Positions 1 to 64,000 of a stretch of DNA of 64,000 bases are shown in pieces. Position numbers and translations under genes: made by a program. The number at the start of each line of letters is the position of its first letter. Position 1 is the stretch's first letter. Origin of the DNA: Halofilum ochraceum (GTDB taxonomy: Bacteria; Pseudomonadota; Gammaproteobacteria; XJ16; Halofilaceae); contig NZ_LVEG02000012.1 of NCBI RefSeq assembly GCF_001614315.2, positions 1-64,000 on the forward strand, in the 5' to 3' direction. The notes under the pieces are model-generated. The model had not been told where the DNA came from. It saw only the letters and a program-made list of their open reading frames with translations, and did not search any database.

Positions 1-501
1 TACGAGATCATGCTGCCGAAGGACAAGGCGCCGCCCCTGTGGGACGCGCTGATCGAGGCCGGTGTCTCGCCGGCCGGTCTCGGCGCCCGCGACACGCTCC
101 GGCTCGAGGCGGGTCTCGCGCTGTATGGTCACGAGATGGACGAAGAAACCACACCGCTGGAAGCGGGGCTCGGCTGGACCGTCGCCTGGAACCCCGCGGA
201 GCGCGATTTCATCGGCCGCGAAGCGCTGGCGAAACAGCGCGAGGCGGGCGCCGATCGCGTCTTGGTGGGCCTGTTGCCGGAAGGGCGCGCGGTCCCGCGT
301 GAAGGGCAGGTGGTGCATACCGATGCCGGCGAGGGCATCGTCACCAGTGGCGGGTTCGCGCCGACCCTGGAGCGGCCCATCGCGTTGGCCCGGGTGCCGG
401 CCGGCTCCGGTGGCGACTGCGAGATCGAGATTCGCAAACGGCGGGTACCGGCCCAGGTCGTCGACTACCCGTTCGTTCGTAAAGGCAAGCCCGCCGTCTG
501 A
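1..501 (+). CDS. gcvT: Aminomethyltransferase (glycine cleavage T protein), C-terminal part
   Basis: The reading frame is open from the first base, so this is the last 166 residues of a gene that begins outside the window. The tetrahydrofolate-dependent T protein releases ammonia from the aminomethyl-lipoyl H protein and forms 5,10-methylene-THF. The visible part has the family's [17 protein letters not shown] segment, the GLGWTV stretch, and the C-terminal barrel with the conserved ...[19 protein letters not shown] pattern. It ends 32 bases before gcvH, with which it forms the gcvTHP operon. The identification is strong because motif and neighbours agree. The start and any upstream glycine riboswitch cannot be seen. 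Confidence 0.95.
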
Positions 502-533
502 GCGCGGCAACCCTGTCAGAGGGAGACCAGTCC

Positions 534-929
534 ATGAGTGAAGTACCGAGTGATCTGAAATACACCCGCGACCACGAGTGGCTCCGTCTCGAGGACGACG
601 CCGTGGTGACGATCGGCATTACCGACCATGCCCAGGCGCAGCTGGGTGATCTGGTGTTCGTCGAGGTGCCGGAGACCGGATCGAGTCTGGGGGCCGGTGA
701 CGCCGCCGCCGTCGTCGAATCGGTCAAGGCGGCCTCGGATGTCTATGCGCCGGTGGCCGGTGAGGTGGTCGGTGCCAACGAGCAGCTCGACGAAAGCCCC
801 GAACTGGTCAACAACGATCCGTTCGGCGAGGGCTGGATCTATAAGCTGCGGGTCGAGAATCCGGACGCCCTGGACGAATTGATGAGCGCGGCCGATTACG
901 AGGCCTTCGCCGAGTCCGAAGAAGACTGA
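534..929 (+). CDS. gcvH: Glycine cleavage system H protein
   Basis: This 131-residue protein carries the lipoyl arm that shuttles the aminomethyl group from glycine decarboxylase to the T protein and then to lipoamide dehydrogenase. The lipoylation site is Lys65 in [15 protein letters not shown], in the usual place for a protein of this size. The start follows a GGGAGA ribosome binding site at about 521-526. The sequence is acidic, as H proteins are. The window also carries lipB and lipA (35388-37045), which would lipoylate this lysine. The identification is certain from motif, length and position between gcvT and the two P-protein genes. Confidence 0.97.
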
Positions 930-945
930 GGAGGCGACAGCCGAC

Positions 946-2310
946 GTGCCTTTTATTCCCCATACCGATACCGATGTCCGCACGATGCTCGACGCCATCG
1001 GCGTCGAGGATATCGACGGGCTGTTTGATGAGATCGCGGGTGGGCTGCGTGCCGGCGAGCTCGAGGGCGTGCCGGAAGGCATGCCGGAGATGGCCGTCAA
1101 TCGGCTGATGGAGCGCCGGGCGGCGCAGGAAGGTCGCCCGCTGTGTTTCGTCGGCGCGGGCGCCTATCCGCACCATATCCCGCAGGCCATCTGGCAGCTC
1201 ACCACCCGCGGCGAGTTCTACAGCGCCTATACGCCATATCAGGCGGAGGCGAGCCAGGGCACGCTGCAGGTGACCTACGAGTTCCAGTCCATGATGGCCG
1301 AACTCACGGGCATGGAAGTGGCCAACGCCTCGCTCTACGACGGCGGATCGGCCCTCGCCGAGGCGATCCTCATGGCCGTACGCGGGAACCGCAAGGCCAA
1401 ATCGAAGCGCGTAATCGTGCCCCGCGCGGTGCATCCGCATTACCGCGATGCCACACGCACGATCGTGCGCAACCAGGGGATCGAACTGGTCGAGGTCGAT
1501 TTCGACCGGTCGACCGGCACGACGCCGCTGGACCAGCTCGATGCCGTCCTCGGCGACGACCCGGTCGCCGCGGTGGTGATCCCGCAGCCGAACTTCTTCG
1601 GCCGCCTGGAGGACGTCGACGCGTTGACCGATCGGGCGCATGAACGCGGCGCCCAGGTGATTGCCGTCGCCAACCCGACCGCGCTGGCATTGCTGACGCC
1701 GCCCGGGCAATGGGGCGGCAACGGCGTCGACATCGTTGTCGGCGAGGGCCAGCCTCTGGGGATACCGCTGTCCGCCGGCGGGCCGTATATGGGGTTCCTC
1801 TGCACGCGTAAGAACCTCGCCCGCCAGATGCCGGGCCGCGTGGTCGGGCGCACCCTGGACGCCGACGGCAACACCGGTTACGTCATGACCCTGCGGGCAC
1901 GCGAACAGGATATCCGCCGCTCGAAGGCGACCTCGAACATCTGCACCAACCAGGGTTTGATGGTCACCGCGGCGACCCTGTACATGTCGATCATGGGGCC
2001 CGAGGGCTTCGAGCGCGTGGCGCGGCACTGCCACGCCAACGCACGCGCGCTGCGCGACGAACTGTGCGCGATCGACGGCGTCAGTGCCGCCTTCGACGGG
2101 CCGTTCTTCCACGAATTCGTACTGCGCATCGAGGGCCGTCCGGTGACCGACGTGCTCGGCGATCTGGCCGGCGAGGACATCCTGGGGGGACTCGCGCTGG
2201 CGCCGTATTACGACGAACTGGGCGATGCGGTGCTCGTCTGTGCGACCGAGCTGCACCGCGACGACGAGCGCAAGGCATTCGCCGAGGCGCTGGCCCGCGC
2301 GGTCGCGTAG
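946..2310 (+). CDS. gcvPA: Glycine dehydrogenase (decarboxylating) subunit 1
   Basis: This is the N-terminal-type half (454 residues) of a two-subunit P protein, the PLP enzyme that decarboxylates glycine and loads the aminomethyl group on GcvH. Family features are the N-terminal [15 protein letters not shown], the [14 protein letters not shown] segment and [11 protein letters not shown] near the C terminus. It lacks the PLP lysine, which sits in the partner subunit downstream. Translation starts at GTG 946 behind GAGGCGAC, 16 bases after gcvH. The gene for subunit 2 follows after 76 bases. The two-gene arrangement differs from the single long gcvP of enterobacteria and pseudomonads and is intact, not a frameshift. 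Confidence 0.95.
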
Positions 2311-2386
2311 ACCGGAACCCGCAGCGACCGGGTCGCCCTGCCGTTACGGCCGGTGTCCCGGTCAACACTGATCGGAAACTGCTGTC

Positions 2387-3868
2387 ATGACCGAACTGAT
2401 CTTCGACCATTCGCATCCGGGGCGCAGCAACGGCGCACAGATGCTGCCGCCGGCCCCCGAGCCGGATGACCTCCCCGAGGCACTGCGCCGTGAAGCGCGT
2501 CCGCGCTGGCCCGAGGTCTCCGAGCTCCAGGCGGTGCGCCATTACACGCGCCTGTCGCAGCTGAACTTCTCCATCGATACGCACGTGTACCCGCTGGGCT
2601 CGTGCACGATGAAGCACAACCCGCGCGCGTGTAACGCGCTGGCGATGCTGCCCGGTTTCCTTGAGCGTCATCCGCTGGCACCGCCGGAAGCGGGGCAGGG
2701 GTATCTCGCCTGCATGTACGATCTGCAGAACATCCTCGCCGAGGTCACCGGGATGCGCGGCGTGTCGCTCGCCCCGGCCGCGGGCGCCCAGGGCGAGTTC
2801 GCCGGTGTGTCGATGATCCGCGCGTACCACGATGCCCGCGGGGATACCGAGCGCCGGGAGATCCTGGTGCCGGACGCGGCCCACGGCACCAACCCGGCCT
2901 CGGCCAGCATGTGCGGCTACCAGGCGCGTGAACTCCCGACCGACGACGAGGGTGATGTCGACCTCGACGCGCTGCGTGAGGCGGTCGGTCCGCAGACCGC
3001 GGGGATCATGCTGACCAATCCCTCCACGGTGGGCGTGTTCGAGCGCAACATCGAGGAGATGGCGACCATCGTCCACGAGGCGGGCGGGCTGCTGTATTAC
3101 GACGGCGCCAACCTCAACGCCATCCTGGGCAAGGTGCGCCCCGGTGACATGGGCTTCGACGTCATTCACCTGAATCTGCACAAGACTTTCTCGACACCGC
3201 ATGGCGGGGGCGGTCCCGGTGCGGGTCCCGTCGGCGTGCGCGAAAACCTGCTGCCCTATCTGCCGACCCCGATGGTCGCGCACGAGGACGGCCGCTACGT
3301 CTGGCGCACCGAGGCCGAGTGCCCGGACACGATCGGCCGGATGACGGCATTCGCCGGCAACGCCGGTGTGCTGCTGCGGGCCTACGTCTATATCCGCATG
3401 CTCGGGCGCCGCGGCATGGAGCGCGTCGCCGAGTACGCCACGCTCAATGCCAACTACCTGATGACACAGTTACGCGAGGCCGGCTTCGAGGTCGCTTTCC
3501 CGAAGCGGCGCGCGAGCCACGAGTTCCTGGTTACGCTCAAGAGCGAGCATGACCGGTTCGGCATCTCGGCCATGGACTTCGCCAAGCGCATGCTCGATTA
3601 CGGCTTCCACGCGCCGACCATGTATTTCCCGCTGCTGGTGCCGGAGTGCCTGCTGATCGAGCCCACCGAGACCGAGGCGAAGGAAGACCTGGATCGTATG
3701 GTCGAGGTGTTCAGGACGATCCGCGACGAGGCCGAGAACAATCCCGAACTCCTGCGTACCGCCCCGCATACGCTGCCGTTGCGCCGCCTGGACGAGGTGC
3801 GCGCCGCGCGTGAACTGCATCTGCGCTGGTCCCCGGAGGATTCGACGCCGGCCGCCGCCGAGGGCTGA
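2387..3868 (+). CDS. gcvPB: Glycine dehydrogenase (decarboxylating) subunit 2
   Basis: This 493-residue C-terminal-type half of the P protein contains the PLP-binding lysine, Lys266 in [18 protein letters not shown], with the glycine-rich loop behind it. [20 protein letters not shown] near residues 61-80 is diagnostic of the family. With GcvPA it forms the heterotetrameric glycine decarboxylase of the cleavage system. The ATG at 2387 is separated from gcvPA by 76 bases. The C terminus carries an alanine- and glutamate-rich tail of little conservation. No obvious terminator follows, and dgkA starts 189 bases downstream on the same strand. Confidence 0.96.
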
Positions 3869-4057
3869 GCCGGATGGCCCGCCCGGGCCGCGGCGGTCTG
3901 TCACACGCGGGACATCGGCCGGTCGCATGATGCCCCGGGCCGCGCGGCGGTCCGGTCAGTCCTGCACGAAGCGGCAGCGCGCGGAGGCGTATTCCATGTT
4001 CAGGGATCCGCACACCGGCCCACACGCGCGCCGCTACCGTCCGAAGGGAATATCGCC

Positions 4058-4420
4058 ATGAAACCGGGCTACACCGGGATCACGCGTATCGTCCATGCCA
4101 CGCGTTTCTCGCTGCAGGGCCTCGCTGCCTGCTGGCGTCACGAATCGGCCTTTCGCCAGGAAGCGGTGCTCGCCGCCGTCCTCGTGCCACTGGGCCTGTG
4201 GCTGGGGGCGAGCGGGGTCGAGCGGGCCCTGCTGGTCGCCAGCATCCTGCTGGTGCCGATCGTCGAGCTGCTCAACAGCGCCGTCGAGGCGGTCGTCGAT
4301 CGTTTCGGCGCCGGCGAGCACCCGCTCTCCGGCCGCGCCAAGGACGTCGGTTCCGCGGCCGTCATGCTGACTCTTCTGTTGGCCGCGAGCGTCTGGCTGC
4401 TCGTGTTGTGGCCGGACTGA
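4058..4420 (+). CDS. dgkA: Diacylglycerol kinase
   Basis: This 120-residue integral membrane kinase phosphorylates diacylglycerol to phosphatidic acid, recycling the lipid left by periplasmic glucan or other envelope modification. The family signature ELLNSAVEAVVDRFG lies at about residues 69-83, between predicted membrane segments around residues 33-48, 51-66 and 98-117. The length matches DgkA (about 120 residues). The ATG is preceded by GAAGGGA at about 4042-4048. The 189-base gap from gcvPB suggests its own promoter or loose co-transcription. Identification is firm. Confidence 0.94.
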   Translation: MKPGYTGITRIVHATRFSLQGLAACWRHESAFRQEAVLAAVLVPLGLWLGASGVERALLVASILLVPIVELLNSAVEAVVDRFGAGEHPLSGRAKDVGSAAVMLTLLLAASVWLLVLWPD

Positions 4421-4508
4421 GCGCTGACCAGGCTTCCATGCCCCCGAGTCCTGTCGCAGTTCCCCGCCGCGGGGTTATGCTTCGTTCACACGGGAACGGA
4501 CGGTCGCC

Positions 4509-5078
4509 ATGCGCCGATGGATCGTAAGCTGCGTGCTGCTCTTGAGCCTGCTCCCCGGCGCGGCGAGCGCCTCCGAAATCGGTGGGGTTCGCCTGGATGA
4601 CCGGGTGACGACCCGCGACGGCACCGAACTGCCCCTGCACGGTGCCGGGCTGCGCGAGAAGTTCTTCTTCGATATCTACGTCGGCGCGCTGTATCTGCCG
4701 ACCACGAAGCAGCCCGTCGAGCGGATCCTGGACACCGACCAGCCCGGGCGTATCGATATGCACTTCATATATGACGAGGTCTCAAGCGACAAGCTGGCCG
4801 CGGCATGGCAGGAAGGGTTCGCCGCCAACAACGCGGATGCGGCTCTGGAGCCGCTGGGCGAACGGATCGATCGCTTCATCGACCTGTTTCCCGACGCCAC
4901 GGCCGGTGACCGCTTCACGCTGGAGTATATCCCCGGGCAGGGCACCGAAGTCCGGATCAATGGCCAGCGCGCGGGGGTGATCGAGGGCGGTGGCTTCTTC
5001 CGGGCATTGCTTGCGGTCTTCCTCGGGCCGGAGCCGCCGGACGGTGACCTCAAACGCGGTATGCTCGCGCAGCCGTAG
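4509..5078 (+). CDS. Secreted chalcone isomerase-like (CHI-like) family protein
   Basis: The product has 189 residues with a clear signal peptide (MRRWIVSCVLLLSLLPGAASA, cleavage likely after ASA at residue 21) and a domain typical of bacterial CHI-like exported proteins: RLDDRVTTRDGTELPLHGAG followed by FFDIYVGALYLP. Function in bacteria is unknown; some relatives bind fatty acids, so a lipid-related periplasmic role is possible but is inference. It follows dgkA on the same strand after 88 bases. A perfect 7-base-pair hairpin sits directly behind the stop codon. Confidence 0.8.
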   Translation: MRRWIVSCVLLLSLLPGAASASEIGGVRLDDRVTTRDGTELPLHGAGLREKFFFDIYVGALYLPTTKQPVERILDTDQPGRIDMHFIYDEVSSDKLAAAWQEGFAANNADAALEPLGERIDRFIDLFPDATAGDRFTLEYIPGQGTEVRINGQRAGVIEGGGFFRALLAVFLGPEPPDGDLKRGMLAQP

Positions 5079-5096
5079 GAGACCGTTTACGGTCTC
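5079..5096 (+). terminator. Hairpin after the CHI-like gene
   Basis: GAGACCG, loop TTTA, CGGTCTC begins at the stop codon of the preceding gene. There is no following T run, so it is not a textbook intrinsic terminator. It may be an mRNA 3'-end stabiliser or a weak terminator before the GNAT gene at 5138. Confidence 0.4.
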
Positions 5097-5137
5097 TAAG
5101 CCGGGGCCGCACAGCCGCAACAACGCATGGGCAGGAC

Positions 5138-5638
5138 ATGATCGAGCTGCGCACGTTCGAAGAGCGCGATTGGCCGGCACTTTGGGCATTGCTCGAGCCG
5201 GTCTTCCGCGCGGGTGAGACCTACGCCTTCCCCACGGACATCGACCCGGCCGAGGCGCGTTCGCGCTGGGTCGAGGCGCCGAGCGCGACCTGGGTGGCCT
5301 TCAATCCGGCCGGCGAGCTGGTCGCCACCTACTACATCAAGCCGAACCAGCCGGGTCCGGGGGCACATGTGTGCAACTGCGGCTACATCGTGGCCGAGAG
5401 CGCGCGCGGACAGGGCATCGCCGGAACCCTGTGCGAACACTCCCAGGTCGAAGCGGTGCAGATGGGATTCCGCGCGATGCAGTACAACCTCGTGGTGGAG
5501 ACCAACAAAGGCGCCATCCACCTGTGGGAAAAACACGGCTTCGGCATCGTCGGGACACTCCCCGGCGCGTTCCGGCATCCCACCCACGGCTATGTCGACG
5601 CCCATATCATGTTCAAGACATTGGTGTGGGAGGGATGA
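5138..5638 (+). CDS. GNAT family N-acetyltransferase
   Basis: This 166-residue protein is a single GNAT domain. The acetyl-CoA pyrophosphate-binding loop is seen in YIVAESARGQGIAGTLCEHS (about residues 84-103; the core is R-G-Q-G-I-A). NKGAIHLWEKHGFGIVGTLP near the C terminus is the conserved beta6/beta7 region. The substrate cannot be read from the sequence. It is the last gene of the plus-strand run, starts 59 bases after the CHI-like gene, and converges on the TauE/SafE gene across a repeat-filled gap. Confidence 0.88.
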   Translation: MIELRTFEERDWPALWALLEPVFRAGETYAFPTDIDPAEARSRWVEAPSATWVAFNPAGELVATYYIKPNQPGPGAHVCNCGYIVAESARGQGIAGTLCEHSQVEAVQMGFRAMQYNLVVETNKGAIHLWEKHGFGIVGTLPGAFRHPTHGYVDAHIMFKTLVWEG

Positions 5639-5649
5639 AAGCCGAAGGG

Positions 5650-5903
5650 AAACCGATCTCTCGCCAAGACGCCAAGTGCGCCAAGGAAGTCAAAGCGTAG
5701 GCCGGCCTTGTCCGGCGTACCGGGGTGTTTCATCCGCCACTGGCTTTCGCGCCGGACAATGGCGGCATGAACCGCGCCGATGGTGACGCGCTTGTGGGCA
5801 TGGGCACGCTGTCTGCGCGCGTTCGCCTTCGGCGAAAACGCGCCTACGAGTGTTATTTCTCGCCTTCCTTGGCGCACTTGGCGTCTTGGCGAGAGATCGG
5901 TTT
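5650..5903. repeat. Inverted-repeat pair with CCAAGACGCCAAG arms enclosing a REP pair
   Basis: A 40-base arm at 5650-5689 is repeated exactly, inverted, at 5864-5903. Its core reads CTCGCCAAGACGCCAAGTGC. Between the arms lies a GTAG-type REP pair at 5697-5847. The whole element fills the gap between the 3' ends of the GNAT and TauE/SafE genes. The same arm family recurs at 14816-15087, 47995-48037 and 51478-51677. Confidence 0.85.
5697..5847. repeat. GTAG-type REP pair (REPIN-like)
   Basis: Two palindromic units lie head to head. The left starts GTAGGCCGGCCTTGTCCGGC. The right is a 33-base unit at 5815-5847 ending CGAAAACGCGCCTAC, so both outer edges read GTAGG from outside. The right unit occurs again, identical, at 10316-10348. 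The GTAG tetranucleotide next to a hairpin is the hallmark of REP sequences mobilised by RAYT (TnpA-REP) transposases. No such transposase is in the window. Confidence 0.7.
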
Positions 5904-5913
5904 TCTTTCGCCT

Positions 5914-6708
5914 TTACCCGATCAACATTCGCACACCGACAATCGCCACGAAGATCGCGAATCCCCGCCGCAACAACATTCGTGGCAGCGCGTGCGCCAG
6001 ACGCGCGCCCAGGGGCGCGAAGGCCATGCTGGTGGGGACGACCGCCAGGAACGCCGGCCAGTACACGTAACCGGTCGCGCCGGCCGGCAGTCCGCTGGTG
6101 CCGAGGCCCATGACGATGAAGCCGACGGTGCCGGCGAGGGCGATCGGCAGGCCGCAGGCCGAAGCGGTGCCGACCGCGGCACGTACGTCGGTGTTGTGCC
6201 AGGTGAGCAGTGGCACGGTCAGCGTGCCGCCACCGATCCCGAGCAGGGATGAGAGGGTGCCGATGCCGGCGCCGTACGCGCTCGTGCCGGGCCAGCCCGG
6301 GAGTCGGCGATGCGCGGCCGGTTGGCCCGGTAGAAAGAGCCGCACGGAGACGACCAGCAGGAATACGCCGAACACGATCGCCAGTGTTCGTGTGGGCAGC
6401 AGATCGGCGATCGCGGCCCCGAGCAGGGCGCCCGCGATAATGCCCGGGGTGAGCCGCGCCATCACCGGCCAGTCGACCGCCCCCCGACCATGATGGGCGC
6501 GGATGGACGACAGCGCGGTCGCGACGATGGTCGCCAGCGAGGTGCCGACCGCGAACTGCATCAGCCGGTCCGTGGGGACCGTGCCGTCGCCCAGCAGGAA
6601 GGCGAGGCCGGGGACGATCAGGATGCCGCCGCCGATGCCGAGCAGACCCGCGAGGGTTCCGCCCACCGCCCCGAGGGCGAGAAAGGGCAGGATCTCCGCC
6701 AGGGTCAT
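5914..6708 (-). CDS. TauE/SafE family sulfite exporter-like membrane protein
   Basis: The 264-residue product is a polytopic membrane protein with about eight hydrophobic segments and two internally related halves, each with a glycine-rich GIGGG motif (GLLGIGGGILIVPGLAF near residue 21 and SLLGIGGGTLTVPLL near residue 159), as in TauE/SafE permeases. These export sulfite, sulfoacetate or other organic anions; the substrate here is unknown. I chose ATG 6708 because it overlaps the stop of the upstream HAD gene by four bases (ATGA). A longer reading frame has a low-complexity arginine-rich extension. It is the last gene of the hemL operon. Confidence 0.88.
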   Translation of the reverse strand: MTLAEILPFLALGAVGGTLAGLLGIGGGILIVPGLAFLLGDGTVPTDRLMQFAVGTSLATIVATALSSIRAHHGRGAVDWPVMARLTPGIIAGALLGAAIADLLPTRTLAIVFGVFLLVVSVRLFLPGQPAAHRRLPGWPGTSAYGAGIGTLSSLLGIGGGTLTVPLLTWHNTDVRAAVGTASACGLPIALAGTVGFIVMGLGTSGLPAGATGYVYWPAFLAVVPTSMAFAPLGARLAHALPRMLLRRGFAIFVAIVGVRMLIG

Positions 6709-7499
6709 TCCCCGCTTCCCGCCACCGCGTGCGCGTGCAGCTGGCGCAGGCCTTCGAGATCGAGCCAGTCGTGACCATGGGCGTTGCCGGCAAGCACCCG
6801 CCATGGGCGATCGGGTTCACCGAGCGTATCGGCCACGAGTACGGCCCCCGTGAAGTCGTGCTCGTGGGTGTAACTGCTAAGGGTCACGATGGTCGGCAGG
6901 CCCGCCGACAGGGCGGCGCGGCAACCGTTCTCGGAATCCTCGATCGCCACGCAGCGATCCGCCGGCAGATCCAGGCGCTCCAGCACCCGGCGGTAGATGT
7001 CGGGATCGGGTTTTTTGGTCGCGGCGTCATCGCCGGTGACGATCGCGTCGAACCATGTCTCCGCGTCCGGCGCGAGCGCGTTCACCAGCAGCGCGCGGAC
7101 ATTGGCCCGCAGGCTCGAGGAGGCGATCGCCAGCTTCAGACCCGCCGCGCGGATCTCGTCGATCAGGCGGCGCACGCCGGGGCGCAGGGGGACGTCGCCG
7201 GCCCCGAGCATCGCGTGGTAATGGAGGTTCTTGCGCCGGTGCGCGGCACCGACGAAGGCGGCCCGGCCCTCGGTCGGCTCGAAGTCCGGTTCGTATTCGC
7301 GCAGGTAATGCCGCAGGCGCTCCGTGCCGCCCTCTACGCGCAGCAGATCACCATAGAGGGTCTCGCCCCACTCCCAATCGGCGCCAAGGTCTTCGAACGC
7401 CTGGTTGTAGGCGACCCGGTGTCCGTGGCGCTCAGTGTCGGCCAGGGTGCCGTCGACGTCGAAGATGACGGCCTGCAGCCCCGTGGCGGTCTCGCTCAT
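6705..7499 (-). CDS. CbbY-like HAD-superfamily phosphatase
   Basis: The 264-residue product has all HAD motifs: DVDGTLADTE (motif I) near the N terminus, AIASSS (motif II), KKPDPDIY (motif III lysine) and AIEDSENG (motif IV). The cap region with HRVAYNQAF, the LYGDLL stretch and a GGTERLRHY segment resembles CbbY, which removes xylulose-1,5-bisphosphate, an inhibitor of RuBisCO, in autotrophs; phosphoglycolate phosphatase and beta-phosphoglucomutase relatives are alternatives. Start ATG 7499 is chosen over an upstream arginine-rich extension. It begins 10 bases after the DUF4389 gene and overlaps the TauE/SafE gene by 4. No cbb genes are visible in this window. Confidence 0.85.
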   Translation of the reverse strand: MSETATGLQAVIFDVDGTLADTERHGHRVAYNQAFEDLGADWEWGETLYGDLLRVEGGTERLRHYLREYEPDFEPTEGRAAFVGAAHRRKNLHYHAMLGAGDVPLRPGVRRLIDEIRAAGLKLAIASSSLRANVRALLVNALAPDAETWFDAIVTGDDAATKKPDPDIYRRVLERLDLPADRCVAIEDSENGCRAALSAGLPTIVTLSSYTHEHDFTGAVLVADTLGEPDRPWRVLAGNAHGHDWLDLEGLRQLHAHAVAGSGE

Positions 7500-7509
7500 G
7501 CGTCGCGGC

Positions 7510-7812
7510 TCACTCCTCGCGCTCGGGCAGATCCCTGGCGTCGGGCCAGGGTCGACCGAAGGGCCACGGCCGACTCTCGCTCGCATAGGTCGCGTAGCGC
7601 ACCGTTTCGGCGAGCCACGCGCCGAGGCGGTGACCGAATTCGCGCAGACTCGGATTCGGGGCGCCGGTGAACAGGTGCCACAGGAACTGGATGGCCACGA
7701 TCGCGGCCAGGATCAGTTCGGCCAGCTGGAACATCACCACATACACGACGATGTAGAGCAGGCGCAGCCATTTATCGCGGCTCGTCAGTTCGTCTTTGAG
7801 CGTTTCATCCAT
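7510..7812 (-). CDS. DUF4389 domain membrane protein
   Basis: This is a 100-residue protein with a central pair of hydrophobic segments ([20 protein letters not shown] and the following [10 protein letters not shown]) and the F-G-x-x-L/G-x-W-x-x-E-T-x-R-Y pattern ([20 protein letters not shown]) typical of DUF4389 proteins. Function is unknown. ATG 7812 is the natural start; it overlaps the hemL stop by eight bases, implying translational coupling. It lies between hemL and the CbbY-like phosphatase in a compact operon. Confidence 0.8.
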
Positions 7813-9115
7813 GGCGCGCGGCCTCCGTGGTTGCATTCAGGCTGGCAAAAGCGTCGGTGGCGGCATCGAGCGTTGCCTCGATCGCCGTATCGTCATGCAT
7901 GGCCGATACGAATCCAGCCTCGAACGCCGACGGCGCCATGTACACCCCGCCCGCGACCATCGCGTGGAAGAAGCGGGCGAAGCGGTCCGTGTCGCAGGAC
8001 TGGACATCCTCGAAGGTGCGCACGGCGGGCCGGTCGGTGAAGAACAGGCCGAACATGCCACCGACGTGATTGGTCGCGAGCGGGACGCCCGCGGCCTCGG
8101 CGCGCTCGCGCATGCCCGTGACGAGCCGTTCCGTCGTGGCCTCGACGGCCTCGTAGAATCCCGGCTGCGACACGATCTCCAGGGTCGCGAGTCCCGCCGC
8201 CGTGGCGAGCGGATTGCCGGACAGCGTACCGGCCTGGTAGACGGGCCCCTGCGGCGACAGGTGTTCCATGATGTCGCGGCGGCCGCCGAACGCGCCGACC
8301 GGCAGACCGCCGCCGATGACCTTGCCGAGGGCGGTCAGGTCCGGCGTGACGCCGTAGCGGCCCTGGGCGCCATGCAGCCCGACCCGGAATCCCGTCATGA
8401 CCTCGTCGAAGATCAGCAGGGCGCCGTGATCGCTGCACAGGTCGCGCAAGCCTTCAAGGAAGCCCATCGCCGGCGGCACGCAGTTCATGTTGCCGGCGAC
8501 CGGTTCAACCATCACGCAGGCGATCTCGTCGCCGTATTCGGTGAACACATCGAAGGCCGCGCTGATGTCGTTGTACGGCAGGCTGATGGTGTCGGCGACG
8601 ACGCTCTCGGGCACTCCGGGCGAGCCGGGGATGCCATGGGTCAGTGCACCGGACCCGGCCTGGACCAGCAGCGCGTCGACGTGGCCGTGGTAGCAGCCGG
8701 TGAACTTGACCACCTTGTTGCGCCCGGTCGCGCCGCGGGCGAGGCGGATCGCGCTCATCGCCGCCTCGGTACCGGAGTTCACCAGACGCACCATGTCGAG
8801 TGAGGGCACGAGGTCGCAGAGCCGCTCCGCCATGGCGTTTTCGTTGGCGGTCGGCGCGCCGAAGGAAAGGCCTTTCGAGGCCGCCGACTGGACGGCCGTG
8901 ACGACTTCTCCGCGGGCGTGGCCCACGATCGCCGGCCCGAACGAGCCGACATAGTCGACATAGCGATTGCCGTCCGCGTCCCACACGTACGGCCCTTCGG
9001 CGTGTTCCAGGAACAGGGGGGTGCCGCCGACGCTCCGCCAGGAACGGGCGGGTGAGTTCACGCCGCCGGGAATGCGGTGGCTCGCGCGCTCGAACAGCTT
9101 TTCACTCTCGGTCAT
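7805..9115 (-). CDS. hemL: Glutamate-1-semialdehyde 2,1-aminomutase
   Basis: This 436-residue PLP enzyme converts glutamate-1-semialdehyde to 5-aminolevulinate, the C5-pathway precursor of haem. The PLP lysine is Lys265 in [38 protein letters not shown] (residues 114-132) and the N-terminal [13 protein letters not shown] are diagnostic. Length is normal. It heads a tight minus-strand run with the DUF4389, CbbY-like and TauE/SafE genes. thiE lies 98 bases upstream on the same strand, as in pseudomonads. Confidence 0.97.
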
Positions 9116-9213
9116 GGTTCCGCTGTGGTCTTTGCTGGAAAGCGTCGCAGTGTAACAGTTGTCGCGTTCCGGGCTGAGGGCCCCGCCGGGCCTAGCCGCG
9201 CCCGTGTCGTGCT

Positions 9214-9897
9214 TCAGGGACGATCCTGGCGGGCCGATGATGTCTCGAAAAGCGTCGCATACTCGGCGGCGCGGGCGGCGGTGTCCGTGCGCTCGAAGAG
9301 GTCGCCGATGACGGCAAGCAGATCCGCGCCCGCCGCGATCAGCTCCGGGGCCCGGTTCGTGGTGATCCCCCCGATCGCGCAGATGGGCAGGCCGGTGGCC
9401 TCGCGGGCACGGGCCAGCAGCCCGAGGTCGGGTCGGGGCCCGCCGGGCTTGGTCGTCGACGGATACATGCGGCCGAAGGCGACGTAATCGGCACCGGCAG
9501 CGCTCGCCTGCGTTGCCAGATCAAGCCGGTCATAACAGGAAACCCCGATGATGGCATGCGGCCCCAGGCGTTCACGCACGGCGATGGGGTCGCCGTCACC
9601 CGCGCCGACGTGGACGCCGTCGGCGCCCGCCTCGGCCGCGAGGGCCGGATCATCGTTGATGATCGAGCGCGCCCCGAAGCGCCGGCAGGCCCGCACGAGC
9701 GATTGTGCCTCCCGAAGCCGGCGCGCCGCGTCCGTCCCCTTGTCCCGGTATTGCACCATGACGGCACCGCCCCGGAGCGCCGCTTCAACGGCCTCCCCGA
9801 AGCGCTCGTCGCCGATGGTTTCGCGGTCGGCGATCGCGTAGAGCCCGCGCAACGGGGGGCGCGTCGAGTGGGATCGGTCCATCTTGTCCGTTTTCAT
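9214..9897 (-). CDS. thiE: Thiamine-phosphate synthase
   Basis: The 227-residue product joins the pyrimidine and thiazole halves of thiamine. Family motifs are [13 protein letters not shown] near residue 48, the [20 protein letters not shown] segment near residue 78, and [22 protein letters not shown] and AIGGI further on. ATG 9897 is used; ATG 9882 five codons in is an alternative. It is transcribed divergently from the rubredoxin gene across 136 bases. No TPP riboswitch can be recognised in that gap. No thiD lies next to it. Confidence 0.95.
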
Positions 9898-10033
9898 GGT
9901 TCGCTCGCGTTGGCCGTGTCATGCGTGCCGCATACAGGTTCCACCGTTACCCCGGCTGTGGGAAAATCCCGCGCCTGCAGTCACCCCGGCAGCCGTCCCG
10001 GCCGCCGCCTGCGCCCAGCTTTCAGGAGGCATG

Positions 10034-10204
10034 ATGGAATACCGCAAATACATGTGCATCGTCTGCGGCTATATCTACGACGAGGCGCAGGGCGCCCCGG
10101 AAGAGGGCATCCCGGCCGGCACCCGCTGGGAAGACGTCCCGGTCACCTGGACCTGCCCGGACTGCGGCGCCAGCAAGGAAGACTTCGAGATGATGGAGAT
10201 CTGA
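10034..10204 (+). CDS. rubA: Rubredoxin
   Basis: The 56-residue protein is a complete rubredoxin: CIVCGYIYDEAQG supplies Cys8 and Cys11, and CPDCGASKEDFEMME supplies Cys41 and Cys44, the four ligands of the single iron. It is a small cytosolic one-electron carrier. The AGGAGG at 10024-10029 favours the second of two tandem ATG codons (10034); 10031 would leave only one base of spacing. The rubredoxin gene also lies near thiE and hemL in pseudomonads. The electron partner is not visible here. Confidence 0.96.
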   Translation: MEYRKYMCIVCGYIYDEAQGAPEEGIPAGTRWEDVPVTWTCPDCGASKEDFEMMEI

Positions 10205-10230
10205 ATCCATCGTCAACGATGGTGTAGGCC

Positions 10231-10348
10231 GTAGGCGCGTCTTCGACCGGCGCCACCGCACCGGTCGAATGCGCGCAGCCCGCCTGAAGCGCCTGATCCC
10301 GCCGAACCTCCGAATGCGCGCGTTCGCCTTCGGCGAAAACGCGCCTAC
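10231..10348. repeat. GTAG-type REP pair (REPIN-like)
   Basis: GTAGGCGCGTCTTCG at 10231 faces the 33-base unit 10316-10348 that ends CGAAAACGCGCCTAC. The latter is identical to the unit at 5815-5847. It occupies most of the gap between the convergent 3' ends of the rubredoxin and class II aldolase genes. A partial extra GTAGGCC lies just outside at 10224. Confidence 0.7.
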
Positions 10349-10367
10349 AACCCCGCCGCCTGCCGCC

Positions 10368-10937
10368 TCAATCCCGGGGGGCGATACCGGCGACCCGCGC
10401 CAGCCATGCGATGCGGGCGCTGGCCTCCAGCGAGCAGTTCCACTTGTAGGCCCGGTCCAGCGTCTCCCCCCAGGCATAGACGCCGTGGCCGCGGACGATC
10501 GCGACCGGGTGCTCGGCCAGGGCGCCGGCCACGGCGGCCGGCGACTGCGCGACATAGTCGGCGTAGGCGATATCCAGTACCGGCACGCGGGGGAAATACG
10601 CGGCCCCCTCAAAATCCACCGGCACGAAATCCTCGCCCGAGAGGGACAGCGCGATCGCGTGCGGCCCGTGGCTGTGCAGAACCGCGCGGGCTTCGGGGCG
10701 GGCGCGGTATACCGCGAGATGGAGTGCGGCGTCGAGCGATGCCCCCGTGGGCGGCGGGGCGTCCAGCGGGCAGCCGACCAGGGCGTCGGACGTGAGCGTG
10801 TCACCGCAGGCCCCCGTGGGCGTCACCCAGGCGGTATCTTCCAGGCGCACCGAACCGTTGCCGGAGTGGGAATCGTTGTAGCCATGCCGTCGTAACAGCC
10901 GGTAGTAGTCGATCAGTTCAACGCGGGGATCGGCCAT
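10368..10937 (-). CDS. Class II aldolase/adducin family protein
   Basis: The 189-residue product has the zinc-binding aldolase II fold: GNGSVRL near residue 26 (phosphate-binding loop), HSHGPHAIALSL with the HxH metal pair, and a third histidine in GHGVYAWG near the C terminus. Relatives include fuculose-1-phosphate aldolase and methylthioribulose-1-phosphate dehydratase; the substrate here is not readable. ATG 10937 is preceded by GGAGAAACC and is preferred to an extended frame starting at 11033. The protein is on the short side for the family. It is divergent from the O-methyltransferase gene (86-base gap). Confidence 0.82.
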   Translation of the reverse strand: MADPRVELIDYYRLLRRHGYNDSHSGNGSVRLEDTAWVTPTGACGDTLTSDALVGCPLDAPPPTGASLDAALHLAVYRARPEARAVLHSHGPHAIALSLSGEDFVPVDFEGAAYFPRVPVLDIAYADYVAQSPAAVAGALAEHPVAIVRGHGVYAWGETLDRAYKWNCSLEASARIAWLARVAGIAPRD

Positions 10938-11023
10938 TGGGGGTTTCTCCGGCGGGCGCTGGCGGGCGAGTATAGGTGGAAAGCCGTTACCCGCGCGAGG
11001 CCGGCGCCCGCATCGGAGGTCCC

Positions 11024-11683
11024 ATGTCCGCACATACGCTCCAGCTCGACGATGCGCTGCAGCGCTATCTGGCCGAACACGCGCTGCGCGAGCCCGCCGA
11101 CTGCCGGCGCCTGCGCGAACGCACCGCCGGACTCGAAAACGGCGGCCAGATCAGTTCGCCGGAACAGGTCCAGTTGCTGGCCCTCATCGCGCGTCTGTGC
11201 GGGGCACGCCAGGTGCTGGAAGTCGGTACATTCACGGGGTACATGCCCCTGTGGCTCGCGCCCGTGCTGCCGGAGGCGCGATTCGTCTGTGTCGACCGGG
11301 ATCACAACGCCACCGCGATTGCCCGCGAGGCCTGGACGGCGGCGGGGGTGAACGATCGGATCGATCTGCGGATCGCCGAGGCCGGGCCGGCCCTGGAACG
11401 GCTGGTCGATGGCGTGGCCGCGATTTTCGATCTCATCTATCTGGATGCGGACAAGGAAGGGCAGATCGAATACTACGAATCCTGCATGCACCTGGTCCGG
11501 CCGGGCGGACTCATCGCCGTCGACAACGTGCTCTGGAAGGGACGCGTCGCCGATCCCGGCTGTGACGATGAGACCACCCGGGCGGTGCGAGCGTTCAACG
11601 ACCATGTCCACGGGGACGACCGGGTCGATCTCAGCATGATCCCGGTCGGCGATGGCCTCAGCCTGATCCGCCGTCGGACCTGA
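11024..11683 (+). CDS. O-methyltransferase (class I SAM-dependent, COMT-like type 3)
   Basis: The 219-residue product matches the bacterial caffeoyl-CoA/catechol O-methyltransferase-like family: the SAM-binding VLEVGTFTGYMPLWLA around residue 64, the acidic FVCVDRD, and DLIYLDADKEGQIEYYE with the metal-binding aspartates, followed by GGLIAVDNVLWKGRV. The methyl acceptor is unknown. ATG 11024 sits five bases behind a GGAGGT. Its last 26 bases overlap the 3' end of the convergent znuA. Confidence 0.9.
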   Translation: MSAHTLQLDDALQRYLAEHALREPADCRRLRERTAGLENGGQISSPEQVQLLALIARLCGARQVLEVGTFTGYMPLWLAPVLPEARFVCVDRDHNATAIAREAWTAAGVNDRIDLRIAEAGPALERLVDGVAAIFDLIYLDADKEGQIEYYESCMHLVRPGGLIAVDNVLWKGRVADPGCDDETTRAVRAFNDHVHGDDRVDLSMIPVGDGLSLIRRRT

Positions 11684-12683
11684 CCGACCCGGCCAGGCAG
11701 GCGCGCAGCGATTCACCGAGTTTCCGCAGCAGATCCGGGTACAGATCCGGCCCGGGTGTGAGCCCGGCCCCAAGGGGGTCCAGTTCGGCGATGCGCGCCC
11801 CGGTCCCTTCGGCGATGGTGCGGGCGATCTGCGGTTCGAACTGCGGCTCGACGAACAGGCAGGTCGCGCCGAGGGCCCCGATCCGCTCGCGCAGTTCCGA
11901 CAGGCGGCGCGCACCCGGAGGCCTTCCCGGGTCGACCACGATCGAACCGGCCGGTGTCAGGTCGTAGCGCGATTCGAAGTACTGGTAGGCGTCGTGGAAG
12001 ACGAGATACGGCCGCTCGGCCACCGGTTCGAGCTGCTTCTTCAGGGCCATATCGATGGCCTTGATGCGTTCGATCGTCGCGTCGGCGTTGGCCCGGTACA
12101 CGCCCGCATGTTCCGGGTCGATGCGACCGAGTCGCTGCGCGGCCGCGCGGACGAAGGCGATGGCATTGCGGGGGTCCAGCCAGGCATGGGGGTCAACGGT
12201 CTCAGCCGATGGGTCTCCGTGCGTCGGGTCGTCGCCGTGCTTGTGTCCATGCCCTTCGTCTCCATCGCCCGTATGCGCTGTGTCCTGCTCGCCGCCGTCC
12301 TCTCCCCCGTGCGGGTTACGCCAGACACCGCCGCTGCGGGCCCCGAGCGTGCGGACGCCGTCCATGTCCAGCAGGCGGACCTTGACCGCGTCCCCGGCGA
12401 GTGAATCCAGCGGGCGCTCGAGGAACCGGTCGGTCGCGCCGCCGGCGCTGAATACGATGTCGGCACGCGCCAGGGCGCGCGCATCGGACGGCGCCAGCGA
12501 GAAGGTGTGCGGGGACTGGCCGGCCGGGACGATCAGGTGCGGCTCCGTCCGCTCGCCGGCAACGGCCGCGACCAGGGAGTGCAGCGGGGCGATCGAGACG
12601 ACCACGCGCGGACCGGCGGCAGCGGCGGAGGCGGCGCCGAGGAGCGCGAGCGCGAACAGGGCGGCGGGCAAGGAGCGCGGCAT
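11658..12683 (-). CDS. znuA: Zinc ABC transporter substrate-binding protein
   Basis: The 341-residue protein has an N-terminal signal peptide (LPAALFALALLGAASAAAA) and the cluster A-I metal-binding fold. Likely zinc ligands are His57-like in VPAGQSPHTF, the histidine of DPHAWLDP, and HDAYQYFE. Between the first two lies a histidine- and acid-rich loop (HGHKHGDDPTHGD) typical of ZnuA, thought to collect zinc. It delivers Zn(II) to ZnuB/ZnuC, encoded divergently with zur. A Zur-like palindrome lies in the shared 70-base promoter gap. Its 3' end overlaps the O-methyltransferase gene by 26 bases. Confidence 0.95.
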   Translation of the reverse strand: MPRSLPAALFALALLGAASAAAAGPRVVVSIAPLHSLVAAVAGERTEPHLIVPAGQSPHTFSLAPSDARALARADIVFSAGGATDRFLERPLDSLAGDAVKVRLLDMDGVRTLGARSGGVWRNPHGGEDGGEQDTAHTGDGDEGHGHKHGDDPTHGDPSAETVDPHAWLDPRNAIAFVRAAAQRLGRIDPEHAGVYRANADATIERIKAIDMALKKQLEPVAERPYLVFHDAYQYFESRYDLTPAGSIVVDPGRPPGARRLSELRERIGALGATCLFVEPQFEPQIARTIAEGTGARIAELDPLGAGLTPGPDLYPDLLRKLGESLRACLAGSVRSDGGSG

Positions 12684-12711
12684 GACGGGATCCGGGTGAC
12701 GTCGGGCGCGC

Positions 12712-12734
12712 GGAATGTTATGTTATATCGTGTT
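12712..12734. promoter_or_regulatory. Putative Zur box between znuA and zur-znuCB
   Basis: AATGTTAT (12714-12721), three-base spacer GTT, then ATATCGTG. This fits the gammaproteobacterial Zur palindrome AATGTTAT-N3-ATAACATT exactly in the left half and at five of eight positions in the right half. It is the only AT-rich stretch in the 70-base divergent gap, so it could control both directions when zinc is sufficient. Confidence 0.7.
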
Positions 12735-12753
12735 CTAGCGCAAGGCTCGTTAC

Positions 12754-13221
12754 ATGACCGACCATGGCCACATGCACGTCGACCCGGACGCCGCGATCGA
12801 CCGCGCGGAGCGGGTCTGCCGTTCCCGCGGTGCCCGTTTCACCTCCCAGCGCCGGCTCGTGTACGAACTGATCGTGCGCGCCGGTGAACCCGTAACGGCC
12901 TACGAACTGCTGCATCGCATGGGTGACGAAGGGGGGCATCCCGCCCCGCCGACCGTCTACCGGGCGCTCGAATTCCTCCAGGCTCACGGTCTTGTCCATC
13001 GCCTCGCCAGCCAGAGTCGTTTCGTCGCTTGCGATCATCCGGAGACCGGAGCGCATGGCGGCGTGTTCCTGGTCTGCGCTCACTGCGGCCGCGCGCTCGA
13101 ATGGCAGGACGAGCGCGTCGCGCGCGCGGTCGCGCGCTCGGCGCAGGAGGCCGGGTTCGAGCTCGGCGACGAGGTACTGCCCGAAGTCGAAGGCACCTGC
13201 GGAGACTGCCGCAATGGCTGA
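12754..13221 (+). CDS. zur: Fur-family zinc uptake regulator
   Basis: The 155-residue product is a Fur-type repressor: winged helix around FTSQRRLVYELIVRAGEPVTAYELL and PTVYRALEFLQAHGLVHRL, then the dimerisation domain with HGGVFLVCAHCGR and a final CGDC pair, the two CxxC structural zinc sites. That it is Zur rather than Fur is inferred from its linkage to znuA, znuC and znuB and the Zur-like box upstream. It overlaps znuC by eight bases, so regulator and transporter are made together and would be self-regulated. Confidence 0.94.
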   Translation: MTDHGHMHVDPDAAIDRAERVCRSRGARFTSQRRLVYELIVRAGEPVTAYELLHRMGDEGGHPAPPTVYRALEFLQAHGLVHRLASQSRFVACDHPETGAHGGVFLVCAHCGRALEWQDERVARAVARSAQEAGFELGDEVLPEVEGTCGDCRNG

Positions 13222-13960
13222 GGGCGAGGCCCTGATCCGGGCGGAGGACATCGGCGTACGCTTCGGTGATCGCACGATCCTGCATGATGTCGGTGTCACC
13301 ATCGCCGCGGGCGAGATCGTGACCCTGATCGGCCCGAACGGGGGCGGCAAGACCACCCTCGTGCGGGTGCTGCTCGGCCTGCTCCGCCCTGGCGGTGGGC
13401 GGGTGCGGCGACGCGCGGGACTGCGCATCGGGTACGTCCCGCAACGGATGCATATCGAACCGACGCTGCCGCTGTCGGTATCCGGTTTCCTGGGGCTGGG
13501 CCGGCGCGCCGGGCGCGATGCGTATCGTGCGGCCCTCGCCGAAGTCGGTGTGGCGCATCTGCTCGACAGCCCCGTGCAGCAGGTCTCGGGCGGGGAATTC
13601 CAGCGCGTTGTGCTGGCGCGCGCGCTGCTGCGGGAACCGGATCTGCTGGTGCTCGATGAACCGGCCCAGGGGGTCGATATCGGGGGCCAGCGCGAGCTGT
13701 ACAGGCTCATCGCGCGTCTGCGTGAGCGCCGCGGCTGCGCTGTGCTGCTCGTCTCGCATGACCTGCATCTGGTGATGGCGGCGACGGATCGGGTGCTGTG
13801 TATCAACGGCCACGTCTGCTGCACCGGCGAGCCGGCAAGCGTCACCGATCATCCCGAATACCGGCGGCTGTTCGGTCCGATCGACCGCGAGTTCGCCGTC
13901 TATACCCACGAACACGACCATGAGCACGACGTCCATGGCGACGTCGTCGAGCGGGAGTAA
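13214..13960 (+). CDS. znuC: Zinc ABC transporter ATP-binding protein
   Basis: The 248-residue ATPase has Walker A GPNGGGKTT, signature VSGGEFQRV, Walker B LLVLDEPAQGVD and the switch histidine in LLVSHDLHLV. The start ATG 13214 lies inside the end of zur. The C terminus carries a histidine/acid tail (YTHEHDHEHDVHGD), as seen in some ZnuC proteins, possibly a zinc sensor or reservoir. znuB begins five bases after the stop. Confidence 0.95.
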   Translation: MAEGEALIRAEDIGVRFGDRTILHDVGVTIAAGEIVTLIGPNGGGKTTLVRVLLGLLRPGGGRVRRRAGLRIGYVPQRMHIEPTLPLSVSGFLGLGRRAGRDAYRAALAEVGVAHLLDSPVQQVSGGEFQRVVLARALLREPDLLVLDEPAQGVDIGGQRELYRLIARLRERRGCAVLLVSHDLHLVMAATDRVLCINGHVCCTGEPASVTDHPEYRRLFGPIDREFAVYTHEHDHEHDVHGDVVERE

Positions 13961-13965
13961 TCGGG

Positions 13966-14766
13966 ATGGACCTGCTGGCCGATCCGTTCGTCTGGCGCGC
14001 GCTCGTCGCGGGCGTCGGTGTCGCGGTGGTCGCGGCGCCGCTCGGTTGCTTCGTCGTCTGGCGGCGCATGGCGTATTTCGGCGATACGCTCTCGCATGCG
14101 GCGCTGCTCGGTGTCGCACTCGGGGTCGTCCTCGGCGCCGAGCCCATGCTGGGCGTGCTGCTCGCCGCGCTCACGACGGGGGCCGTGCTGGTCACGCTGC
14201 AACGCTTCAGCGAGTTCGCCGTCGATACCGTGCTCGGCATCCTCGCGCACTCGACGCTGGCACTCGGCGTGGTCGTCCTGAGTTTTTTCGAGAACGTGCG
14301 CGTCGACCTGTTCTCCTACCTGTTCGGCGATATCCTGGCGGTCACCGCGGGCGACATCGGCTGGATTCTGGCGGGCGGCGCCGTCGTGCTGCTCCTGCTG
14401 GTGACACTCTGGCGACCATTGATGGCCCTGACCGTGCACGCCGATCTGGCCCATGTCGAAGGCATCCCGGTCACCCTCGTGCGCCTCGTGTTCGTCCTGC
14501 TGCTGGCCATCGTCGTCGCCGTGGCGATGCGTCTGGTCGGTATCCTGCTGATCACCTCCCTGCTCGTCATCCCGCCCGCCACCGCCCGCCGCTTTGCCCG
14601 TACCCCGGCATCGATGGCGTTGCTGGCCGCCGGGGTCGCGGCCCTCGCGGTCGCCGCCGGTCTGCTGGCCTCCCTCACCTGGGACAGCCCGGCGGGCCCG
14701 TCGATGGTCGTGGCGAGCGCGCTGCTGTTCGTGGCCGCGGTCTCGGTGGCGCCCGCACGGTCGTGA
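13966..14766 (+). CDS. znuB: Zinc ABC transporter permease
   Basis: The 266-residue inner-membrane permease belongs to the ABC-3 family. It has about eight hydrophobic helices and the conserved DTLSHAALLGVALG segment near residue 42 that docks on the ATPase, plus RLVGILLITSLLVIPPATAR in the second half. It completes the zur-znuC-znuB operon. Its 3' end faces a repeat-bearing convergent gap of 369 bases. Confidence 0.95.
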   Translation: MDLLADPFVWRALVAGVGVAVVAAPLGCFVVWRRMAYFGDTLSHAALLGVALGVVLGAEPMLGVLLAALTTGAVLVTLQRFSEFAVDTVLGILAHSTLALGVVVLSFFENVRVDLFSYLFGDILAVTAGDIGWILAGGAVVLLLLVTLWRPLMALTVHADLAHVEGIPVTLVRLVFVLLLAIVVAVAMRLVGILLITSLLVIPPATARRFARTPASMALLAAGVAALAVAAGLLASLTWDSPAGPSMVVASALLFVAAVSVAPARS

Positions 14767-14815
14767 CCGCTTCTGCACGTTCTCGACGGGCCGCTCGTTT
14801 CGGATGGTGTCCGGG

Positions 14816-15087
14816 GTTCTCGCCAAGGCGCGAAGGGCGCCAAGGGACGCGAAGAAGAAGAAAAAGGAGGGAGAATGGTCTGCGCTGAGTCAGCGTGCGA
14901 GTAACATCGCCGATCCCCGTGACCGCCTGCGATTGCCGACATTGTCCGGCGCGTACCGCTTACGCGTATCGGGCCCTGTCGGATTTCCGCCAAAGCCAAC
15001 CTGCATAAAAAACGCGCACGGGATCATTCCGAACGAGCCTTTGATTTCCTTTGCGTCCCCTGGCGCCCTTCGCGCCTTGGCGAGAAC
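14816..15087. repeat. Inverted-repeat pair of the CCAAGGCG arm family in a 369-base gene-free gap
   Basis: The gap 14767-15135 between znuB and the acyltransferase gene holds no supported gene. A 34-base arm at 14816-14849 (begins GTTCTCGCCAAGGCGCGAAG) is repeated inverted at 15054-15087 with one mismatch. The left arm is followed by an A/G-rich run (GAAGAAGAAGAAAAAGGAGG). The arms resemble those at 5650/5864 and 51478/51651. Confidence 0.82.
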
Positions 15088-15135
15088 CGCGGACAGCGCC
15101 CGAAAGAAGCACCACGCAGGAATGTCGGTAAAGCG

Positions 15136-15897
15136 TCACCCGGAAACACTACCGCCTACGACGCTTTCCTCGGCGGTCGCTGCCGCCAACTGCTTGCGGA
15201 CGGCCTCTTCCGCGGAGCGCGCGATCGAGCGCCGGTCGCGGTCGCCGGTGACGATCGGCGGCAGGAGCCAGACATCGACGGTGATTCGGCGTTCGCCGAG
15301 CACGCGCCAGAGGTGGGGCACGAAGCCGATGTGGTCGACGAAGGGGGCGACGTCGTTGTCGTAGTGCAGGGCGACCGGCTGGATCGGTGCGCCGGTCGCC
15401 CGGGCGGCCTCGAACAGGCGCGGGTGGAAGCGGCGCATCGGACCGCGGTTGGTCATGCCCTCGGGGAACACCGCGACCCGGTCGCCCTGTTCCAGGCGGC
15501 GGATCATCTCGCGGGTGATGCGGGCCGCGGAATCGTTGCCGCGGCGATCGATGAAGACGGTACCGCCGCGGGCGATCAGGAAACCGAGCACCGGCCAGTG
15601 CTCGAGTTCACTCTTGCCGATGAAGCCGGCGTCGACCACCGGGATCAGCGCACCGAGGTCGAGCCAGGATATATGGTTCGACACGACCAGGGCGGGCCCG
15701 TCGGGGAGCTCGCCATGGACGCGGACCTCCACACCGACGATCTCCAGCGCCCGGTAGATCCAGCGGCGCACGGTTTCCCATTCGCGTCGGCTGCGCGGTG
15801 GGCGGTCATGGGGCAGAATCGTCGCTGCCTGCCACAGGCCCACGGCGATGTGCGGGATCAGTCGGATCAGTCGGCTCAGGCGTCGCAGCAGGCGCAT
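15136..15897 (-). CDS. Lysophospholipid acyltransferase (PlsC-like)
   Basis: The 253-residue membrane-associated enzyme has acyltransferase motif I NHISWLD (NHxxxxD-type), the GTVFIDRRGND segment of block II, and FPEGMTNRG as motif III. It probably transfers an acyl chain to lysophosphatidic acid or another lysophospholipid. ATG 15897 (MRLLRRLSR) is chosen; an upstream in-frame extension to 16059 looks non-coding. There is one hydrophobic segment near the N terminus. It is divergent from the GGDEF/EAL gene and convergent with znuB. Confidence 0.88.
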   Translation of the reverse strand: MRLLRRLSRLIRLIPHIAVGLWQAATILPHDRPPRSRREWETVRRWIYRALEIVGVEVRVHGELPDGPALVVSNHISWLDLGALIPVVDAGFIGKSELEHWPVLGFLIARGGTVFIDRRGNDSAARITREMIRRLEQGDRVAVFPEGMTNRGPMRRFHPRLFEAARATGAPIQPVALHYDNDVAPFVDHIGFVPHLWRVLGERRITVDVWLLPPIVTGDRDRRSIARSAEEAVRKQLAAATAEESVVGGSVSG

Positions 15898-16111
15898 GGA
15901 GATTGCGGATGTTCCCCGTTCAATCCGCGCGATTGTAGCGGATGCGCCCAGGTCCGGGGCGTCCGGGCAACTCGGGACGACCGCGGGCGGTGTGCGAGGC
16001 CGCGCGGTGGCACGTTGCTTGCTACCGTTCCTGCAGCGATGGTGTGCCCATCCCGCCACGGTGTTTCACCGGCGTGGCGACCACGGAACGATGGAAGGCG
16101 GACCGGAAACG

Positions 16112-18910
16112 ATGCAGCGAAAAAGCCCCAGTCTGCAGACCGTCGTCGCGCTTTGCCTGCTGGCAATGGGGGCGGTCGCGCTGGCGCTGGTGCTCTTCAG
16201 CGCGGGGATCTATCGATCGGTTTCGCATGAAAACCGTGCCGCCGCGCTCAAGGATATCGTCAGCAACGAGGTCCGCAATCGCCGCCAGGCGATGACCGCC
16301 GGTCAGCGGATCTTCGCCCTCGATCTTGCCCGGAATCCGGCGTTCCGGGGTGCGTGGCGCAATGGGCGCGGGGATGGACTCGATGCCGTCATGCGCTCGG
16401 CGCTGGCCGACGCGCCCGCGGACGCCGCGCTCACCGGCGTCCGCGTTCTGGACGCGGCGCTCGATCCGGCGGCGGAGGCGGGCGCCCGGTCTCGCGGGTG
16501 CCCCGCGCCGGATGAGGCGGAGGCATCACCGCTGGCCTCCGACCGCATGGCCCAGAGGGCCTGCATCCGCGCCGGCGTACCCGTACAGTCGCTGCTTATA
16601 CCCTTGCCGGGGATTGAGCCGGGTGGCTTCGTCGAGGTGGTCAGTGATCCGGTCGCGGCCCTGGCGCGGATCGGCAGGGATGCCGGGATCGCGCTCCGGA
16701 TCGAGCGCCCCGGTGGCGATCGGCTCTACCAGACAGACGACTGGCAGCGTCTCGCTGACGGCAGTGACACCGTCTCGACCCGCTACCTGACGCCGGCCGG
16801 GGCGAATGAGCCGGTGTTCGCGATCCGGGCGGCGACCGGTGTGGGGCTGCTCAATGAGCAGCTGGCCGCTACGCGTGATTTCGTCCTGCTCGCGGCGGGC
16901 TCCATCCTGGCGCTGGCGATTCTGATCGCGCTGGTCAGTCTGCGCCGCCTGATGCAGCCGCTGCGCTGGCTGCAGCAGGCCGCCGAAAATGTCTCCCAGG
17001 AGCGGGGCGTAGACGATTTCGTCCCGGTTACCGCGGCCGGGCCACCCGAGATCGCCACCCCGATCCGCTCGTTCAACGCCATGGTCGAGCGCGTGCGCGG
17101 CCTGGTCACGGAACTGGAGGGCGAGGTGGGCCAGCGCCGTGATGCCGAGGTGGCGGCGAACCGTGCGCGCGAGCTGGCCGAGGCGCATGCGCGCGCCGCC
17201 TCGCAGGCACGCGAGTTTTCCCAGGCCACGCTGGAGGCCGTGGTCGACGCGGTGATCGCGACTGACACCGAAGGCCGGATCGAGTACATCAATCCCGTCG
17301 CCACCCAACTCACCGGCGTGGCGGAGGCCGACGCCGTCGGCCGGCCCATCGACGAGGTCGTGGCGCTATACGATCGCGGCGGCCAGAAGCGCGAGAGCCA
17401 TCTGGTTGACCGCTGCGTGCATGAGCGCCGCACGACCGGCGCGCGGCGGATCGGACGGCTCGCGGGCGCCGCGGACGCCGACGACGGGGAGATGCGCTAT
17501 GTCGATTACGCCCTCGTGCCGATGCGCGACCGGGGTGGTGCGGTGGTCGGTGCCGTGCTCATTTTCCATGACGTGACCGAGGCCCAGCGCATGACCGAGC
17601 GCCTGCGCTGGCAGGCGACGCACGATTCCCTGACGGGCCTGATCAACCGCTACGAGTTCGAGAATCGCCTCCATCAGGTGCTGCAGTCCGCCCGCGATGA
17701 CGCGGGCGCTGGCGTGCTGTGCTACCTCGACCTGGACCAGTTCAAGCTCGTCAACGATACCTGCGGCCATGTCGCGGGCGACGAGCTCCTGCGCCAGCTG
17801 TCATTCATGCTCGGTGACCGGCTGGCGGGGCGCGGGACGCTGGCGCGGCTGGGCGGAGACGAGTTCGGTCTGCTGCTGCACCCCTGCGGGATCCCGGCCG
17901 CGCGCGCCATCGCCGAGGATCTGCGCGAGGCGATCCAGCAGTTCCGGTTCGTGTGGACGGAACACATTTTCACCATCGGGGTGAGTATCGGGGTGGTCTC
18001 CATCGATGCCGAGAGCCCGAGCACGGACATCCTGCTGAGCGCGGCCGATACCGCCTGTTACATGGCGAAGGACCAGGGGCGCAATCGCGTGCAGGTGTAC
18101 GAGGCCGACGACGCGGCCCTGCAGGCGCGCCATGCCGAGATGCACTGGGTGACCGAGATCAACCGGGCCCTCGAGGAGGACCGCCTGATCCTCTACTGCC
18201 AGGATATCGTCGATGCCGTTACGCCGGAGCCGGTGCGCCATTTCGAGATCCTGCTGCGCATGGCGGACGGGGACGGCACCATCCGCCAGCCCGGCAGCTT
18301 CCTGCCGGCCGCTGAACGCTACAACCTCGCCCCGGCGATCGATGAATGGGTGGTCCGCCACGCGCTCGCCTGGATCGCCTCCAACGACGTCCCGGATGAC
18401 GCCCTGTACTCGATCAACCTCTCCGGGCGATCGCTCGCCAGCGACGGTTTCCTCGACACGGTGCTGGGCGAGATGGATCGCTACGCGGTGTCGCCGCGGA
18501 ACCTGTGTTTCGAGGTCACGGAGACGGCTGCGATCTCGAATCTCGCGTCGGCGCGGGCGTTCATGGAGGCGCTGCGTGCCCGCGGTTGCCGCTTCTCGCT
18601 CGATGACTTCGGCAGTGGACTGTCGTCGTTCAACTATCTGCAGAATCTGCCCGTCGACTTCCTCAAGATCGATGGCGCGTTCGTGCGCGATATCCATTCC
18701 AATCCCGTGCACCAGTCGATCGTGCGCTCGATGAACGACGTCGGTCACGCGCTGGGCATGTACACCATCGCCGAGTTCGTCGAGAACGACGCGGTGATCG
18801 AGGTCCTGCGCGGGATCGGTGTCGATTTCCTCCAGGGCTACGGCTACGCCCGCCCGCGACCGCTCGAAGCCGTCCGCATGCCCGCTGGAGTGCGCGCGAC
18901 AGGCGACTGA
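16112..18910 (+). CDS. Membrane sensor with PAS, GGDEF and EAL domains
   Basis: The 932-residue protein is a c-di-GMP-metabolising receptor. It has a transmembrane helix at about residues 10-30, a periplasmic sensor region, a second helix near 255-275, a HAMP-like linker, a PAS domain (TLEAVVDAVIATDTEGRIEY onward), a GGDEF domain with an intact GGDEF at 581-585, and an EAL domain beginning FEILLR (Glu712). EAL residues needed for catalysis appear present: the asparagine of INLSGRS, FEVTETA, DDFGSG and LKIDGAF. Both activities are therefore plausible. ATG 16112 is chosen; ATG 16091, seven codons upstream, is equally possible. Confidence 0.9.
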   Translation: MQRKSPSLQTVVALCLLAMGAVALALVLFSAGIYRSVSHENRAAALKDIVSNEVRNRRQAMTAGQRIFALDLARNPAFRGAWRNGRGDGLDAVMRSALADAPADAALTGVRVLDAALDPAAEAGARSRGCPAPDEAEASPLASDRMAQRACIRAGVPVQSLLIPLPGIEPGGFVEVVSDPVAALARIGRDAGIALRIERPGGDRLYQTDDWQRLADGSDTVSTRYLTPAGANEPVFAIRAATGVGLLNEQLAATRDFVLLAAGSILALAILIALVSLRRLMQPLRWLQQAAENVSQERGVDDFVPVTAAGPPEIATPIRSFNAMVERVRGLVTELEGEVGQRRDAEVAANRARELAEAHARAASQAREFSQATLEAVVDAVIATDTEGRIEYINPVATQLTGVAEADAVGRPIDEVVALYDRGGQKRESHLVDRCVHERRTTGARRIGRLAGAADADDGEMRYVDYALVPMRDRGGAVVGAVLIFHDVTEAQRMTERLRWQATHDSLTGLINRYEFENRLHQVLQSARDDAGAGVLCYLDLDQFKLVNDTCGHVAGDELLRQLSFMLGDRLAGRGTLARLGGDEFGLLLHPCGIPAARAIAEDLREAIQQFRFVWTEHIFTIGVSIGVVSIDAESPSTDILLSAADTACYMAKDQGRNRVQVYEADDAALQARHAEMHWVTEINRALEEDRLILYCQDIVDAVTPEPVRHFEILLRMADGDGTIRQPGSFLPAAERYNLAPAIDEWVVRHALAWIASNDVPDDALYSINLSGRSLASDGFLDTVLGEMDRYAVSPRNLCFEVTETAAISNLASARAFMEALRARGCRFSLDDFGSGLSSFNYLQNLPVDFLKIDGAFVRDIHSNPVHQSIVRSMNDVGHALGMYTIAEFVENDAVIEVLRGIGVDFLQGYGYARPRPLEAVRMPAGVRATGD

Positions 18911-18940
18911 ACGGGGGGCGATCCCGTACACTGTGTCGCC

Positions 18941-19735
18941 ATGCTCGACTATCCCCGCATCGACCCCGTAGCGATCGAAATCGGCCCGGTGGCCATCCAC
19001 TGGTATGGCCTCATGTATCTCATCGGTTTCGCCGCGGCGTGGCTGCTGCTGCGTCGGCGTATCGACCATGGTGCCCCGGGCTGGCGGCGTGAACAGCTCG
19101 ACGATCTGCTGTTCTGGGGGGCGGTCGGCGTGCTGGCGGGGGGCCGGATCGGATATGTGCTGTTCTACGGCTTCGGGGAACTGCTGGCCGACCCGCTGTC
19201 GATCTTTTACATCTGGGAGGGTGGCATGTCCTTCCACGGCGGCATGCTCGGCGTGATCGCCGCGATGGGCTGGATCGCCCGACGCCAGGGGCGCCACCTC
19301 GCCGACGTGACCGACTTCATTGCCCCGGTGGCGCCGATCGGGCTGGGCGCCGGGCGCCTCGGCAATTTCATCAACGGCGAGTTGTGGGGACGTCCCACGG
19401 ATCTCCCATGGGCGATGGTTTTCCCCGGCGCCGGTCCGGAGCCCCGCCATCCATCGCAGCTGTACGAATTCCTGCTCGAGGGCGTCGTGCTGTTCGCCCT
19501 GCTGTGGTGGTTCTCGGCCCGGCCGCGGCCACGCTGGTCCGTCTCCGGGCTGTTCCTGCTCGGTTACGGGGTGTTCCGGTTCGCCGTCGAGTTCGCCCGT
19601 GCGCCGGACCCGCACCTGGGCGCGGTGGCGTTCGGCTGGATGACGATGGGCCAACTGCTGTGCGTGCCGATGATCCTCGGCGGAATCCTGTTACTCTTCC
19701 TTGCGCGTCAGCAACCGGCCACGGAGACACGGTGA
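18941..19735 (+). CDS. lgt: Prolipoprotein diacylglyceryl transferase
   Basis: The 264-residue inner-membrane enzyme attaches diacylglycerol to the lipobox cysteine of prolipoproteins, the first step of lipoprotein maturation. The Lgt signature [20 protein letters not shown] lies near residues 131-150, with [14 protein letters not shown] (catalytic histidine region) earlier and seven hydrophobic segments. It sits 25 bases upstream of thyA, the same order as in enterobacteria. RlpA in this window has a lipobox and would be a substrate. Confidence 0.96.
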
Positions 19736-19759
19736 GACAAAACTTCATGGAAGCTTAGT

Positions 19760-20554
19760 ATGCGCGCCTATCTCGATCTGCTCGCCGAGGTCCGCCACCA
19801 CGGCACACCGAAATCGGACCGCACGGGGACGGGGACGCATTCCGTATTCGCACGTCAGTTGCGCTTCGACCTCAACGAGGGGTTCCCGCTGGTCACGACC
19901 AAGCGGGTGCACCTGAAGTCGGTGATCCACGAGCTGCTGTGGTTCCTCGCCGGCGACACGAACATCGATTATCTGCGCCGCAATGGTGTGCGCATATGGG
20001 ATGAATGGGCGGATGCCGATGGCGAACTGGGGCCCGTATACGGTCGTCAGTGGCGCTCCTGGCCGGCGCCCGACGGCGCGACCATCGATCAGCTGGCGGA
20101 TGTGGTCGACCGCATCCGCCGGGATCCGGATTCACGGCGCCTGCTCGTCTCCGCCTGGAATGTGGCGGAGCTGCCGGACATGGCGCTGGCACCCTGCCAC
20201 GCGCTGTTCCAGTTCTACGTCGCCGACGGACGCCTCTCATGTCAGCTCTATCAACGCAGCGCGGATCTGTTCCTGGGCGTCCCTTTCAACATCGCCTCGT
20301 ATGCGCTGTTGACCCATATGGTGGCGCAGGTCACCGGTTATGAGGCGGGCGAGTTCGTCCATACCTTTGGTGACGCACACGTGTACCTGAATCATTTCGA
20401 CCAGGTCGATCGGCAGCTCGAGCGCGAACCCCTGCCGCGGCCGACGCTCCGGCTGGATCCGGGCGTGGATGATCTGTTTGCCTTCGACTATGCGCACATC
20501 CATATCGAAGGCTATGATCCGCATCCCGCAATACCCGCGCCGGTGGCCGTATGA
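19760..20554 (+). CDS. thyA: Thymidylate synthase
   Basis: The 264-residue ThyA converts dUMP to dTMP using 5,10-methylene-THF. The nucleophile is Cys146 in [30 protein letters not shown] at the N terminus and [20 protein letters not shown] are family hallmarks. Length equals the E. coli enzyme. Its TGA overlaps the folA ATG (four bases), so dihydrofolate made by ThyA is met by coupled synthesis of its reductase. The methylene-THF could partly come from the glycine cleavage system encoded at the left edge. Confidence 0.98.
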
Positions 20555-21048
20555 AACACGAACTCAGCCTGATCGTTGCGCTCGACCGCAACCGCATGAT
20601 CGGTCACGAAGGCCGCTTGCCCTGGCATCTGCCCGATGATCTGAAGTGGTTCAAGCGCTGCACGCTGGGCAAGCCGATCGTGATGGGGCGCCGCACGTGG
20701 GAGTCGATCGGCCGGGCGCTGCCGGAGCGGCCGAATATCGTGATCTCGACGAAGCCCGATTTCGAGGCCCCGGGCGCGACCGTCGTGCCGAGTCTCGAGG
20801 GCGCGCTCGAGGTAGCCCGCGATTATCCGGAGGTGATGATCATCGGCGGCGGTGTGCTGTTCGCGGCGACGCTCAATCTGGCCGACCGCCTCTATCTGAC
20901 GGTGGTGCACGGCGAATACCCGGGCGATACCTTCTTCCCGGCGTTCGAGATGGGCGAGTGGCGCGAGACCTTCCGCGAAGACCACGAGGCCGATGAGCGC
21001 CACGAATGTGCCTACAGCTTCCTGATCCTGGAGCGGATCGGGGACTGA
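20551..21048 (+). CDS. folA: Dihydrofolate reductase
   Basis: The 165-residue DHFR reduces dihydrofolate to THF. Visible features are [24 protein letters not shown] (the catalytic acid Asp in the PDDL stretch), [19 protein letters not shown] for NADPH binding, and [10 protein letters not shown]. It is translationally coupled to thyA through a four-base overlap. A tandem heptamer array begins only about 20 bases after the stop codon. Confidence 0.97.
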
Positions 21049-21067
21049 GTTCAGGCGGCAGGGCGAA

Positions 21068-21123
21068 GGGCCAAGGGCCAAGGGCCAAGGGCCAAGGGCC
21101 AAGGGCCAAGGGCCAAGGGCCAA
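21068..21123. repeat. Tandem heptamer array, eight copies of GGGCCAA
   Basis: Eight perfect GGGCCAA units run without interruption and are flanked by degenerate units (GGGCGAA before, GGGCGCG after). A reverse-oriented array of four TTGGCCC units lies at 21368-21395. It is in the 347-base gap (21049-21395) between the 3' ends of folA and apaH. Such an array is expected to vary in copy number. Confidence 0.9.
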
Positions 21124-21133
21124 GGGCGCGGAC

Positions 21134-21361
21134 GTAAGCCGGCATTCCCCGGCGGTCGTGATTGGCGCACCTCTCGAATACGCAAGGCGCCGGGCAAGCC
21201 AGCCTTCACTCCTTCGCCCTTGCCCCTGCCGCCTCATCCCATCGGCACCATCGCCCGTCACACTCGACCTGCACGACTCGCGGCTCGCGTTCGAGCGCCA
21301 GACGAGGCCACGGTCTTGTGCGGGGGCTGCCGGCTGTTACCTTCGGAAAAAACCGGCCTAC
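21134..21361. repeat. REP-like pair enclosing a degenerate copy of the apaH 3' end
   Basis: GTAAGCCGGCATTCCCCGGC at 21134 faces an inverted unit that ends GGAAAAAACCGGCCTAC at 21361. Inside, 21235-21301 is a second, diverged copy of the apaH tail found at 21397-21464. Both end in CGGCTCGCGTTCGAGCGCCA followed by G. By eye they agree at roughly 85-90% of positions with one indel. Confidence 0.65.
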
Positions 21362-21367
21362 GATACC

Positions 21368-21395
21368 TTGGCCCTTGGCCCTTGGCCCTTGGCCC
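21368..21395. repeat. Tandem heptamer array, four copies of TTGGCCC
   Basis: Four perfect TTGGCCC units end directly at the stop codon of apaH. They are the reverse complement of the GGGCCAA unit repeated at 21068-21123, so the two arrays face each other as an interrupted inverted repeat. Confidence 0.85.
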
Positions 21396-22226
21396 TCACC
21401 CCACCGGCACCATCGCCCCCTCACACTCCACCTGCACCGCCCGCGGCTCGCGTTCGAGCGCCAGTGCCGTCAACCGTCCACCCCAGAGGCAGCCGGAATC
21501 GAGTGCATACGCGCCGCGCGATCTGTAGTACCCCAGCGTGGACCAGTGACCGAACAGGATGCGCAGATCGGCGTTGGCGCGCCCGGGCAGTTCGAACCAC
21601 GGCAGCAGGCCCTCGGGCTGCGTGCCGGGCGGGCCCGTCGGCCCAAGGTCGAGACTGCCGTCGGGCCGGCAGTAGCGCATGCGCGTGAAGATGTTCACGG
21701 CGCAGCGGATGCGCGCCTCGCCAGTCAGGTCGGGCGACCACTGTTCCGGCTCGTCGCCGTACATGTAGTCGAACAGGCGTTCGTAATCGTCGGCGCGGAG
21801 AATAGTCTCTACCTCGGCCGCCACCCCAAGCGCGGTATCGAGGTCCCAGTCGCGATGCAGGCCGGCGTGGACAAGCGTGTAGCCGAGATCGGGGTCGTGA
21901 TGCATCAGCGGCCGGTGGCGCAGCCAGTCCAGCAGCTCGGCGCGGTCGGGCGCGTCCAGGATCTCGTCGAACCGGTCCTTGCTCCGTGGCGTCCGCGCGC
22001 CGGCGGCTCGGGCAAGCAGGTGCAGATCATGGTTGCCGAGCACGCAGACCGCCGTATCGCCGAGGTCGCGGACGGCGCGCAGGCACGCGAGCGAGTCCGG
22101 ACCGCGGTTGACCAGATCACCGACGAACCAGACGCGGTCACGCGTTGGATCGAGCGCGATCCGATCGAACAGACGGCAGAGGTCGTCATGGCAGCCGTGC
22201 AGATCGCCGATGGCCCAGGTGGTCAC
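21396..22226 (-). CDS. apaH: Symmetrical bis(5'-nucleosyl)-tetraphosphatase
   Basis: The 276-residue metallophosphoesterase hydrolyses Ap4A to two ADP and in enterobacteria also removes Np4 caps from RNA. Its motifs are GDLHGCHDDL, WFVGDLVNRGPDSL and VLGNHDLHLL at the N terminus, and LVHAGLHRDW. It lies 86 bases downstream of apaG, in the conserved rsmA-apaG-apaH order. The C-terminal codons (LALEREPRAVQVECEG) are duplicated in a diverged copy 160 bases beyond the stop. Confidence 0.96.
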   Translation of the reverse strand: MTTWAIGDLHGCHDDLCRLFDRIALDPTRDRVWFVGDLVNRGPDSLACLRAVRDLGDTAVCVLGNHDLHLLARAAGARTPRSKDRFDEILDAPDRAELLDWLRHRPLMHHDPDLGYTLVHAGLHRDWDLDTALGVAAEVETILRADDYERLFDYMYGDEPEQWSPDLTGEARIRCAVNIFTRMRYCRPDGSLDLGPTGPPGTQPEGLLPWFELPGRANADLRILFGHWSTLGYYRSRGAYALDSGCLWGGRLTALALEREPRAVQVECEGAMVPVG

Positions 22227-22312
22227 GGACGCCTCGGCAACGAAACGTCAGCAACCTTCCCGGTGGCTCTGTGGCACGCGCGCATCACGTACATGGTTTC
22301 CCGGGCAGGCTC

Positions 22313-22690
22313 CTAGTGCAGGATGCGCGGCGTGGTGAGCAGGAACTCGGGAATGGTGGCCTGGAAGTGCTCGCCATTCGCGTCGATCATGCCGTAACGG
22401 CCCGCCATCGTCCCGAGCGGGGTCTCCAGATTGGCGCCGCTGGTATAGCGGAAGCCTTCGCCGGGGCGCAGATACGGCTGCTCGCCGACGACCCCATCGC
22501 CATGGACCTCCCGCACGTGACCGTTGTCATCGGTGATGCGCCAGTACCGTGTCAGCAGGCGGGCCGGCTGTTCGCCGTCGTTGTGAATCGTGATCGTGTA
22601 GGCGAATACGTAACGGCCTTCCCCGGGATTGGATTCGGCCTCGAGATAGTCCGTCTCTACGTCGATGCGGATGCCGTTTTCGTCGCTCAT
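22313..22690 (-). CDS. apaG: ApaG (Co2+/Mg2+ efflux-associated, FN3-like protein)
   Basis: The 125-residue protein is a complete ApaG: YVFAYTITIHNDGEQPARLLTRYWRITD is its beta-sandwich core, with DNGHVREVHGDGVVGEQPYL and the glycine-rich GTMAGRYGMIDANGEHF toward the C terminus. Its function is still unclear; it has been linked to cobalt resistance and can bind ATP-like ligands. It lies 55 bases downstream of rsmA in the lptD-to-apaH operon. Confidence 0.95.
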   Translation of the reverse strand: MSDENGIRIDVETDYLEAESNPGEGRYVFAYTITIHNDGEQPARLLTRYWRITDDNGHVREVHGDGVVGEQPYLRPGEGFRYTSGANLETPLGTMAGRYGMIDANGEHFQATIPEFLLTTPRILH

Positions 22691-22745
22691 GAAGGCTCCT
22701 CGGCTTGTTCGGCATCATAACGTATACATGCCTGCGCCGGGGCGT

Positions 22746-23516
22746 TCACGTCCCGGCGAGGCGGGCGAAATCCTCGACGCGGAGCTGTTCCGGGCGGATG
22801 CCGGGATCGATGCCGGCGGCCGTGATCGTGTCTGCGTCCACAAAACCACGCAGTCCATTGCGCAGGGTTTTCCTGCGTACCGAAAACGCGCGCCGCACGA
22901 TTTCGCCGAAATGGGCCGCATGCGCGGCGTCGACCAGCGGCTGCGCGCGCGGCACCAGGCGCACGACGGCCGACTCGACCGCGGGCGGCGGCCGGAAAGC
23001 CCCGGGTGGAACCCGGAACAGCCGCGTGACCCTACAGTACGCCTGGATCATGACCGACAGCCGACCGTACACGCCGGAGCCGGGCGCGGCTGCCATGCGG
23101 TCCACCACCTCGCGCTGAAGCATGAAATGGATGTCCGCGATGGCGGCGCGCTGTTCCAGCAGATGGAACAGCAGCGGTGTGGAGATATTGTAGGGCAGGT
23201 TGCCGACCACCCGGACGCGACTACCCTCGGGCGCCAGCGCCGTGAAGTCGAATCGGAGTGCATCGGCCTCGTGCACCCGCAGCGTGTCGGCCCATTCCGC
23301 GCGCCCGCGCAGCGTCGCGGCCAGGTCGCGATCGACCTCGACGACGTGGAGCCGGCCGGTGGCGGCCAGCAGGGGTTCGGTCAGTACGCCCTCACCGGGA
23401 CCGATCTCGACCACGGTCTCGCCGCGCGCGGGCGCAACGGCCGCCAGGATCCGGTCGACCGTCCCGCGGTCGTGCAGAAAGTGCTGGCCGAAACGCTTGC
23501 GTGGGCTATGGGCCAC
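22746..23516 (-). CDS. rsmA: 16S rRNA (adenine(1518)-N(6)/adenine(1519)-N(6))-dimethyltransferase
   Basis: The enzyme (256 residues from GTG 23516) dimethylates two adjacent adenines in the 3' hairpin of 16S rRNA. It has RKRFGQHFLHD at the N terminus, SAM motif VEIGPGEGVLTEPLL, and catalytic NLPYNIS. The GTG start is preferred because homology begins at once after it and an AGGA lies eight bases upstream. An in-frame extension to 23597 would run into a palindromic repeat. It follows pdxA in the conserved order but with a 165-base gap. Confidence 0.93.
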   Translation of the reverse strand: MAHSPRKRFGQHFLHDRGTVDRILAAVAPARGETVVEIGPGEGVLTEPLLAATGRLHVVEVDRDLAATLRGRAEWADTLRVHEADALRFDFTALAPEGSRVRVVGNLPYNISTPLLFHLLEQRAAIADIHFMLQREVVDRMAAAPGSGVYGRLSVMIQAYCRVTRLFRVPPGAFRPPPAVESAVVRLVPRAQPLVDAAHAAHFGEIVRRAFSVRRKTLRNGLRGFVDADTITAAGIDPGIRPEQLRVEDFARLAGT

Positions 23517-23524
23517 GGTCTGAT

Positions 23525-23680
23525 GTCCTTTAACGGGAGTTCGCCGAGTTTTCTCGGCGAGGCATCGGGGTGGGTGGCAAGGCGCGCCGACGACCAATAG
23601 CGCATCGTATTGGGAGGAGGCGCAACGCCGCCAGCCGCCCCGAGGGCCGGCGAGAAGCCGGTGAACTTCCGTTAAAGGGC
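23525..23680. repeat. Imperfect 156-base palindrome between pdxA and rsmA
   Basis: The outer arms CTTTAACGGGAGTTCGCCG (left) and CGGTGAACTTCCGTTAAAG (right) pair at 17 of 19 positions. Pairing continues more weakly inward (TTCTCGGCGAGG against the CCGGCGAGAAG region). As RNA it would form one long stem just ahead of rsmA and behind pdxA. It is unlike the other repeat families in the window. Confidence 0.75.
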
Positions 23681-23681
23681 A

Positions 23682-24668
23682 CTAGCCCTGACCGCCGAGG
23701 CGAACGGCCAGTTCGAACGCCGCATTCAGGCTGCCGGATTCCGCCCGGCCGCTCCCGGCCAGTTCCAGTGCCGTGCCGTGGTCCACGGAGGTTCGCACGA
23801 TGGGCAGGCCGAGGGTGACATTCACGGCCCGGCCGAAGCCGGCGTATTTCAGTACCGGCAGGCCCTGATCGTGGTACATGGCGAGCACCGCATCGGCCCC
23901 GTCGAGCGCGCGCGGGGTGAAGGCGGTATCCGCGGGCAGCGGGCCGGCGACGTCGATGTCTTCCGCACGCAGACTCGCCAGGGCGGGCTCGATGATATCG
24001 CGCTCCTCGGTCCCGAGATGGCCGCCCTCGCCGGCGTGCGGATTCAGGCCGAGGACCAGTACGCGCGGGCGCTCGATGGCGAAGCGCTGGCGGAGATCGC
24101 GCTGCAGGATCCGCGCGACGTCTTCGACCCGCTCGCGCGTGATCGCGTCGGGCACGGCCCGCAGCGGCAGATGCGTGGTGACCAGCGCCACGCGGAGATC
24201 TCCGGCGACGAGCATCATGACCGGATCGCCGCCGGTGCGCTCCCCGAGGAACTCCGTGTGGCCCGTGAAGGGGATGCCGGCATCGTTGATGACGCCCTTG
24301 TGCACCGGGGCGGTCACCATGGCGGCATAATGCCCGGCGAGACAGCCATCCACGGCCCGGGTGAGCGTTTCGAGCACGTAGTGGGCGTTGCGCGGATCGA
24401 GTCGGCCCGCCTCGACGGCGGCCCCGGTCGGGATGTGATCCACCGCGATCTCGCCCGCGGCCTGCGCGCGCGGGGGCGCCGCCGGATCGAATGCGTAGGG
24501 CGCCAGATCATGGCCAAGGGCTGCGGCGCGCGCGGCGAGCATGTCGCGGTCGGCGATCACCACGCGCTCGGCGGGACTCGCATGCGCCGCGATCGCCGCG
24601 ATCAGATCCGGGCCGATGCCGGCCGGCTCGCCCGGGGTCAGCGCGATCCGCCGGATCGGGGCGGGCAT
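23682..24668 (-). CDS. pdxA: 4-hydroxythreonine-4-phosphate dehydrogenase
   Basis: The 328-residue enzyme oxidises 4-phosphohydroxythreonine in the DXP-dependent pathway to pyridoxal phosphate. Family segments are LTPGEPAGIGPDLIAAIA at the N terminus, VTAPVHKGVINDAGIPFTGHTEFL (substrate and metal-binding histidines), LGLNPHAGEGGHLGTEE, and AMYHDQGLPVLKYAGFG. It begins 14 bases after surA. PLP made this way serves HemL, GcvP and YggS also encoded here. Confidence 0.96.
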   Translation of the reverse strand: MPAPIRRIALTPGEPAGIGPDLIAAIAAHASPAERVVIADRDMLAARAAALGHDLAPYAFDPAAPPRAQAAGEIAVDHIPTGAAVEAGRLDPRNAHYVLETLTRAVDGCLAGHYAAMVTAPVHKGVINDAGIPFTGHTEFLGERTGGDPVMMLVAGDLRVALVTTHLPLRAVPDAITRERVEDVARILQRDLRQRFAIERPRVLVLGLNPHAGEGGHLGTEERDIIEPALASLRAEDIDVAGPLPADTAFTPRALDGADAVLAMYHDQGLPVLKYAGFGRAVNVTLGLPIVRTSVDHGTALELAGSGRAESGSLNAAFELAVRLGGQG

Positions 24669-24682
24669 GATCCAGGCGCCCC

Positions 24683-26017
24683 CTATCCGTCCGCCCGGAT
24701 TTCGACGTAGGCCTGGTCGCGCAGGCGCTGCCGCCAGCGCTGGGCCTCCTGCTCGAGTTCGCGTTCGTACAGGGCCCGTCGCGCCTGCGCGCGCTGATAT
24801 TCCTCGATATCCTGGCGTTGCCGTTTTTCGAGGACTTCGGCCAGGTGCCAGCCGTACGGTGAGCGGAACGGCTCGCTGAGCGTCCCGGGCTCCAGACCCT
24901 CGATGACCTGCTGGAAGGCGGGTGTCATTTCCCCGGGACCGACCCAGCCGAGGTCACCGCCGCGGCTGGCGCTGCCCTGATCTTCGGAGTTCGCGCGCGC
25001 GATCTCGGCGAAATCCGCTCCGGCCCGGATACGCTGGCGCAGCGCCTCGAGCCGTTCCCGGGGCGATTCGCCTTCCGTCTCCGCGTCGGCCGGGGCGTCC
25101 GGATCATCCATACCGCCGTCGTCCTTGAGCAGGATGTGCCGGGCCCGGATCTCGGTTACGGTCTGTTCCGAGCCGCCGCGCCGGTCCTCGACCTTCAGGA
25201 TGTGGAAACCGTTCGGGCTGCGCAGCGGGTCCGAGATCGCACCGGTCGACATTCCCCGGACGGCCTCGACGAACAGCGTCGGCAGCGAGGTGGCGGAACG
25301 CCAGCCGAGATCGCCCCCGTTCAGGGCCTCGGGCCCATCCGAGGCGCGCGTAGCGATGCTTGAGAACTCGGCATCATCACGCAGCCGTTCGACCAGTGCC
25401 TCGGCCTCCTCGCGCGCCTCGGTGACCTCGGCGCTCGTGGCGTCCGACGGCAGGCCGATGAGAATGTGGCTCAGCCTGTATTCCGCCTCCTGCTGGTTGG
25501 CCTGCTCCATGCGGTCGAGGGCGGAGTCGACCTCGTCCTCCGAGATCTGGACCTGACTCGCCACCTCGCGCTGGCGCAGCCTCGACACGATCAGTTGCCG
25601 GCGGATGTCGTTGCGCAGGCGCTGGAAATCCATCCCGTCGGCTTCGACCCGCTGGCGCAGACCGGAGAGGTTGGTGCCGTTGCGGTCCGCCATGTTGCGC
25701 AGCGCGTTGTTGACCGCTTCGTCGTCCACGCTGATGCCCCGCTGCTCGGCGCGCTGGATCTGGATATTCTCCAGGATCAGGCGCTCCAGCACCCGCTCGC
25801 GCAGGACGCTGTCGGGCGGGACGCGCTGGCCATTGCGCCGCATCTGGTCACGCACGAAGTCGACTTCCGCACGCAGTTCGCTGTGCAGGACGACATCCTC
25901 GTTGACCACCGCGGCGATCCCGTCGAGGGTTTCGGCTGCCCGCGCGGGCGCCGCCGCGGGCAGTGCGATCGCGATAACGCAGGCGATGGCCGTCAGGTGG
26001 CGGCGCAGTCGGGACAT
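24683..26017 (-). CDS. surA: Periplasmic chaperone and peptidyl-prolyl isomerase SurA
   Basis: The 444-residue protein has a signal peptide (ending PAAAPARAAE), the N-terminal chaperone domain starting LDGIAAVVNEDVVLHSEL, and two parvulin domains: SHILIGLP...GGDLGWRSATSLP and ARHILLKDDGG...GGDLGWVGPGEMTPAFQ. A C-terminal helix completes it. It escorts outer-membrane proteins, LptD among them, to the BAM complex. ATG 26017 is chosen for its signal peptide. It lies 64 bases downstream of lptD. Confidence 0.96.
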   Translation of the reverse strand: MSRLRRHLTAIACVIAIALPAAAPARAAETLDGIAAVVNEDVVLHSELRAEVDFVRDQMRRNGQRVPPDSVLRERVLERLILENIQIQRAEQRGISVDDEAVNNALRNMADRNGTNLSGLRQRVEADGMDFQRLRNDIRRQLIVSRLRQREVASQVQISEDEVDSALDRMEQANQQEAEYRLSHILIGLPSDATSAEVTEAREEAEALVERLRDDAEFSSIATRASDGPEALNGGDLGWRSATSLPTLFVEAVRGMSTGAISDPLRSPNGFHILKVEDRRGGSEQTVTEIRARHILLKDDGGMDDPDAPADAETEGESPRERLEALRQRIRAGADFAEIARANSEDQGSASRGGDLGWVGPGEMTPAFQQVIEGLEPGTLSEPFRSPYGWHLAEVLEKRQRQDIEEYQRAQARRALYERELEQEAQRWRQRLRDQAYVEIRADG

Positions 26018-26081
26018 GGGATGGTCACTCGGTTGTGCGGTGGTACCGGGCCGGGACGGCGGGGCGCTCCGCCATCCACGA

Positions 26082-28271
26082 TCAGCGCGAATAGCCAAGG
26101 ATAGCACGGTCAAGAAGGTCGCCGGCATCGTCGCCGAACCCGCCCAGACCCTTGAGGACAAACTCGATCACGAAGCCGTTGTCCTGTCCCTGACCGCTCG
26201 CGTAGCGCCGCGCTAGCGCCCGTACCTTATAGCAGCAGCTCTCGTATTCCGCCCCCAGCAGGGTCTCGAAATTGCGGTCGTCGCGCAGGGAATAACGGGT
26301 GCTGCCGACGGCCAGCCAGCGCGGGGACAGGGGCCATGCGAAGGCGAGATCGACGGCTTCCTTCGACTCGCGGGTGTAGCGGTAACCGAAGTTCACGATC
26401 CGGTTCCTGCCGCCGTCGAAACGGGCATCGAACGACCCGTCGGTGATCTTGTCCAGTTCCGGATTCCAGCGCAGGTCCAGGCCGCTGCGCCAGGCCTCCG
26501 TGGGTTGCACGGCGATCTCGGCCGCGATGTCCGAGTTGTCACGCGTCTCTACCGGCTGGTTCGGCAGCTGGACCGTCCGGTCGTCGAAGTAGTGGATGCC
26601 GCCGATGCTCGCGCGGAGGACCTCGCGCCCCTGGTCGCGGTCGAGCAGCCGGGTCGTCAGTGCGAGCGTCAACCGGTTGGCGTCGGCCATCCGGTCGGGG
26701 CCGGTGAATCGGCGTTCGCTGAACAGTTGCGCGAAGGAAAAATCGTACTCACCGGTATCGAACACCGGCAGATCGTCCTGCGCCTCTTCCGGCGTGTAGA
26801 CATAGAACGCCCGCGGTTCCAGTGTCTGGCGGTAGCTGCCGCCGGTGCGCTCGAAGATCAGGCCGCTGTCGAGCGAGGCGAACGGCAGGGACCGGTCCGG
26901 ATTGCTCGGGCCGGTGGTGGTGTCGCGGTTCAGGTCGTAGGCGGTGTAATCCCAGCCCAGCCTGGGGCGCAGGAACCAGCCCGGGGTCTCGATCGGATAG
27001 CCCACCGACGGCCGCGCATTCAGGCGGGTGCCGGTATCGCTCGCCGCGCGCTGGAAGTTCACGAGCTCCGTCTCATAGCGGGTCTCGAAACCGCCGAAGC
27101 GTTGCTCACCGTCGAACGTCAGCTGCGGTCGCTGTTCGTACGGCCGCCGGTTGGCCGCCAGGCTCTCGTCCAGCGTCTGCCACGTCTCGTAGCGTGCGCG
27201 CAGCGTGCCGGGTGCGCCGGACCACCGGACGTCGGCCCGTCGCCGCAACTGGGATTGGCTGGACAGGGAAAGATTGGAGGACAGATCCTCGAAGTACGCC
27301 TCGTCGGAGGCGCTCTCGGCGTCGATGTGCGTGCGCCAGCCCGCGCCGAAACTGCCCTCGTGCTCGATGCGCGTCAGCACGCGGTCGTCGCCGAAACGGT
27401 CATCATCGGGCAGATACTCGTTGTTGAGTTGCCAGTATCCGGCCGGTCCGAGCCAACGCCACTCGGAGCGCAGCTGGCCGCCGCGATCCGAGAGGTAGCG
27501 CGGTTCCAGAGTGGCATCGAAGTTGGGGGCCGCATTCCAGTAATAAGGCACGCCGACCGTGAACCCGGAGCCGCTCGAACTGCCGACACTCGGAACCAGC
27601 AGACCGCTCATGCGCTCATCGCCGATCGGGAACCGGAACCAGGGGGTATAGAAAATCGGCACGCCCTTGAAACGGAGCAGGGCGTTGGTCGCCGTGCCCT
27701 GGCGCGTGTTCGGATTGAGTTCGACCGAATCGGCCTTGAGCTGCCAGTCCTCATCGTCGCGCGGGCAGGTTGAATACGTCGCCCGTTCGAAGCGGCTGAC
27801 ACCGGCCTCATCGCGATCGATCCGCCGGGCGCTCCCCTGAGCGTGGAGCTCGGCGGCCCGGTAATCGGCCCGCTCCAGGCTGAATGCCCCGGAATCCAGA
27901 TTTACGGACCCGCGACGCCCCTCGATGACAAAACCGTTCTCGCGCAGGAATACACTCCCCGAGGCCTCCGCCGTGCGCCCCTCGCGGTCGATCCGGACGC
28001 GTTCAGCGCCGAGCGTGCGATTGCCCCGCCGCACCGCCACATCGCCCTGGAGGGTGGTGATCGAGCCGCGTGTTTCCATCGACTCGGAGGCCGCCCGCGT
28101 AACGCCCTGGGCGTCGGGCTGTTCGACATCGGTCGCTGGCAGAACCGGGGGAGGGGGGCATAACAGCCAGTCGTCCGCATTGGCTGGCGGTGAATCGTCC
28201 GCGTCGGCCGGCAGGGGCAGGGCCAGCAGCGCGGCGAGGATTGACGGGCGCAGTCGGTGCAAGGTTGTCAC
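26082..28271 (-). CDS. lptD: LPS-assembly protein LptD
   Basis: The protein (729 residues from this start) is the outer-membrane barrel that with LptE inserts lipopolysaccharide. A signal peptide (LRPSILAALLALPLPADA) is followed by a WLLCPPPP segment, the jellyroll OstA domain (GSITTLQGDVAVRRGNRTLG onward) and a large barrel ending GYSR. Cysteines of the rearranging disulfides are seen in WLLCP, STCPRD and ESCCYKVRALARRY. No ATG fits; GTG 28271 or GTG 28289 are both possible and neither has a convincing ribosome binding site. It heads the lptD-surA-pdxA-rsmA-apaG-apaH run and is divergent from ppa. Confidence 0.93.
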   Translation of the reverse strand: MTTLHRLRPSILAALLALPLPADADDSPPANADDWLLCPPPPVLPATDVEQPDAQGVTRAASESMETRGSITTLQGDVAVRRGNRTLGAERVRIDREGRTAEASGSVFLRENGFVIEGRRGSVNLDSGAFSLERADYRAAELHAQGSARRIDRDEAGVSRFERATYSTCPRDDEDWQLKADSVELNPNTRQGTATNALLRFKGVPIFYTPWFRFPIGDERMSGLLVPSVGSSSGSGFTVGVPYYWNAAPNFDATLEPRYLSDRGGQLRSEWRWLGPAGYWQLNNEYLPDDDRFGDDRVLTRIEHEGSFGAGWRTHIDAESASDEAYFEDLSSNLSLSSQSQLRRRADVRWSGAPGTLRARYETWQTLDESLAANRRPYEQRPQLTFDGEQRFGGFETRYETELVNFQRAASDTGTRLNARPSVGYPIETPGWFLRPRLGWDYTAYDLNRDTTTGPSNPDRSLPFASLDSGLIFERTGGSYRQTLEPRAFYVYTPEEAQDDLPVFDTGEYDFSFAQLFSERRFTGPDRMADANRLTLALTTRLLDRDQGREVLRASIGGIHYFDDRTVQLPNQPVETRDNSDIAAEIAVQPTEAWRSGLDLRWNPELDKITDGSFDARFDGGRNRIVNFGYRYTRESKEAVDLAFAWPLSPRWLAVGSTRYSLRDDRNFETLLGAEYESCCYKVRALARRYASGQGQDNGFVIEFVLKGLGGFGDDAGDLLDRAILGYSR

Positions 28272-28392
28272 GGTCCGGCGGGTCGCCACGCAGGATACGC
28301 GCCTGGCGCCTGGAACTGAATCACCACCGCTTGCGTGCCTTGCGCGTCCGTCGGTAATGACGCTGCGTCTGTCGGGAAGCACTCCAGATCGG

Positions 28393-28398
28393 TATAAT
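28393..28398 (+). promoter_or_regulatory. Putative -10 element for ppa
   Basis: A perfect TATAAT lies 42 bases before the ppa start in the divergent lptD/ppa gap. The -35 region is weak: TGTCGG about 17 bases upstream. The GGTATAATCCCGCG context is typical of strong housekeeping promoters. Confidence 0.5.
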
Positions 28399-28440
28399 CC
28401 CGCGTTTTTGTCAACCGGCGAACCGGGAGCGCAGTCCAGC

Positions 28441-28977
28441 ATGGATCTGAACAAAATCGATATCGGCAAGAACTGTCCCGATGAAATCAACGCGGTGATC
28501 GAGGTTCCCACCTACGGGGCCCCGGTCAAATACGAGCTCGACAAGGACAGCGGCGCCCTGATGGTCGATCGGTTCTTCGGGACCGCGATGCACTATCCGT
28601 GCAATTATGGTTTTATTCCGCACACGCTCGGCGAGGACGGCGATCCGCTCGATATCCTGGTGATCACGAACTCGCCGCTGATGTCGGGGGTCGTGATCCC
28701 GTGCCGGCCGGTGGGCATGCTGCACATGGAAGACGAGTCCGGTGGCGATGCCAAGCTGCTGGCGGTGCCGACGAACAAACTGACCCCGCTCTACCGCAAC
28801 GTCCAGGAGTACACCGATGTAGCGCGTTCGCTGCTCGACGAAATCGCGCATTTCTTCGAGCAGTACAAAGCGCTCGAGGCGGGCAAATGGGCGCGTGTGG
28901 ATCACTGGGACGGCGCAGAGGTAGCGCGCGAAGAGATCCGCGCCAGCGTCAAGCGGTACAACAACGCCACGACCTGA
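28441..28977 (+). CDS. ppa: Inorganic pyrophosphatase (family I)
   Basis: The 178-residue hexameric-type soluble PPase has the N-terminal NAVIEVPTYGAPVKYELDK, YPCNYGFIPHTLGEDGDPLDILV with the signature metal-binding aspartates DGDPLDILV, and the lysine/tyrosine-rich C terminus (HFFEQYKALEAGKWARVD). It drives biosynthetic reactions by removing pyrophosphate. ATG 28441 follows GGGAG. A longer in-frame extension upstream overlaps lptD antisense and is rejected. Confidence 0.97.
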   Translation: MDLNKIDIGKNCPDEINAVIEVPTYGAPVKYELDKDSGALMVDRFFGTAMHYPCNYGFIPHTLGEDGDPLDILVITNSPLMSGVVIPCRPVGMLHMEDESGGDAKLLAVPTNKLTPLYRNVQEYTDVARSLLDEIAHFFEQYKALEAGKWARVDHWDGAEVAREEIRASVKRYNNATT

Positions 28978-29022
28978 GACGGTCGTGGCCGGCCGCGGCG
29001 AGCAGCCGCGGCGGGAGCCTGA

Positions 29023-30933
29023 ATGGCCGGATCCGACCGGCTGCGAGACTACGAACACGAGGCGGGTCTATACCGTCGGCGCGCTGTCGCCGCCGGTGTG
29101 GGGGCGCTCGTGCTCGTGCTCGTGCTGGCCGGGCGGCTGTTCCACCTGCAATACCTCAGCCACGAGCATTACGCCACGCTCTCGGACGACAACCGGGTCC
29201 GCATCGAGGCCATCGCGCCGACCCGCGGACTGATCCACGATCGTGACGGCCGCATCCTCGCCGAGAACCTGCCGAGTTTTACCCTCGAGCTCGTACCCGA
29301 ACGGGTCGAGGACCTCGACGCGACGCTCGAACGCCTGCGTTCCTTCGTCGACTTCGACAGCGCCGATGTCGAGCGCCTGCGGCGCGCGTGGCAGCGTGCA
29401 CGGCCGTTCGAGGGCGTTCCCCTGCGTTTCCGGCTCAGTCGCGAGGAGGTCGCCCGCCTGTCCGTGAACCGCCATCGATTCCCGGGGGTGGATATCGTCG
29501 CCGGGCTCACGCGGCATTACCCCTGGGGGCGAACGGGCGTGCACGCGCTCGGCTACGTCGGGCGCCTGGACGAGGCGGATCTGCAGCGTCTTGATCCGCG
29601 TTCTTATCGGGCCACCAGCCATGTCGGCAAGAACGGCATCGAATATGCGTACGAGGAGGTCCTGCACGGCGATCCGGGGGTTCGCCGGGTGGAGGTCAAC
29701 GTCGAGGGGCGGGTGCTCCGCGTGCTCGATGAACAGGCACCGGTCCCGGGCGAGGATATCCAGCTGACCCTCGATCTCGGTCTGCAGCGTTTCGCCGAGC
29801 GCCTGCTGGGGCCCGAGGATGGCGCGGTGGTCGCGCTGGATCCGCGCGACGGTGCAGTGCTCGCGCTGGCGAGCCAGCCCGGCTTCGACCCCAATCTGTT
29901 CGTCAACGGGATCGGCCGCGATACCTACGCCGCGTTGCGGGACTCCCCCAGCCGCCCGTTGTTCAACCGCGCGATCCGCGGTCAGTACCCACCCGGTTCC
30001 ACCATCAAGCCGATCATCGCGCTCAACGGGCTCGAGCGGAAATCGCGGGACCGCGATGAGGAAATCCATTGCCGCGGTTATTACACGCTCGAGGGCAGGA
30101 GCCGCCGCTATCGGGATTGGAAGGCCCACGGCGAGGTCGATCTGAGCGATGCGATCAGCCAGTCCTGCGACGTCATGTTCTACGACCTCGCCATGGATCT
30201 CGGCATGACCGAAATGGCCGGGTTCCTGCGCAAATTCGGGCTCGGGCAGCCGACCGGGATCGATCTGCCCGGTGAACGCGATGGGCTCATCCCCGACCCT
30301 GAGTGGAAACGCCGCAATCGCGGTGAACCCTGGTACAGCGGCGAGACGGTGATCCACGGCATCGGTCAGGGCTACATGCAGGTCACGCCCCTGCAACTGG
30401 CCACCGCGACGGCCCAGATCGCCAATCGGGGCCGGCCGGTGCGTCCCCACCTGCTGGCCGAAGCCGGACCGGCCGAGGTGCGCACGGATACCAAAGAGGA
30501 GGCGCCGCAGAACGGCGATGCCGTGGTCGCGCGGGCGCGCGAGCCGGTCGTGGAACCTGTCGACCTCAAGGTGGAGACGGACTGGGATTTCGTGATCGAC
30601 GCGATGGTCGACGTGACCGAGGGCGAACGCGGCACCGCCCGGGCCATCGGCTGGAAGAGCCCGCATACGATCGCCGGCAAGACCGGGACGGCGCAGGTTT
30701 TCTCCATCGCCCAGGGCGAGGAGTATGACGCCGAGGCGATTGCCAAGCAGCTGCGCGATCACGCCCTGTTCGTTGCGTTCGCGCCAGCGAAGGCGCCGCG
30801 CATTGCCGTTGCCGTGCTGGTCGAGAATGGCGGCAGCGGCTCCGCCACGGCGGCGCCGGTCGCCCAGCAACTGATCGACCGCTGGCTCGAAGAGCATCCG
30901 CCGCCCGCGGACGGGGAAGACGATGGTGGATAA
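29023..30933 (+). CDS. mrdA: Penicillin-binding protein 2 (peptidoglycan D,D-transpeptidase)
   Basis: The 636-residue class B PBP is the elongasome transpeptidase. It has one transmembrane helix near the N terminus (AAGVGALVLVLVLAGRLFHL), the pedestal domain (RGLIHDRDGRILAENLPSF), and a catalytic domain with Ser326 and Lys329 in PPGSTIKP, the SQSCD motif (SxN-type), and KTGT at residues 553-556. It overlaps rodA by 11 bases. The cluster mrdA-mrdB-mltB-rlpA-dac-ybeD-lipB-lipA is the standard gammaproteobacterial cell-shape cluster. Confidence 0.97.
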   Translation: MAGSDRLRDYEHEAGLYRRRAVAAGVGALVLVLVLAGRLFHLQYLSHEHYATLSDDNRVRIEAIAPTRGLIHDRDGRILAENLPSFTLELVPERVEDLDATLERLRSFVDFDSADVERLRRAWQRARPFEGVPLRFRLSREEVARLSVNRHRFPGVDIVAGLTRHYPWGRTGVHALGYVGRLDEADLQRLDPRSYRATSHVGKNGIEYAYEEVLHGDPGVRRVEVNVEGRVLRVLDEQAPVPGEDIQLTLDLGLQRFAERLLGPEDGAVVALDPRDGAVLALASQPGFDPNLFVNGIGRDTYAALRDSPSRPLFNRAIRGQYPPGSTIKPIIALNGLERKSRDRDEEIHCRGYYTLEGRSRRYRDWKAHGEVDLSDAISQSCDVMFYDLAMDLGMTEMAGFLRKFGLGQPTGIDLPGERDGLIPDPEWKRRNRGEPWYSGETVIHGIGQGYMQVTPLQLATATAQIANRGRPVRPHLLAEAGPAEVRTDTKEEAPQNGDAVVARAREPVVEPVDLKVETDWDFVIDAMVDVTEGERGTARAIGWKSPHTIAGKTGTAQVFSIAQGEEYDAEAIAKQLRDHALFVAFAPAKAPRIAVAVLVENGGSGSATAAPVAQQLIDRWLEEHPPPADGEDDGG

Positions 30934-32056
30934 CGATGGACTGCTGGGCGCACGGGCGCGCGGCGCACCACTGACGCGGCTGCTGCTCGCGCTGCGGGTG
31001 GACCCCCCGCTGCTGCTCGGGATCCTCGCCATCGCCGCCGTCGGCATGGTGGTGCTCTACAGCGCCGGCGGCGAGTCGACCGATCTGTTGATCCAGCAGG
31101 GCGTGCGCCTCGGTATCGGCCTGTTCGTCATGCTGGTCGCCGCCCAGATCCCGCCCCGCAACCTGCGGTTGTGGTCACCCTGGCTGTTCGCGGCGGGTCT
31201 CGGTCTGCTCGTATGGGTGCTGGTCGCCGGCGAGATGGGGGGCGGCGCGCGGCGCTGGATCGATCTCGGCATCGTGACCGTGCAGCCCTCGGAGGGCATG
31301 AAGATCGCCGTTCCGATGATGGTTGCGTGGTATCTGGGTGACCGCGCATTGCCGCCCTCGTTTGGCCGTGTGCTCGTCACCGGCGCGCTGATCATGGTCC
31401 CGGTCGCGCTGGTGGCCTGGCAGCCCGATCTGGGCACTTCGCTGCTGATCGCCAGTGCCGGCGCCTTCGGCCTGTTCCTCGCCGGGCTGCGCTGGCGCCT
31501 GATGCTGGGGTTCCTGCTGACCGGCGCCGCGCTGATCCCGGTCGGCTGGCACATGATGTACGATTACCAGCGGCGCCGTGTGCTGACCTTCCTCGACCCG
31601 GAGAGCGATCCGCTCGGGGCCGGTTACCACATCATCCAGTCGAAGATCGCCGTCGGCTCCGGTGGCCTCTACGGCAAAGGATGGCTGAACGGCACGCAGT
31701 CACGTCTCGATTTCCTGCCGGAGCGGTCGACCGATTTCATTTTCGCGGTTTTCGGTGAAGAATTCGGCTTTTTCGGTGGCGTATTGCTGCTGTTTCTGTA
31801 TCTGTGCGTGATCGGGCGTGCGCTGTATATCTCCGCCGAGGCGCAGGACAGCTTCGGGCGTCTGCTCGCCGGCAGTCTGGCGCTGACCTTCTTCGTGTAC
31901 GTCGTGGTCAATATCGGTATGGTGATCGGCCTGTTGCCCGTTGTCGGCGTACCGCTGCCGCTCGTGAGTTATGGCGGCACATCGATGGTCACATTGCTCT
32001 GCGCGTTCGGCATAATCATGTCCATCCGTTCCCACAAGCGGTTACTTGCCCCATGA
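30923..32056 (+). CDS. mrdB: Rod-shape-determining peptidoglycan glycosyltransferase RodA
   Basis: The 377-residue SEDS polymerase has about ten transmembrane segments and works with PBP2 in side-wall growth. Diagnostic stretches are GGGARRWIDLGIVTVQPSEG, WQPDLGTSLLI, LPERSTDFIFAVFGEEFGF with the catalytic-region aspartate, and LPLVSYGGTSM near the C terminus. The start overlaps the end of mrdA and the stop overlaps mltB by four bases, so the three genes are translationally coupled. Confidence 0.97.
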   Translation: MVDNDGLLGARARGAPLTRLLLALRVDPPLLLGILAIAAVGMVVLYSAGGESTDLLIQQGVRLGIGLFVMLVAAQIPPRNLRLWSPWLFAAGLGLLVWVLVAGEMGGGARRWIDLGIVTVQPSEGMKIAVPMMVAWYLGDRALPPSFGRVLVTGALIMVPVALVAWQPDLGTSLLIASAGAFGLFLAGLRWRLMLGFLLTGAALIPVGWHMMYDYQRRRVLTFLDPESDPLGAGYHIIQSKIAVGSGGLYGKGWLNGTQSRLDFLPERSTDFIFAVFGEEFGFFGGVLLLFLYLCVIGRALYISAEAQDSFGRLLAGSLALTFFVYVVVNIGMVIGLLPVVGVPLPLVSYGGTSMVTLLCAFGIIMSIRSHKRLLAP

Positions 32057-33042
32057 CGATTCGCCCGGTCCTTGCCGCCGTCCTCTGGCTCGCGGCGGTC
32101 GCACCCGCCAGCGGTTCCTTCCTTGAGCGCGACGGTGTCCGCGCGTTCATCGACGACGTATCCAGCCGCCAGGATTTCAACGCCGCCGAGCTCCGCGGTC
32201 TGTTCGAGAATGTGGAGCGCCAGGAGGCGGTACTCGAGGCCATCGCGGCGCCGGCCGAGGCGATGCCCTGGTATCGGTATCGACCGATTTTCATTACCGA
32301 TCCCCGGATCGAGGGCGGGATCGAATTCGTGCGCGACAATTCTGATCTGCTAGCGCGGGCCGAGCGCGAATTCGGGGTCCCGCCCGAGATCGTCGCCGCG
32401 ATCATCGGCGTGGAAACGTTCTATGGTCGCCACAAGGGGCGTCACCCGGTACTCGATACGCTGGCCACGCTGGCGTTCGAGTATCCGCCGCGCAGTGACT
32501 TTTTCCGGCGCGAACTCGAGCAGTTCCTGCTGCTGGCGCGCGATGAGCGCATCGCGCCGACGTCGGTGAAGGGGTCGTATGCGGGTGCCATGGGGATGCC
32601 GCAATTCATATCGAGCAGCTACCGTCATTACGCCATCGATTTCGACGGCGATGGCCGGCGGGATCTGTGGAACAGCAACGCCGATGTGATCGGCAGTGTC
32701 GCCGCGTATCTGGCCGACCATGGGTGGAGCGCTGGCGAGCCGATCGTGCATCGGGTGCGGCCATCCCGCGATGACTGGCGCGAGCTGACAAGCAAGAGCC
32801 TGAAGCCGCGGGTCGACCAGAGCGACCTGCGGGCGGCGGGCCTCGGCGTCGAGCCGCCGGTGGGCGCCGACGAGCGCGTGCACGTGTTCTCGCTGGAAAC
32901 GGAGGCCGAGCCCGAGGTGTGGGTTGGCCGCGGGAATTTCTACGCCATTACCCGCTATAACCACAGCGCGCTCTACGCCATGGCGGTCTACCAGCTGGCC
33001 GAGCGGATCCGCCGCGGCGTCGAGACGGAGCCCGCGGAGTGA
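32053..33042 (+). CDS. mltB: Lytic murein transglycosylase B
   Basis: The 329-residue enzyme cleaves glycan strands, leaving 1,6-anhydroMurNAc ends. It has a signal peptide (PVLAAVLWLAAVAPASG), the catalytic glutamate in GVETFYGRHKGRHPVLDTL, and YAGAMGMPQFISSSYRHYA with the following DFDGDGRRDLWNS. There is no lipobox, so unlike E. coli MltB it is likely soluble periplasmic. ATG 32053 overlaps the rodA stop. The anhydro sugars it yields would feed AnmK, AmgK and MurU. Confidence 0.94.
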   Translation: MTIRPVLAAVLWLAAVAPASGSFLERDGVRAFIDDVSSRQDFNAAELRGLFENVERQEAVLEAIAAPAEAMPWYRYRPIFITDPRIEGGIEFVRDNSDLLARAEREFGVPPEIVAAIIGVETFYGRHKGRHPVLDTLATLAFEYPPRSDFFRRELEQFLLLARDERIAPTSVKGSYAGAMGMPQFISSSYRHYAIDFDGDGRRDLWNSNADVIGSVAAYLADHGWSAGEPIVHRVRPSRDDWRELTSKSLKPRVDQSDLRAAGLGVEPPVGADERVHVFSLETEAEPEVWVGRGNFYAITRYNHSALYAMAVYQLAERIRRGVETEPAE

Positions 33043-33848
33043 AACCCGCGATCCGCGCCGCGGCGGTGGCCATGCTGACGGCGCTGTTCGCCGGCTGCAG
33101 TACGCTGTCGGGCGAGCCCGCCGATGGTCCTGGGGCGGAAATCGATCCGGACAGCCTGCCGACGGTCGTTCCGCGCGACGAGCCCCGCAGCCGTTACGGC
33201 AATCCGGAGTCCTATGTCGTCAACGGCCAGCGCTATCATGTGCGCGATTCGGCGCGCGGGTATGTGGCCGAAGGCATCGCCTCGTGGTACGGCAGCAAGT
33301 TCCATGGCCGGCGGACTTCGAGTGGCGAGCCCTACGACATGTACGAGATGACGGCCGCGCATCGCTCGCTGCCGTTGCCGACGTATGTGCGGGTGACGAA
33401 CCTCGACAATGGGCGCAGCACGGTCGTGCGGGTCAACGACCGTGGCCCGTTCGTCGATGATCGGGTGATCGACCTGTCGTATGCCGCGGCGACCCGGCTG
33501 GGTGTGATCGATAGCGGAACGGCGCGGGTGCGCGTGCGGGCGCTGACGCCGGGTGACTCGACCGCCGACTCGCAGTCGGACACGGCCCCCGCTACCGGCA
33601 CCGATGCCGACGGTGAGGTGTTCCTCCAGGTGGGTGCGTTCCGCGAGTACGCCAATGCGCAGCGCATGCGTGCCCGGGTACGCGGGGCTGGCATCCAGCC
33701 GGTCAACGTCGAAAAGGCGGAGTCCGCCGCCGGGGTGTCCGTGTACCGGGTCCGCATCGGTCCGCTGGACGGCGATACCGACCGCGACGCCATGCTGAGC
33801 AGCCTTGATGAGGCGGGCGTGGAGGGAGCGCGATTCATCACGGAGTGA
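33039..33848 (+). CDS. rlpA: Septal ring lytic transglycosylase RlpA family lipoprotein
   Basis: The 269-residue lipoprotein starts at GTG 33039, overlapping the mltB stop by four bases. The lipobox LFAGC gives a diacylated cysteine near residue 21. A double-psi beta-barrel follows (YVAEGIASWYGSKFHGRRTS, catalytic-type aspartate in VRVNDRGPF), then a threonine/aspartate-rich linker and a C-terminal SPOR domain (FLQVGAFREYANAQRMRARV) that binds denuded glycan at the septum. It probably acts on naked glycan strands. Confidence 0.94.
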   Translation: MKPAIRAAAVAMLTALFAGCSTLSGEPADGPGAEIDPDSLPTVVPRDEPRSRYGNPESYVVNGQRYHVRDSARGYVAEGIASWYGSKFHGRRTSSGEPYDMYEMTAAHRSLPLPTYVRVTNLDNGRSTVVRVNDRGPFVDDRVIDLSYAAATRLGVIDSGTARVRVRALTPGDSTADSQSDTAPATGTDADGEVFLQVGAFREYANAQRMRARVRGAGIQPVNVEKAESAAGVSVYRVRIGPLDGDTDRDAMLSSLDEAGVEGARFITE

Positions 33849-33946
33849 ACGTGTCGGTGTTACATCTCGATCCGCGTCGATACAATCTTCTTTTCAGCCC
33901 CGGGGCCGGACCGCTGCGGCCCCATCCCAACGAGAGCCCTGGACCC

Positions 33947-35080
33947 ATGAAGTATCTGCCCGCTCTGTGTGCCTGTCTGTTCCTGTTCCTGAGCCTGCCC
34001 GCTATCGCGCAGCCGATTCCGAAGCCGCCGTCCACCTCCGGCGAGAGCTATATCCTCATGGAGGCGGAGACCGGCAAGGTGCTCGCCGCAAAGAATGCCG
34101 ATAAGCGCCTGCCGCCCGCTAGCCTGACCAAGATCATGACGGGTTACGCGGTGTACCGCGCCCTCGACGACGGCAGCATCACGCTCGATGATGAGGTCGA
34201 GGTCAGCGAGGCCGCCTGGCGCATGGGTGGCTCGCAGATGTTCCTGGAGGTCGGTGACAAGGTGACGGTGGATAAGCTGCTGGATGGCCTGGTCGTGCAG
34301 TCCGGCAACGACGCCGCGCTCGCGCTGGCCGAGTATGTCGGCGGCAGCGAAAGCGCCTTCGTCGAACAGATGAATTTCTATGCGGACGAACTCGGGCTCG
34401 AGAACACCCGCTTCGAGAACCCGGAAGGGTTGAACCGGGAAACGCATTATTCGAGTGCCCGGGATATGGCGGAACTGTCGCGCGTGATGATCCGGCAGTT
34501 CCCGGAGCGCTATGAGCGCTACGCGAAGCGGGAGTTCACCTATAACGACATCCGCCAGTACAACCGTAACGATCTGCTGTACGCGACCGATTACGTCGAT
34601 GGCATCAAGACCGGTTATACCTCCGAATCCGGTTACTGCCTGGCCGCGTCCGGCGAGCGCGACGGTACGCGACTGATCAGTGTCGTCATGGGCGAGCCCA
34701 GCGCGGACGCGCGCGAGTCCAGTAGCCGCGCGCTGCTGTCCTGGGGGCATCGCTTTTACGAGAGTCATCGGCTGTACGCGGCCGGCGAGACGCTCAAGGA
34801 GGCGCGGATCTGGAAAGGCGCGGCCGACCAGGTGCGTCTGGGGTTGTCGGAGGACCTCCACGTCACCATCCCCAAGGGTAAGTACGATGCGCTCGAGGCC
34901 AGCATGACCTTCCCCGGCCAGTTGGTGGCGCCCGCGGATGAAGGGGAGGAATTGGGCCAGGTGACCGTCAAGCTCGACGGCGAGGTCGTCGCCGAGGCGC
35001 CGCTCGTTGCCCTGTCGGGGGTGGCGGCCGGCAGCTTCTTCCAGCGCATGACCGATGCCGTACTGCAGTGGTTTGAATAA
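33947..35080 (+). CDS. dacC: D-alanyl-D-alanine carboxypeptidase (PBP5/6 type)
   Basis: The 377-residue enzyme trims the terminal D-Ala of pentapeptides. The signal peptide ends at AIAQ (residue 21). Catalytic motifs are SLTK (Ser59, Lys62), SGN (119-121) and KTG (221-223). The C-terminal beta domain is followed by an amphipathic anchor (FFQRMTDAVLQWFE), typical of PBP5/6. ATG 33947 is chosen by signal peptide. It could equally be called dacA; the family member cannot be separated by eye. Confidence 0.93.
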   Translation: MKYLPALCACLFLFLSLPAIAQPIPKPPSTSGESYILMEAETGKVLAAKNADKRLPPASLTKIMTGYAVYRALDDGSITLDDEVEVSEAAWRMGGSQMFLEVGDKVTVDKLLDGLVVQSGNDAALALAEYVGGSESAFVEQMNFYADELGLENTRFENPEGLNRETHYSSARDMAELSRVMIRQFPERYERYAKREFTYNDIRQYNRNDLLYATDYVDGIKTGYTSESGYCLAASGERDGTRLISVVMGEPSADARESSSRALLSWGHRFYESHRLYAAGETLKEARIWKGAADQVRLGLSEDLHVTIPKGKYDALEASMTFPGQLVAPADEGEELGQVTVKLDGEVVAEAPLVALSGVAAGSFFQRMTDAVLQWFE

Positions 35081-35110
35081 CTCCGGCACGCCCCGGGGGC
35101 GGAGGGCCTG

Positions 35111-35374
35111 ATGACCGAAGACACGCTGCTGGAATTTCCCTGCGACTTCCCGATCAAGGCGTTCGGCTATGATACGGGCGATTTCGGCACGCTCGTGGTC
35201 GAGTTGATCCAGCCTCACGCCCCGGAAGTGACGCACGATGACGTGCAGACACGCAGCAGCAGCGGGGGACGCTATCTGGCGGTCACTATCACCGTGCGTG
35301 CCGTGAGCCGGGAACAGCTTGACCGCATTTACCATACGCTCAGCGCCCATGAACGGGTGCTGGTGGCGCTCTGA
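35111..35374 (+). CDS. ybeD: DUF493/YbeD family protein
   Basis: This 87-residue protein has the YbeD ferredoxin-like fold pattern: LEFPCDFPIKAFGYD at the start, SSSGGRYLAVTITVRAVSREQLDRIY in the middle and HERVLVAL at the end. The biochemical role is unknown; its place between dac and lipB is conserved across gammaproteobacteria. The lipB start lies just behind it. Confidence 0.92.
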   Translation: MTEDTLLEFPCDFPIKAFGYDTGDFGTLVVELIQPHAPEVTHDDVQTRSSSGGRYLAVTITVRAVSREQLDRIYHTLSAHERVLVAL

Positions 35375-35387
35375 ACGCGATCGGGAT

Positions 35388-36059
35388 GTGTCCGCGTTGA
35401 TCCCGGACCTGGTGGTGTGTCGCCCCGGCCGGGTGGATTACGAGCCCGCCTGGCGCGCGATGCAGGCCTTCACGGATGGGCGCGAGCCCTCGACTCCGGA
35501 CGAATTCTGGTTGCTCGAACACCCGCCGGTCTTCACGCTGGGGCGTGTAGCGCGCCCGGAACACGTCCTCGATGCCGGTGATATCCCCCTGGTCCAGGTG
35601 GACCGCGGGGGGCAGGTCACCTACCATGGCCCGGGACAGATCGTCCTCTACACGCTGGTTGATCTGCGCGCTCGCGGTATCGGGGTGCGTAGTCTGGTGG
35701 CGACCCTGGAACAGGCCGTGATCGACGTGCTGGGCACGGAAGGTGTCGAGGCGGCTCGGCGCGACGGCGCGCCCGGCGTCTACGTCGATGGCCGCAAGAT
35801 CGCGGCGCTCGGGCTGCGGGTGCGACGCGGCTGCAGTTACCATGGTCTGGCGCTCAACGTCGACTGCGGTCTCGAACCGTTCGCGCGTATCGATCCATGT
35901 GGCTACCGTGGCCTCGAGGTCACGAGTACGTTCACCGAGGGTGTGACCGCTGATGGCGATCTGCTCGGCGAGCGGCTGATCACGCGGCTCGTGTCCGCTC
36001 TCGGCTACCGCGCCGTAGCCGAAGGCACGCGGGTGCCGCCCGATATGGAGTACCCATGA
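35388..36059 (+). CDS. lipB: Octanoyl-[acyl-carrier-protein]:protein N-octanoyltransferase
   Basis: The 223-residue enzyme moves octanoate from ACP to lipoyl domains such as GcvH. Motifs are [16 protein letters not shown], the invariant lysine Lys137 in [14 protein letters not shown], and the nucleophile Cys171 in [13 protein letters not shown]. The start is taken as GTG 35388; TTG 35397 is a close alternative. It overlaps lipA by four bases. Confidence 0.94.
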
Positions 36060-37045
36060 GCGATAAATCCTATATCTCGCCATCCCGGCTCGATCCAGCC
36101 GGTCATCGTCGCGCCAGCGACAAGGTGCGCAGCATCCCGATCAAGGTGGAAGGCGAGGCGCCCGCGCCGCAGGAGCGCCAGCGCAAGCCGTCCTGGATTC
36201 GCGCGAAGGCCCAGGTGCACCCGCGGGTGCGCCAGATCAAGCGGATCCTGCGCGAGCGCAACCTGCACTCGGTGTGCGAAGAGGCGGCCTGCCCGAACCT
36301 GGGGGAGTGCTTCAGCAAGGGGACCGCGACCTTCATGATCCTCGGCGACATCTGTACCCGGCGCTGCCGGTTCTGCGATGTGGCCACGGGGCGCCCCGAC
36401 CGGCCGGATCCGAACGAGCCGCGGCAACTCGCCGAGACGGTCGAGGCACTCGGGCTCGATTACGTCGTGATCACCTCGGTCGACCGTGACGACCTGGCCG
36501 ACCGTGGGGCGGGGCAGTTCGTCGAGTGCATCCGCGAGATCCGCGCGCGCACGCCGGGTACCCGCGTCGAGATCCTGACGCCGGATTTCCGCAACCGGAT
36601 CAATCATGCGCTCGATCTGCTCGATGAGGCGCCGCCGAATGTGTTCAATCACAACGTCGAGACGGTGCCGCGCCTGTACAAGCCGGTGCGACCGTCCGCC
36701 GACTACCAGGGCTCGCTCGATCTGCTCGCGGAAGCGGGACGCCGGCATCCGGAGATCCCGACCAAATCGGGCCTGATGCTGGGTCTCGGAGAGGAGATCG
36801 CGGAAGTCGAGGAGGTTATGCGCGACTTGCGCGCGCACGGCTGCTCGATGCTCACGATCGGGCAGTATCTGCAGCCGACACCGGCGCATCTGCCGGTGGC
36901 GCGCTATGTCCACCCGGATGAGTTCGATCGGCTGGCCGAGATCGGTCACGGGATGGGCTTCGCCCACGTGGCGAGTGGCCCGATGGTGCGCTCCTCGTAT
37001 CATGCCGATGAGCAGGCCCGCGAAGTACTGGATCCGGCCGGCTGA
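36056..37045 (+). CDS. lipA: Lipoyl synthase
   Basis: The 329-residue radical SAM enzyme inserts two sulfurs into protein-bound octanoyl groups. The auxiliary cluster cysteines are Cys74, Cys79 and Cys85 ([12 protein letters not shown]) and the SAM cluster cysteines are Cys100, Cys104 and Cys107 (CTRRCRFC). The C-terminal RSSYHA motif with its cluster-ligand serine is present. It is translationally coupled to lipB by ATGA. Confidence 0.98.
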
Positions 37046-37133
37046 CTCCGGACCCTGGGAAGACGCGAAGGAACGACATGGCCGCTCGTGGGTCAAACGG
37101 GTAGCCACCTTTGCGTAACCGGGAGTCGTGCCC

Positions 37134-37748
37134 ATGCGATCGCTGATCCTCCTCTTTTTCGTTCTGATCACTGGACCGTCTCTTGCGGAAACGCCCGGTG
37201 AACCGCCGGCCGGGAAGGCGGTTGCGACCTTCGCCGGGGGGTGTTTCTGGTGCGTGGAGGAGGCATTCGACGGCGTCGACGGTGTCGAATCCACCACATC
37301 CGGCTACACCGGTGGCGATACCGTTGATCCGACCTACCAGCAGGTGAGCTCCGGCGGTACCGGCCATGCCGAAGCTGTCCGGGTGGTTTACGATCCCGAT
37401 GTGGTGTCCTATCGCAGGCTGCTGGACGTGTTCTGGCACAACATCGATCCGACGGTGGAGGACCGCCAGTTCTGCGATGTCGGGTCGCAGTACCGCAGTG
37501 CCATCTTTTTCCACGACGATAACCAGCGCCGTCTGGCGCGCGAAACGCGGACGGAGATCGAGGAGAGCGGCGTGCTGCCCGGTCCCGTCAAGACGGAGAT
37601 CGTGCCTGCGCAGACGTTCTACATCGCCGAGGACTATCACCAGAACTACCACCAGGAGAATCCCATCCGCTACAAGTGGTACACGAGCGGTTGCGGGCGT
37701 TACGACCGGCTGGAGACACTCTGGGGCGAGAAGGCCCGAACGGGCTGA
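37134..37748 (+). CDS. msrA: Exported peptide-methionine (S)-S-oxide reductase
   Basis: The 204-residue protein has the MsrA nucleophile in FAGGCFWCVEEAF and the GYTGG and YRSAIFFHDDNQ segments of the family, with a resolving cysteine in YTSGCGRYDRLE. Unlike E. coli MsrA it starts with a signal peptide (LILLFFVLITGPSLA), so it likely repairs oxidised methionines in the periplasm. ATG 37134 is favoured over GTG 37128, since GGGAG at 37121-37125 gives proper spacing only to the former. No msrB is adjacent. Confidence 0.93.
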   Translation: MRSLILLFFVLITGPSLAETPGEPPAGKAVATFAGGCFWCVEEAFDGVDGVESTTSGYTGGDTVDPTYQQVSSGGTGHAEAVRVVYDPDVVSYRRLLDVFWHNIDPTVEDRQFCDVGSQYRSAIFFHDDNQRRLARETRTEIEESGVLPGPVKTEIVPAQTFYIAEDYHQNYHQENPIRYKWYTSGCGRYDRLETLWGEKARTG

Positions 37749-38071
37749 CCGGAGCCTTCAATGTTGACGGCTCATGTTCGGGGTCTGATAGGCTGTTTTC
37801 ATCGCGAAGCACGAAGTTGTGCTGTTTCGCATGCTCCATCACCCGGATGTGCAGGCCATTCAGGCCGCTACCCGTCTATGGGTTGCACGGTTGGCCGGCC
37901 TGCCCGTCGCTTCCCCGCGAGCCGGGTGGCGGGCTGGGAAACGTGAGCGGCGATGGGGTCCGCGCGGATGCCCATCGCTGACGAGCCGACAACGCTGTCG
38001 GCCTCGGCCTGCGCTTCAATACCGGAACGCATGCCGATGATCGGTTACGACGACACGAGGAGGTGTACATC
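37749..38071. other. 323-base gene-free leader region of the betaine-type binding protein gene
   Basis: No supported gene is present. It holds a plausible sigma-70-type promoter at 37764-37792 and a long untranslated leader of nearly 280 bases before the start codon. The leader is GC-rich with several short dyads (for example around GCCGGCCTGCC at 37893). It could carry osmotic regulation, but no known riboswitch is recognised. Confidence 0.5.
37764..37792 (+). promoter_or_regulatory. Putative sigma-70 promoter upstream of the OpuAC-like gene
   Basis: TTGACG at 37764-37769, 17-base spacer, then GATAGG at 37787-37792. The -35 box is good (5 of 6), the -10 box weak (3 of 6). Confidence 0.4.
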
Positions 38072-38938
38072 ATGAGTAAACGAATACTTGGAATGATTGC
38101 GGCTATCGGACTCGCCTTCGGCGCAGTCTCGACCGCTCACGGTCAGGATTCGGTACGGATCGGCTGGACGGCCTGGTCGGATGCCGAGTTCGTGACCAAG
38201 CTGGCCGCGCGAATCCTTGAAGAGCGTATGGATCAGGACGTGGAGCTCGTCCAGACCGACATCGCGCCGCAGTATCAGGGCGTGGCCTCGGGCGATATCG
38301 ACGTCATGCTGATGTCCTGGCTGCCGGGGACGCACTCGGACTACATGGACAAGGTCGGCGGTGACGTCGTCAATCTCGGCATGCTCTACGATCATGCCAA
38401 GCTCGGCTGGATCGTTCCGGAGTACATCCCGAAGGATCAGATCAGCTCGATCGAGGACCTCAAGAACGACTCGATCCGCGAGAAGCTGGACGGCACGATC
38501 ACCGGCATCGACCCGGGCGCCGGCCTGACGCGGCTGTCGAAGGACGCGATCGAACAGTATGGCCTCGACGGCTATAACCTGCAGACCTCGTCCGGCGCCG
38601 CCATGACCGCCGCGCTCGAGCGGGCGGCCAAGGATGAAGACTGGATCGTCGTCACGGGCTGGAGCCCGCACTGGAAGTTCGGTGCCTGGGATCTGCGCTA
38701 TATCGATGATCCCAAGGGTGTCCTCGGCTCCTGGGAGCGGATCCACGCGATCGCCCGCCAGGGCTTCTATCAGGAGAACATCGACGCCGCCACGATGCTG
38801 GGGCGCATGTGGATCCCGATCGACGATCTGCAGGCCGCCATGTACGAGGCGCGCGAGAGCAGCTACGAAGAGGCGGTAACCAACTACATCAACAACAACG
38901 GCGACCGCGTCGAGTACTGGGTCTCCGGCGAGATGTAA
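38072..38938 (+). CDS. Glycine betaine/proline-type ABC transporter substrate-binding protein (OpuAC family), orphan
   Basis: The 288-residue protein has a signal peptide ([20 protein letters not shown]) without a lipobox and the OpuAC fold: [38 protein letters not shown], and [18 protein letters not shown]. Tryptophans suitable for a quaternary-ammonium cage are present. A strong GAGGAGGT precedes ATG 38072. No permease or ATPase gene adjoins it, and a strong terminator follows, so it is a monocistronic gene. The ligand may be glycine betaine, choline or a related osmolyte. Confidence 0.88.
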
Positions 38939-38961
38939 GCCGGTCCCGTTCCGCTGTACCG

Positions 38962-38999
38962 AAAGCCCGGCCGCGTCCCGCGCGGTCGGGCTTTTTTTG
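38962..38999 (+). terminator. Intrinsic terminator after the OpuAC-like gene
   Basis: AAAGCCCGGCCGCG pairs with CGCGGTCGGGCTTT around a short loop and is followed by a run of T residues (GGGCTTTTTTTG). It is the clearest rho-independent terminator in the window. Confidence 0.9.
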
Positions 39000-39107
39000 T
39001 ATCGGCGTGTTTCGCCGCCGGCCGCGGGCGGATTGCCGCGGGGGGTCGTGCGACCCGCCGGGGGCTGTGCCATAATCCGCCGGCACGCAGTCAGGGGAGC
39101 CGCCAGC

Positions 39108-39674
39108 GTGAGCATCAAGCCCGACCACTGGATTCGTCGGATGGCCGACGAGCACGGCATGATCGAGCCCTTCGAACCGGGTCAGGTCCGGGCGAACGAC
39201 GGGGGCAAGATCGTGTCCTACGGCACGTCGAGCTACGGTTACGACGTGCGCTGCTCGCCGCAGTTCAAGGTCTTCACCAACATCAACTCGGCGTTCGTCG
39301 ACCCCAAGGGTTTCGATGAGCGAAGCTTCGTCAACGTCGAGTCCGATGTCTGCATCATTCCGCCCAATTCATTCGCGCTCGCCAGCACCGTCGAGTACCT
39401 GCGCATCCCGCGCAGCGTCCTGACGATCTGTCTCGGCAAGTCGACGTACGCGCGCTGCGGCATCATCGTCAACGTGACGCCGCTCGAGCCCGAATGGGAG
39501 GGGCACATCACGCTGGAGTTCTCGAACACCACCACGCTGCCGGCGAAGATCTACGCCCATGAGGGGGTCGCGCAGCTGATCTTCCTCGAGTCCGATGAGG
39601 AATGCGAGACCTCGTACAAGGATCGTGGGGGCAAGTACCAGGGGCAGCGCGGGGTCACCCTGCCCACCACCTGA
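39108..39674 (+). CDS. dcd: dCTP deaminase
   Basis: The 188-residue enzyme deaminates dCTP to dUTP, feeding dUMP to ThyA. It begins at GTG 39108 ([20 protein letters not shown]), with GGGGAG upstream; the in-frame extension to 38997 would run into the terminator. Family stretches are [20 protein letters not shown], the catalytic-region [20 protein letters not shown], and the C-terminal [15 protein letters not shown]. The 3' end faces the patatin gene across 20 bases. Confidence 0.96.
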
Positions 39675-39694
39675 GATCCTGCAGGGCGAGGACT

Positions 39695-40633
39695 TTAGCC
39701 GGGTTCGGGTCCGTCGCCGCGCGCGGGCTCTTCCAGACGCGGTTCGAGCCGTTCGGTATGCTCGCCGTGCCAGTCGGCGAGCGCCTGCCGCGCGGCCTGA
39801 TGGCCCTCCTCGATCAGGCGCGCGCCCCGGCTGGACCGGAAGCGCCCGTAGGAAGACAGATGGGGCGCGATGTGCAGATCGATGGCATCGCTGGTCTGCA
39901 GGCGGGTCGCGTTGTTGATCGCGATGTCGGTGGCGTTGAGCACGACGTCGATCAGGTCATCCGGCTGCTGGTAACTGCGCCGGCTGTTCAGGTCCGCGCC
40001 GATGACCGTGCGGGCACCGAGTGACCGGACCACGGAGCCCGGCAGATTCTCCACCAGGCCGCCGTCCACAAGCATACGCCCGTCATGCTCGACCGGCTGG
40101 AAGATGCCCGGCATGCAGGCGCTGGCGAGCACCGCCGGCACGACCGGACCACTGCTGAAAACGACCCGTTCCCCGGTACCGATATCGGTCGCGACGACGC
40201 CAAACGGGATCCGCGCGTCCGCGAAGTCCGGCTGGCCGATCGCCTCCGCGAGCACATCTCCAAGGCGGCGGTTGTCGAGCAGACCGAGGCGCGAAGGCCG
40301 GAAGCTGGAGATCGACAGCCAGGTCATGTCCAGCGCGATCTCTTCGATATCGTCGATCGGCGTGCCGAAGGCGTACAGCGCGGCGGCGACGGCACCGATG
40401 CTGGTGCCCGACAGGCGTTCGACGCCGACTTCCGCCTCTTCGAGCGCGCGCAGGATGCCGACGTGGGCCGCGCCCAGCGTCGCGCCGCCGCTGAGTGCAA
40501 GACCCACGGGGCGGCGCAGCTGTCGCCGGCGCCACCAGTAGCGCGCCCGGCCCAGCCAGTCGGCACTCTTGTCCAGCGCTTGCATGCCTGCGGATCCTGC
40601 GGGGCCTGATCGGGATTCTGGCGGCTGTGCCAT
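39695..40633 (-). CDS. Patatin-like phospholipase (RssA/YchK type)
   Basis: The 312-residue protein is a patatin-fold esterase. The oxyanion glycines are in LALSGGATLGAAHVGIL, the nucleophile serine in GTSIGAVAAALYAFG (GxSxG), and the catalytic aspartate in MLVDGGLVENLP (DGG). It probably hydrolyses phospholipids or lysophospholipids. ATG 40633 is chosen; ATG 40585, sixteen codons in, is also possible because the first residues look unstructured. It follows the aspartoacylase-like gene by 26 bases and may share its transcript. Confidence 0.87.
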   Translation of the reverse strand: MAQPPESRSGPAGSAGMQALDKSADWLGRARYWWRRRQLRRPVGLALSGGATLGAAHVGILRALEEAEVGVERLSGTSIGAVAAALYAFGTPIDDIEEIALDMTWLSISSFRPSRLGLLDNRRLGDVLAEAIGQPDFADARIPFGVVATDIGTGERVVFSSGPVVPAVLASACMPGIFQPVEHDGRMLVDGGLVENLPGSVVRSLGARTVIGADLNSRRSYQQPDDLIDVVLNATDIAINNATRLQTSDAIDLHIAPHLSSYGRFRSSRGARLIEEGHQAARQALADWHGEHTERLEPRLEEPARGDGPEPG

Positions 40634-40659
40634 GCGGCGTCCATGCCGCGAACGAAGAT

Positions 40660-41709
40660 TTACGCCGCGTCCCGGTTCACGGGGATCCGTTCCATCAGAT
40701 GGCACAGGCAATCCTGGCGGATAATCCTCGGATCCGGGGTCAGCAGGGATGGCATCACCGCCCGGCGCAGCCGCAGTTCATGGTCACTGCACTCGAAGAA
40801 CGTTCCCGTCACGTCGCGCCCGGCGGGATCGGAGGCCCGTACGGGCGCGCGCGGCCCACGGCAGCGGCCGATCGCCGTGCCGGCCGCCAGTTCGCGGAAA
40901 TTGAGCCGGTCGATGTCGCCGGGCAGGCAGAGGTCGAGATCATCCGCGGCACGGTGTGCGGGCCATTCAAAGTCGAACCGGACCGATTCCGGGATCGCGA
41001 CCACCGCCACACTCCCGAACAGGTCGAGATCGCCGGGCGCCGGGGGATCCGCGGGGAGGGTGTCGAGGCACAGGCAGTCCGCCAGGAAATCCTGGGCGTG
41101 GGTAACACCCTCGGGCGAGCCCACGCGGCCGCATTCCAGGATGACCGCCGGACACAGCCCGAGGAACGCCTGCGCCTGCGCGCCCCGCGGCCGGGTGAAG
41201 TGGACAACCGTGCGGCTGAAGCGATGCGCGAGCTGCAGGCAACGTGGATCGAGCGAATTGACGCCCACATGATGGGGACTGCTGCCGCTCGTATTGTGGA
41301 TATCGATACTGGCGAACAGCGGCCGTTCCCGCATGCGCGCGAAGACCTCGGCGAGCAGGCGAGTCTCCGGCCCCGCCGGCTGTTCCGTTCCCGGCCAGGC
41401 GCGGTTGAAGTCCAGCTGGCCGTCGAGGTGGCGCAGGCCGTGGCGCGCGGCCTCGACGTTGCCGATGAACAGGCTCAGCGCTCGGGGCAGCGGACGCCCG
41501 TCGTACGCCGCGAGCAGCCGCTGGACCGCCAGCAGCCCGGCGTCTTCGTTGCCGTGCTGCAGGACCGAGACGAACAGCGCGTCGGGACGCTCGCCAGGGA
41601 TGTGGATCAGGGTCGGCCCGGGCAGGATGCGCTGCAGTGAGGGGGCGGGTGTCTCCAGCAGGCCGGGCGGCAGGTGGTGAAACTCGTGCAGCGTCGTCAA
41701 AGCGGCCAC
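40660..41709 (-). CDS. Succinylglutamate desuccinylase/aspartoacylase-family protein
   Basis: The 349-residue protein belongs to the M14-like zinc carboxypeptidase fold: LHGNEDA-type metal motif (VLQHGNEDAGLLAVQRLL, H..E), a NRAWPG substrate-binding segment, and the third metal histidine in FASIDIHNTSG. CGRVGSPEG later resembles the catalytic-glutamate region. The substrate is unknown. It overlaps the GCS2-type ligase gene upstream by 13 bases, a pairing seen in amidoligase neighbourhoods where such peptidases may cleave the ligase product. Confidence 0.85.
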   Translation of the reverse strand: MAALTTLHEFHHLPPGLLETPAPSLQRILPGPTLIHIPGERPDALFVSVLQHGNEDAGLLAVQRLLAAYDGRPLPRALSLFIGNVEAARHGLRHLDGQLDFNRAWPGTEQPAGPETRLLAEVFARMRERPLFASIDIHNTSGSSPHHVGVNSLDPRCLQLAHRFSRTVVHFTRPRGAQAQAFLGLCPAVILECGRVGSPEGVTHAQDFLADCLCLDTLPADPPAPGDLDLFGSVAVVAIPESVRFDFEWPAHRAADDLDLCLPGDIDRLNFRELAAGTAIGRCRGPRAPVRASDPAGRDVTGTFFECSDHELRLRRAVMPSLLTPDPRIIRQDCLCHLMERIPVNRDAA

Positions 41710-43145
41710 CGGTGCACGGGTGCCCCGTCGGCCTGGCGCTCGGCGTAGGCGGCCGTCATCGCCTCCATGTCCCGTCCATGGCGTTCTACCCAGGCGCGTT
41801 GCCAGCCGGCGCCGTTGCGGCCCGAAGCGACCCGTTCCTCGATGATGCCGAGGTAGCGGTCGATATCCTCGCCCGCCAGACCGAGGTCACTCAGCCCCAG
41901 GCGTGCGCAGGGCAGCAGCGTGCGCAGAATGAGGCGCGTCACCGGATGAACCTCTCCGTCCGTCCAGCGGACCCGCGCGCCCAGTCCGTGCCGTGCGCAG
42001 GCGTAGAAATTGTCGCGCGCGACCGGGAAGGTCAGCAGCCGCTCCGGCGATTCCCCGGCGAGCGTCGCGAAATAGCGGGCCAGGCCGTAAAACAGGGCGG
42101 CGTTGGCGATGGCGTCGGCGGCACTCGGGCCGCCGGGGACGACGCGGTGTTCGATCCGCAGGTGTGGCTCGCCATCGTCATCGATCCCCACGAGCGGCCG
42201 GTTCCAGCGCCAGATGGTGCCGTTCTGCAGCAGCAGGTGCGCCAGCGGGCCGTCCGACGGGTCCATGACTGTCGGCAGCAGGACCGGGAAGTGCGCTTCG
42301 TTCTCGCGGAAAACCTCGATCAGTGACGCGCGCGCATAGCCGGTTCCGAAGCCGACCCGCCTGGGCGGTCCATGGGCCGCGCCGCCGAGGCCGCCGCTCT
42401 CGACCGCCTGCTCGAACAGTGGGATGCGCGTCTCGTCCCACAGGTCGCGGCCGAACAGATAGGGGGAGTTGGCGCTGGCGGCGACCAGCGGCCCCGATAC
42501 CAGCAGGGCGGCGTTGTAGTAATCCGCCGCCCGACTCGCGGGCACCTGCATATGGATCTGGAATGAGGTGGCCGCCGATTCGAGCATCACGTCGGGGTGA
42601 TCGGTGCGCAGCCGCTCGCGGCCGCAGATGTCGATCCGCAGCGGCCGATCCTCGCGCTGGCGCAGCACCTGATCGTTGAGCGCGGCGTAGCGGTCGCTGG
42701 GCGTCATCGCGGCATGGCCGAGATCGTCCTGGCGGACCGTCGGCAGGATGCCGATCGCGATCAGCCGCGCACCCAGCGTCGCCGCCCCGGCGCGGGTGCG
42801 CTCCCAGGTGGCTTCGAGATCACGTTCCATCGCGCGCAGGGCGTTGTCGCGCAGGGTCCGTGGCGCCGTATTCAGCTCGATGTTGAATTGCGCGAGTTCA
42901 TGCGTGAGGAGCGGGTCCTGCAGCGTTTCGAGCAGGCGTTCATTTACCGCCATCGGGCGTCCCGAGGCGTCGGTCAGCCAGGCCTCGAGCTCAAAACCGC
43001 CGACGGGATGGGCTTCGGCCAGACGGTCGTCGGAGAACCAGGTCGCGAGCCGCTCGGTTTCCGCGCGCAGGCGTTCCGAGAATGCCCGGAAGTCCTCGTC
43101 GGTGAAGGCGCTGGTACTGATGTCCCGGCCCATCCATGCCTCCAT
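41697..43145 (-). CDS. Glutamate-cysteine-ligase-like carboxylate-amine ligase (GCS2 superfamily)
   Basis: The 482-residue protein has the GCS2 fold: GGFELEAWLTDASGRPMAVN, AQFNIELNTAPRTL with acidic metal ligands, SFQIHMQV, and RIEHRVVPGGPSAADAIANA. It ATP-dependently joins a carboxylate (probably glutamate) to an amine, but the partner need not be cysteine. Length and motifs fit the branch found beside AstE-like peptidases and RimK ligases rather than classical GshA. The 3' end overlaps the aspartoacylase-like gene by 13 bases. No RimK gene is in the window. Confidence 0.82.
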   Translation of the reverse strand: MEAWMGRDISTSAFTDEDFRAFSERLRAETERLATWFSDDRLAEAHPVGGFELEAWLTDASGRPMAVNERLLETLQDPLLTHELAQFNIELNTAPRTLRDNALRAMERDLEATWERTRAGAATLGARLIAIGILPTVRQDDLGHAAMTPSDRYAALNDQVLRQREDRPLRIDICGRERLRTDHPDVMLESAATSFQIHMQVPASRAADYYNAALLVSGPLVAASANSPYLFGRDLWDETRIPLFEQAVESGGLGGAAHGPPRRVGFGTGYARASLIEVFRENEAHFPVLLPTVMDPSDGPLAHLLLQNGTIWRWNRPLVGIDDDGEPHLRIEHRVVPGGPSAADAIANAALFYGLARYFATLAGESPERLLTFPVARDNFYACARHGLGARVRWTDGEVHPVTRLILRTLLPCARLGLSDLGLAGEDIDRYLGIIEERVASGRNGAGWQRAWVERHGRDMEAMTAAYAERQADGAPVHRWPL

Positions 43146-43217
43146 GACGGCGATCCGTCGATTGCCCGTCTCGCGCGAGCGTCGTGACCACCATCATGCC
43201 GTAAACCCGCGGCCGTA

Positions 43218-43895
43218 TCATCGGGGTGGATGGCTCCCCGCAAGTTGCGCGTCGAGTTCGCGCAGGCGCTCGGGCGTGCCGATGTCATGCCAGGCACCGC
43301 GGTAATGCTCGCCGCTCACCAGGCCGGCGGCGATCGCGCGCCGCAGAATCGGCGCGAGCCGCAATGGCTGCACGGGGAGTCCACTGAACAGCGCCGGGCG
43401 GTATACGCCGATGCCGGCGAAGGTCAGGCGCGGGCCGGTCGCCATCGTGACCCGACCCCCTTCGAGCGCGAAATCGCCCTCCGGGTGCTGTGGCGGATTG
43501 TCGACCAGCACGAGATGCGCGAGGTGGCCGGCGGGGAGCGCCAGGCGCTCGAACGGGAAGTCGGTGTAGATGTCACCGTTGATGACCGCGAACGGTCGCG
43601 GCCCCAGCAGCGGCAGCGCGCGGGCGATCCCGCCGGCCGTCTCCAGAGCCCGATCGCCTTCGTCGCTGTAGCGTACATCGAGCCCGCGGGCGTGGCCGTC
43701 GCCGACCCAGGCGCGCAGCTTCTCGCCCTGCCATGCGGTGTTGATGACCACGCGGCTGCAACCGGCCCGCGCCAGCGCTTCCAGGTGCCAGTCGATCAGC
43801 GGCCGGCCGCCGGCATGGAGCAGCGGTTTGGGGCAGTCGTCGGTCAGCGGGCGCATGCGTTCGCCGCGGCCGGCGGCGAGGATCATCGCGTTCAT
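43218..43895 (-). CDS. murU: N-acetylmuramate alpha-1-phosphate uridylyltransferase
   Basis: The 225-residue nucleotidyltransferase has the pyrophosphorylase loop LAAGRGERMRPLTDDCPKPL at the N terminus, INGDIYTDFPFERL (metal-binding aspartate) and WHDIGTPERLRELD at the C terminus. With AmgK it makes UDP-MurNAc from recycled MurNAc, bypassing MurA and fosfomycin. ATG 43895 overlaps the amgK stop by four bases, which supports both start and function. Confidence 0.92.
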   Translation of the reverse strand: MNAMILAAGRGERMRPLTDDCPKPLLHAGGRPLIDWHLEALARAGCSRVVINTAWQGEKLRAWVGDGHARGLDVRYSDEGDRALETAGGIARALPLLGPRPFAVINGDIYTDFPFERLALPAGHLAHLVLVDNPPQHPEGDFALEGGRVTMATGPRLTFAGIGVYRPALFSGLPVQPLRLAPILRRAIAAGLVSGEHYRGAWHDIGTPERLRELDAQLAGSHPPR

Positions 43896-44896
43896 GCCTC
43901 CACCGCTGCCCGCTCGAGCCGTGTGGCGATGTCCCGTTCGCGGGCGAACCGTGCGAGCGGTTCCAGCTCGGCGTAGCGGCCGAACAGCGCCTCGATATAG
44001 CCCCACGTGCGCGGGATGTCGGCGAGATAGCGGGGTTTGCCATCGCGATGCCAGAGGCGCGCGAAGATGCCGATCGCCTTCAGATGGCGTTGCGCCCCCA
44101 TCAGGTCGAACCAGCGCCGCAGGGTTCCGCGGTCGGGGAGCTCGATGCCGCGAGCGAGCGCGGCCTCGCGGTAGCCCTCGATCCAGGCGGTCACGCGCTC
44201 GTCCGGCCAGCGGATGTAGCAGTCACGCAGCAGCGAGACCAGGTCATAGGTGACCGGGCCCGCGACGGCGTCCTGGAAATCGAGGACGCCGGGGTTGTCC
44301 TGCGCCAGCACCATGAGGTTGCGCGAATGGTAATCGCGGTGCACGAAGACACGGGGCTGTTCGAGCGCCGCTGCGGTCAGCGCCTCGAAAGTGGCTTTCG
44401 GGTCCGCGCCGATCCGGTCGGGGCCAAGGCCCAGGTGCTCGCCCAGGAACCAGACCGGGAACAGATCCATCTCGGCGTCGAGGCGCGCCGCGTCGTAGGG
44501 CGGCAGACCGCTGGTCGGGATGTCCGCCTGCATGCGCACGAGGGCACCGAGGGCGTCGTCGTACAGCGGGTCGGCGGAGCGGTCGTCGAGTTCGTCCAGA
44601 TACAGCCGGTCGCCGAGGTCGCTCAGCAGCAGGAAGCCGCGATCGCGGTCGCTTGCCAGTACCCGGGGGGCGGTGACGCCGGCGGCCTCGAGGCGCCCGG
44701 CAATGTCCACGAACGGTCCCGTGGATTCGCGCTCGGGTGGGGCATCCATGACGATGCGCCTGCCGGCGTCGGTGGTGACCCGGAAATACCGCCGGAAGCT
44801 GGCATCACCCGTGATCGGCGTGAGCGGCCCGCCGGCGTCCGGGCATGTGCGTGCGAGCCAGGCGCGGAGTTCATCCGCACGCGTATCGGTGGTCAT
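43892..44896 (-). CDS. amgK: N-acetylmuramate/N-acetylglucosamine anomeric kinase
   Basis: The 334-residue protein is an aminoglycoside-phosphotransferase-like kinase: VHRDYHSRNLMV (catalytic aspartate and asparagine) and GVLDFQDAVAGPVTYDLVSL (metal-binding aspartate), with GDASFRRYFRVTT as the nucleotide loop. It phosphorylates MurNAc at C1 for MurU. The pair belongs to the cell-wall recycling route of pseudomonads and relatives. AnmK at the right edge and MltB complete a plausible cycle in this window. Confidence 0.93.
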   Translation of the reverse strand: MTTDTRADELRAWLARTCPDAGGPLTPITGDASFRRYFRVTTDAGRRIVMDAPPERESTGPFVDIAGRLEAAGVTAPRVLASDRDRGFLLLSDLGDRLYLDELDDRSADPLYDDALGALVRMQADIPTSGLPPYDAARLDAEMDLFPVWFLGEHLGLGPDRIGADPKATFEALTAAALEQPRVFVHRDYHSRNLMVLAQDNPGVLDFQDAVAGPVTYDLVSLLRDCYIRWPDERVTAWIEGYREAALARGIELPDRGTLRRWFDLMGAQRHLKAIGIFARLWHRDGKPRYLADIPRTWGYIEALFGRYAELEPLARFARERDIATRLERAAVEA

Positions 44897-45094
44897 GGAA
44901 CGGCTCCCGGCAGACGGCGAGCGGCCACAAGGGCCTGTGGATTACGGGCGCCCAAAGCGCACGCGCGGAAAACAGTATAAAAGAGTGCTACACACGTCTG
45001 TATACCGTTACCGTGCGGTTCATCGAACTTGATCGCCCATTGCCCCACACCTACCATTCACGCACCCGCTCTATCCCGCTGGAGGGATTCGCAC

Positions 45095-45658
45095 ATGATG
45101 AAACGTTTGCTGGGGGCCGCAGCCCTCGGGGTATGTTCAACGACGACCCATGGGGCCGGTCTGGATATCGCGCTCGGTCAGGACACGGCCAGCCTGGTCT
45201 ACCTCACCGATACCGCGAGCATGGGGTACGGTGGCGCGGACATCGGATTCGGCGGCTTCTTCAACAACGACGATGACATCATGGTGACCGGGAACTTCCT
45301 CGTGACCGGCAGCCCGGGCCAGAACATCCCGCTGCAGTTCGGGGTGGGGGCGAAGGGCTATTACACGGATCTCGATTCCAACCGGGATGCGAGCGCCATC
45401 GGCATCGGCGGGCAGGTGCGGTATCTGTTCCCGACCGAGACGCACCTTGCGTTCTCCGTCGAGGGGTATTACGCGCCGCGTATCACCACTTTCCAGGACG
45501 CCGATTCGCTGGCGGAATTCAATCCGCGCTTCGAGCTCGAGGTCGTGCCCGGCACCCACGCGTTCGTCGGTTATCGCTGGATCGAGTTCGACATGGACGG
45601 CGGCCGGGATGAAGAGCTCAGCGATGAGATCAATGTCGGTATCCGGCTGACCTTCTGA
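45095..45658 (+). CDS. YfaZ-family outer membrane protein
   Basis: The 187-residue protein has a signal peptide (MKRLLGAAALGVCSTTTHGA) and a small beta-barrel pattern of alternating hydrophobic residues (FGVGAKGYYTDLDSN, AFSVEGYYAPRITTF, AFVGYRWIEFDMDGG), ending LTF as outer-membrane proteins do. This matches YfaZ, of unknown function. GGAGGG at 45081 supports ATG 45095; ATG 45098 directly follows. An AT-rich TATAAA at 44976 may be its -10 box. It is divergent from amgK. Confidence 0.83.
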   Translation: MMKRLLGAAALGVCSTTTHGAGLDIALGQDTASLVYLTDTASMGYGGADIGFGGFFNNDDDIMVTGNFLVTGSPGQNIPLQFGVGAKGYYTDLDSNRDASAIGIGGQVRYLFPTETHLAFSVEGYYAPRITTFQDADSLAEFNPRFELEVVPGTHAFVGYRWIEFDMDGGRDEELSDEINVGIRLTF

Positions 45659-45670
45659 GGCCGCTCGCGG

Positions 45671-46447
45671 ATGGCGGCGATCGATCGCGTGCTGGCGGTG
45701 ATGGCGCGTCTGCGGGATCCGCAGACCGGTTGCCCATGGGATGTCGCCCAGGATTTCCGCTCCATCGCCCCGCATACGGTGGAAGAGGCCTATGAGGTCG
45801 CTGATGCCATCGAGCGTGGCGACTTCGATGACCTGCGCGACGAACTCGGCGACCTGCTGCTGCAGGTCGTCTATCACGCCCGCATGGCCGAGGAGCGCGA
45901 TGCGTTCGATTTCGAGGGCGTCGCCGACGGGCTCGCGGCCAAACTGATCCGGCGCCACCCGCATGTATTCGGCGAGGCGGGCGCGACCGACGCGGATACG
46001 CGTGAACAGCTCTGGGAACAGGCGAAGGCCGACGAGCGCGCCGAACGCGGTGAATCCGACCCGAGTGCGCTCGCGGGCGTGACCCTGGGGCTGCCCGCCC
46101 TGACCCGTGCGCAGAAGCTCTCACGCCGGGCCGCCCGCGCCGGTTTCGATTGGCCCGATGCCTCCGGCCCCGCCGCCAAGGTGCGCGAGGAACTGGAGGA
46201 GATCGAGGCCGCCGGTGAGGATCCGGATGCCCGTGAGGCCGAAGTCGGGGATCTGCTGTTCGCCGCGGTCAATCTCGCGCGCCATCTGGACGTCGACGCC
46301 GAGACCGCGCTGCGCCGTGCCGGTCAGCGTTTCGAACGCCGCTTCCGCGCGGTGGAGGGGCATGCACGGCGCGATGGCGGTGGCACGGCGGGCATGCCGA
46401 TGGATACCCTGGAAGGGTATTGGCAGGCCGCCAAGCGCGACGAGTGA
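45671..46447 (+). CDS. mazG: Nucleoside triphosphate pyrophosphohydrolase
   Basis: The 258-residue house-cleaning NTPase has two MazG halves: LRDPQTGCPWDVAQDF and EEAYEVADAIERGDFDDLRD leading to ELGDLLLQVVYHARMAEE, with the acidic metal ligands EExxE...ExxD, and a second, weaker copy (KVREELEEIEAAGED, EVGDLLFAAVNLARHLDVD). It hydrolyses noncanonical NTPs to NMP and pyrophosphate. It begins 12 bases after the YfaZ gene and overlaps the DUF1461 gene by four bases. Confidence 0.95.
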   Translation: MAAIDRVLAVMARLRDPQTGCPWDVAQDFRSIAPHTVEEAYEVADAIERGDFDDLRDELGDLLLQVVYHARMAEERDAFDFEGVADGLAAKLIRRHPHVFGEAGATDADTREQLWEQAKADERAERGESDPSALAGVTLGLPALTRAQKLSRRAARAGFDWPDASGPAAKVREELEEIEAAGEDPDAREAEVGDLLFAAVNLARHLDVDAETALRRAGQRFERRFRAVEGHARRDGGGTAGMPMDTLEGYWQAAKRDE

Positions 46448-47190
46448 ACCGCGTGGCCCGGCCGTTCGCGGCACTGTACTGGTCCGTGTTCGCCGGCGCG
46501 CTGCTCATCGCCAGTCTGTTCGTTTCCTGGCAGGCCCTTGCGGCCTTCGATTTCGCCTATCCGGTCTGGCACGAGGCGCTCGGAATCGATGACACGATCG
46601 CGCGCTACGGCCCCGAGAACCGCTGGCGCCAGGGCTTCGAGCAGACGACCGCGGGCGAGCGGGCCCGTCTGTTCGCCGCCATCGTCGATGCGATCCATGC
46701 CGATGGCCGCGGTCTCGCCGAACTGCGCTACCACGCCCCCGACGGCCGCGAGATCGGACGCCTGCTGCGCGAGCCCGAGATCGTACATCTGCGCGATGTG
46801 GCCCGTCTGGTCGGCTGGTTCGAAAACGCCGGCATCACGGCCCTGGCGCTCGTGATCGTGTTCGCCGCCGAGGCCCGGTGGCGGCGTCGTACGCTGCCCT
46901 CGGCGCGGCGGTTCCTCGGGGGGGCCGCCGTGATGCTCGGCGTGGCCGGTGTCGCGCTCCTCGCGATCGGCCCGGTCGAGCTGTTCTACGCGCTGCACGA
47001 GGTTGTATTCCCGGACGACCATCAGTGGTTCTTCTGGTACCAGGACTCGCTTATGACCACCCTGATGCAGGCACCGAACCTGTTCGGCGCCATCGCCGCC
47101 GTGTGGATCCCGTTTGCACTCGCATTGGCTGGGGCCGGGCTGTGGGCGGTCGGTCGTTTGCTGGAGCGCGGCCACCCGCTGTCTGCGTGA
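46444..47190 (+). CDS. DUF1461 (Lit-like) integral membrane protein
   Basis: The 248-residue protein has four hydrophobic segments (near residues 8-28, 110-128, 145-163 and 212-235) and two conserved signatures of the DUF1461/TIGR01906 family: EPEIVHLRDVARLVGWF and the LHEVVFPDDHQWFFW loop. Firmicute members of this family include Lit, a lipoprotein intramolecular transacylase whose key histidines lie in these motifs. Whether this homologue acts on lipoproteins is inference. GTG 46444 overlaps the mazG stop by four bases. Confidence 0.82.
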   Translation: MNRVARPFAALYWSVFAGALLIASLFVSWQALAAFDFAYPVWHEALGIDDTIARYGPENRWRQGFEQTTAGERARLFAAIVDAIHADGRGLAELRYHAPDGREIGRLLREPEIVHLRDVARLVGWFENAGITALALVIVFAAEARWRRRTLPSARRFLGGAAVMLGVAGVALLAIGPVELFYALHEVVFPDDHQWFFWYQDSLMTTLMQAPNLFGAIAAVWIPFALALAGAGLWAVGRLLERGHPLSA

Positions 47191-47274
47191 GTCACTACAA
47201 CGTCCATCGTCGCGACATGGACCGTGGCAAGGTTCGTGACCCGATCAGGTTGCAGGTTGCTGGAGGAGCGATCG

Positions 47275-47769
47275 ATGAAGGAATTGATTCTGATCCGGCA
47301 TGGCAAATCCAGCTGGAAAGGCGATCTCCCGGATCACGAGCGCCCCTTGGCACCGCGCGGCGAGCGCGATGCGCCCGAAATGGGCCGCCGTCTGGCCCGT
47401 ACGGGCAGCGTACCCGAGCGCATTGTCACTTCGGATGCCGAGCGCGCCCGGGCCACCGCCGTGGCACTGGCGGGTGCCGCTGGTCTCCCGGCCGGGGCGG
47501 TCGTGGAAGAACCCCGGCTCTACCACGCCGGCGCTGATGAAATCCCGATGCTGGCGCGTGGGCTGCACGATGGTTTTGACCGGGTCGCGCTGGTCGGCCA
47601 CAACCCGACGCTGCAAATAGCCGCGGAACGATTGTGTGGCCTTCATGCGAAAAAACTGCCGACCGCCGCCGTGGTGCGGATGCATTTCGCCATTGACCGC
47701 TGGGCGGATCTGCCCGACCAGGGCGGGACGTGTATCGAGTTCGATTACCCGAAGAAACGCGGGGCCTGA
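47275..47769 (+). CDS. sixA: Phosphohistidine phosphatase SixA family
   Basis: The 164-residue histidine phosphatase has the phosphohistidine motif LILIRHGKSSWKG at the N terminus and the second histidine in RVALVGHNPTLQ. SixA dephosphorylates the NPr/EIIA-Ntr branch in E. coli, and ptsP of that system is encoded at 56833. GGAGGAG at 47262 supports ATG 47275. The 85-base gap from DUF1461 suggests loose linkage. The length is typical. Confidence 0.9.
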   Translation: MKELILIRHGKSSWKGDLPDHERPLAPRGERDAPEMGRRLARTGSVPERIVTSDAERARATAVALAGAAGLPAGAVVEEPRLYHAGADEIPMLARGLHDGFDRVALVGHNPTLQIAAERLCGLHAKKLPTAAVVRMHFAIDRWADLPDQGGTCIEFDYPKKRGA

Positions 47770-47854
47770 TCCGGGGTTGGTCGGGGGATTCACGCAGCGG
47801 CGCGGCGCGCGCAAAGGTCGCCATGAACGGTGGGCTTGGCAGATCGAGCAGTTC

Positions 47855-47967
47855 GTAGCCCGGATGAAGTGAAACGGAATCCGGGGAACCGCGCGCCGCA
47901 TGCGGTCACGCGCGCTCTGTGCAGGAGCCCCTCGCCCGGATTCCGGCTGTGCCTGCATCCGCGCTAC
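47855..47967. repeat. GTAG-type REP pair (REPIN-like)
   Basis: GTAGCCCGGATGAAGTGAAA starts the left unit at 47855. The right unit runs CCCGGATTCCGG to CATCCGCGCTAC, ending at 47967. The GTAGCCCGGAT...ATCCGGG form is widespread in gammaproteobacterial intergenic DNA. It lies between the 3' ends of sixA and the DUF1841 gene. Confidence 0.75.
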
Positions 47968-47994
47968 GCGTTGCGGCCTCCCGAGACATTCCGC

Positions 47995-48037
47995 CTCCTT
48001 TGCGTTCCCTGGCGCCCTTTGCGTCTTGGCGAGAACC
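47995..48037. repeat. Single arm of the CCAAGACGC repeat family
   Basis: GCGTCTTGGCGAGAACC at its right end matches the arms at 15054-15087 and 51651-51677. No clear partner arm is seen on the other side of the gap, so this copy is solitary or has lost its mate. Confidence 0.65.
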
Positions 48038-48064
48038 GATTCTCCCCCGGGCAGGACTCGATGC

Positions 48065-48523
48065 TCAGGCGTCGGGCTTGTCTCCGGTCGCCTGCGTGAC
48101 CACCTTCCGCACCCGCTCCAGATAGTCGGCCTCGTCGGGCTGCGTGCCCGCGCGCTGGGCCGCGTGCAGCACCTCGCCCAGCGGCTCCATCAGCCGATGC
48201 TCGGCCTCGAGGTGGTCCCCCTCGTGGCGCGCGAGCTGCTCGAACAGGGCGCGGATGCCTGGTGGTCGATCGGTGCCGGTCTGTTCGCGCAGGGCGATGT
48301 GCATGCCCATGTGCAGGAACGGATTCGTCTGCCCGTCCTCGGGCATGTAGTCGCGGTCGAGCACCGCCTCGTTGCCGGGTGCCAGCAGCGGCTGGTATTC
48401 CGGGTGCTCCGAGATTACGGTCGCCACCATCCGCTCCATCGGATCGAGCGTCTCCCCGGCATTCGCCTTGCGCCAGGTCTCGACGTAATAACGCCGCATG
48501 CTTTCGCGATCATTGCCGAACAT
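48065..48523 (-). CDS. DUF1841 family protein
   Basis: The 152-residue cytosolic protein begins MFGNDRESMRRYYVETWRKA and contains the conserved NPFLHMGMHIALREQ and HEGDHLEAEHRLMEPLGE segments of DUF1841. Two histidines and acidic residues in the latter could bind metal, but no function is known. It sits nine bases downstream of nth, as in pseudomonads and relatives. Confidence 0.88.
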   Translation of the reverse strand: MFGNDRESMRRYYVETWRKANAGETLDPMERMVATVISEHPEYQPLLAPGNEAVLDRDYMPEDGQTNPFLHMGMHIALREQTGTDRPPGIRALFEQLARHEGDHLEAEHRLMEPLGEVLHAAQRAGTQPDEADYLERVRKVVTQATGDKPDA

Positions 48524-48532
48524 CGGTTTGCC

Positions 48533-49165
48533 TCACGCGGTCTTGTCGGGGTATTCGCAGAGATCGTGAATCCGGCAGTCACCGCAGCGGGGTTTACGGG
48601 CGGTACAGACATAGCGCCCGTGCAGGATCAGCCAGTGATGGGCGTGGCGCAGGTAGGCCTTGGGCATCACCTTCACCAGTTGATCCTCGACCGCGCGCAC
48701 ATTCTTGCCGGGTGCGAAGCCCGTGCGGTTGGCGACGCGGAATATGTGCGTATCCACGGCGATCGTCGGTTCGCCGAAGGCGGTATTCAGGATCACGTTC
48801 GCGGTCTTTCGCCCGACGCCCGGTAACGCCTCCAGCGCCGCGCGGTCGCGCGGTACCTCGCCGCCATGATGCTCGACGAGCATGCGGCAGGTCTCGACGA
48901 CATTCTTCGCCTTGTTGTTGAACAGGCCCAGCGTGCGGATATGTTCCTTTACTCCCTCGACGCCGAGCGCGAGCATCGATTCCGCGTCCGGCGCGGCCGG
49001 GAACAGGCGGGCCGTCGCGGCGTTCACGCCCCGGTCCGTCGACTGGGCGGAGAGGATGACGGCGATCAGCAGCTGGAACGGCGTCTCGAAATGCAGCTCC
49101 GTGGTCGGTTCCGGGTCGCGCTCCGCCAGCCGGGCCATGATCTGTTCGCGCCTGGCGCGGTTCAT
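48533..49165 (-). CDS. nth: Endonuclease III
   Basis: The 210-residue base-excision glycosylase/AP lyase removes oxidised pyrimidines. The helix-hairpin-helix and catalytic lysine are in [17 protein letters not shown], the catalytic aspartate in [14 protein letters not shown], and the [4Fe-4S] cysteines at the end in the C-x6-C-x2-C-x5-C pattern ([11 protein letters not shown] through C of HDLCEYP). ATG 49165 overlaps the rnfB-like stop by four bases. Confidence 0.97.
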
Positions 49166-49851
49166 CGCTGATCCGTGGTGCGCCGACGTTTCGCGCGGGC
49201 GCGCTCGACGGCTGCCGCGACCTCCGCGCGCCGGCTCTCGCGATCCCCGTCGGGCCGCTTCGCCGCCCGCGCCGCCTCGCGCTCACGCCGCCGCCGTTCG
49301 AGGCGTTCATTGCGCGCGTGGTACCGGGCGCGGAAGTATTCCGCGCGCTCGCGCAACGGGGTCGGGTCCGGGGACGGCTCGAGCGAGATGCAGTCGACCG
49401 GGCAGGGCGGGATGCACAGTTCGCAGCCGGTGCACTCCGACGCGATCACGGTGTGCATCTGTTGCGAGGCCCCGAGGATGGCGTCAACGGGGCAGGCCTG
49501 GATGCACTTGGTGCAGCCGATACAAACCGACTCGTCGATGAAGGCGACCACGGGTTGCTCCACGGGTTCACCACACTCGGGATCCATGGGCTTGCTCGTG
49601 GAACCCAGCAGCGCCGCCAGCGCATCGATTCCCTCACTGCCGCCCGGCGGACAGCGGTTGATATCCGCTTCCCCCGCGGCGATCGCCTCGGCGTAGGGCC
49701 GGCAGCCGTCATAGCCGCACTGCGTGCACTGCGTCTGCGGCAGCAGTGCATCGATGCGGTCGGTCAGGGTCTGGTCGTTTCCGCGGTCGGTCAGGGTCTG
49801 GTCGTTTCCGCGGTTCACGGTTTGCGTGTGGTCATCATGCATGGTGTGCAT
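49162..49851 (-). CDS. Solo RnfB/RsxB-like ferredoxin protein
   Basis: The 229-residue protein has the RnfB Fe-S domain [20 protein letters not shown] with its further cysteine in INRCPPGG, then two [4Fe-4S] ferredoxin motifs ([12 protein letters not shown] and [12 protein letters not shown]) and a highly basic, arginine-rich tail. Unlike RnfB of the complete complex it lacks an N-terminal membrane helix, and no rnfACDGE genes adjoin. The N terminus contains a direct repeat [21 protein letters not shown] 49851 is taken; ATG 49842 is close. The electron partner is unknown. Confidence 0.88.
49761..49814 (-). repeat. 27-base tandem duplication inside the rnfB-like gene
   Basis: Two exact 27-base copies (49761-49787 and 49788-49814) encode GNDQTLTDR twice in frame, just before the first cysteine motif. 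Perfect identity suggests a recent duplication. Confidence 0.92.
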
Positions 49852-49911
49852 GATACCGGCGGTTTGGTTGTGCTGTCGTGGGTGGTTATCCGGGGTGGGT
49901 TCCACTGGGAT

Positions 49912-50733
49912 GTGTGGGTCGGGTTTCGCCCGCTGTCGCGGGCGAGTGACTTTCTTTTGCACGAAAAGAAAGTCACCAAAGAAAGCGTGCCCTGGTTGGC
50001 GCGCCCCGCCGCCCTCGGCGGGGATTCTTTGCGGCGATACGGACATGATCGGGTCGTGCCCGTCGGTTCCCGCGACCAGTTGCTGGCGGCCGAGGGCGAC
50101 GAGGTGCCCTGTGCTTCTCGCGAGCGCCGGGGCGCGCAGACGGCACGTCCGTGTGCCGACTGCGCGGACTCGCCGTCCTGGCGAGTCCCGCTTCGCGGCC
50201 TGATCCGGCGCTCGCTGCGATGCTCGGCGCTCCAAACGGGCGAACCGTTTGCCGATCGGTGCATGGACTTCGTGATCCGCAAAGTGGGTGAGCGATGCTG
50301 TGCCTGCACTGGATCGCCGCGCTCGCTCGCGATGACGGATGCCCTCGCTGCGCGGCCCAGGCGCTGCGACAGCGCTGTACGAAGTCCCGAGTTGGTTCGG
50401 CTACGGGGTTTAATCCCGTCTGGCTCGCCGAGCATCGCAGGGGCGAGTGGATCAGGCCCGAAGGGGAGCCGGCAGGAAGCCGGCTCCGCGCAGTCGGCAC
50501 ACGGACGTGCCGTCTGCGCGCCCCACTCGACCCGAGAAGCACAGGGGAGCCTGCCCGGGTCCCGACTGCGTGCACTGCTGGTGGTTCCCTTCTGCCCGCA
50601 GGCGAACGCGATCGCGGTGATCACTCTTGACCCGGGCAGGCCGAGCCGGTCAGGGCGTGCTTTCTTTGGTTCCTTTCTTTTCACGCAAAAGAAAGGAACT
50701 CGCCCGCGACAGCGGGCGAAACCCACCCACATC
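49912..50733. repeat. Large nested inverted-repeat element (about 820 bases) in a 927-base gene-free gap
   Basis: The gap 49852-50778 carries no credible gene. Outer arms at 49912-49993 and about 50648-50733 pair through GGGTTTCGCCCGCTGTCGCG, and each also contains its own hairpin (CTTTCTTTT...AAAAGAAAG). Inner arms at about 50103-50220 and 50430-50555 include a perfect 40-base inverted match (50129-50168 with 50485-50524) that itself holds CGGCAC...GTGCCG. Long overlapping frames on both strands are a by-product of this symmetry. Confidence 0.88.
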
Positions 50734-50778
50734 CATCACAGTGACAACACCCCCAAACGCCTCCGCCACGTACAAACC

Positions 50779-51429
50779 TCAGAACAAACCAAACAGAAAC
50801 CCGACCCCCATCAACCCAAGAATCCCCGCCGAGATCAGCGTCAGCCCCCGTTCGGCATGCTCGAGCCGGTGCGCGAACCGCCGCAGCCCGGCGACCAGCA
50901 GCAGGGTCAGGGCGACCAGTGCGGTGATCACGGCGAGCGCATACGACAGCATCAGCTCGAGGCACAGCGCCGAGCCGGTGCACAGCGCGATGATCTGGAA
51001 TTCCTCTTCGTGGGCGAATCCGAGCGTGAACGCGAACACCGCTAGCGGCCAGAGCCCGGCCGTGGGGGCGGGGCCGTCACCGTGGTCATGCTGATGGCCG
51101 TGATGATGATGGTGGTGATGTCCTCCGCGCAGCGCGGCGCGCAACTGCCAGGCGGCCAGCGCGAGCAGCAGCCCACCGGCGATCCAGTCCATCCAGCCGC
51201 TGGCGCCGAGGTCAAAATATTCCTTGATGCCGAAGTACAGCAGCACGACGGCAATGCTGCTCACCAGATGACCGATCCCGATCACCACCGCGGCGATCAC
51301 GCCGGCGCCCCACCGGCCCCGCCGCGCCGAGGCCCACGCCGCCGCCACCGGCCAGCCATGCCCCGGCTCCATGCCGTGCAACAAGCCCAGTCCGATGGCC
51401 CCGAGGAACAGTCCGATCACACCTTCCAT
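50779..51429 (-). CDS. NicO/UreH-like nickel/cobalt transporter family membrane protein with His-rich loop
   Basis: The 216-residue protein has six hydrophobic segments. The N-terminal GLLHGMEPGHGWPVAAAW matches the HxxxPGH-type metal motif of NicO/RcnA-like carriers, and TLGFAHEEEFQIIAL forms the second conserved histidine/acid site. A cytoplasmic or periplasmic loop carries seven histidines in a row followed by GHQHDHGDG, suited to Ni, Co or Zn. Direction of transport is unknown. ATG 51429 (MEGVIGLFLG) is preferred to an upstream extension that crosses a repeat. Confidence 0.8.
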   Translation of the reverse strand: MEGVIGLFLGAIGLGLLHGMEPGHGWPVAAAWASARRGRWGAGVIAAVVIGIGHLVSSIAVVLLYFGIKEYFDLGASGWMDWIAGGLLLALAAWQLRAALRGGHHHHHHHGHQHDHGDGPAPTAGLWPLAVFAFTLGFAHEEEFQIIALCTGSALCLELMLSYALAVITALVALTLLLVAGLRRFAHRLEHAERGLTLISAGILGLMGVGFLFGLF

Positions 51430-51477
51430 GCCGGAAAATCCGTTTGCTGATGGTTGGGAGGGTCTGAAAAAAGCGGT

Positions 51478-51677
51478 TCTCGCCAAGACGCCAAGCGCGC
51501 CAAGAAAAGCATGTTTGGAACGAACATAGTCCCCGATGCCCCGGGTGATGCGGAATATGAGGGTTCAGGCAGCGTTGAACCACACCTGATCCCGGTCATT
51601 TGGGCGGGGCCGCAAGGTATTGGATGGTCGTGTTTTTTTTCGGTTTACCACTTGGCGCGCTTGGCGTCTTGGCGAGA
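51478..51677. repeat. Inverted-repeat pair with CCAAGACGCCAAG arms in a 301-base gap
   Basis: An arm at 51478-51504 (TCTCGCCAAGACGCCAAGCG...) is repeated exactly over 27 bases, inverted, at 51651-51677. The gap 51430-51730 between the NicO-like and metG genes holds nothing else recognisable except a T-rich tract (GTGTTTTTTTTCGG) next to the right arm, which with the stem could act as a terminator. Confidence 0.83.
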
Positions 51678-51730
51678 GATCAATTGGCGGTTCCAAGCCC
51701 CCACAGTACACGGATTCTCCCTGTCAGGCG

Positions 51731-53758
51731 TCAGCGGATACGCATGCCCGGCTCGGCGCCGCTGTCCGGTGAGAGGATGTGGATGCCTTCGCCGTCGCCG
51801 GCGGCGAGGACCATGCCCTCGGAGGTGCCGAAGCGCATCTTCCGCGGTGCCAGGTTGGCGACCATGACCGTCAGTCGGCCCTCGAGGGCAGCCGGATCGT
51901 AGGCCTTGCGGATGCCCGCGAACACGGTGCGCTGCTCCGTGCCCAGGTCGAGCGTGAGCCGCAGCAGTTTGTCGGCGCCCTCGACGCGTTCGGCGGCGGC
52001 GATGCGCGCGACCCGCAGGTCGACCTTCGAGAAATCGTCGACGTTGATGGTCTCGGCGATCTCCTCGCCGCCCGGCGGCCCGGCGGGCGCCTCGGCGCCG
52101 GCATTGCCGGCGAGATCGGCCTTTGACTGCTCGAGCATGGTGTCGATCGTGGTGCGCTCGATCCGCGTGATCAGCGGTTTGAACTTCGCGATTTCATGGT
52201 CCAGCAGCGGCCGCGCCGCGTTGTCCCAGTCGAGCGGATCGCACTGCAGGAACGCCTCGGTGCGTGCGGCCGTCTCGGGCAGCACGGGTTTGAGCCAGGC
52301 CATCAGCGTGCGGAAGCAGTTCAGACCCTGGGTACAGACCCGCTGGACCTCGGCCTCGCGGCCTTCTTCCTTGATGGCCTGCCACGGTGCACGCTCCGCG
52401 ATCCAGGCGTTGGCGTCATCGGCGAGATCCATGATCTCGCGCATGGCGCGACCGAAGTCGCGGCGCTCGTACGCGGCGGCAATCGACTCGCCGGCGGCGA
52501 CCATCTCCTCGAAGCGTTCCGGCGCCTCCAGTTCTCCGGCGAGTCGGCCGTCGAAGCGTTTGCTGATGAACCCGGCGCAGCGGCTGGCGATGTTCACGAG
52601 TTTGCCGACCAGATCGCTGTTCACGCGCTGGATAAAGTCGTCGAGGTTGAGGTCGAGGTCGTCGACGTCGGCGGACAGCTTGGCGGCGAAGTAATAGCGC
52701 AGATACTCCGGACCCAGATGGTCGAGATACGTGCGCGCCTTGATGAAGGTGCCCCGCGACTTCGACATCTTCTGGCCGTCGACGGTCAGGAAGCCGTGGC
52801 AGTAGACGCCGTCCGGCGTGCGGAAACCGGCGCCGTGCAGCATGGCCGGCCAGAACAGCGTGTGGAAATAGGCGATGTCCTTGCCGATGAAGTGATACAG
52901 CTCGGCGTCGCTTTCCGCACCCCAGACGGCGTCGAAATCCTCGCCGTTGCGATCGCACCAGTGGCGGTGGGCCGCCATGTAGCCGATCGGCGCGTCGAGC
53001 CAGACGTAGAAGTACTTGCCGGGCGCATCCGGGATCTCGAAGCCCCAGTAGGGGGCGTCGCGCGAGATGTCCCAGTCGGCGAGACCGGTCTCGAACCATT
53101 CATCCAGTTTGTTCGCGATCGCCGGCTGCAGATGACCGCCCCGGGTCCACTCGCGCAGCATGTCGGTGAAGTCGGCCAGCTGGAAGAAGTGGTGTTCGGA
53201 TTCGCGCGTGACCGGCGTGGAGCCGGACAGCGCCGAGACCGGATTCTTCAGGTCGTTGGGCGTGTAGGTCGCGCCGCAGACCTCGCAGGAATCACCGTAC
53301 TGGCCGGCCGCGCCGCAGCGCGGGCATTCGCCCTTGATGAAGCGGTCGGGCAGGAACATGCCGGCCTCTTCGTCAAAGGCCTGTTCGATGGTGCGCACGG
53401 CGATGTGGCCGTTGTCGCGCAGCCGCGTGTAAATGGTCTCCGCGAGTTCCCGGTTCTCCTCCGAGTGCGTGCTGTAATACGTATCGAAACCGATCAGGAA
53501 GTCGGCGAAATCGCGTTGATGTTCGGCGCTGAACCGGTAGATCAGGTCTTCGGGGGTCGTGTCTTCCTGCTGCGCCTTGAGCATGATCGGCGTGCCATGC
53601 GCGTCGTCCGCGCAGACGTACACGCATTGATTGCCACGCAGGCGCTGAAAGCGCGCCCAGATATCGGTCTGCACGTACTCGACCATGTGCCCGAGATGGA
53701 TCGGGCCGTTGGCGTAGGGCAGGGCACTCGTGACCAGGATGCGACGCGGCGCGTTCAT
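51731..53758 (-). CDS. metG: Methionyl-tRNA synthetase
   Basis: The 675-residue enzyme has the HIGH-type motif [11 protein letters not shown], the zinc-binding [21 protein letters not shown] cysteines split as in E. coli MetG, KMSKS in [12 protein letters not shown], and a C-terminal EMAPII/Trbp111 tRNA-binding domain ([20 protein letters not shown] and following). ATG 53758 is preferred; an extension to 53884 is non-homologous. Linkage to the rnfB-like gene and nth is conserved in pseudomonads and xanthomonads. Confidence 0.97.
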
Positions 53759-53942
53759 CTGCTCGGGCTTCCGGTTCGAAACAGGGACAGCCGGCAAACG
53801 TAACAGCAATGCGGGTATGCCGCCACCGCAGTGCCGGCCGTCATTGCCGGGACGGTGCCGGGGTCCGTACCATCGCGCGATCACTTATCGCGGCGCCGCC
53901 CGGTTCCCGCGGAGTTCGCATGGCAATCAACTGGAGAGCGTC

Positions 53943-54701
53943 TTGATCACCTGCCCCTCCCGCGCCGCCTGCGGCGCCCTGTTACTGTCCCTCCTCGCCA
54001 CGCCGGTCTTCGCCGATGAAGATGCCGCCGGTGACGGTTCAGCGGAGACGCCCGAGTATCCCGAGGTCTCCGGCAACGTCACGCTGGGTCTGTTCAGCGC
54101 CTCCGGCAACACCGAGAGCGAGAGCGTCAAACTCGATGTCGAGACCGAAGTCGAGTATGACAAGTGGCGGCATACCGCGGCGGTCAACGGCTACCAGGCG
54201 TCGGAAGACGGCGAGGAATCCGCCGAGCGCTACGCGGGGCGGCTGCAGTCGGACTACCGCATTACCGAGCGCACCTATCTCTTCGTGGTCGGGCGTTATG
54301 AGCGCGATCGCTTCGGCGCCTTCGATCGTCGTGCCTCGCTCGCCTCCGGTCTCGGCCGCAGGTTCATTGAAACCGAGGACGTCGAACTGGATCTGGAGGT
54401 CGGTGCGGGTCGTCGGGTCGCCGAGCCGGACGGCACCAACGAGCGTGAATACGATACGATCGGCGTGCTGCGGGGGGACTTCGACTGGCAGTTGTCGGAG
54501 GTCAGCGAATTCAGCCAGGAGCTGCAGGTGGAGTCCGGCGAGGAAAACACCTCGACGAGCAGCGTGAGCGCGATCCGCTCGAAGTTCGCGGGCAACCTGT
54601 CGTGGGTGCTCTCCTACACCATCGAACACAACAGCGACGTGCCCGCGGGCACCGAGAAAACGGACCGGTTCACGGCGGTTTCGCTGCAGTACGGTTTCTG
54701 A
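53943..54701 (+). CDS. DUF481 (YdiY-like) outer membrane protein
   Basis: The 252-residue product appears to start at TTG 53943 behind GGAG at 53933; it then has a signal peptide (CGALLLSLLATPVFADE). The mature part shows DUF481 features: SGNVTLGLFSASGNTESESVKL near the N terminus and beta strands such as TYLFVVGRYERDRFGAFDRRA, ending SLQYGF with a terminal phenylalanine. It is probably an outer-membrane barrel of unknown function. It is divergent from metG across 184 bases. Confidence 0.84.
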   Translation: MITCPSRAACGALLLSLLATPVFADEDAAGDGSAETPEYPEVSGNVTLGLFSASGNTESESVKLDVETEVEYDKWRHTAAVNGYQASEDGEESAERYAGRLQSDYRITERTYLFVVGRYERDRFGAFDRRASLASGLGRRFIETEDVELDLEVGAGRRVAEPDGTNEREYDTIGVLRGDFDWQLSEVSEFSQELQVESGEENTSTSSVSAIRSKFAGNLSWVLSYTIEHNSDVPAGTEKTDRFTAVSLQYGF

Positions 54702-54782
54702 GGCCCCACGACGGCTGCACCGTCATTCGATGTCTACACTGACGGGCAGGTCCGGGTGGTGTCGCACCGGGAGGACGCAGAA

Positions 54783-55499
54783 GTGAACGAGCCCGTAGAT
54801 GCCGATCGGGATCGCACCGCGGTCCAGGCGGCCCTGGCGGAGGTGGAACGGCGCATCGACGCCGCGTGTGAGCGCGCCGGTCGCGATCGCGCCGGCGTGG
54901 CGGTGCTGCCGGTCACGAAAACGGTGCCGCCCGAGCGTATCGCCTGGGCGATCGAGGCGGGTTATCGAACGCTCGCGGAGAACCGTGTCCAGGACGCCGC
55001 CGCCAAGGCGGAGGCGTTGGCCGATCAGGGCGTGAGCTGGCACCTGATCGGCCATCTGCAGCGCAACAAGGTCAAACAGGCACTCGGGTTCGTCACCTGC
55101 ATCGAGACCCTGGACCGGGAGAATCTCGTCGAACGCCTGGCGGATCAGCTGGCCGCGCGCGGTGAGAGCCGCGAGGTGTTGATGCAGGTCAACACTTCCG
55201 GCGCCGCCAGCCAGTTCGGGGTCATGCCGGAGGCCGCGGCCGAACTCGCGACCGTCATCGCGAAGCGGCCGGAGCTGGAATGGAAGGGGCTGATGACGAT
55301 CGGCCGCTTCAGCGAAGACCCCGAGGACACGCGCGATTGTTTCCGCACACTGCGCCGGCTGCGGGACGATCTGCAGGAGCGGTCCGGCCAGGCGCTCCCG
55401 GTGCTCTCGATGGGCATGTCGGGCGACCTTGAAGTCGCCGTGGAGGAGGGGGCTACGCTGGTGCGTGTCGGCAGCGCCGTATTCGGCGCGCGCGGCTGA
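54783..55499 (+). CDS. yggS: YggS family pyridoxal phosphate homeostasis protein
   Basis: The 238-residue PLP-binding protein resembles the alanine racemase N-terminal barrel: VLPVTKTVPPERIAWAIEAG holds the PLP lysine, then GYRTLAENRVQDAAAKAEAL and HLIGHLQRNKVKQAL, and MTIGRF...LSMGMSGDLEVAVEEGATLVRVGSAVFG at the end. It buffers free PLP and has no known enzymatic activity. GTG 54783 follows GGGAGG. Here it is not next to proC or pilT as often seen. Confidence 0.93.
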   Translation: MNEPVDADRDRTAVQAALAEVERRIDAACERAGRDRAGVAVLPVTKTVPPERIAWAIEAGYRTLAENRVQDAAAKAEALADQGVSWHLIGHLQRNKVKQALGFVTCIETLDRENLVERLADQLAARGESREVLMQVNTSGAASQFGVMPEAAAELATVIAKRPELEWKGLMTIGRFSEDPEDTRDCFRTLRRLRDDLQERSGQALPVLSMGMSGDLEVAVEEGATLVRVGSAVFGARG

Positions 55500-55516
55500 G
55501 CCAGTGGCGAACGCCG

Positions 55517-56176
55517 TCAATCGCCCCGTAGGCTGATCACCGGCCAGTTGCGCTCGCGCGCCGCCGCCGCGAGTTGCTCATCCGGATCGACCGCACAGGG
55601 TCGTTCGACCTGTTCCAGTAGCGGCAGATCATTGTGCGAGTCACTGTAGAACGCGCTCCCCTGGAGATCGGCCCCGTTCTCCTCCAGCCATAGCCCCAGG
55701 CGCTCGACTTTGCCCTCGCGAAAGCAGGGTGTCCCGCTGACATCCCCGGTGTAGCGGCCGTCGCGTTGTTCGGGGTCGGTCGCGATCAGGGTCTCGACCC
55801 CGAGCATCCGGGCGATCGGTTCCGTTACGAAGGAATTGGTCGCGGTGATGATCATCAGGTGATCGCCCGCGTCCCGGTGGCGCGCGAGCAGCGACGGGGT
55901 GCCCGGGGCGACGATCGGGGCGATCTTTTCCTCGATGAAGCCGGCGCGCAGGCGCGCCAGCTCGGCCGGGTCCGTCTCGGCGAGGATGCGCAGCGAGAAG
56001 CGCAGGAACTCGTGGATATCCAGTGTCCCGGCCTGGTACTCGGCGTAATACCGGTCATTCTGGCGCCGGTAATGCTCGCCGTCGACGATGCCGCGCTCCG
56101 CGAGATACTCGCCCCAGAGGTGATCGCTGTCGGCCGTGATCAAGGTGTTGTCGAGGTCGAAAATCGCGAGTCGCAC
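55517..56176 (-). CDS. HAD-IB family hydrolase (SerB/CicA-like)
   Basis: The 219-residue phosphatase starts VRLAIFDLDNTLITADSDHL, with DxDxT-type motif I (DLDNTL), motif II ITATNSFVTEPIA, and motif IV YSDSHNDLPLLE. Such proteins act on phosphoserine-like or other small phosphoesters; the substrate is not readable. The GTG start at 56176 has GGGAA eight bases upstream; ATG 56206 has no site. It is divergent from rppH (111-base gap), the same context as in pseudomonads. Confidence 0.88.
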   Translation of the reverse strand: MRLAIFDLDNTLITADSDHLWGEYLAERGIVDGEHYRRQNDRYYAEYQAGTLDIHEFLRFSLRILAETDPAELARLRAGFIEEKIAPIVAPGTPSLLARHRDAGDHLMIITATNSFVTEPIARMLGVETLIATDPEQRDGRYTGDVSGTPCFREGKVERLGLWLEENGADLQGSAFYSDSHNDLPLLEQVERPCAVDPDEQLAAAARERNWPVISLRGD

Positions 56177-56287
56177 GGTCAGTGTTCCCGGGGACGGGGA
56201 GCGCATTGTAGCAGAGCGATCCGGTGGCGCCTTGCGGGTATTCGTGTAACAATAAATCCAGAAGCCGATTCGGTGGTGATTCCGTAA

Positions 56288-56791
56288 GTGATTGATTCGA
56301 AAGGATACAGAGCCAACGTCGGGATCATACTCTCCAACGACGAGGGACGCCTGTTCTGGGGGCGGCGCAAGGGGCAGGAGGCGTGGCAGTTCCCCCAGGG
56401 CGGCATCCAGGCGCGTGAGTCCGCGCGCGCTGCCATGTATCGGGAACTGGCCGAGGAAACCGGCCTGCAGCCCGGCCACGTCGAGGTGATGGGCTGCACC
56501 CGGGACTGGCTGCGCTATGAGTTGCCCGCCCGCTATATCCGGCGTCGCTCGCGCCCGGTCTGTATCGGCCAGAAGCAGCGCTGGTTCATGCTGCGGCTTG
56601 TCGGGGACGAGTCCTGCGTCGATCTTGGCGCCAGCGACCGGCCCGAGTTCGATGACTGGTGCTGGGTGGATTACTGGCACCCGCCAACGGACGTGATCTT
56701 CTTCAAGCAGGCGGTGTATCGTGAAGCCCTGCGCGAACTTGCGCCCCTGCTGTTTCCGGAGTACGCGCCGGCAGCGGGATCCCGCGGCTAG
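56288..56791 (+). CDS. rppH: RNA pyrophosphohydrolase
   Basis: The 167-residue Nudix enzyme removes pyrophosphate from 5'-triphosphorylated mRNA, starting decay. The Nudix box is GGIQARESARAAMYRELAEE followed by TGL, matching GX5EX7REUXEEXGU. The N-terminal YRANVGIILSNDEGRLFWGRR and ...EWDDWCWVDYWHPP-like C terminus are those of RppH. The start is GTG 56288. ptsP follows after 41 bases, a conserved pair. Confidence 0.95.
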   Translation: MIDSKGYRANVGIILSNDEGRLFWGRRKGQEAWQFPQGGIQARESARAAMYRELAEETGLQPGHVEVMGCTRDWLRYELPARYIRRRSRPVCIGQKQRWFMLRLVGDESCVDLGASDRPEFDDWCWVDYWHPPTDVIFFKQAVYREALRELAPLLFPEYAPAAGSRG

Positions 56792-56832
56792 CCCGTGAGC
56801 CACGGGCACGCCCTCCCGACCGGGACGTCTGC

Positions 56833-59106
56833 ATGCTCTCGACGCTGCGCCGGATAGTCCAGGAAGTCAGCGCCGCGCCCGGCCTGGACGCTGCGCTGGA
56901 TATCATCGTCCGTCGCCTGCACGGCGCCCTGGGCGTCGATGCCTGTTCGGTGTACCTCACTCAGCTCGAGGATGGCCCCCAGCGCCTGGTACTGCGGGCC
57001 GGCTACGGCATCAACAGCGACGCCATCGGACGCCTCAGCCTCGCCCCCGAAGAGGGCCTCGTCGGGCTGGTGGCGCAGCGGGCGGAGCCGCTCAATCTCG
57101 AACGCGCGACCAGTCATCCGCGTTTCCTCCATACGGACGCCTACGGCGAGGAGCTGTTCGAGACCTTCCTCGGGGTCCCGATCATCCACCAGAGCCGCGT
57201 CTTCGGCGTGCTCGTGGTATCGCAGCGCGAGGGCCGCCGCTTCGGCGAGGACGTCGTCACGTTCATGGTCACGCTGGCGGCGCAGCTCGCCGCCAGCATC
57301 ATGCACGCCGTCGTCGGTGAGGAGGCCTTCCTCGTCCAGAGCGGACAGGCCGGCGGCGCCGGTATCGTCAAGGGGCTGTCGGGCGCGCTCGGCGTGGGCA
57401 TCGGGGAGTGCGTGGTCGCCTATTCGCCGGCGGCGCTCGACGACATCCCCGATCGCCGCACCGATGATCCCGAGGCGGAGCTGCAACGGCTGCGCGACGC
57501 GATCGAGTCGACCAAGGTCGATATCCGCAACCTCTCGGAAGAGATGCGGACCGTGCTGCCGGAGGAAGAGCGCGCGCTGTTCGATGTCTACGTGATGATG
57601 CTGGACGGCGAATCGCTCTGGGCCGAGGCGGAACGCGTGATCCGCGGTGGCCTCTGGGCCCCGGCCGGTCTGCGCGAGAGCATCCGCTCGCACGTGCACC
57701 AGTTCCAGGATATGGCCGATCCGTATCTCGCGGAACGCGCGAGCGACATCCGCGATCTCGGGCGGCGGATCCTGGTCAAGCTCGGCCGCGACCAGCAGAA
57801 CGGCCCGCGCGAGTATCCACGGCAGACCATTCTCGCCGGGCACGAGGTCAGCGCCGCACAGATCGCCGAGGTCCCACAGGAGCGCCTCGCCGGCATCGTC
57901 TCCATGCGCGGTTCCGGCTCCTCGCATGTCGCCATCCTGGCGCGCGCGCTCGGGATCCCCACCGTGATGGGCGCGGCCGACCTCCCGATCGCCCGGCTGG
58001 AAGGCAAGGAGCTGATCGTCGACGGCTATCTCGGCTGGGTGTTCGTCCAGCCGGATGACGACATCAAGGAGGAGTTCGTCCGGCTCGAGCGCGAGGAACA
58101 CGAACTCACCGAGCAGCTCCAGGATCTGAAGCATCTGCCGACGGTGACCACCGACGGCACCCGGATATCGCTGTTCGCGAATACCGGTCTGCAGGCGGAG
58201 ATCAGTCCCGCGCTGATCGAGGTCGCGGATGGGCTCGGGTTGTACCGCACCGAGATGCCGTTCCAGGTGCGCGACCGTTTCCCGGGCGAGGACGAGCAGG
58301 TGCAGATCTACCGCCGCCCGCTGGAGTCATTCGCGCCGGCGCCGTGCATCCTGCGCACGCTCGATATCGGTGGCGACAAGACGCTGCCCTATTTCTCGGT
58401 CGAAGAGGACAACCCGTTTCTCGGCTGGCGCGGCATCCGCGTCACGCTGGATCATCCCGAGATCTTCCTCACCCAGGTCCGGGCGATGCTCCGGGCGAAC
58501 GAGGGCATCGGCAACCTGTCGATCATGCTGCCGATGATCTCGCGGCTCGAGGAGCTGCAGCAGTCGATGGCGCTGATCCAGCGTGCGCACCGGGAACTGC
58601 TGGATGAGGGGCTCGATACGCCGCTGCCGCCGATCGGCGTCATGATCGAGGTACCGGCCGCCGTCTATCAGATCGAGGCGATCGCCAAGCGCGTCGACTT
58701 CATCTCGGTCGGCACCAACGACCTCACCCAGTATCTGCTGGCGGTTGACCGCAACAACGAACGGGTCGCCAAGATCTACGACAGCCTGCACCCGGCGGTG
58801 CTGGCCGCGCTGGTCCAGATCAAGCGCGGCGCCGCCCGCCACGGCAAGCCGGTCAGCATCTGCGGCGAGTTCGCGGGCGATCCGCTGGGCGCCATCCTTC
58901 TGCTCGGCATGGGCATCGACAGCCTGTCGATGAGCGCCGGCAGCCTGCTGCGGATCAAGTGGGTAATCCGCTCATTCTCCTACCAGCGCGCCCGCGAGAT
59001 CCTCGAACGCGCCCTCGAAATGGAAGACGGCCGCGAAGTCCGCGCCATGATGATCGAAGAAATCGAACGCGCGGGCATCGGTGGGCTCATCCGGGCAGGC
59101 AAATAA
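56833..59106 (+). CDS. ptsP: Phosphoenolpyruvate-protein phosphotransferase PtsP (enzyme I-Ntr)
   Basis: The 757-residue protein heads the nitrogen PTS. It has an N-terminal GAF domain (about residues 15-155), the EI-like domain with phospho-accepting His365 in MRGSGSSHVAILARALGIP, and a C-terminal PEP-binding barrel with GLYRTEMPF, RTLDIGGDKTLPYF, GTNDLTQYLLAVDRNN and the ICGEFAGDP cysteine. It phosphorylates NPr; partner genes are elsewhere. A 310-base inverted-repeat element lies right after the stop. Confidence 0.96.
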   Translation: MLSTLRRIVQEVSAAPGLDAALDIIVRRLHGALGVDACSVYLTQLEDGPQRLVLRAGYGINSDAIGRLSLAPEEGLVGLVAQRAEPLNLERATSHPRFLHTDAYGEELFETFLGVPIIHQSRVFGVLVVSQREGRRFGEDVVTFMVTLAAQLAASIMHAVVGEEAFLVQSGQAGGAGIVKGLSGALGVGIGECVVAYSPAALDDIPDRRTDDPEAELQRLRDAIESTKVDIRNLSEEMRTVLPEEERALFDVYVMMLDGESLWAEAERVIRGGLWAPAGLRESIRSHVHQFQDMADPYLAERASDIRDLGRRILVKLGRDQQNGPREYPRQTILAGHEVSAAQIAEVPQERLAGIVSMRGSGSSHVAILARALGIPTVMGAADLPIARLEGKELIVDGYLGWVFVQPDDDIKEEFVRLEREEHELTEQLQDLKHLPTVTTDGTRISLFANTGLQAEISPALIEVADGLGLYRTEMPFQVRDRFPGEDEQVQIYRRPLESFAPAPCILRTLDIGGDKTLPYFSVEEDNPFLGWRGIRVTLDHPEIFLTQVRAMLRANEGIGNLSIMLPMISRLEELQQSMALIQRAHRELLDEGLDTPLPPIGVMIEVPAAVYQIEAIAKRVDFISVGTNDLTQYLLAVDRNNERVAKIYDSLHPAVLAALVQIKRGAARHGKPVSICGEFAGDPLGAILLLGMGIDSLSMSAGSLLRIKWVIRSFSYQRAREILERALEMEDGREVRAMMIEEIERAGIGGLIRAGK

Positions 59107-59108
59107 TA

Positions 59109-59420
59109 GAACCACGAATGAACACGAATGGACACGAATGCTGCCGCAGGGCGTATCGAGCCCGGAGGAGCTGCGCTGTCAGGTGGGAGCCAACCGGATG
59201 GAGAGCAAAGAACCACAGATGAAAATCAAAGGCGATAGAGCGTAGGCCAAGACCGCGTGCCCCTGCCCCGCCGCCCTTTTCTTTGACCTTATCTGTGTTT
59301 ATCTGTGTCCATCTGTGGTTCTCCACGGATTTTCAGGGCCACTACGCTCTCAGCGAAGCTCCTCCAGGGTCGATACGCCAAGCGGCAGCATTCGTGTCCA
59401 TTCGTGTTCATTCGTGGTTC
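59109..59420. repeat. CACGAATG/CACAGAT inverted-repeat element, copy 1
   Basis: The gap 59107-59432 holds one imperfect palindrome. The left end GAACCACGAATGAACACGAA is matched by the right end TTCGTGTTCATTCGTGGTTC. Inside, GCTGCCGCAGGGCGTATCGA pairs with the TCGATACGCCAAGCGGCAGC region, and an inner CACAGAT/ATCTGTG block surrounds the centre. It lies between the 3' ends of ptsP and the hemJ-like gene. A second copy is at 62851-63160. Confidence 0.9.
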
Positions 59421-59432
59421 CTAAAACCCGCG

Positions 59433-59861
59433 TCAGAACGGCCGCACGACGGCCAGGATGATGATGCCGACGAGCAGCAGGGTCGGGGCCTCGTTGAACC
59501 AGCGGTACCAGACGTGATTGTGGCGGTTGCGGCCGTGGGCGAAGTCGCGGAGGAGGAAGCCGCACCAGACGTGGTAGGCGATCAGGGCGGCGACCAGCAC
59601 GAGTTTGGCGTGGAGCCAGCCCCAGTGGGCCACGATCGGCCCGTAAGCGTACATCAGCGCCAGCCCCGATCCGACCGTCAGGACGCCGCCCGGCGTCATG
59701 ATGCCGCGGAAGAGTTTGCGCTCCATCGTGCGCAGTCGGGCATCGCCGAGCTCGTCGTCGGCGTCCAGCATGGCGTGGTAGACAAACAGGCGCGGCAGAT
59801 AGAACAGGGCGGCGAACCAGGTCACCATGAAAATGATGTGGAAGGCCTTCAGCCAGAGCAT
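59433..59861 (-). CDS. hemJ: HemJ-like protoporphyrinogen IX oxidase (CopD family)
   Basis: The 142-residue inner-membrane protein has four hydrophobic helices and the HemJ features [23 protein letters not shown] (a conserved histidine in helix 1), [14 protein letters not shown], and a lysine/histidine pair in [18 protein letters not shown]. HemJ oxidises protoporphyrinogen IX in many bacteria without HemG or HemY. It ends about ten bases from the inverted-repeat element. It is divergent from argC, the same neighbour as in pseudomonads. Confidence 0.87.
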
Positions 59862-60001
59862 GCCGATCTCCCCGTGATCCGGAACCGCTTGAACGGCCGG
59901 TCACGGTAGCACAGCCGCGCGCCGCCCCATCCGTCGGGTCCACTGGCCGGCACCGGCCGATGAGCAGTATCATCATCCGCTCGCCATTAGATGGGGGTTA
60001 C

Positions 60002-61036
60002 ATGATTCGCGTCGGTATCGTTGGCGGCACCGGGTATACCGGGGTCGAGGTCCTGCGCCTGCTCGCCGGCCGTTCGGACGTCGAGGTGATCGCGATCACC
60101 TCGCGCGGCGCCGACGGTCAGCGCGTCGATGCCCGCTTCCCCAATCTGCGCGGGGTCACTGATCTCGTGTTCGAGACCCCCGCGGCGGCGCGGCTCACCG
60201 AGTGCGATATCGTTTTCTTCGCGACGCCGAATGGTACCGCCATGGAGCAGGCGCCCGCGCTGCTGGAAAGCGGTGTGCGCGTCGTCGACGTCTCGGCCGA
60301 TTTCCGGCTGCGCGACCGCACGGAGTACGCGCACTGGTACGGGCGCGAGCATGTCGCCCCCGAGTGGCTGGCGCAGGCGGTCTACGGTCTGCCGGAGGTC
60401 CATCGCGACGCGATCCGCAGCGCCCGTCTGGTGGCGAACCCGGGCTGCTATCCCACCACCATTCAGCTCGGCCTGCTGCCACTGGTCGAAGCGGGCATCG
60501 TCGATCCCCACCGGTTGGTCGCCAGTGCGGTATCCGGCGCCACCGGCGCCGGCCGCAAGGAACGCGCGGATCTGCTGCTGGCCGAGACCGCCGACAGCAC
60601 GCGCGCTTACGGCGCCGGCGGCCACCGGCATCTGCCGGAGATCCGCCAGGGTCTGAACGATGTCGCGGCGACGCCGGTCGAGCTGTCCTTCGTGCCGCAC
60701 CTCGTGCCCCAGATCCGCGGGATTCACGCGACGCTGTTCGCAGAGCTGACCGGAGCGGCCGACGACCTGCAGCACCTGTACGAGACGCGCTACGCGGCGG
60801 AACCGTTCGTCGACGTGCTGCCGCCGGGGAGCCATCCGGAGACCCGCAGTGTCCGCGGCGCGAACGTCTGCCGGATGGCGGTCCATCGGCCGGACTCCGC
60901 CACGAACCGCGTGATCGTGCTCGCGGTGATCGACAACCTCGTCAAGGGGGCCGCCGGCCAGGCGATCCAGAACATGAACCTGATGTGCGGTCTCGACGAA
61001 GCGACCGGGCTCGGCCACGTGGCCCTGCTGCCTTGA
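60002..61036 (+). CDS. argC: N-acetyl-gamma-glutamyl-phosphate reductase
   Basis: The 344-residue enzyme reduces N-acetylglutamyl phosphate in arginine biosynthesis. It has the NADP-binding [18 protein letters not shown] at the N terminus, the nucleophile Cys149 in ANPGCYPTT, and HRHLPEI downstream with the catalytic-region histidine. ATG 60002 follows a GGGGG tract and is preferred to an ATG at 59960. No other arg genes are adjacent, as in pseudomonads. Confidence 0.96.
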
Positions 61037-61075
61037 TCGCCAACGGATCCGGTTTGCGGGGAAAAGTGTCCCGGC

Positions 61076-61834
61076 ATGAGTGACCAGCGCCGCTATCCCT
61101 CGCTGGGCGCGGAGTTCCGGGTACGGCGGCATCGCCCCGTACGCACCGCGATCGTGACGGCGGTCATCATTGTCCTGCTGGGCGTTGGCGGCTGGTCGTT
61201 GTACAGCAAGGGCGTGCGCGACGGCGGCTACCATGAGCGCGCGGCGAGCGCGACCGAGTCGCATCTGCGGATCCAGCTGGATGAACTGCGCGGGCGCGTG
61301 GCGGAGCTGTCGGAAGAAAACACCCTGCTCAAGCGTTCCCATCAGATCGACAACGATGCGATCGGACGGCTGCGCGACGCGCTGGCCGAGCGCGAGGAGC
61401 GGATCGCGGAGCTCGAGGAGGAACTGGCCTTCTATCGGAATCTGGTCTCGCCCTCGGAGATGCAGCCGGGGATCCGCATCCGGCGCCTGAGCCTCGTCGC
61501 CGTCCCGGGCGACACGCGCAGTTACCGCTATGAACTCGTGCTCACCCAGCTCAACAGCGATGACACGTACGTGGCGGGTCGCGTAGACTTCAGCATCGAG
61601 GGTGATCGGCCCGACGGACGGGCCACCCTCAAGCTCGATGAGGTTGCCACGGGCGACGGCGACGCCGATTCGAAGTTCCGCTTCCGCTATTTCCAGACCA
61701 TGCGCGGGCGGATCCGGTTACCGGCGTCTTTCGACCCGATCCGCATACGCCTGCGGGTCGAGCCGTCCGGGGGGCGTGTGGATCCGGTCGAGAAAGACTA
61801 TCCGTGGAATTCACTGCTGTCCGGAGGTCCGTAA
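61076..61834 (+). CDS. DUF6776-like membrane-anchored coiled-coil protein
   Basis: The 252-residue protein has one N-terminal membrane helix (about residues 23-41, TAIVTAVIIVLLGVGGWSLY), a coiled coil of roughly residues 58-118 (LDELRGRVAELSEENTLLKR through ERIAELEEELAFYRNL) and a C-terminal beta-rich domain (IRRLSLVAVPGDTRSYRYEL). It matches my recollection of DUF6776. Its position between argC and the bactofilin gene, three bases from the latter, suggests a shared role at the envelope, as inference. Confidence 0.78.
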   Translation: MSDQRRYPSLGAEFRVRRHRPVRTAIVTAVIIVLLGVGGWSLYSKGVRDGGYHERAASATESHLRIQLDELRGRVAELSEENTLLKRSHQIDNDAIGRLRDALAEREERIAELEEELAFYRNLVSPSEMQPGIRIRRLSLVAVPGDTRSYRYELVLTQLNSDDTYVAGRVDFSIEGDRPDGRATLKLDEVATGDGDADSKFRFRYFQTMRGRIRLPASFDPIRIRLRVEPSGGRVDPVEKDYPWNSLLSGGP

Positions 61835-61837
61835 CTG

Positions 61838-62356
61838 ATGCTGGGGAACAGCTCGAAGAAGTCGAAGGGTAGCGGGAACAAAGTCGATACCCTGATCGGC
61901 CACGAAACCGAGATCGTGGGTGACGTGCATTTTAGCGGCGGTCTGCATATCGACGGCGTCATCAAGGGCAATGTCTACGCGGACGGCGAGTCGGACTCGG
62001 TCGCGATCATCAGTGAGCGCGGGCGCGTCGAAGGCGAGCTCCGGGTGCCGAATCTGCTCATCAACGGTTTTGTAGCCGGGGATGTCTTCGCGGGTGGGCG
62101 CCTTGACCTCGCGAAGAACGCCCGTGTCCGGGGCGACGTCTACTACCACACCATGGAAATGGCGGGCGGGGCCGAAATCAACGGCAAGCTGGTGCGTACG
62201 GACGACGTGCAACAGCGCTATCTAGGGCACGAGGGCAGTGCGGATGAGCCGGGCCGCGAGCCGCCGGGCGAGCCGTCGCTGGACATCGACGCGGACGTGG
62301 TCCCCGGTCCGTCCGCCGAGCCCGATCCGTCGACGGAGCCCGATCGGCAATCTTGA
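61838..62356 (+). CDS. Bactofilin family polymer-forming protein
   Basis: The 172-residue protein contains a bactofilin beta-helix core: TLIGHETEIVGDVHFSGGLH, IDGVIKGNVYADG, GRVEGELRVPNLLINGFVAG and KNARVRGDVYYHTMEMAGG, the repeating G-x-h-x-G pattern of rungs. A proline- and acid-rich tail follows. Bactofilins form nucleotide-free filaments that position envelope enzymes. The gene starts three bases after the DUF6776-like gene, so the two are co-transcribed; erpA follows after 61 bases. Confidence 0.93.
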   Translation: MLGNSSKKSKGSGNKVDTLIGHETEIVGDVHFSGGLHIDGVIKGNVYADGESDSVAIISERGRVEGELRVPNLLINGFVAGDVFAGGRLDLAKNARVRGDVYYHTMEMAGGAEINGKLVRTDDVQQRYLGHEGSADEPGREPPGEPSLDIDADVVPGPSAEPDPSTEPDRQS

Positions 62357-62417
62357 TTGAATCGGTCGGGAATGCTAGCTTGATTCACGTTCCCGGAAAT
62401 ACCGAAAGGCACTGCCC

Positions 62418-62774
62418 ATGGCCGTCGAAGCCGAAAATCCCGTAACCGATCCCTTGATCTTCACCGACAGCGCCGCGCACAAGGTGAAGGGCCTGATCGA
62501 GGAGGAGGGCAATCCCGCGCTTATGCTGCGGGTGTTCGTGGCCGGCGGAGGCTGCAGCGGCTTCCAGTACGGCTTTACCTTCGATGAGGAGGTCCAGGAC
62601 GGCGATACCGAGATCGACCGCGAAGGCGTGAAGCTCCTGATCGACCCGATGAGCTTCCAGTACCTCCAGGGGGCCGAGATCGACTACACGGAGAACCTGG
62701 AAGGCGCCCAGTTCGTCATCCGCAACCCAAACGCGGTCACCACCTGCGGCTGCGGCCAGTCCTTCTCGGCCTGA
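62418..62774 (+). CDS. erpA: Iron-sulfur cluster insertion protein ErpA
   Basis: The 118-residue A-type carrier delivers Fe-S clusters to apoproteins such as IspG, IspH and LipA-type enzymes. Cluster cysteines are Cys46 in [10 protein letters not shown] and Cys110 and Cys112 in [11 protein letters not shown]. Length and ending are typical. A clear intrinsic terminator follows within 25 bases. Linkage to anmK is the same as in pseudomonads. Confidence 0.96.
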
Positions 62775-62795
62775 CGCGGGACACGCCACCGCTTA

Positions 62796-62827
62796 CCGAA
62801 AAGCCGGCCTTTGTGCCGGCTTTTTTC
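62796..62827 (+). terminator. Intrinsic terminator after erpA
   Basis: AAAAGCCGGC and GCCGGCTTTT form a stem around CTTTGT and run into a T tract (CTTTTTTCG). It ends the argC-to-erpA run just before the second CACGAATG element. Confidence 0.9.
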
Positions 62828-62850
62828 GTTTCGGGCGTCGGAAAAGGCGG

Positions 62851-63160
62851 GAACCACGAATGAACACGAATGCTGCCGCAGGGCCTATCAGGCCGGCGGG
62901 AGCTTCGCTGTCAGGTCGTACCAGCGGGATGGGGGAGAAGAACCACGGATGAACACAGATAAACACAGATAAAGTCAAAGAAAACGGCCGTTTGGAAGAT
63001 CTAGCGGTCGAGGTACGCAACGGGGCGCCTTTGACTTTCATCTGTGTTTATCCGTGGTTCTTCCCTCGGTTTCAGAACCACCACGCCCTCAGCGAAGCTC
63101 CCCCAGGGTCGATACGCCCTGCGGCAGCATTCGTGTCCATTCGTGTTCATTCGTGGTTCC
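62851..63160. repeat. CACGAATG/CACAGAT inverted-repeat element, copy 2
   Basis: The left end GAACCACGAATGAACACGAA and right end TTCGTGTTCATTCGTGGTTC are the same as in copy 1 at 59109-59420. Pairing continues through GCTGCCGCAGGGCCTATCAG and the AACCACGGATGAACACAGAT block against ATCTGTGTTTATCCGTGGTT. It occupies the rest of the 392-base gap (62775-63166) between the 3' ends of erpA and anmK; its right end is seven bases from the anmK stop. Confidence 0.9.
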
Positions 63161-63166
63161 AGCCTT

Positions 63167-64000
63167 TTAGCCGCCCCGCGGAGCGCGGATGAGGCTGCCG
63201 AGGATGAGTTCGCGGCTGGCGCCGGTGACGCTGGGGCAGTTGCCGGGGCGTTCCTCTATGCGCTGGTGGGCCAGCCAGGCGAAGGCCATGGGTTCGACGT
63301 GGTTCGGGGCGATCCCGTATTCGGACGTGGTCTCGACCGGCGGGCCGTCCAGCCACCGGCGGAGACGGGCCAGCAGGTCGCGGTTGTAGGCGCCGCCGCC
63401 GCAGACCAGGACCCGGTCCACCGTCCCGGCCTGGCGGATGCCCTCGGCCACCGTGCGCGCGGTCAGTTCGGCCAGGGTCGCCTGCACGTCCCGGGGAGGC
63501 GGCTGGGAAGACATTGCCCGGAGGTGCTCGTCGAGCCAGTCGGCATGGAAGAGTTCGCGCCCGGTGCTTTTCGGCGGCGGGCGCTGGAACCACGGGTCCG
63601 CGCTCATGCGCTCCAGCAGATCCGTGTCCACGCGACCGCCGGCGGCCCAGGCGCCGTCGGCGTCGAAGCGCTCGCCCGACTGCCGCCCGATCCACGCGTC
63701 CAACAGGACGTTCGCCGGCCCGGTATCGAACCCGAGGACCGGCTCGCCAGGGCACAGCCGCGTGATATTGGCGATCCCGCCGAGATTGACCACGGCACGG
63801 CGTTCATCCGTGCGGGCAAACACGTGCTCGTGGAATGCCGGCGCGAGGGGGGCGCCTTCGCCGCCCGCGGCGATGTCGGCGCGGCGGAAATCGGCGACCG
63901 TGTCGATCCCCGTCAGCACGGCGATTCGATGCGGATCGCCGAGCTGGATCGTCGTGGGCGCGGGGCCCCGTGGGCGGTGGAGCACCGTCTGCCCATGTGA
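63167..64000 (-). CDS. anmK: Anhydro-N-acetylmuramic acid kinase, N-terminally cut by the window edge
   Basis: The frame is open to the last base of the window; the first visible residues read SHGQT, the conserved HGQT motif inside AnmK, so roughly the first quarter to third of the protein lies outside. Other family parts are DTVADFRRADIAAGGEGAPL, VNLGGIANIT, LGFDTGPANVLLD and VCGGGAYN with the nucleotide-binding glycines. AnmK opens and phosphorylates anhydroMurNAc to MurNAc-6-phosphate in wall recycling. Confidence 0.95.
   Translation of the reverse strand, partial: SHGQTVLHRPRGPAPTTIQLGDPHRIAVLTGIDTVADFRRADIAAGGEGAPLAPAFHEHVFARTDERRAVVNLGGIANITRLCPGEPVLGFDTGPANVLLDAWIGRQSGERFDADGAWAAGGRVDTDLLERMSADPWFQRPPPKSTGRELFHADWLDEHLRAMSSQPPPRDVQATLAELTARTVAEGIRQAGTVDRVLVCGGGAYNRDLLARLRRWLDGPPVETTSEYGIAPNHVEPMAFAWLAHQRIEERPGNCPSVTGASRELILGSLIRAPRGG

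Follow-up and report, generated by a model that had tools for sequence, protein, structure and literature searches.

A dispersed palindromic repeat of Halofilum ochraceum with predicted triple-helix pseudoknots at its ends, and its relatives among bacteria

Background

Dispersed palindromic repeats are usually treated as DNA hairpins of the REP type, and the closest described classes, REP/BIME sequences and MITEs, are non-coding, intergenic, multi-copy units built from inverted repeats. The element described here, which was found in a window of 64,000 nucleotides (positions 1 to 64,000 of contig NZ_LVEG02000012.1) from Halofilum ochraceum, shares those properties and, as is typical of a MITE, is multi-copy, lacks coding capacity and ends in inverted repeats. 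It is, however, far longer than these units, has a covarying pseudoknot, and has been matched with neither a transposase nor a target duplication, and what can be read from its sequence alone is a precisely conserved pseudoknot, predicted to be three-stranded. In REP and BIME units a hairpin of 20-40 nt bears a GTAG or CGTC tag at its foot; the outward strand of this element instead reads GG-TNAC there, followed by TTTC (alignment A3).

The same stacked stems, with a U-rich first loop that enters the major groove of the second stem and runs along it as a parallel Hoogsteen strand, are found in the pseudoknots of telomerase RNA and of the SAM-II, SAM-V and guanidine-III riboswitches. Those pseudoknots are single-copy or gene-linked, whereas the one predicted here stands at the end of a dispersed repeat, and it further differs from them in its second stem of 9-13 bp and its C.G-C triples; nor do its copies occupy the fixed position 5' of functionally related genes that characterizes a riboswitch. 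Triple helices are also found in transposable-element RNA, in the form of the ENEs of plant and fungal transposons, which are thought to guard against decay. The ENEs, which are eukaryotic or viral, are U-rich internal loops that clamp a poly(A) tail, and are not pseudoknots; the present element has no such loop clamping a 3' A-rich tail, and the first loop (L1) of its pseudoknot would itself be the third strand.

One fragment of the repeat family has been catalogued as a small RNA. A Caballeronia copy is matched by Rfam family RF02421 (Bp1_684) at each of its two outer edges, on the outward strands (49.5 and 38.0 bits, with a gathering score of 44); the model starts within the long stem's 3' strand and covers the outer G+C hairpin and the flank. 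The corresponding candidate, Bp1_Cand684_SIPHT, was positive by RT-PCR in a Burkholderia strain and, like the element, is scattered beside unrelated genes (PMC3521395). It comprises the outer edge only, and the accessible part of that report describes it as a trans-acting sRNA and recognizes no pseudoknot, palindrome or repeat family. The repeat family described here suggests that at least one catalogued sRNA is the edge of a repeat. Because the reverse transcription step was oligo(dT)-primed, this result, obtained in a genus other than that of the present host (PMC3521395), is only a hint that the element is transcribed. In the window itself RF02421 gave no match, and no Rfam family reached its gathering score on the element; a match to Ysr224 (25.7 bits, gathering score 70) was set aside as a chance match to a G+C hairpin. 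Apart from the Burkholderia sRNA fragment, nothing on this repeat family was found in Rfam or in the literature searched. The proposal of an earlier note on this DNA, that the composite element is undescribed, agrees with searches by sequence string and by keyword, in a literature from which subscription papers are mostly absent.

The palindrome beside rsxB

That note, written from the letters of the window, had described an 820-base nested palindrome with hairpins inside hairpins; its arms and sub-hairpins were confirmed, while its middle (approximately 50241-50414) proved not to be palindromic (Table 1). Self-comparison of the window delineates outer arms of 90 nt (84%), inner arms of 83 nt (83%) and a third pair of 44 nt (77%; 50197-50240 and 50415-50458). 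Each outer arm harbors a perfect 13-bp hairpin (49946-49976 and 50669-50699), and the 40-base block that had been described as perfectly conserved between the inner arms is indeed an exact inverted match over 40 nt, with a 32-nt hairpin inside it. When folded as RNA, the element reaches a minimum free energy of -584 kcal/mol, compared with -390 +/- 8 in shuffles (z = -23.9), and its self-inverted BLAST score is 208 bits, the next-best 820-bp tile of the window scoring 127. The unrelated dispersed repeat in the centre occurs again at G000:C4:489164-489219. Open frames cross the palindrome, but no product is shared between its copies, and a coding function was rejected.

Table 1. Coordinates of the element, its parts and its flanking genes in the window
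Feature	Position	Strand	Basis or comment
Whole palindromic element	49912..50733		arms, copies and flanking genes; outer borders uncertain by ~15 bp
Left outer arm	49921..50010		arm comparison
Right outer arm	50635..50724		arm comparison
Left inner arm	50107..50189		arm comparison
Right inner arm	50464..50546		arm comparison
Left 40-nt block, with 32-nt hairpin	50129..50168		inverted match (reverse complement) of 50485-50524
Right copy of 40-nt block	50485..50524		
Non-palindromic centre	50241..50414		unrelated dispersed repeat at 50292-50338
Left triple-helix pseudoknot (predicted)	49946..49990	-	mirror arrangement; 68.3 bits with covariance model R1, built partly from both window copies
Left pseudoknot parts	short stem 49986-49990 with 49959-49963; L1 49977-49985; long stem 49964-49976 with 49946-49958	-	
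Right triple-helix pseudoknot (predicted)	50655..50699	+	covariation in family; 69.2 bits with R1, built partly from both window copies
Right pseudoknot parts	short stem 50655-50659 with 50682-50686; L1 (third strand) 50660-50668; long stem 50669-50681 with 50687-50699	+	
G+C hairpin just outside left pseudoknot	49928..49943	-	terminator-like with CTTTCTTTT tract, read inward on +
G+C hairpin just outside right pseudoknot	50702..50717	+	terminator-like, read inward on -
Family motif GAGCATCGCAG	50430..50440	+	left-arm counterpart 50215-50225, -
Family motif GAGAAGCACAGG	50534..50545	+	left-arm counterpart 50108-50119, -
Family motif GGATCAGG	50449..50456	+	left-arm counterpart 50199-50206, -
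rsxB, flanking element	49162-49839	-	
Nickel/cobalt-efflux-like membrane protein gene, flanking element	50779-51486	-	weak family match

Copies in the host genome and its congeners

The earlier note had left copy number to a search of the host's own genome, and that search found the element five times, in three palindromic and two one-armed copies with 8 pseudoknot motifs in total; the refuting condition of a single copy, which that note had named, fails. The other full palindromes are located at C1:719.1-719.8 kb and C8:210.0-210.7 kb, and the one-armed copies at C11:74.0 kb and C4:244.1 kb. The 28-nt core of the 32-nt hairpin displays no mismatch at any of the five places where it occurs in the host genome, a one-armed copy included, and 2 mismatches in congener G001; because that core is identical at all five, the perfect identity of the 40-nt block is not special to the window palindrome. 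Recent gene conversion, which had been offered as one cause of the perfect block, was dismissed, since the block is the same in all copies, one-armed included, and since the arms within one element (approximately 72-80% alike) are less similar than the same arm compared between copies (approximately 75-90%).

The element is absent at the rsxB site in both of the congeners examined, one of which has three matches to covariance model R1 elsewhere in its genome and the other none. The neighbouring transporter-like gene is also missing from the same site in both, so that neither congener provides a clean empty site; that gene and the element may have arrived jointly. The rsxB gene itself contains, near its start, a perfect in-frame 27-bp tandem duplication (49756-49809, giving the protein repeat NDQTLTDRG) that is absent in both congeners.

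The terminal pseudoknot and its predicted third strand

On the outward strand, which is the plus strand for the right arm and the minus strand for the left, each end carries the motif 5'-[a]-CUUUCUUUG-[GUNACUUUCUUUU]-[a']-[AAAAGAAAGUNAC]-3', in which loop a' is complementary to a; the predicted fold is an H-type pseudoknot of two crossing, covarying stems, the shape of which is kept while its letters change. Within the window element the short stems of the two ends, GCGUG/CACGC and GCACG/CGUGC, differ by compensated changes. Across 49 distinct loop/flank combinations, the longest match between the loop and the downstream sequence averaged 3.55, compared with 2.62 in re-paired controls (maximum 3.06 in 2000). 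In a 23-sequence alignment, 4/4 tested pairs of the short stem were changed on both sides, and the whole structure accumulated 45 double-change cells, compared with 19 +/- 3 after shuffling and reached by 0/500 shuffles, figures that are not probabilities and that come from counts mixing related and distant copies. Sliding the pairing partner abolished the covariation signal.

The 9-nt pyrimidine loop L1 is a mirror of the long stem's pyrimidine strand, and is neither a direct nor an inverted copy of it; because of this relation, which does not arise by simple duplication or inversion, L1 suits the part of a parallel Hoogsteen third strand. Being symmetric, the common form UUUCUUU/AAAGAAA is blind to parallel as opposed to antiparallel placement, so that it is the asymmetric variants that are informative. 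The parallel match is kept in UCUCUUU/AGAGAAA (three gammaproteobacterial genomes and Uhrbacteria), UCUUUUU/AGAAAAA (Selenomonadaceae), UUCUUUU/AAGAAAA (several gammaproteobacterial genomes) and UUUUCUU/AAAAGAA (Thermodesulfovibrionia), and matching of the third strand that covaries with the stem is thus found, through asymmetric variants, in at least four lineages; the exceptions are a Cupriavidus L1 that has lost 1 nt and two Saprospiraceae copies with mutations (loci L132 and L147). Each end of the element is accordingly a predicted triple helix similar to those of telomerase RNA and SAM-II, in which a loop of 9 nt would have little steric room to span a stem of 13 bp; DNA triplexes, too, can arise from mirror repeats. 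Many natural variants of this predicted triple helix are thereby supplied for structural work.

The strand that would form this structure was assigned from wobble pairs, with G.U exceeding A.C by 33 to 1 at the most variable pair of the long stem and by 41 to 15 in the short stem. The assignment to the outward strand is of moderate strength, because by lineage (from a reading of the locus list) approximately 13 have G.U and approximately 6 have A.C, and on its own it cannot distinguish RNA from single-stranded DNA.

The inner stem

Relatives of the element in Gamma-, Beta- and Deltaproteobacteria, Nitrospirae-type bacteria and Uhrbacteria possess, 40-85 nt upstream of the pseudoknot, a stem in which a conserved UGUCUGAG lies opposite CGAGUU. 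This motif pair is present in 37/169 halves and in 2/169 of shuffled sequence, and the helices that flank it reach -10.6 kcal/mol, compared with -5.8 +/- 0.6 with swapped partners, in a test set that includes some Saprospiraceae entries that look like false matches. In several relatives (loci L047, L185 and L213) GAGnAnCGCAG is found on both sides of the inner stem. The window copy is without the UGUCUGAG module, the place of which is taken by the 32-nt hairpin of the 40-nt block, and it retains the bordering motifs and GGATCAGG in both arms.

Distribution among bacteria

The outer arm had been noted to resemble repeats of other gammaproteobacterial genomes, and the motif is indeed found there (in 64/274 genomes and 57/221 genera with covariance model R1), its range being far wider than that class. 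An exact pattern scan of approximately 85,000 genomes for the hairpin plus CCAAAGAAAG identified 118 stretches, distributed among Polaromonas, Cupriavidus, Methylotenera, Thiobacillus, Saprospiraceae and other Bacteroidetes, Spirochaetes, Nitrospirae/Thermodesulfovibrionia, Deltaproteobacteria, Clostridia, Negativicutes, Lentisphaeria and Candidatus Uhrbacteria. On its own the end motif extends to approximately ten groups at phylum level, and reaches a maximum of 78 copies in a single genome; R1 counts 78 in a Lentisphaeria genome, 75 in Cupriavidus basilensis KF708, 57 in a Ruminococcaceae genome and 25 in a 1.3-Mb Uhrbacteria genome. Several Cupriavidus contigs (L241-L244) end inside a copy of the element, for which reason the copy numbers of draft genomes are underestimates. 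A pseudoknot with a covarying third strand, spread across phyla and abundant in some genomes, is unusual among interspersed palindromic repeats.

Motifs that lie close together in opposite orientation face inward, mostly 500-650 bp apart, and complete head-to-head palindromes occur in Cupriavidus, Polaromonas and Thiobacillus (Betaproteobacteria) and in Candidatus Uhrbacteria. In gamma proteobacterium HTCC5015 (L101) the unit is arranged not as a palindrome but in head-to-tail tandem, with 98% identity and a spacing of 373 bp. The outer ends of the Cupriavidus copies (L226-L245) carry 50-100 bp of degenerate hexamer arrays (AAAGTC/AACTTC/AAAGGC), and one Polaromonas copy (L246, left flank) has (TTTTAGG)3 at its end.

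No copy was found with the exact pattern among 2.9 million viral contigs, and no phage match was convincing, the sole short match coming from a record without annotation; carriage by phage or by conjugation was rejected on these findings. Plasmid copies are present only on large replicons typed 'non-mobilizable', mainly in Caballeronia.

Mobility and neighbouring genes

The earlier suggestion of a non-autonomous mobile element or a structured RNA is partly supported, by multiple copies, absence from the site in two congeners, the lack of shared coding and strong structural covariation; the target-site duplication that might have accompanied mobility was not seen in the flanks of Caballeronia, Cupriavidus or Polaromonas copies, the ends of which are not exactly defined. 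No autonomous relative with the same ends was found, the sole gene between paired ends being an inserted IS transposase in Polaromonas glacialis. In that species an IS element, whose transposase resembles those of IS1595/ISXO2, lies directly after AAAGAAAG of the pseudoknot motif in four copies (L113 3890-5540; L070, L106 and L126), and seems to target this repeat.

By a crude ORF call, the genes around the copies display no orientation bias over the four possible arrangements (6/5/4/3 for palindromic and 19/16/14/12 for single copies), and no adjacent protein recurs beyond common housekeeping-type families and an IS transposase; the absence of both an orientation preference and a recurrent neighbour favours dispersal over a function as a riboswitch or within an operon. 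The search for a partner or mobilizing protein found none. A link with reverse transcriptase was rejected, RVT_1 being present in 25/64 motif-positive and 78/210 motif-negative genomes (p = 0.77) and absent from the host genome, as was an attC/integron site, since the orientation of the GTTAC/GTAAC pair does not fit.

Interpretation and alternative explanations

Comparison establishes both stems, the third-strand match, the inner stem of the relatives, the multiplicity of the element and its absence from the site in two congeners. The explanation that we favour, and that we judge to be somewhat probable on balance, is that the element represents one copy of an interspersed repeat that is non-coding and non-autonomous, that has a structured end of outward-strand RNA (or single-stranded DNA), and that is moved in trans. 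Its unit would be a half-element of approximately 150-350 nt, read outward from the centre and composed of an inner stem (in many relatives with the internal loop UGUCUGAG/CGAGUU, bordered by GAGnAnCGCAG), a linker and the terminal H-type pseudoknot, and two such halves placed head to head would create the palindrome. Within the pseudoknot, a short stem of 4-7 bp, unconstrained in sequence, would stack on the long CUUUCUUUU/AAAAGAAAG stem of 9-13 bp, in whose major groove the loop C-UUUCUUU-G (9 nt) would run as a parallel Hoogsteen third strand. The outward strand would act as RNA (or single-stranded DNA), and by analogy with known triple-helix RNAs the triple helix may serve as an end signal that withstands exonucleases, that is recognized by a trans-acting copying machinery, or both. 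Two testable questions follow, namely whether the RNA ends of bacterial repeats are protected in the way that those of eukaryotic transposons are, and which agent does the copying when no transposase is linked to the element.

Several of these observations could also be produced if a Y1 (RAYT/IS200-type) transposase copied, in single-stranded DNA form, a BIME-like composite of hairpins, with the hairpin as its DNA recognition site and no role for RNA. Head-to-head pairing of units resembles the organization of BIMEs, the terminal variants of the left and right ends assort independently (as observed in Caballeronia sp. NK8), no target-site duplication is seen, the host genome contains two Y1_Tnp genes, and Y1_Tnp is enriched in motif-bearing gammaproteobacteria (51/64 versus 123/210 of motif-negative genomes; Fisher p = 0.002). 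That enrichment is nevertheless modest and may reflect genome size, 13/64 motif-bearing genomes have no detectable Y1_Tnp, the REP tag is missing from the hairpin foot, and a third-strand match together with a conserved internal loop would be unusual for a REP, all of which leads us to consider this explanation unlikely. We regard as quite unlikely a purely structural DNA element, in which slippage during replication, template switching and gene conversion would passively disseminate mirror repeats (H-DNA) and palindromes (cruciforms): the pyrimidine mirror repeat that an intramolecular DNA triplex needs is indeed formed by L1 together with the long stem, and the arrays and tracts at Cupriavidus and Polaromonas ends, as well as derivatives with internal, end-to-end deletions, are compatible with it, but it requires neither a freely covarying short stem nor the wobble strand asymmetry and the covarying stem of the internal loop, and an active process is suggested by the defined ends and by motif numbers of up to 78 in one genome.

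When either end is read inward, a G+C hairpin comes first and a T-rich tract after it, as expected of a bidirectional transcription terminator or an mRNA 3'-end stabilizer, and the region contains 6 terminator-like sites where 0.9 are expected, with a G+C hairpin outside the motif in many relatives as well; the T tracts are interrupted, however, convergent genes are not in excess around the copies, and the covariation of short stem and third strand is left unexplained, so that a function of this type appears decidedly unlikely. Very unlikely, in our estimate, is a selfish, bacterial SINE-like RNA, in which the outward half-element RNA, with a telomerase-like triple-helix pseudoknot at its end, would be the mobile intermediate, copied into DNA in trans and made palindromic by snap-back copying, and would persist chromosomally across approximately ten phyla without carriage by phage or plasmid. 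A ligand-binding, riboswitch-like cis-regulatory RNA would account for the kind of pseudoknot, which SAM-II, SAM-V and guanidine-III also use, and is disfavoured by context to the point of being extremely improbable, given tens of copies per genome that lie beside unrelated genes in every orientation and that are paired in palindromes.

Other repeats in the window

Three further long palindromes are present in the window, at 59109-59420, 62842-63168 and 14793-15110, with arms that are complementary at 93%, 88-97% and 83%, respectively; covariance model R1 detects no pseudoknot motif in any of them, and the arms of those at 59109-59420 and 62842-63168 contain short degenerate tandem units (CACGAATGAACACGAATG... 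and CAGATGAA/TTATCTGTG...). A second, unrelated repeat family, of inverted pairs of the CTCGCCAAGACGCCAAGCGCGCCAAG type, is found at 51469-51512 and at approximately 51650, and recurs at dozens of further places in congener G001.
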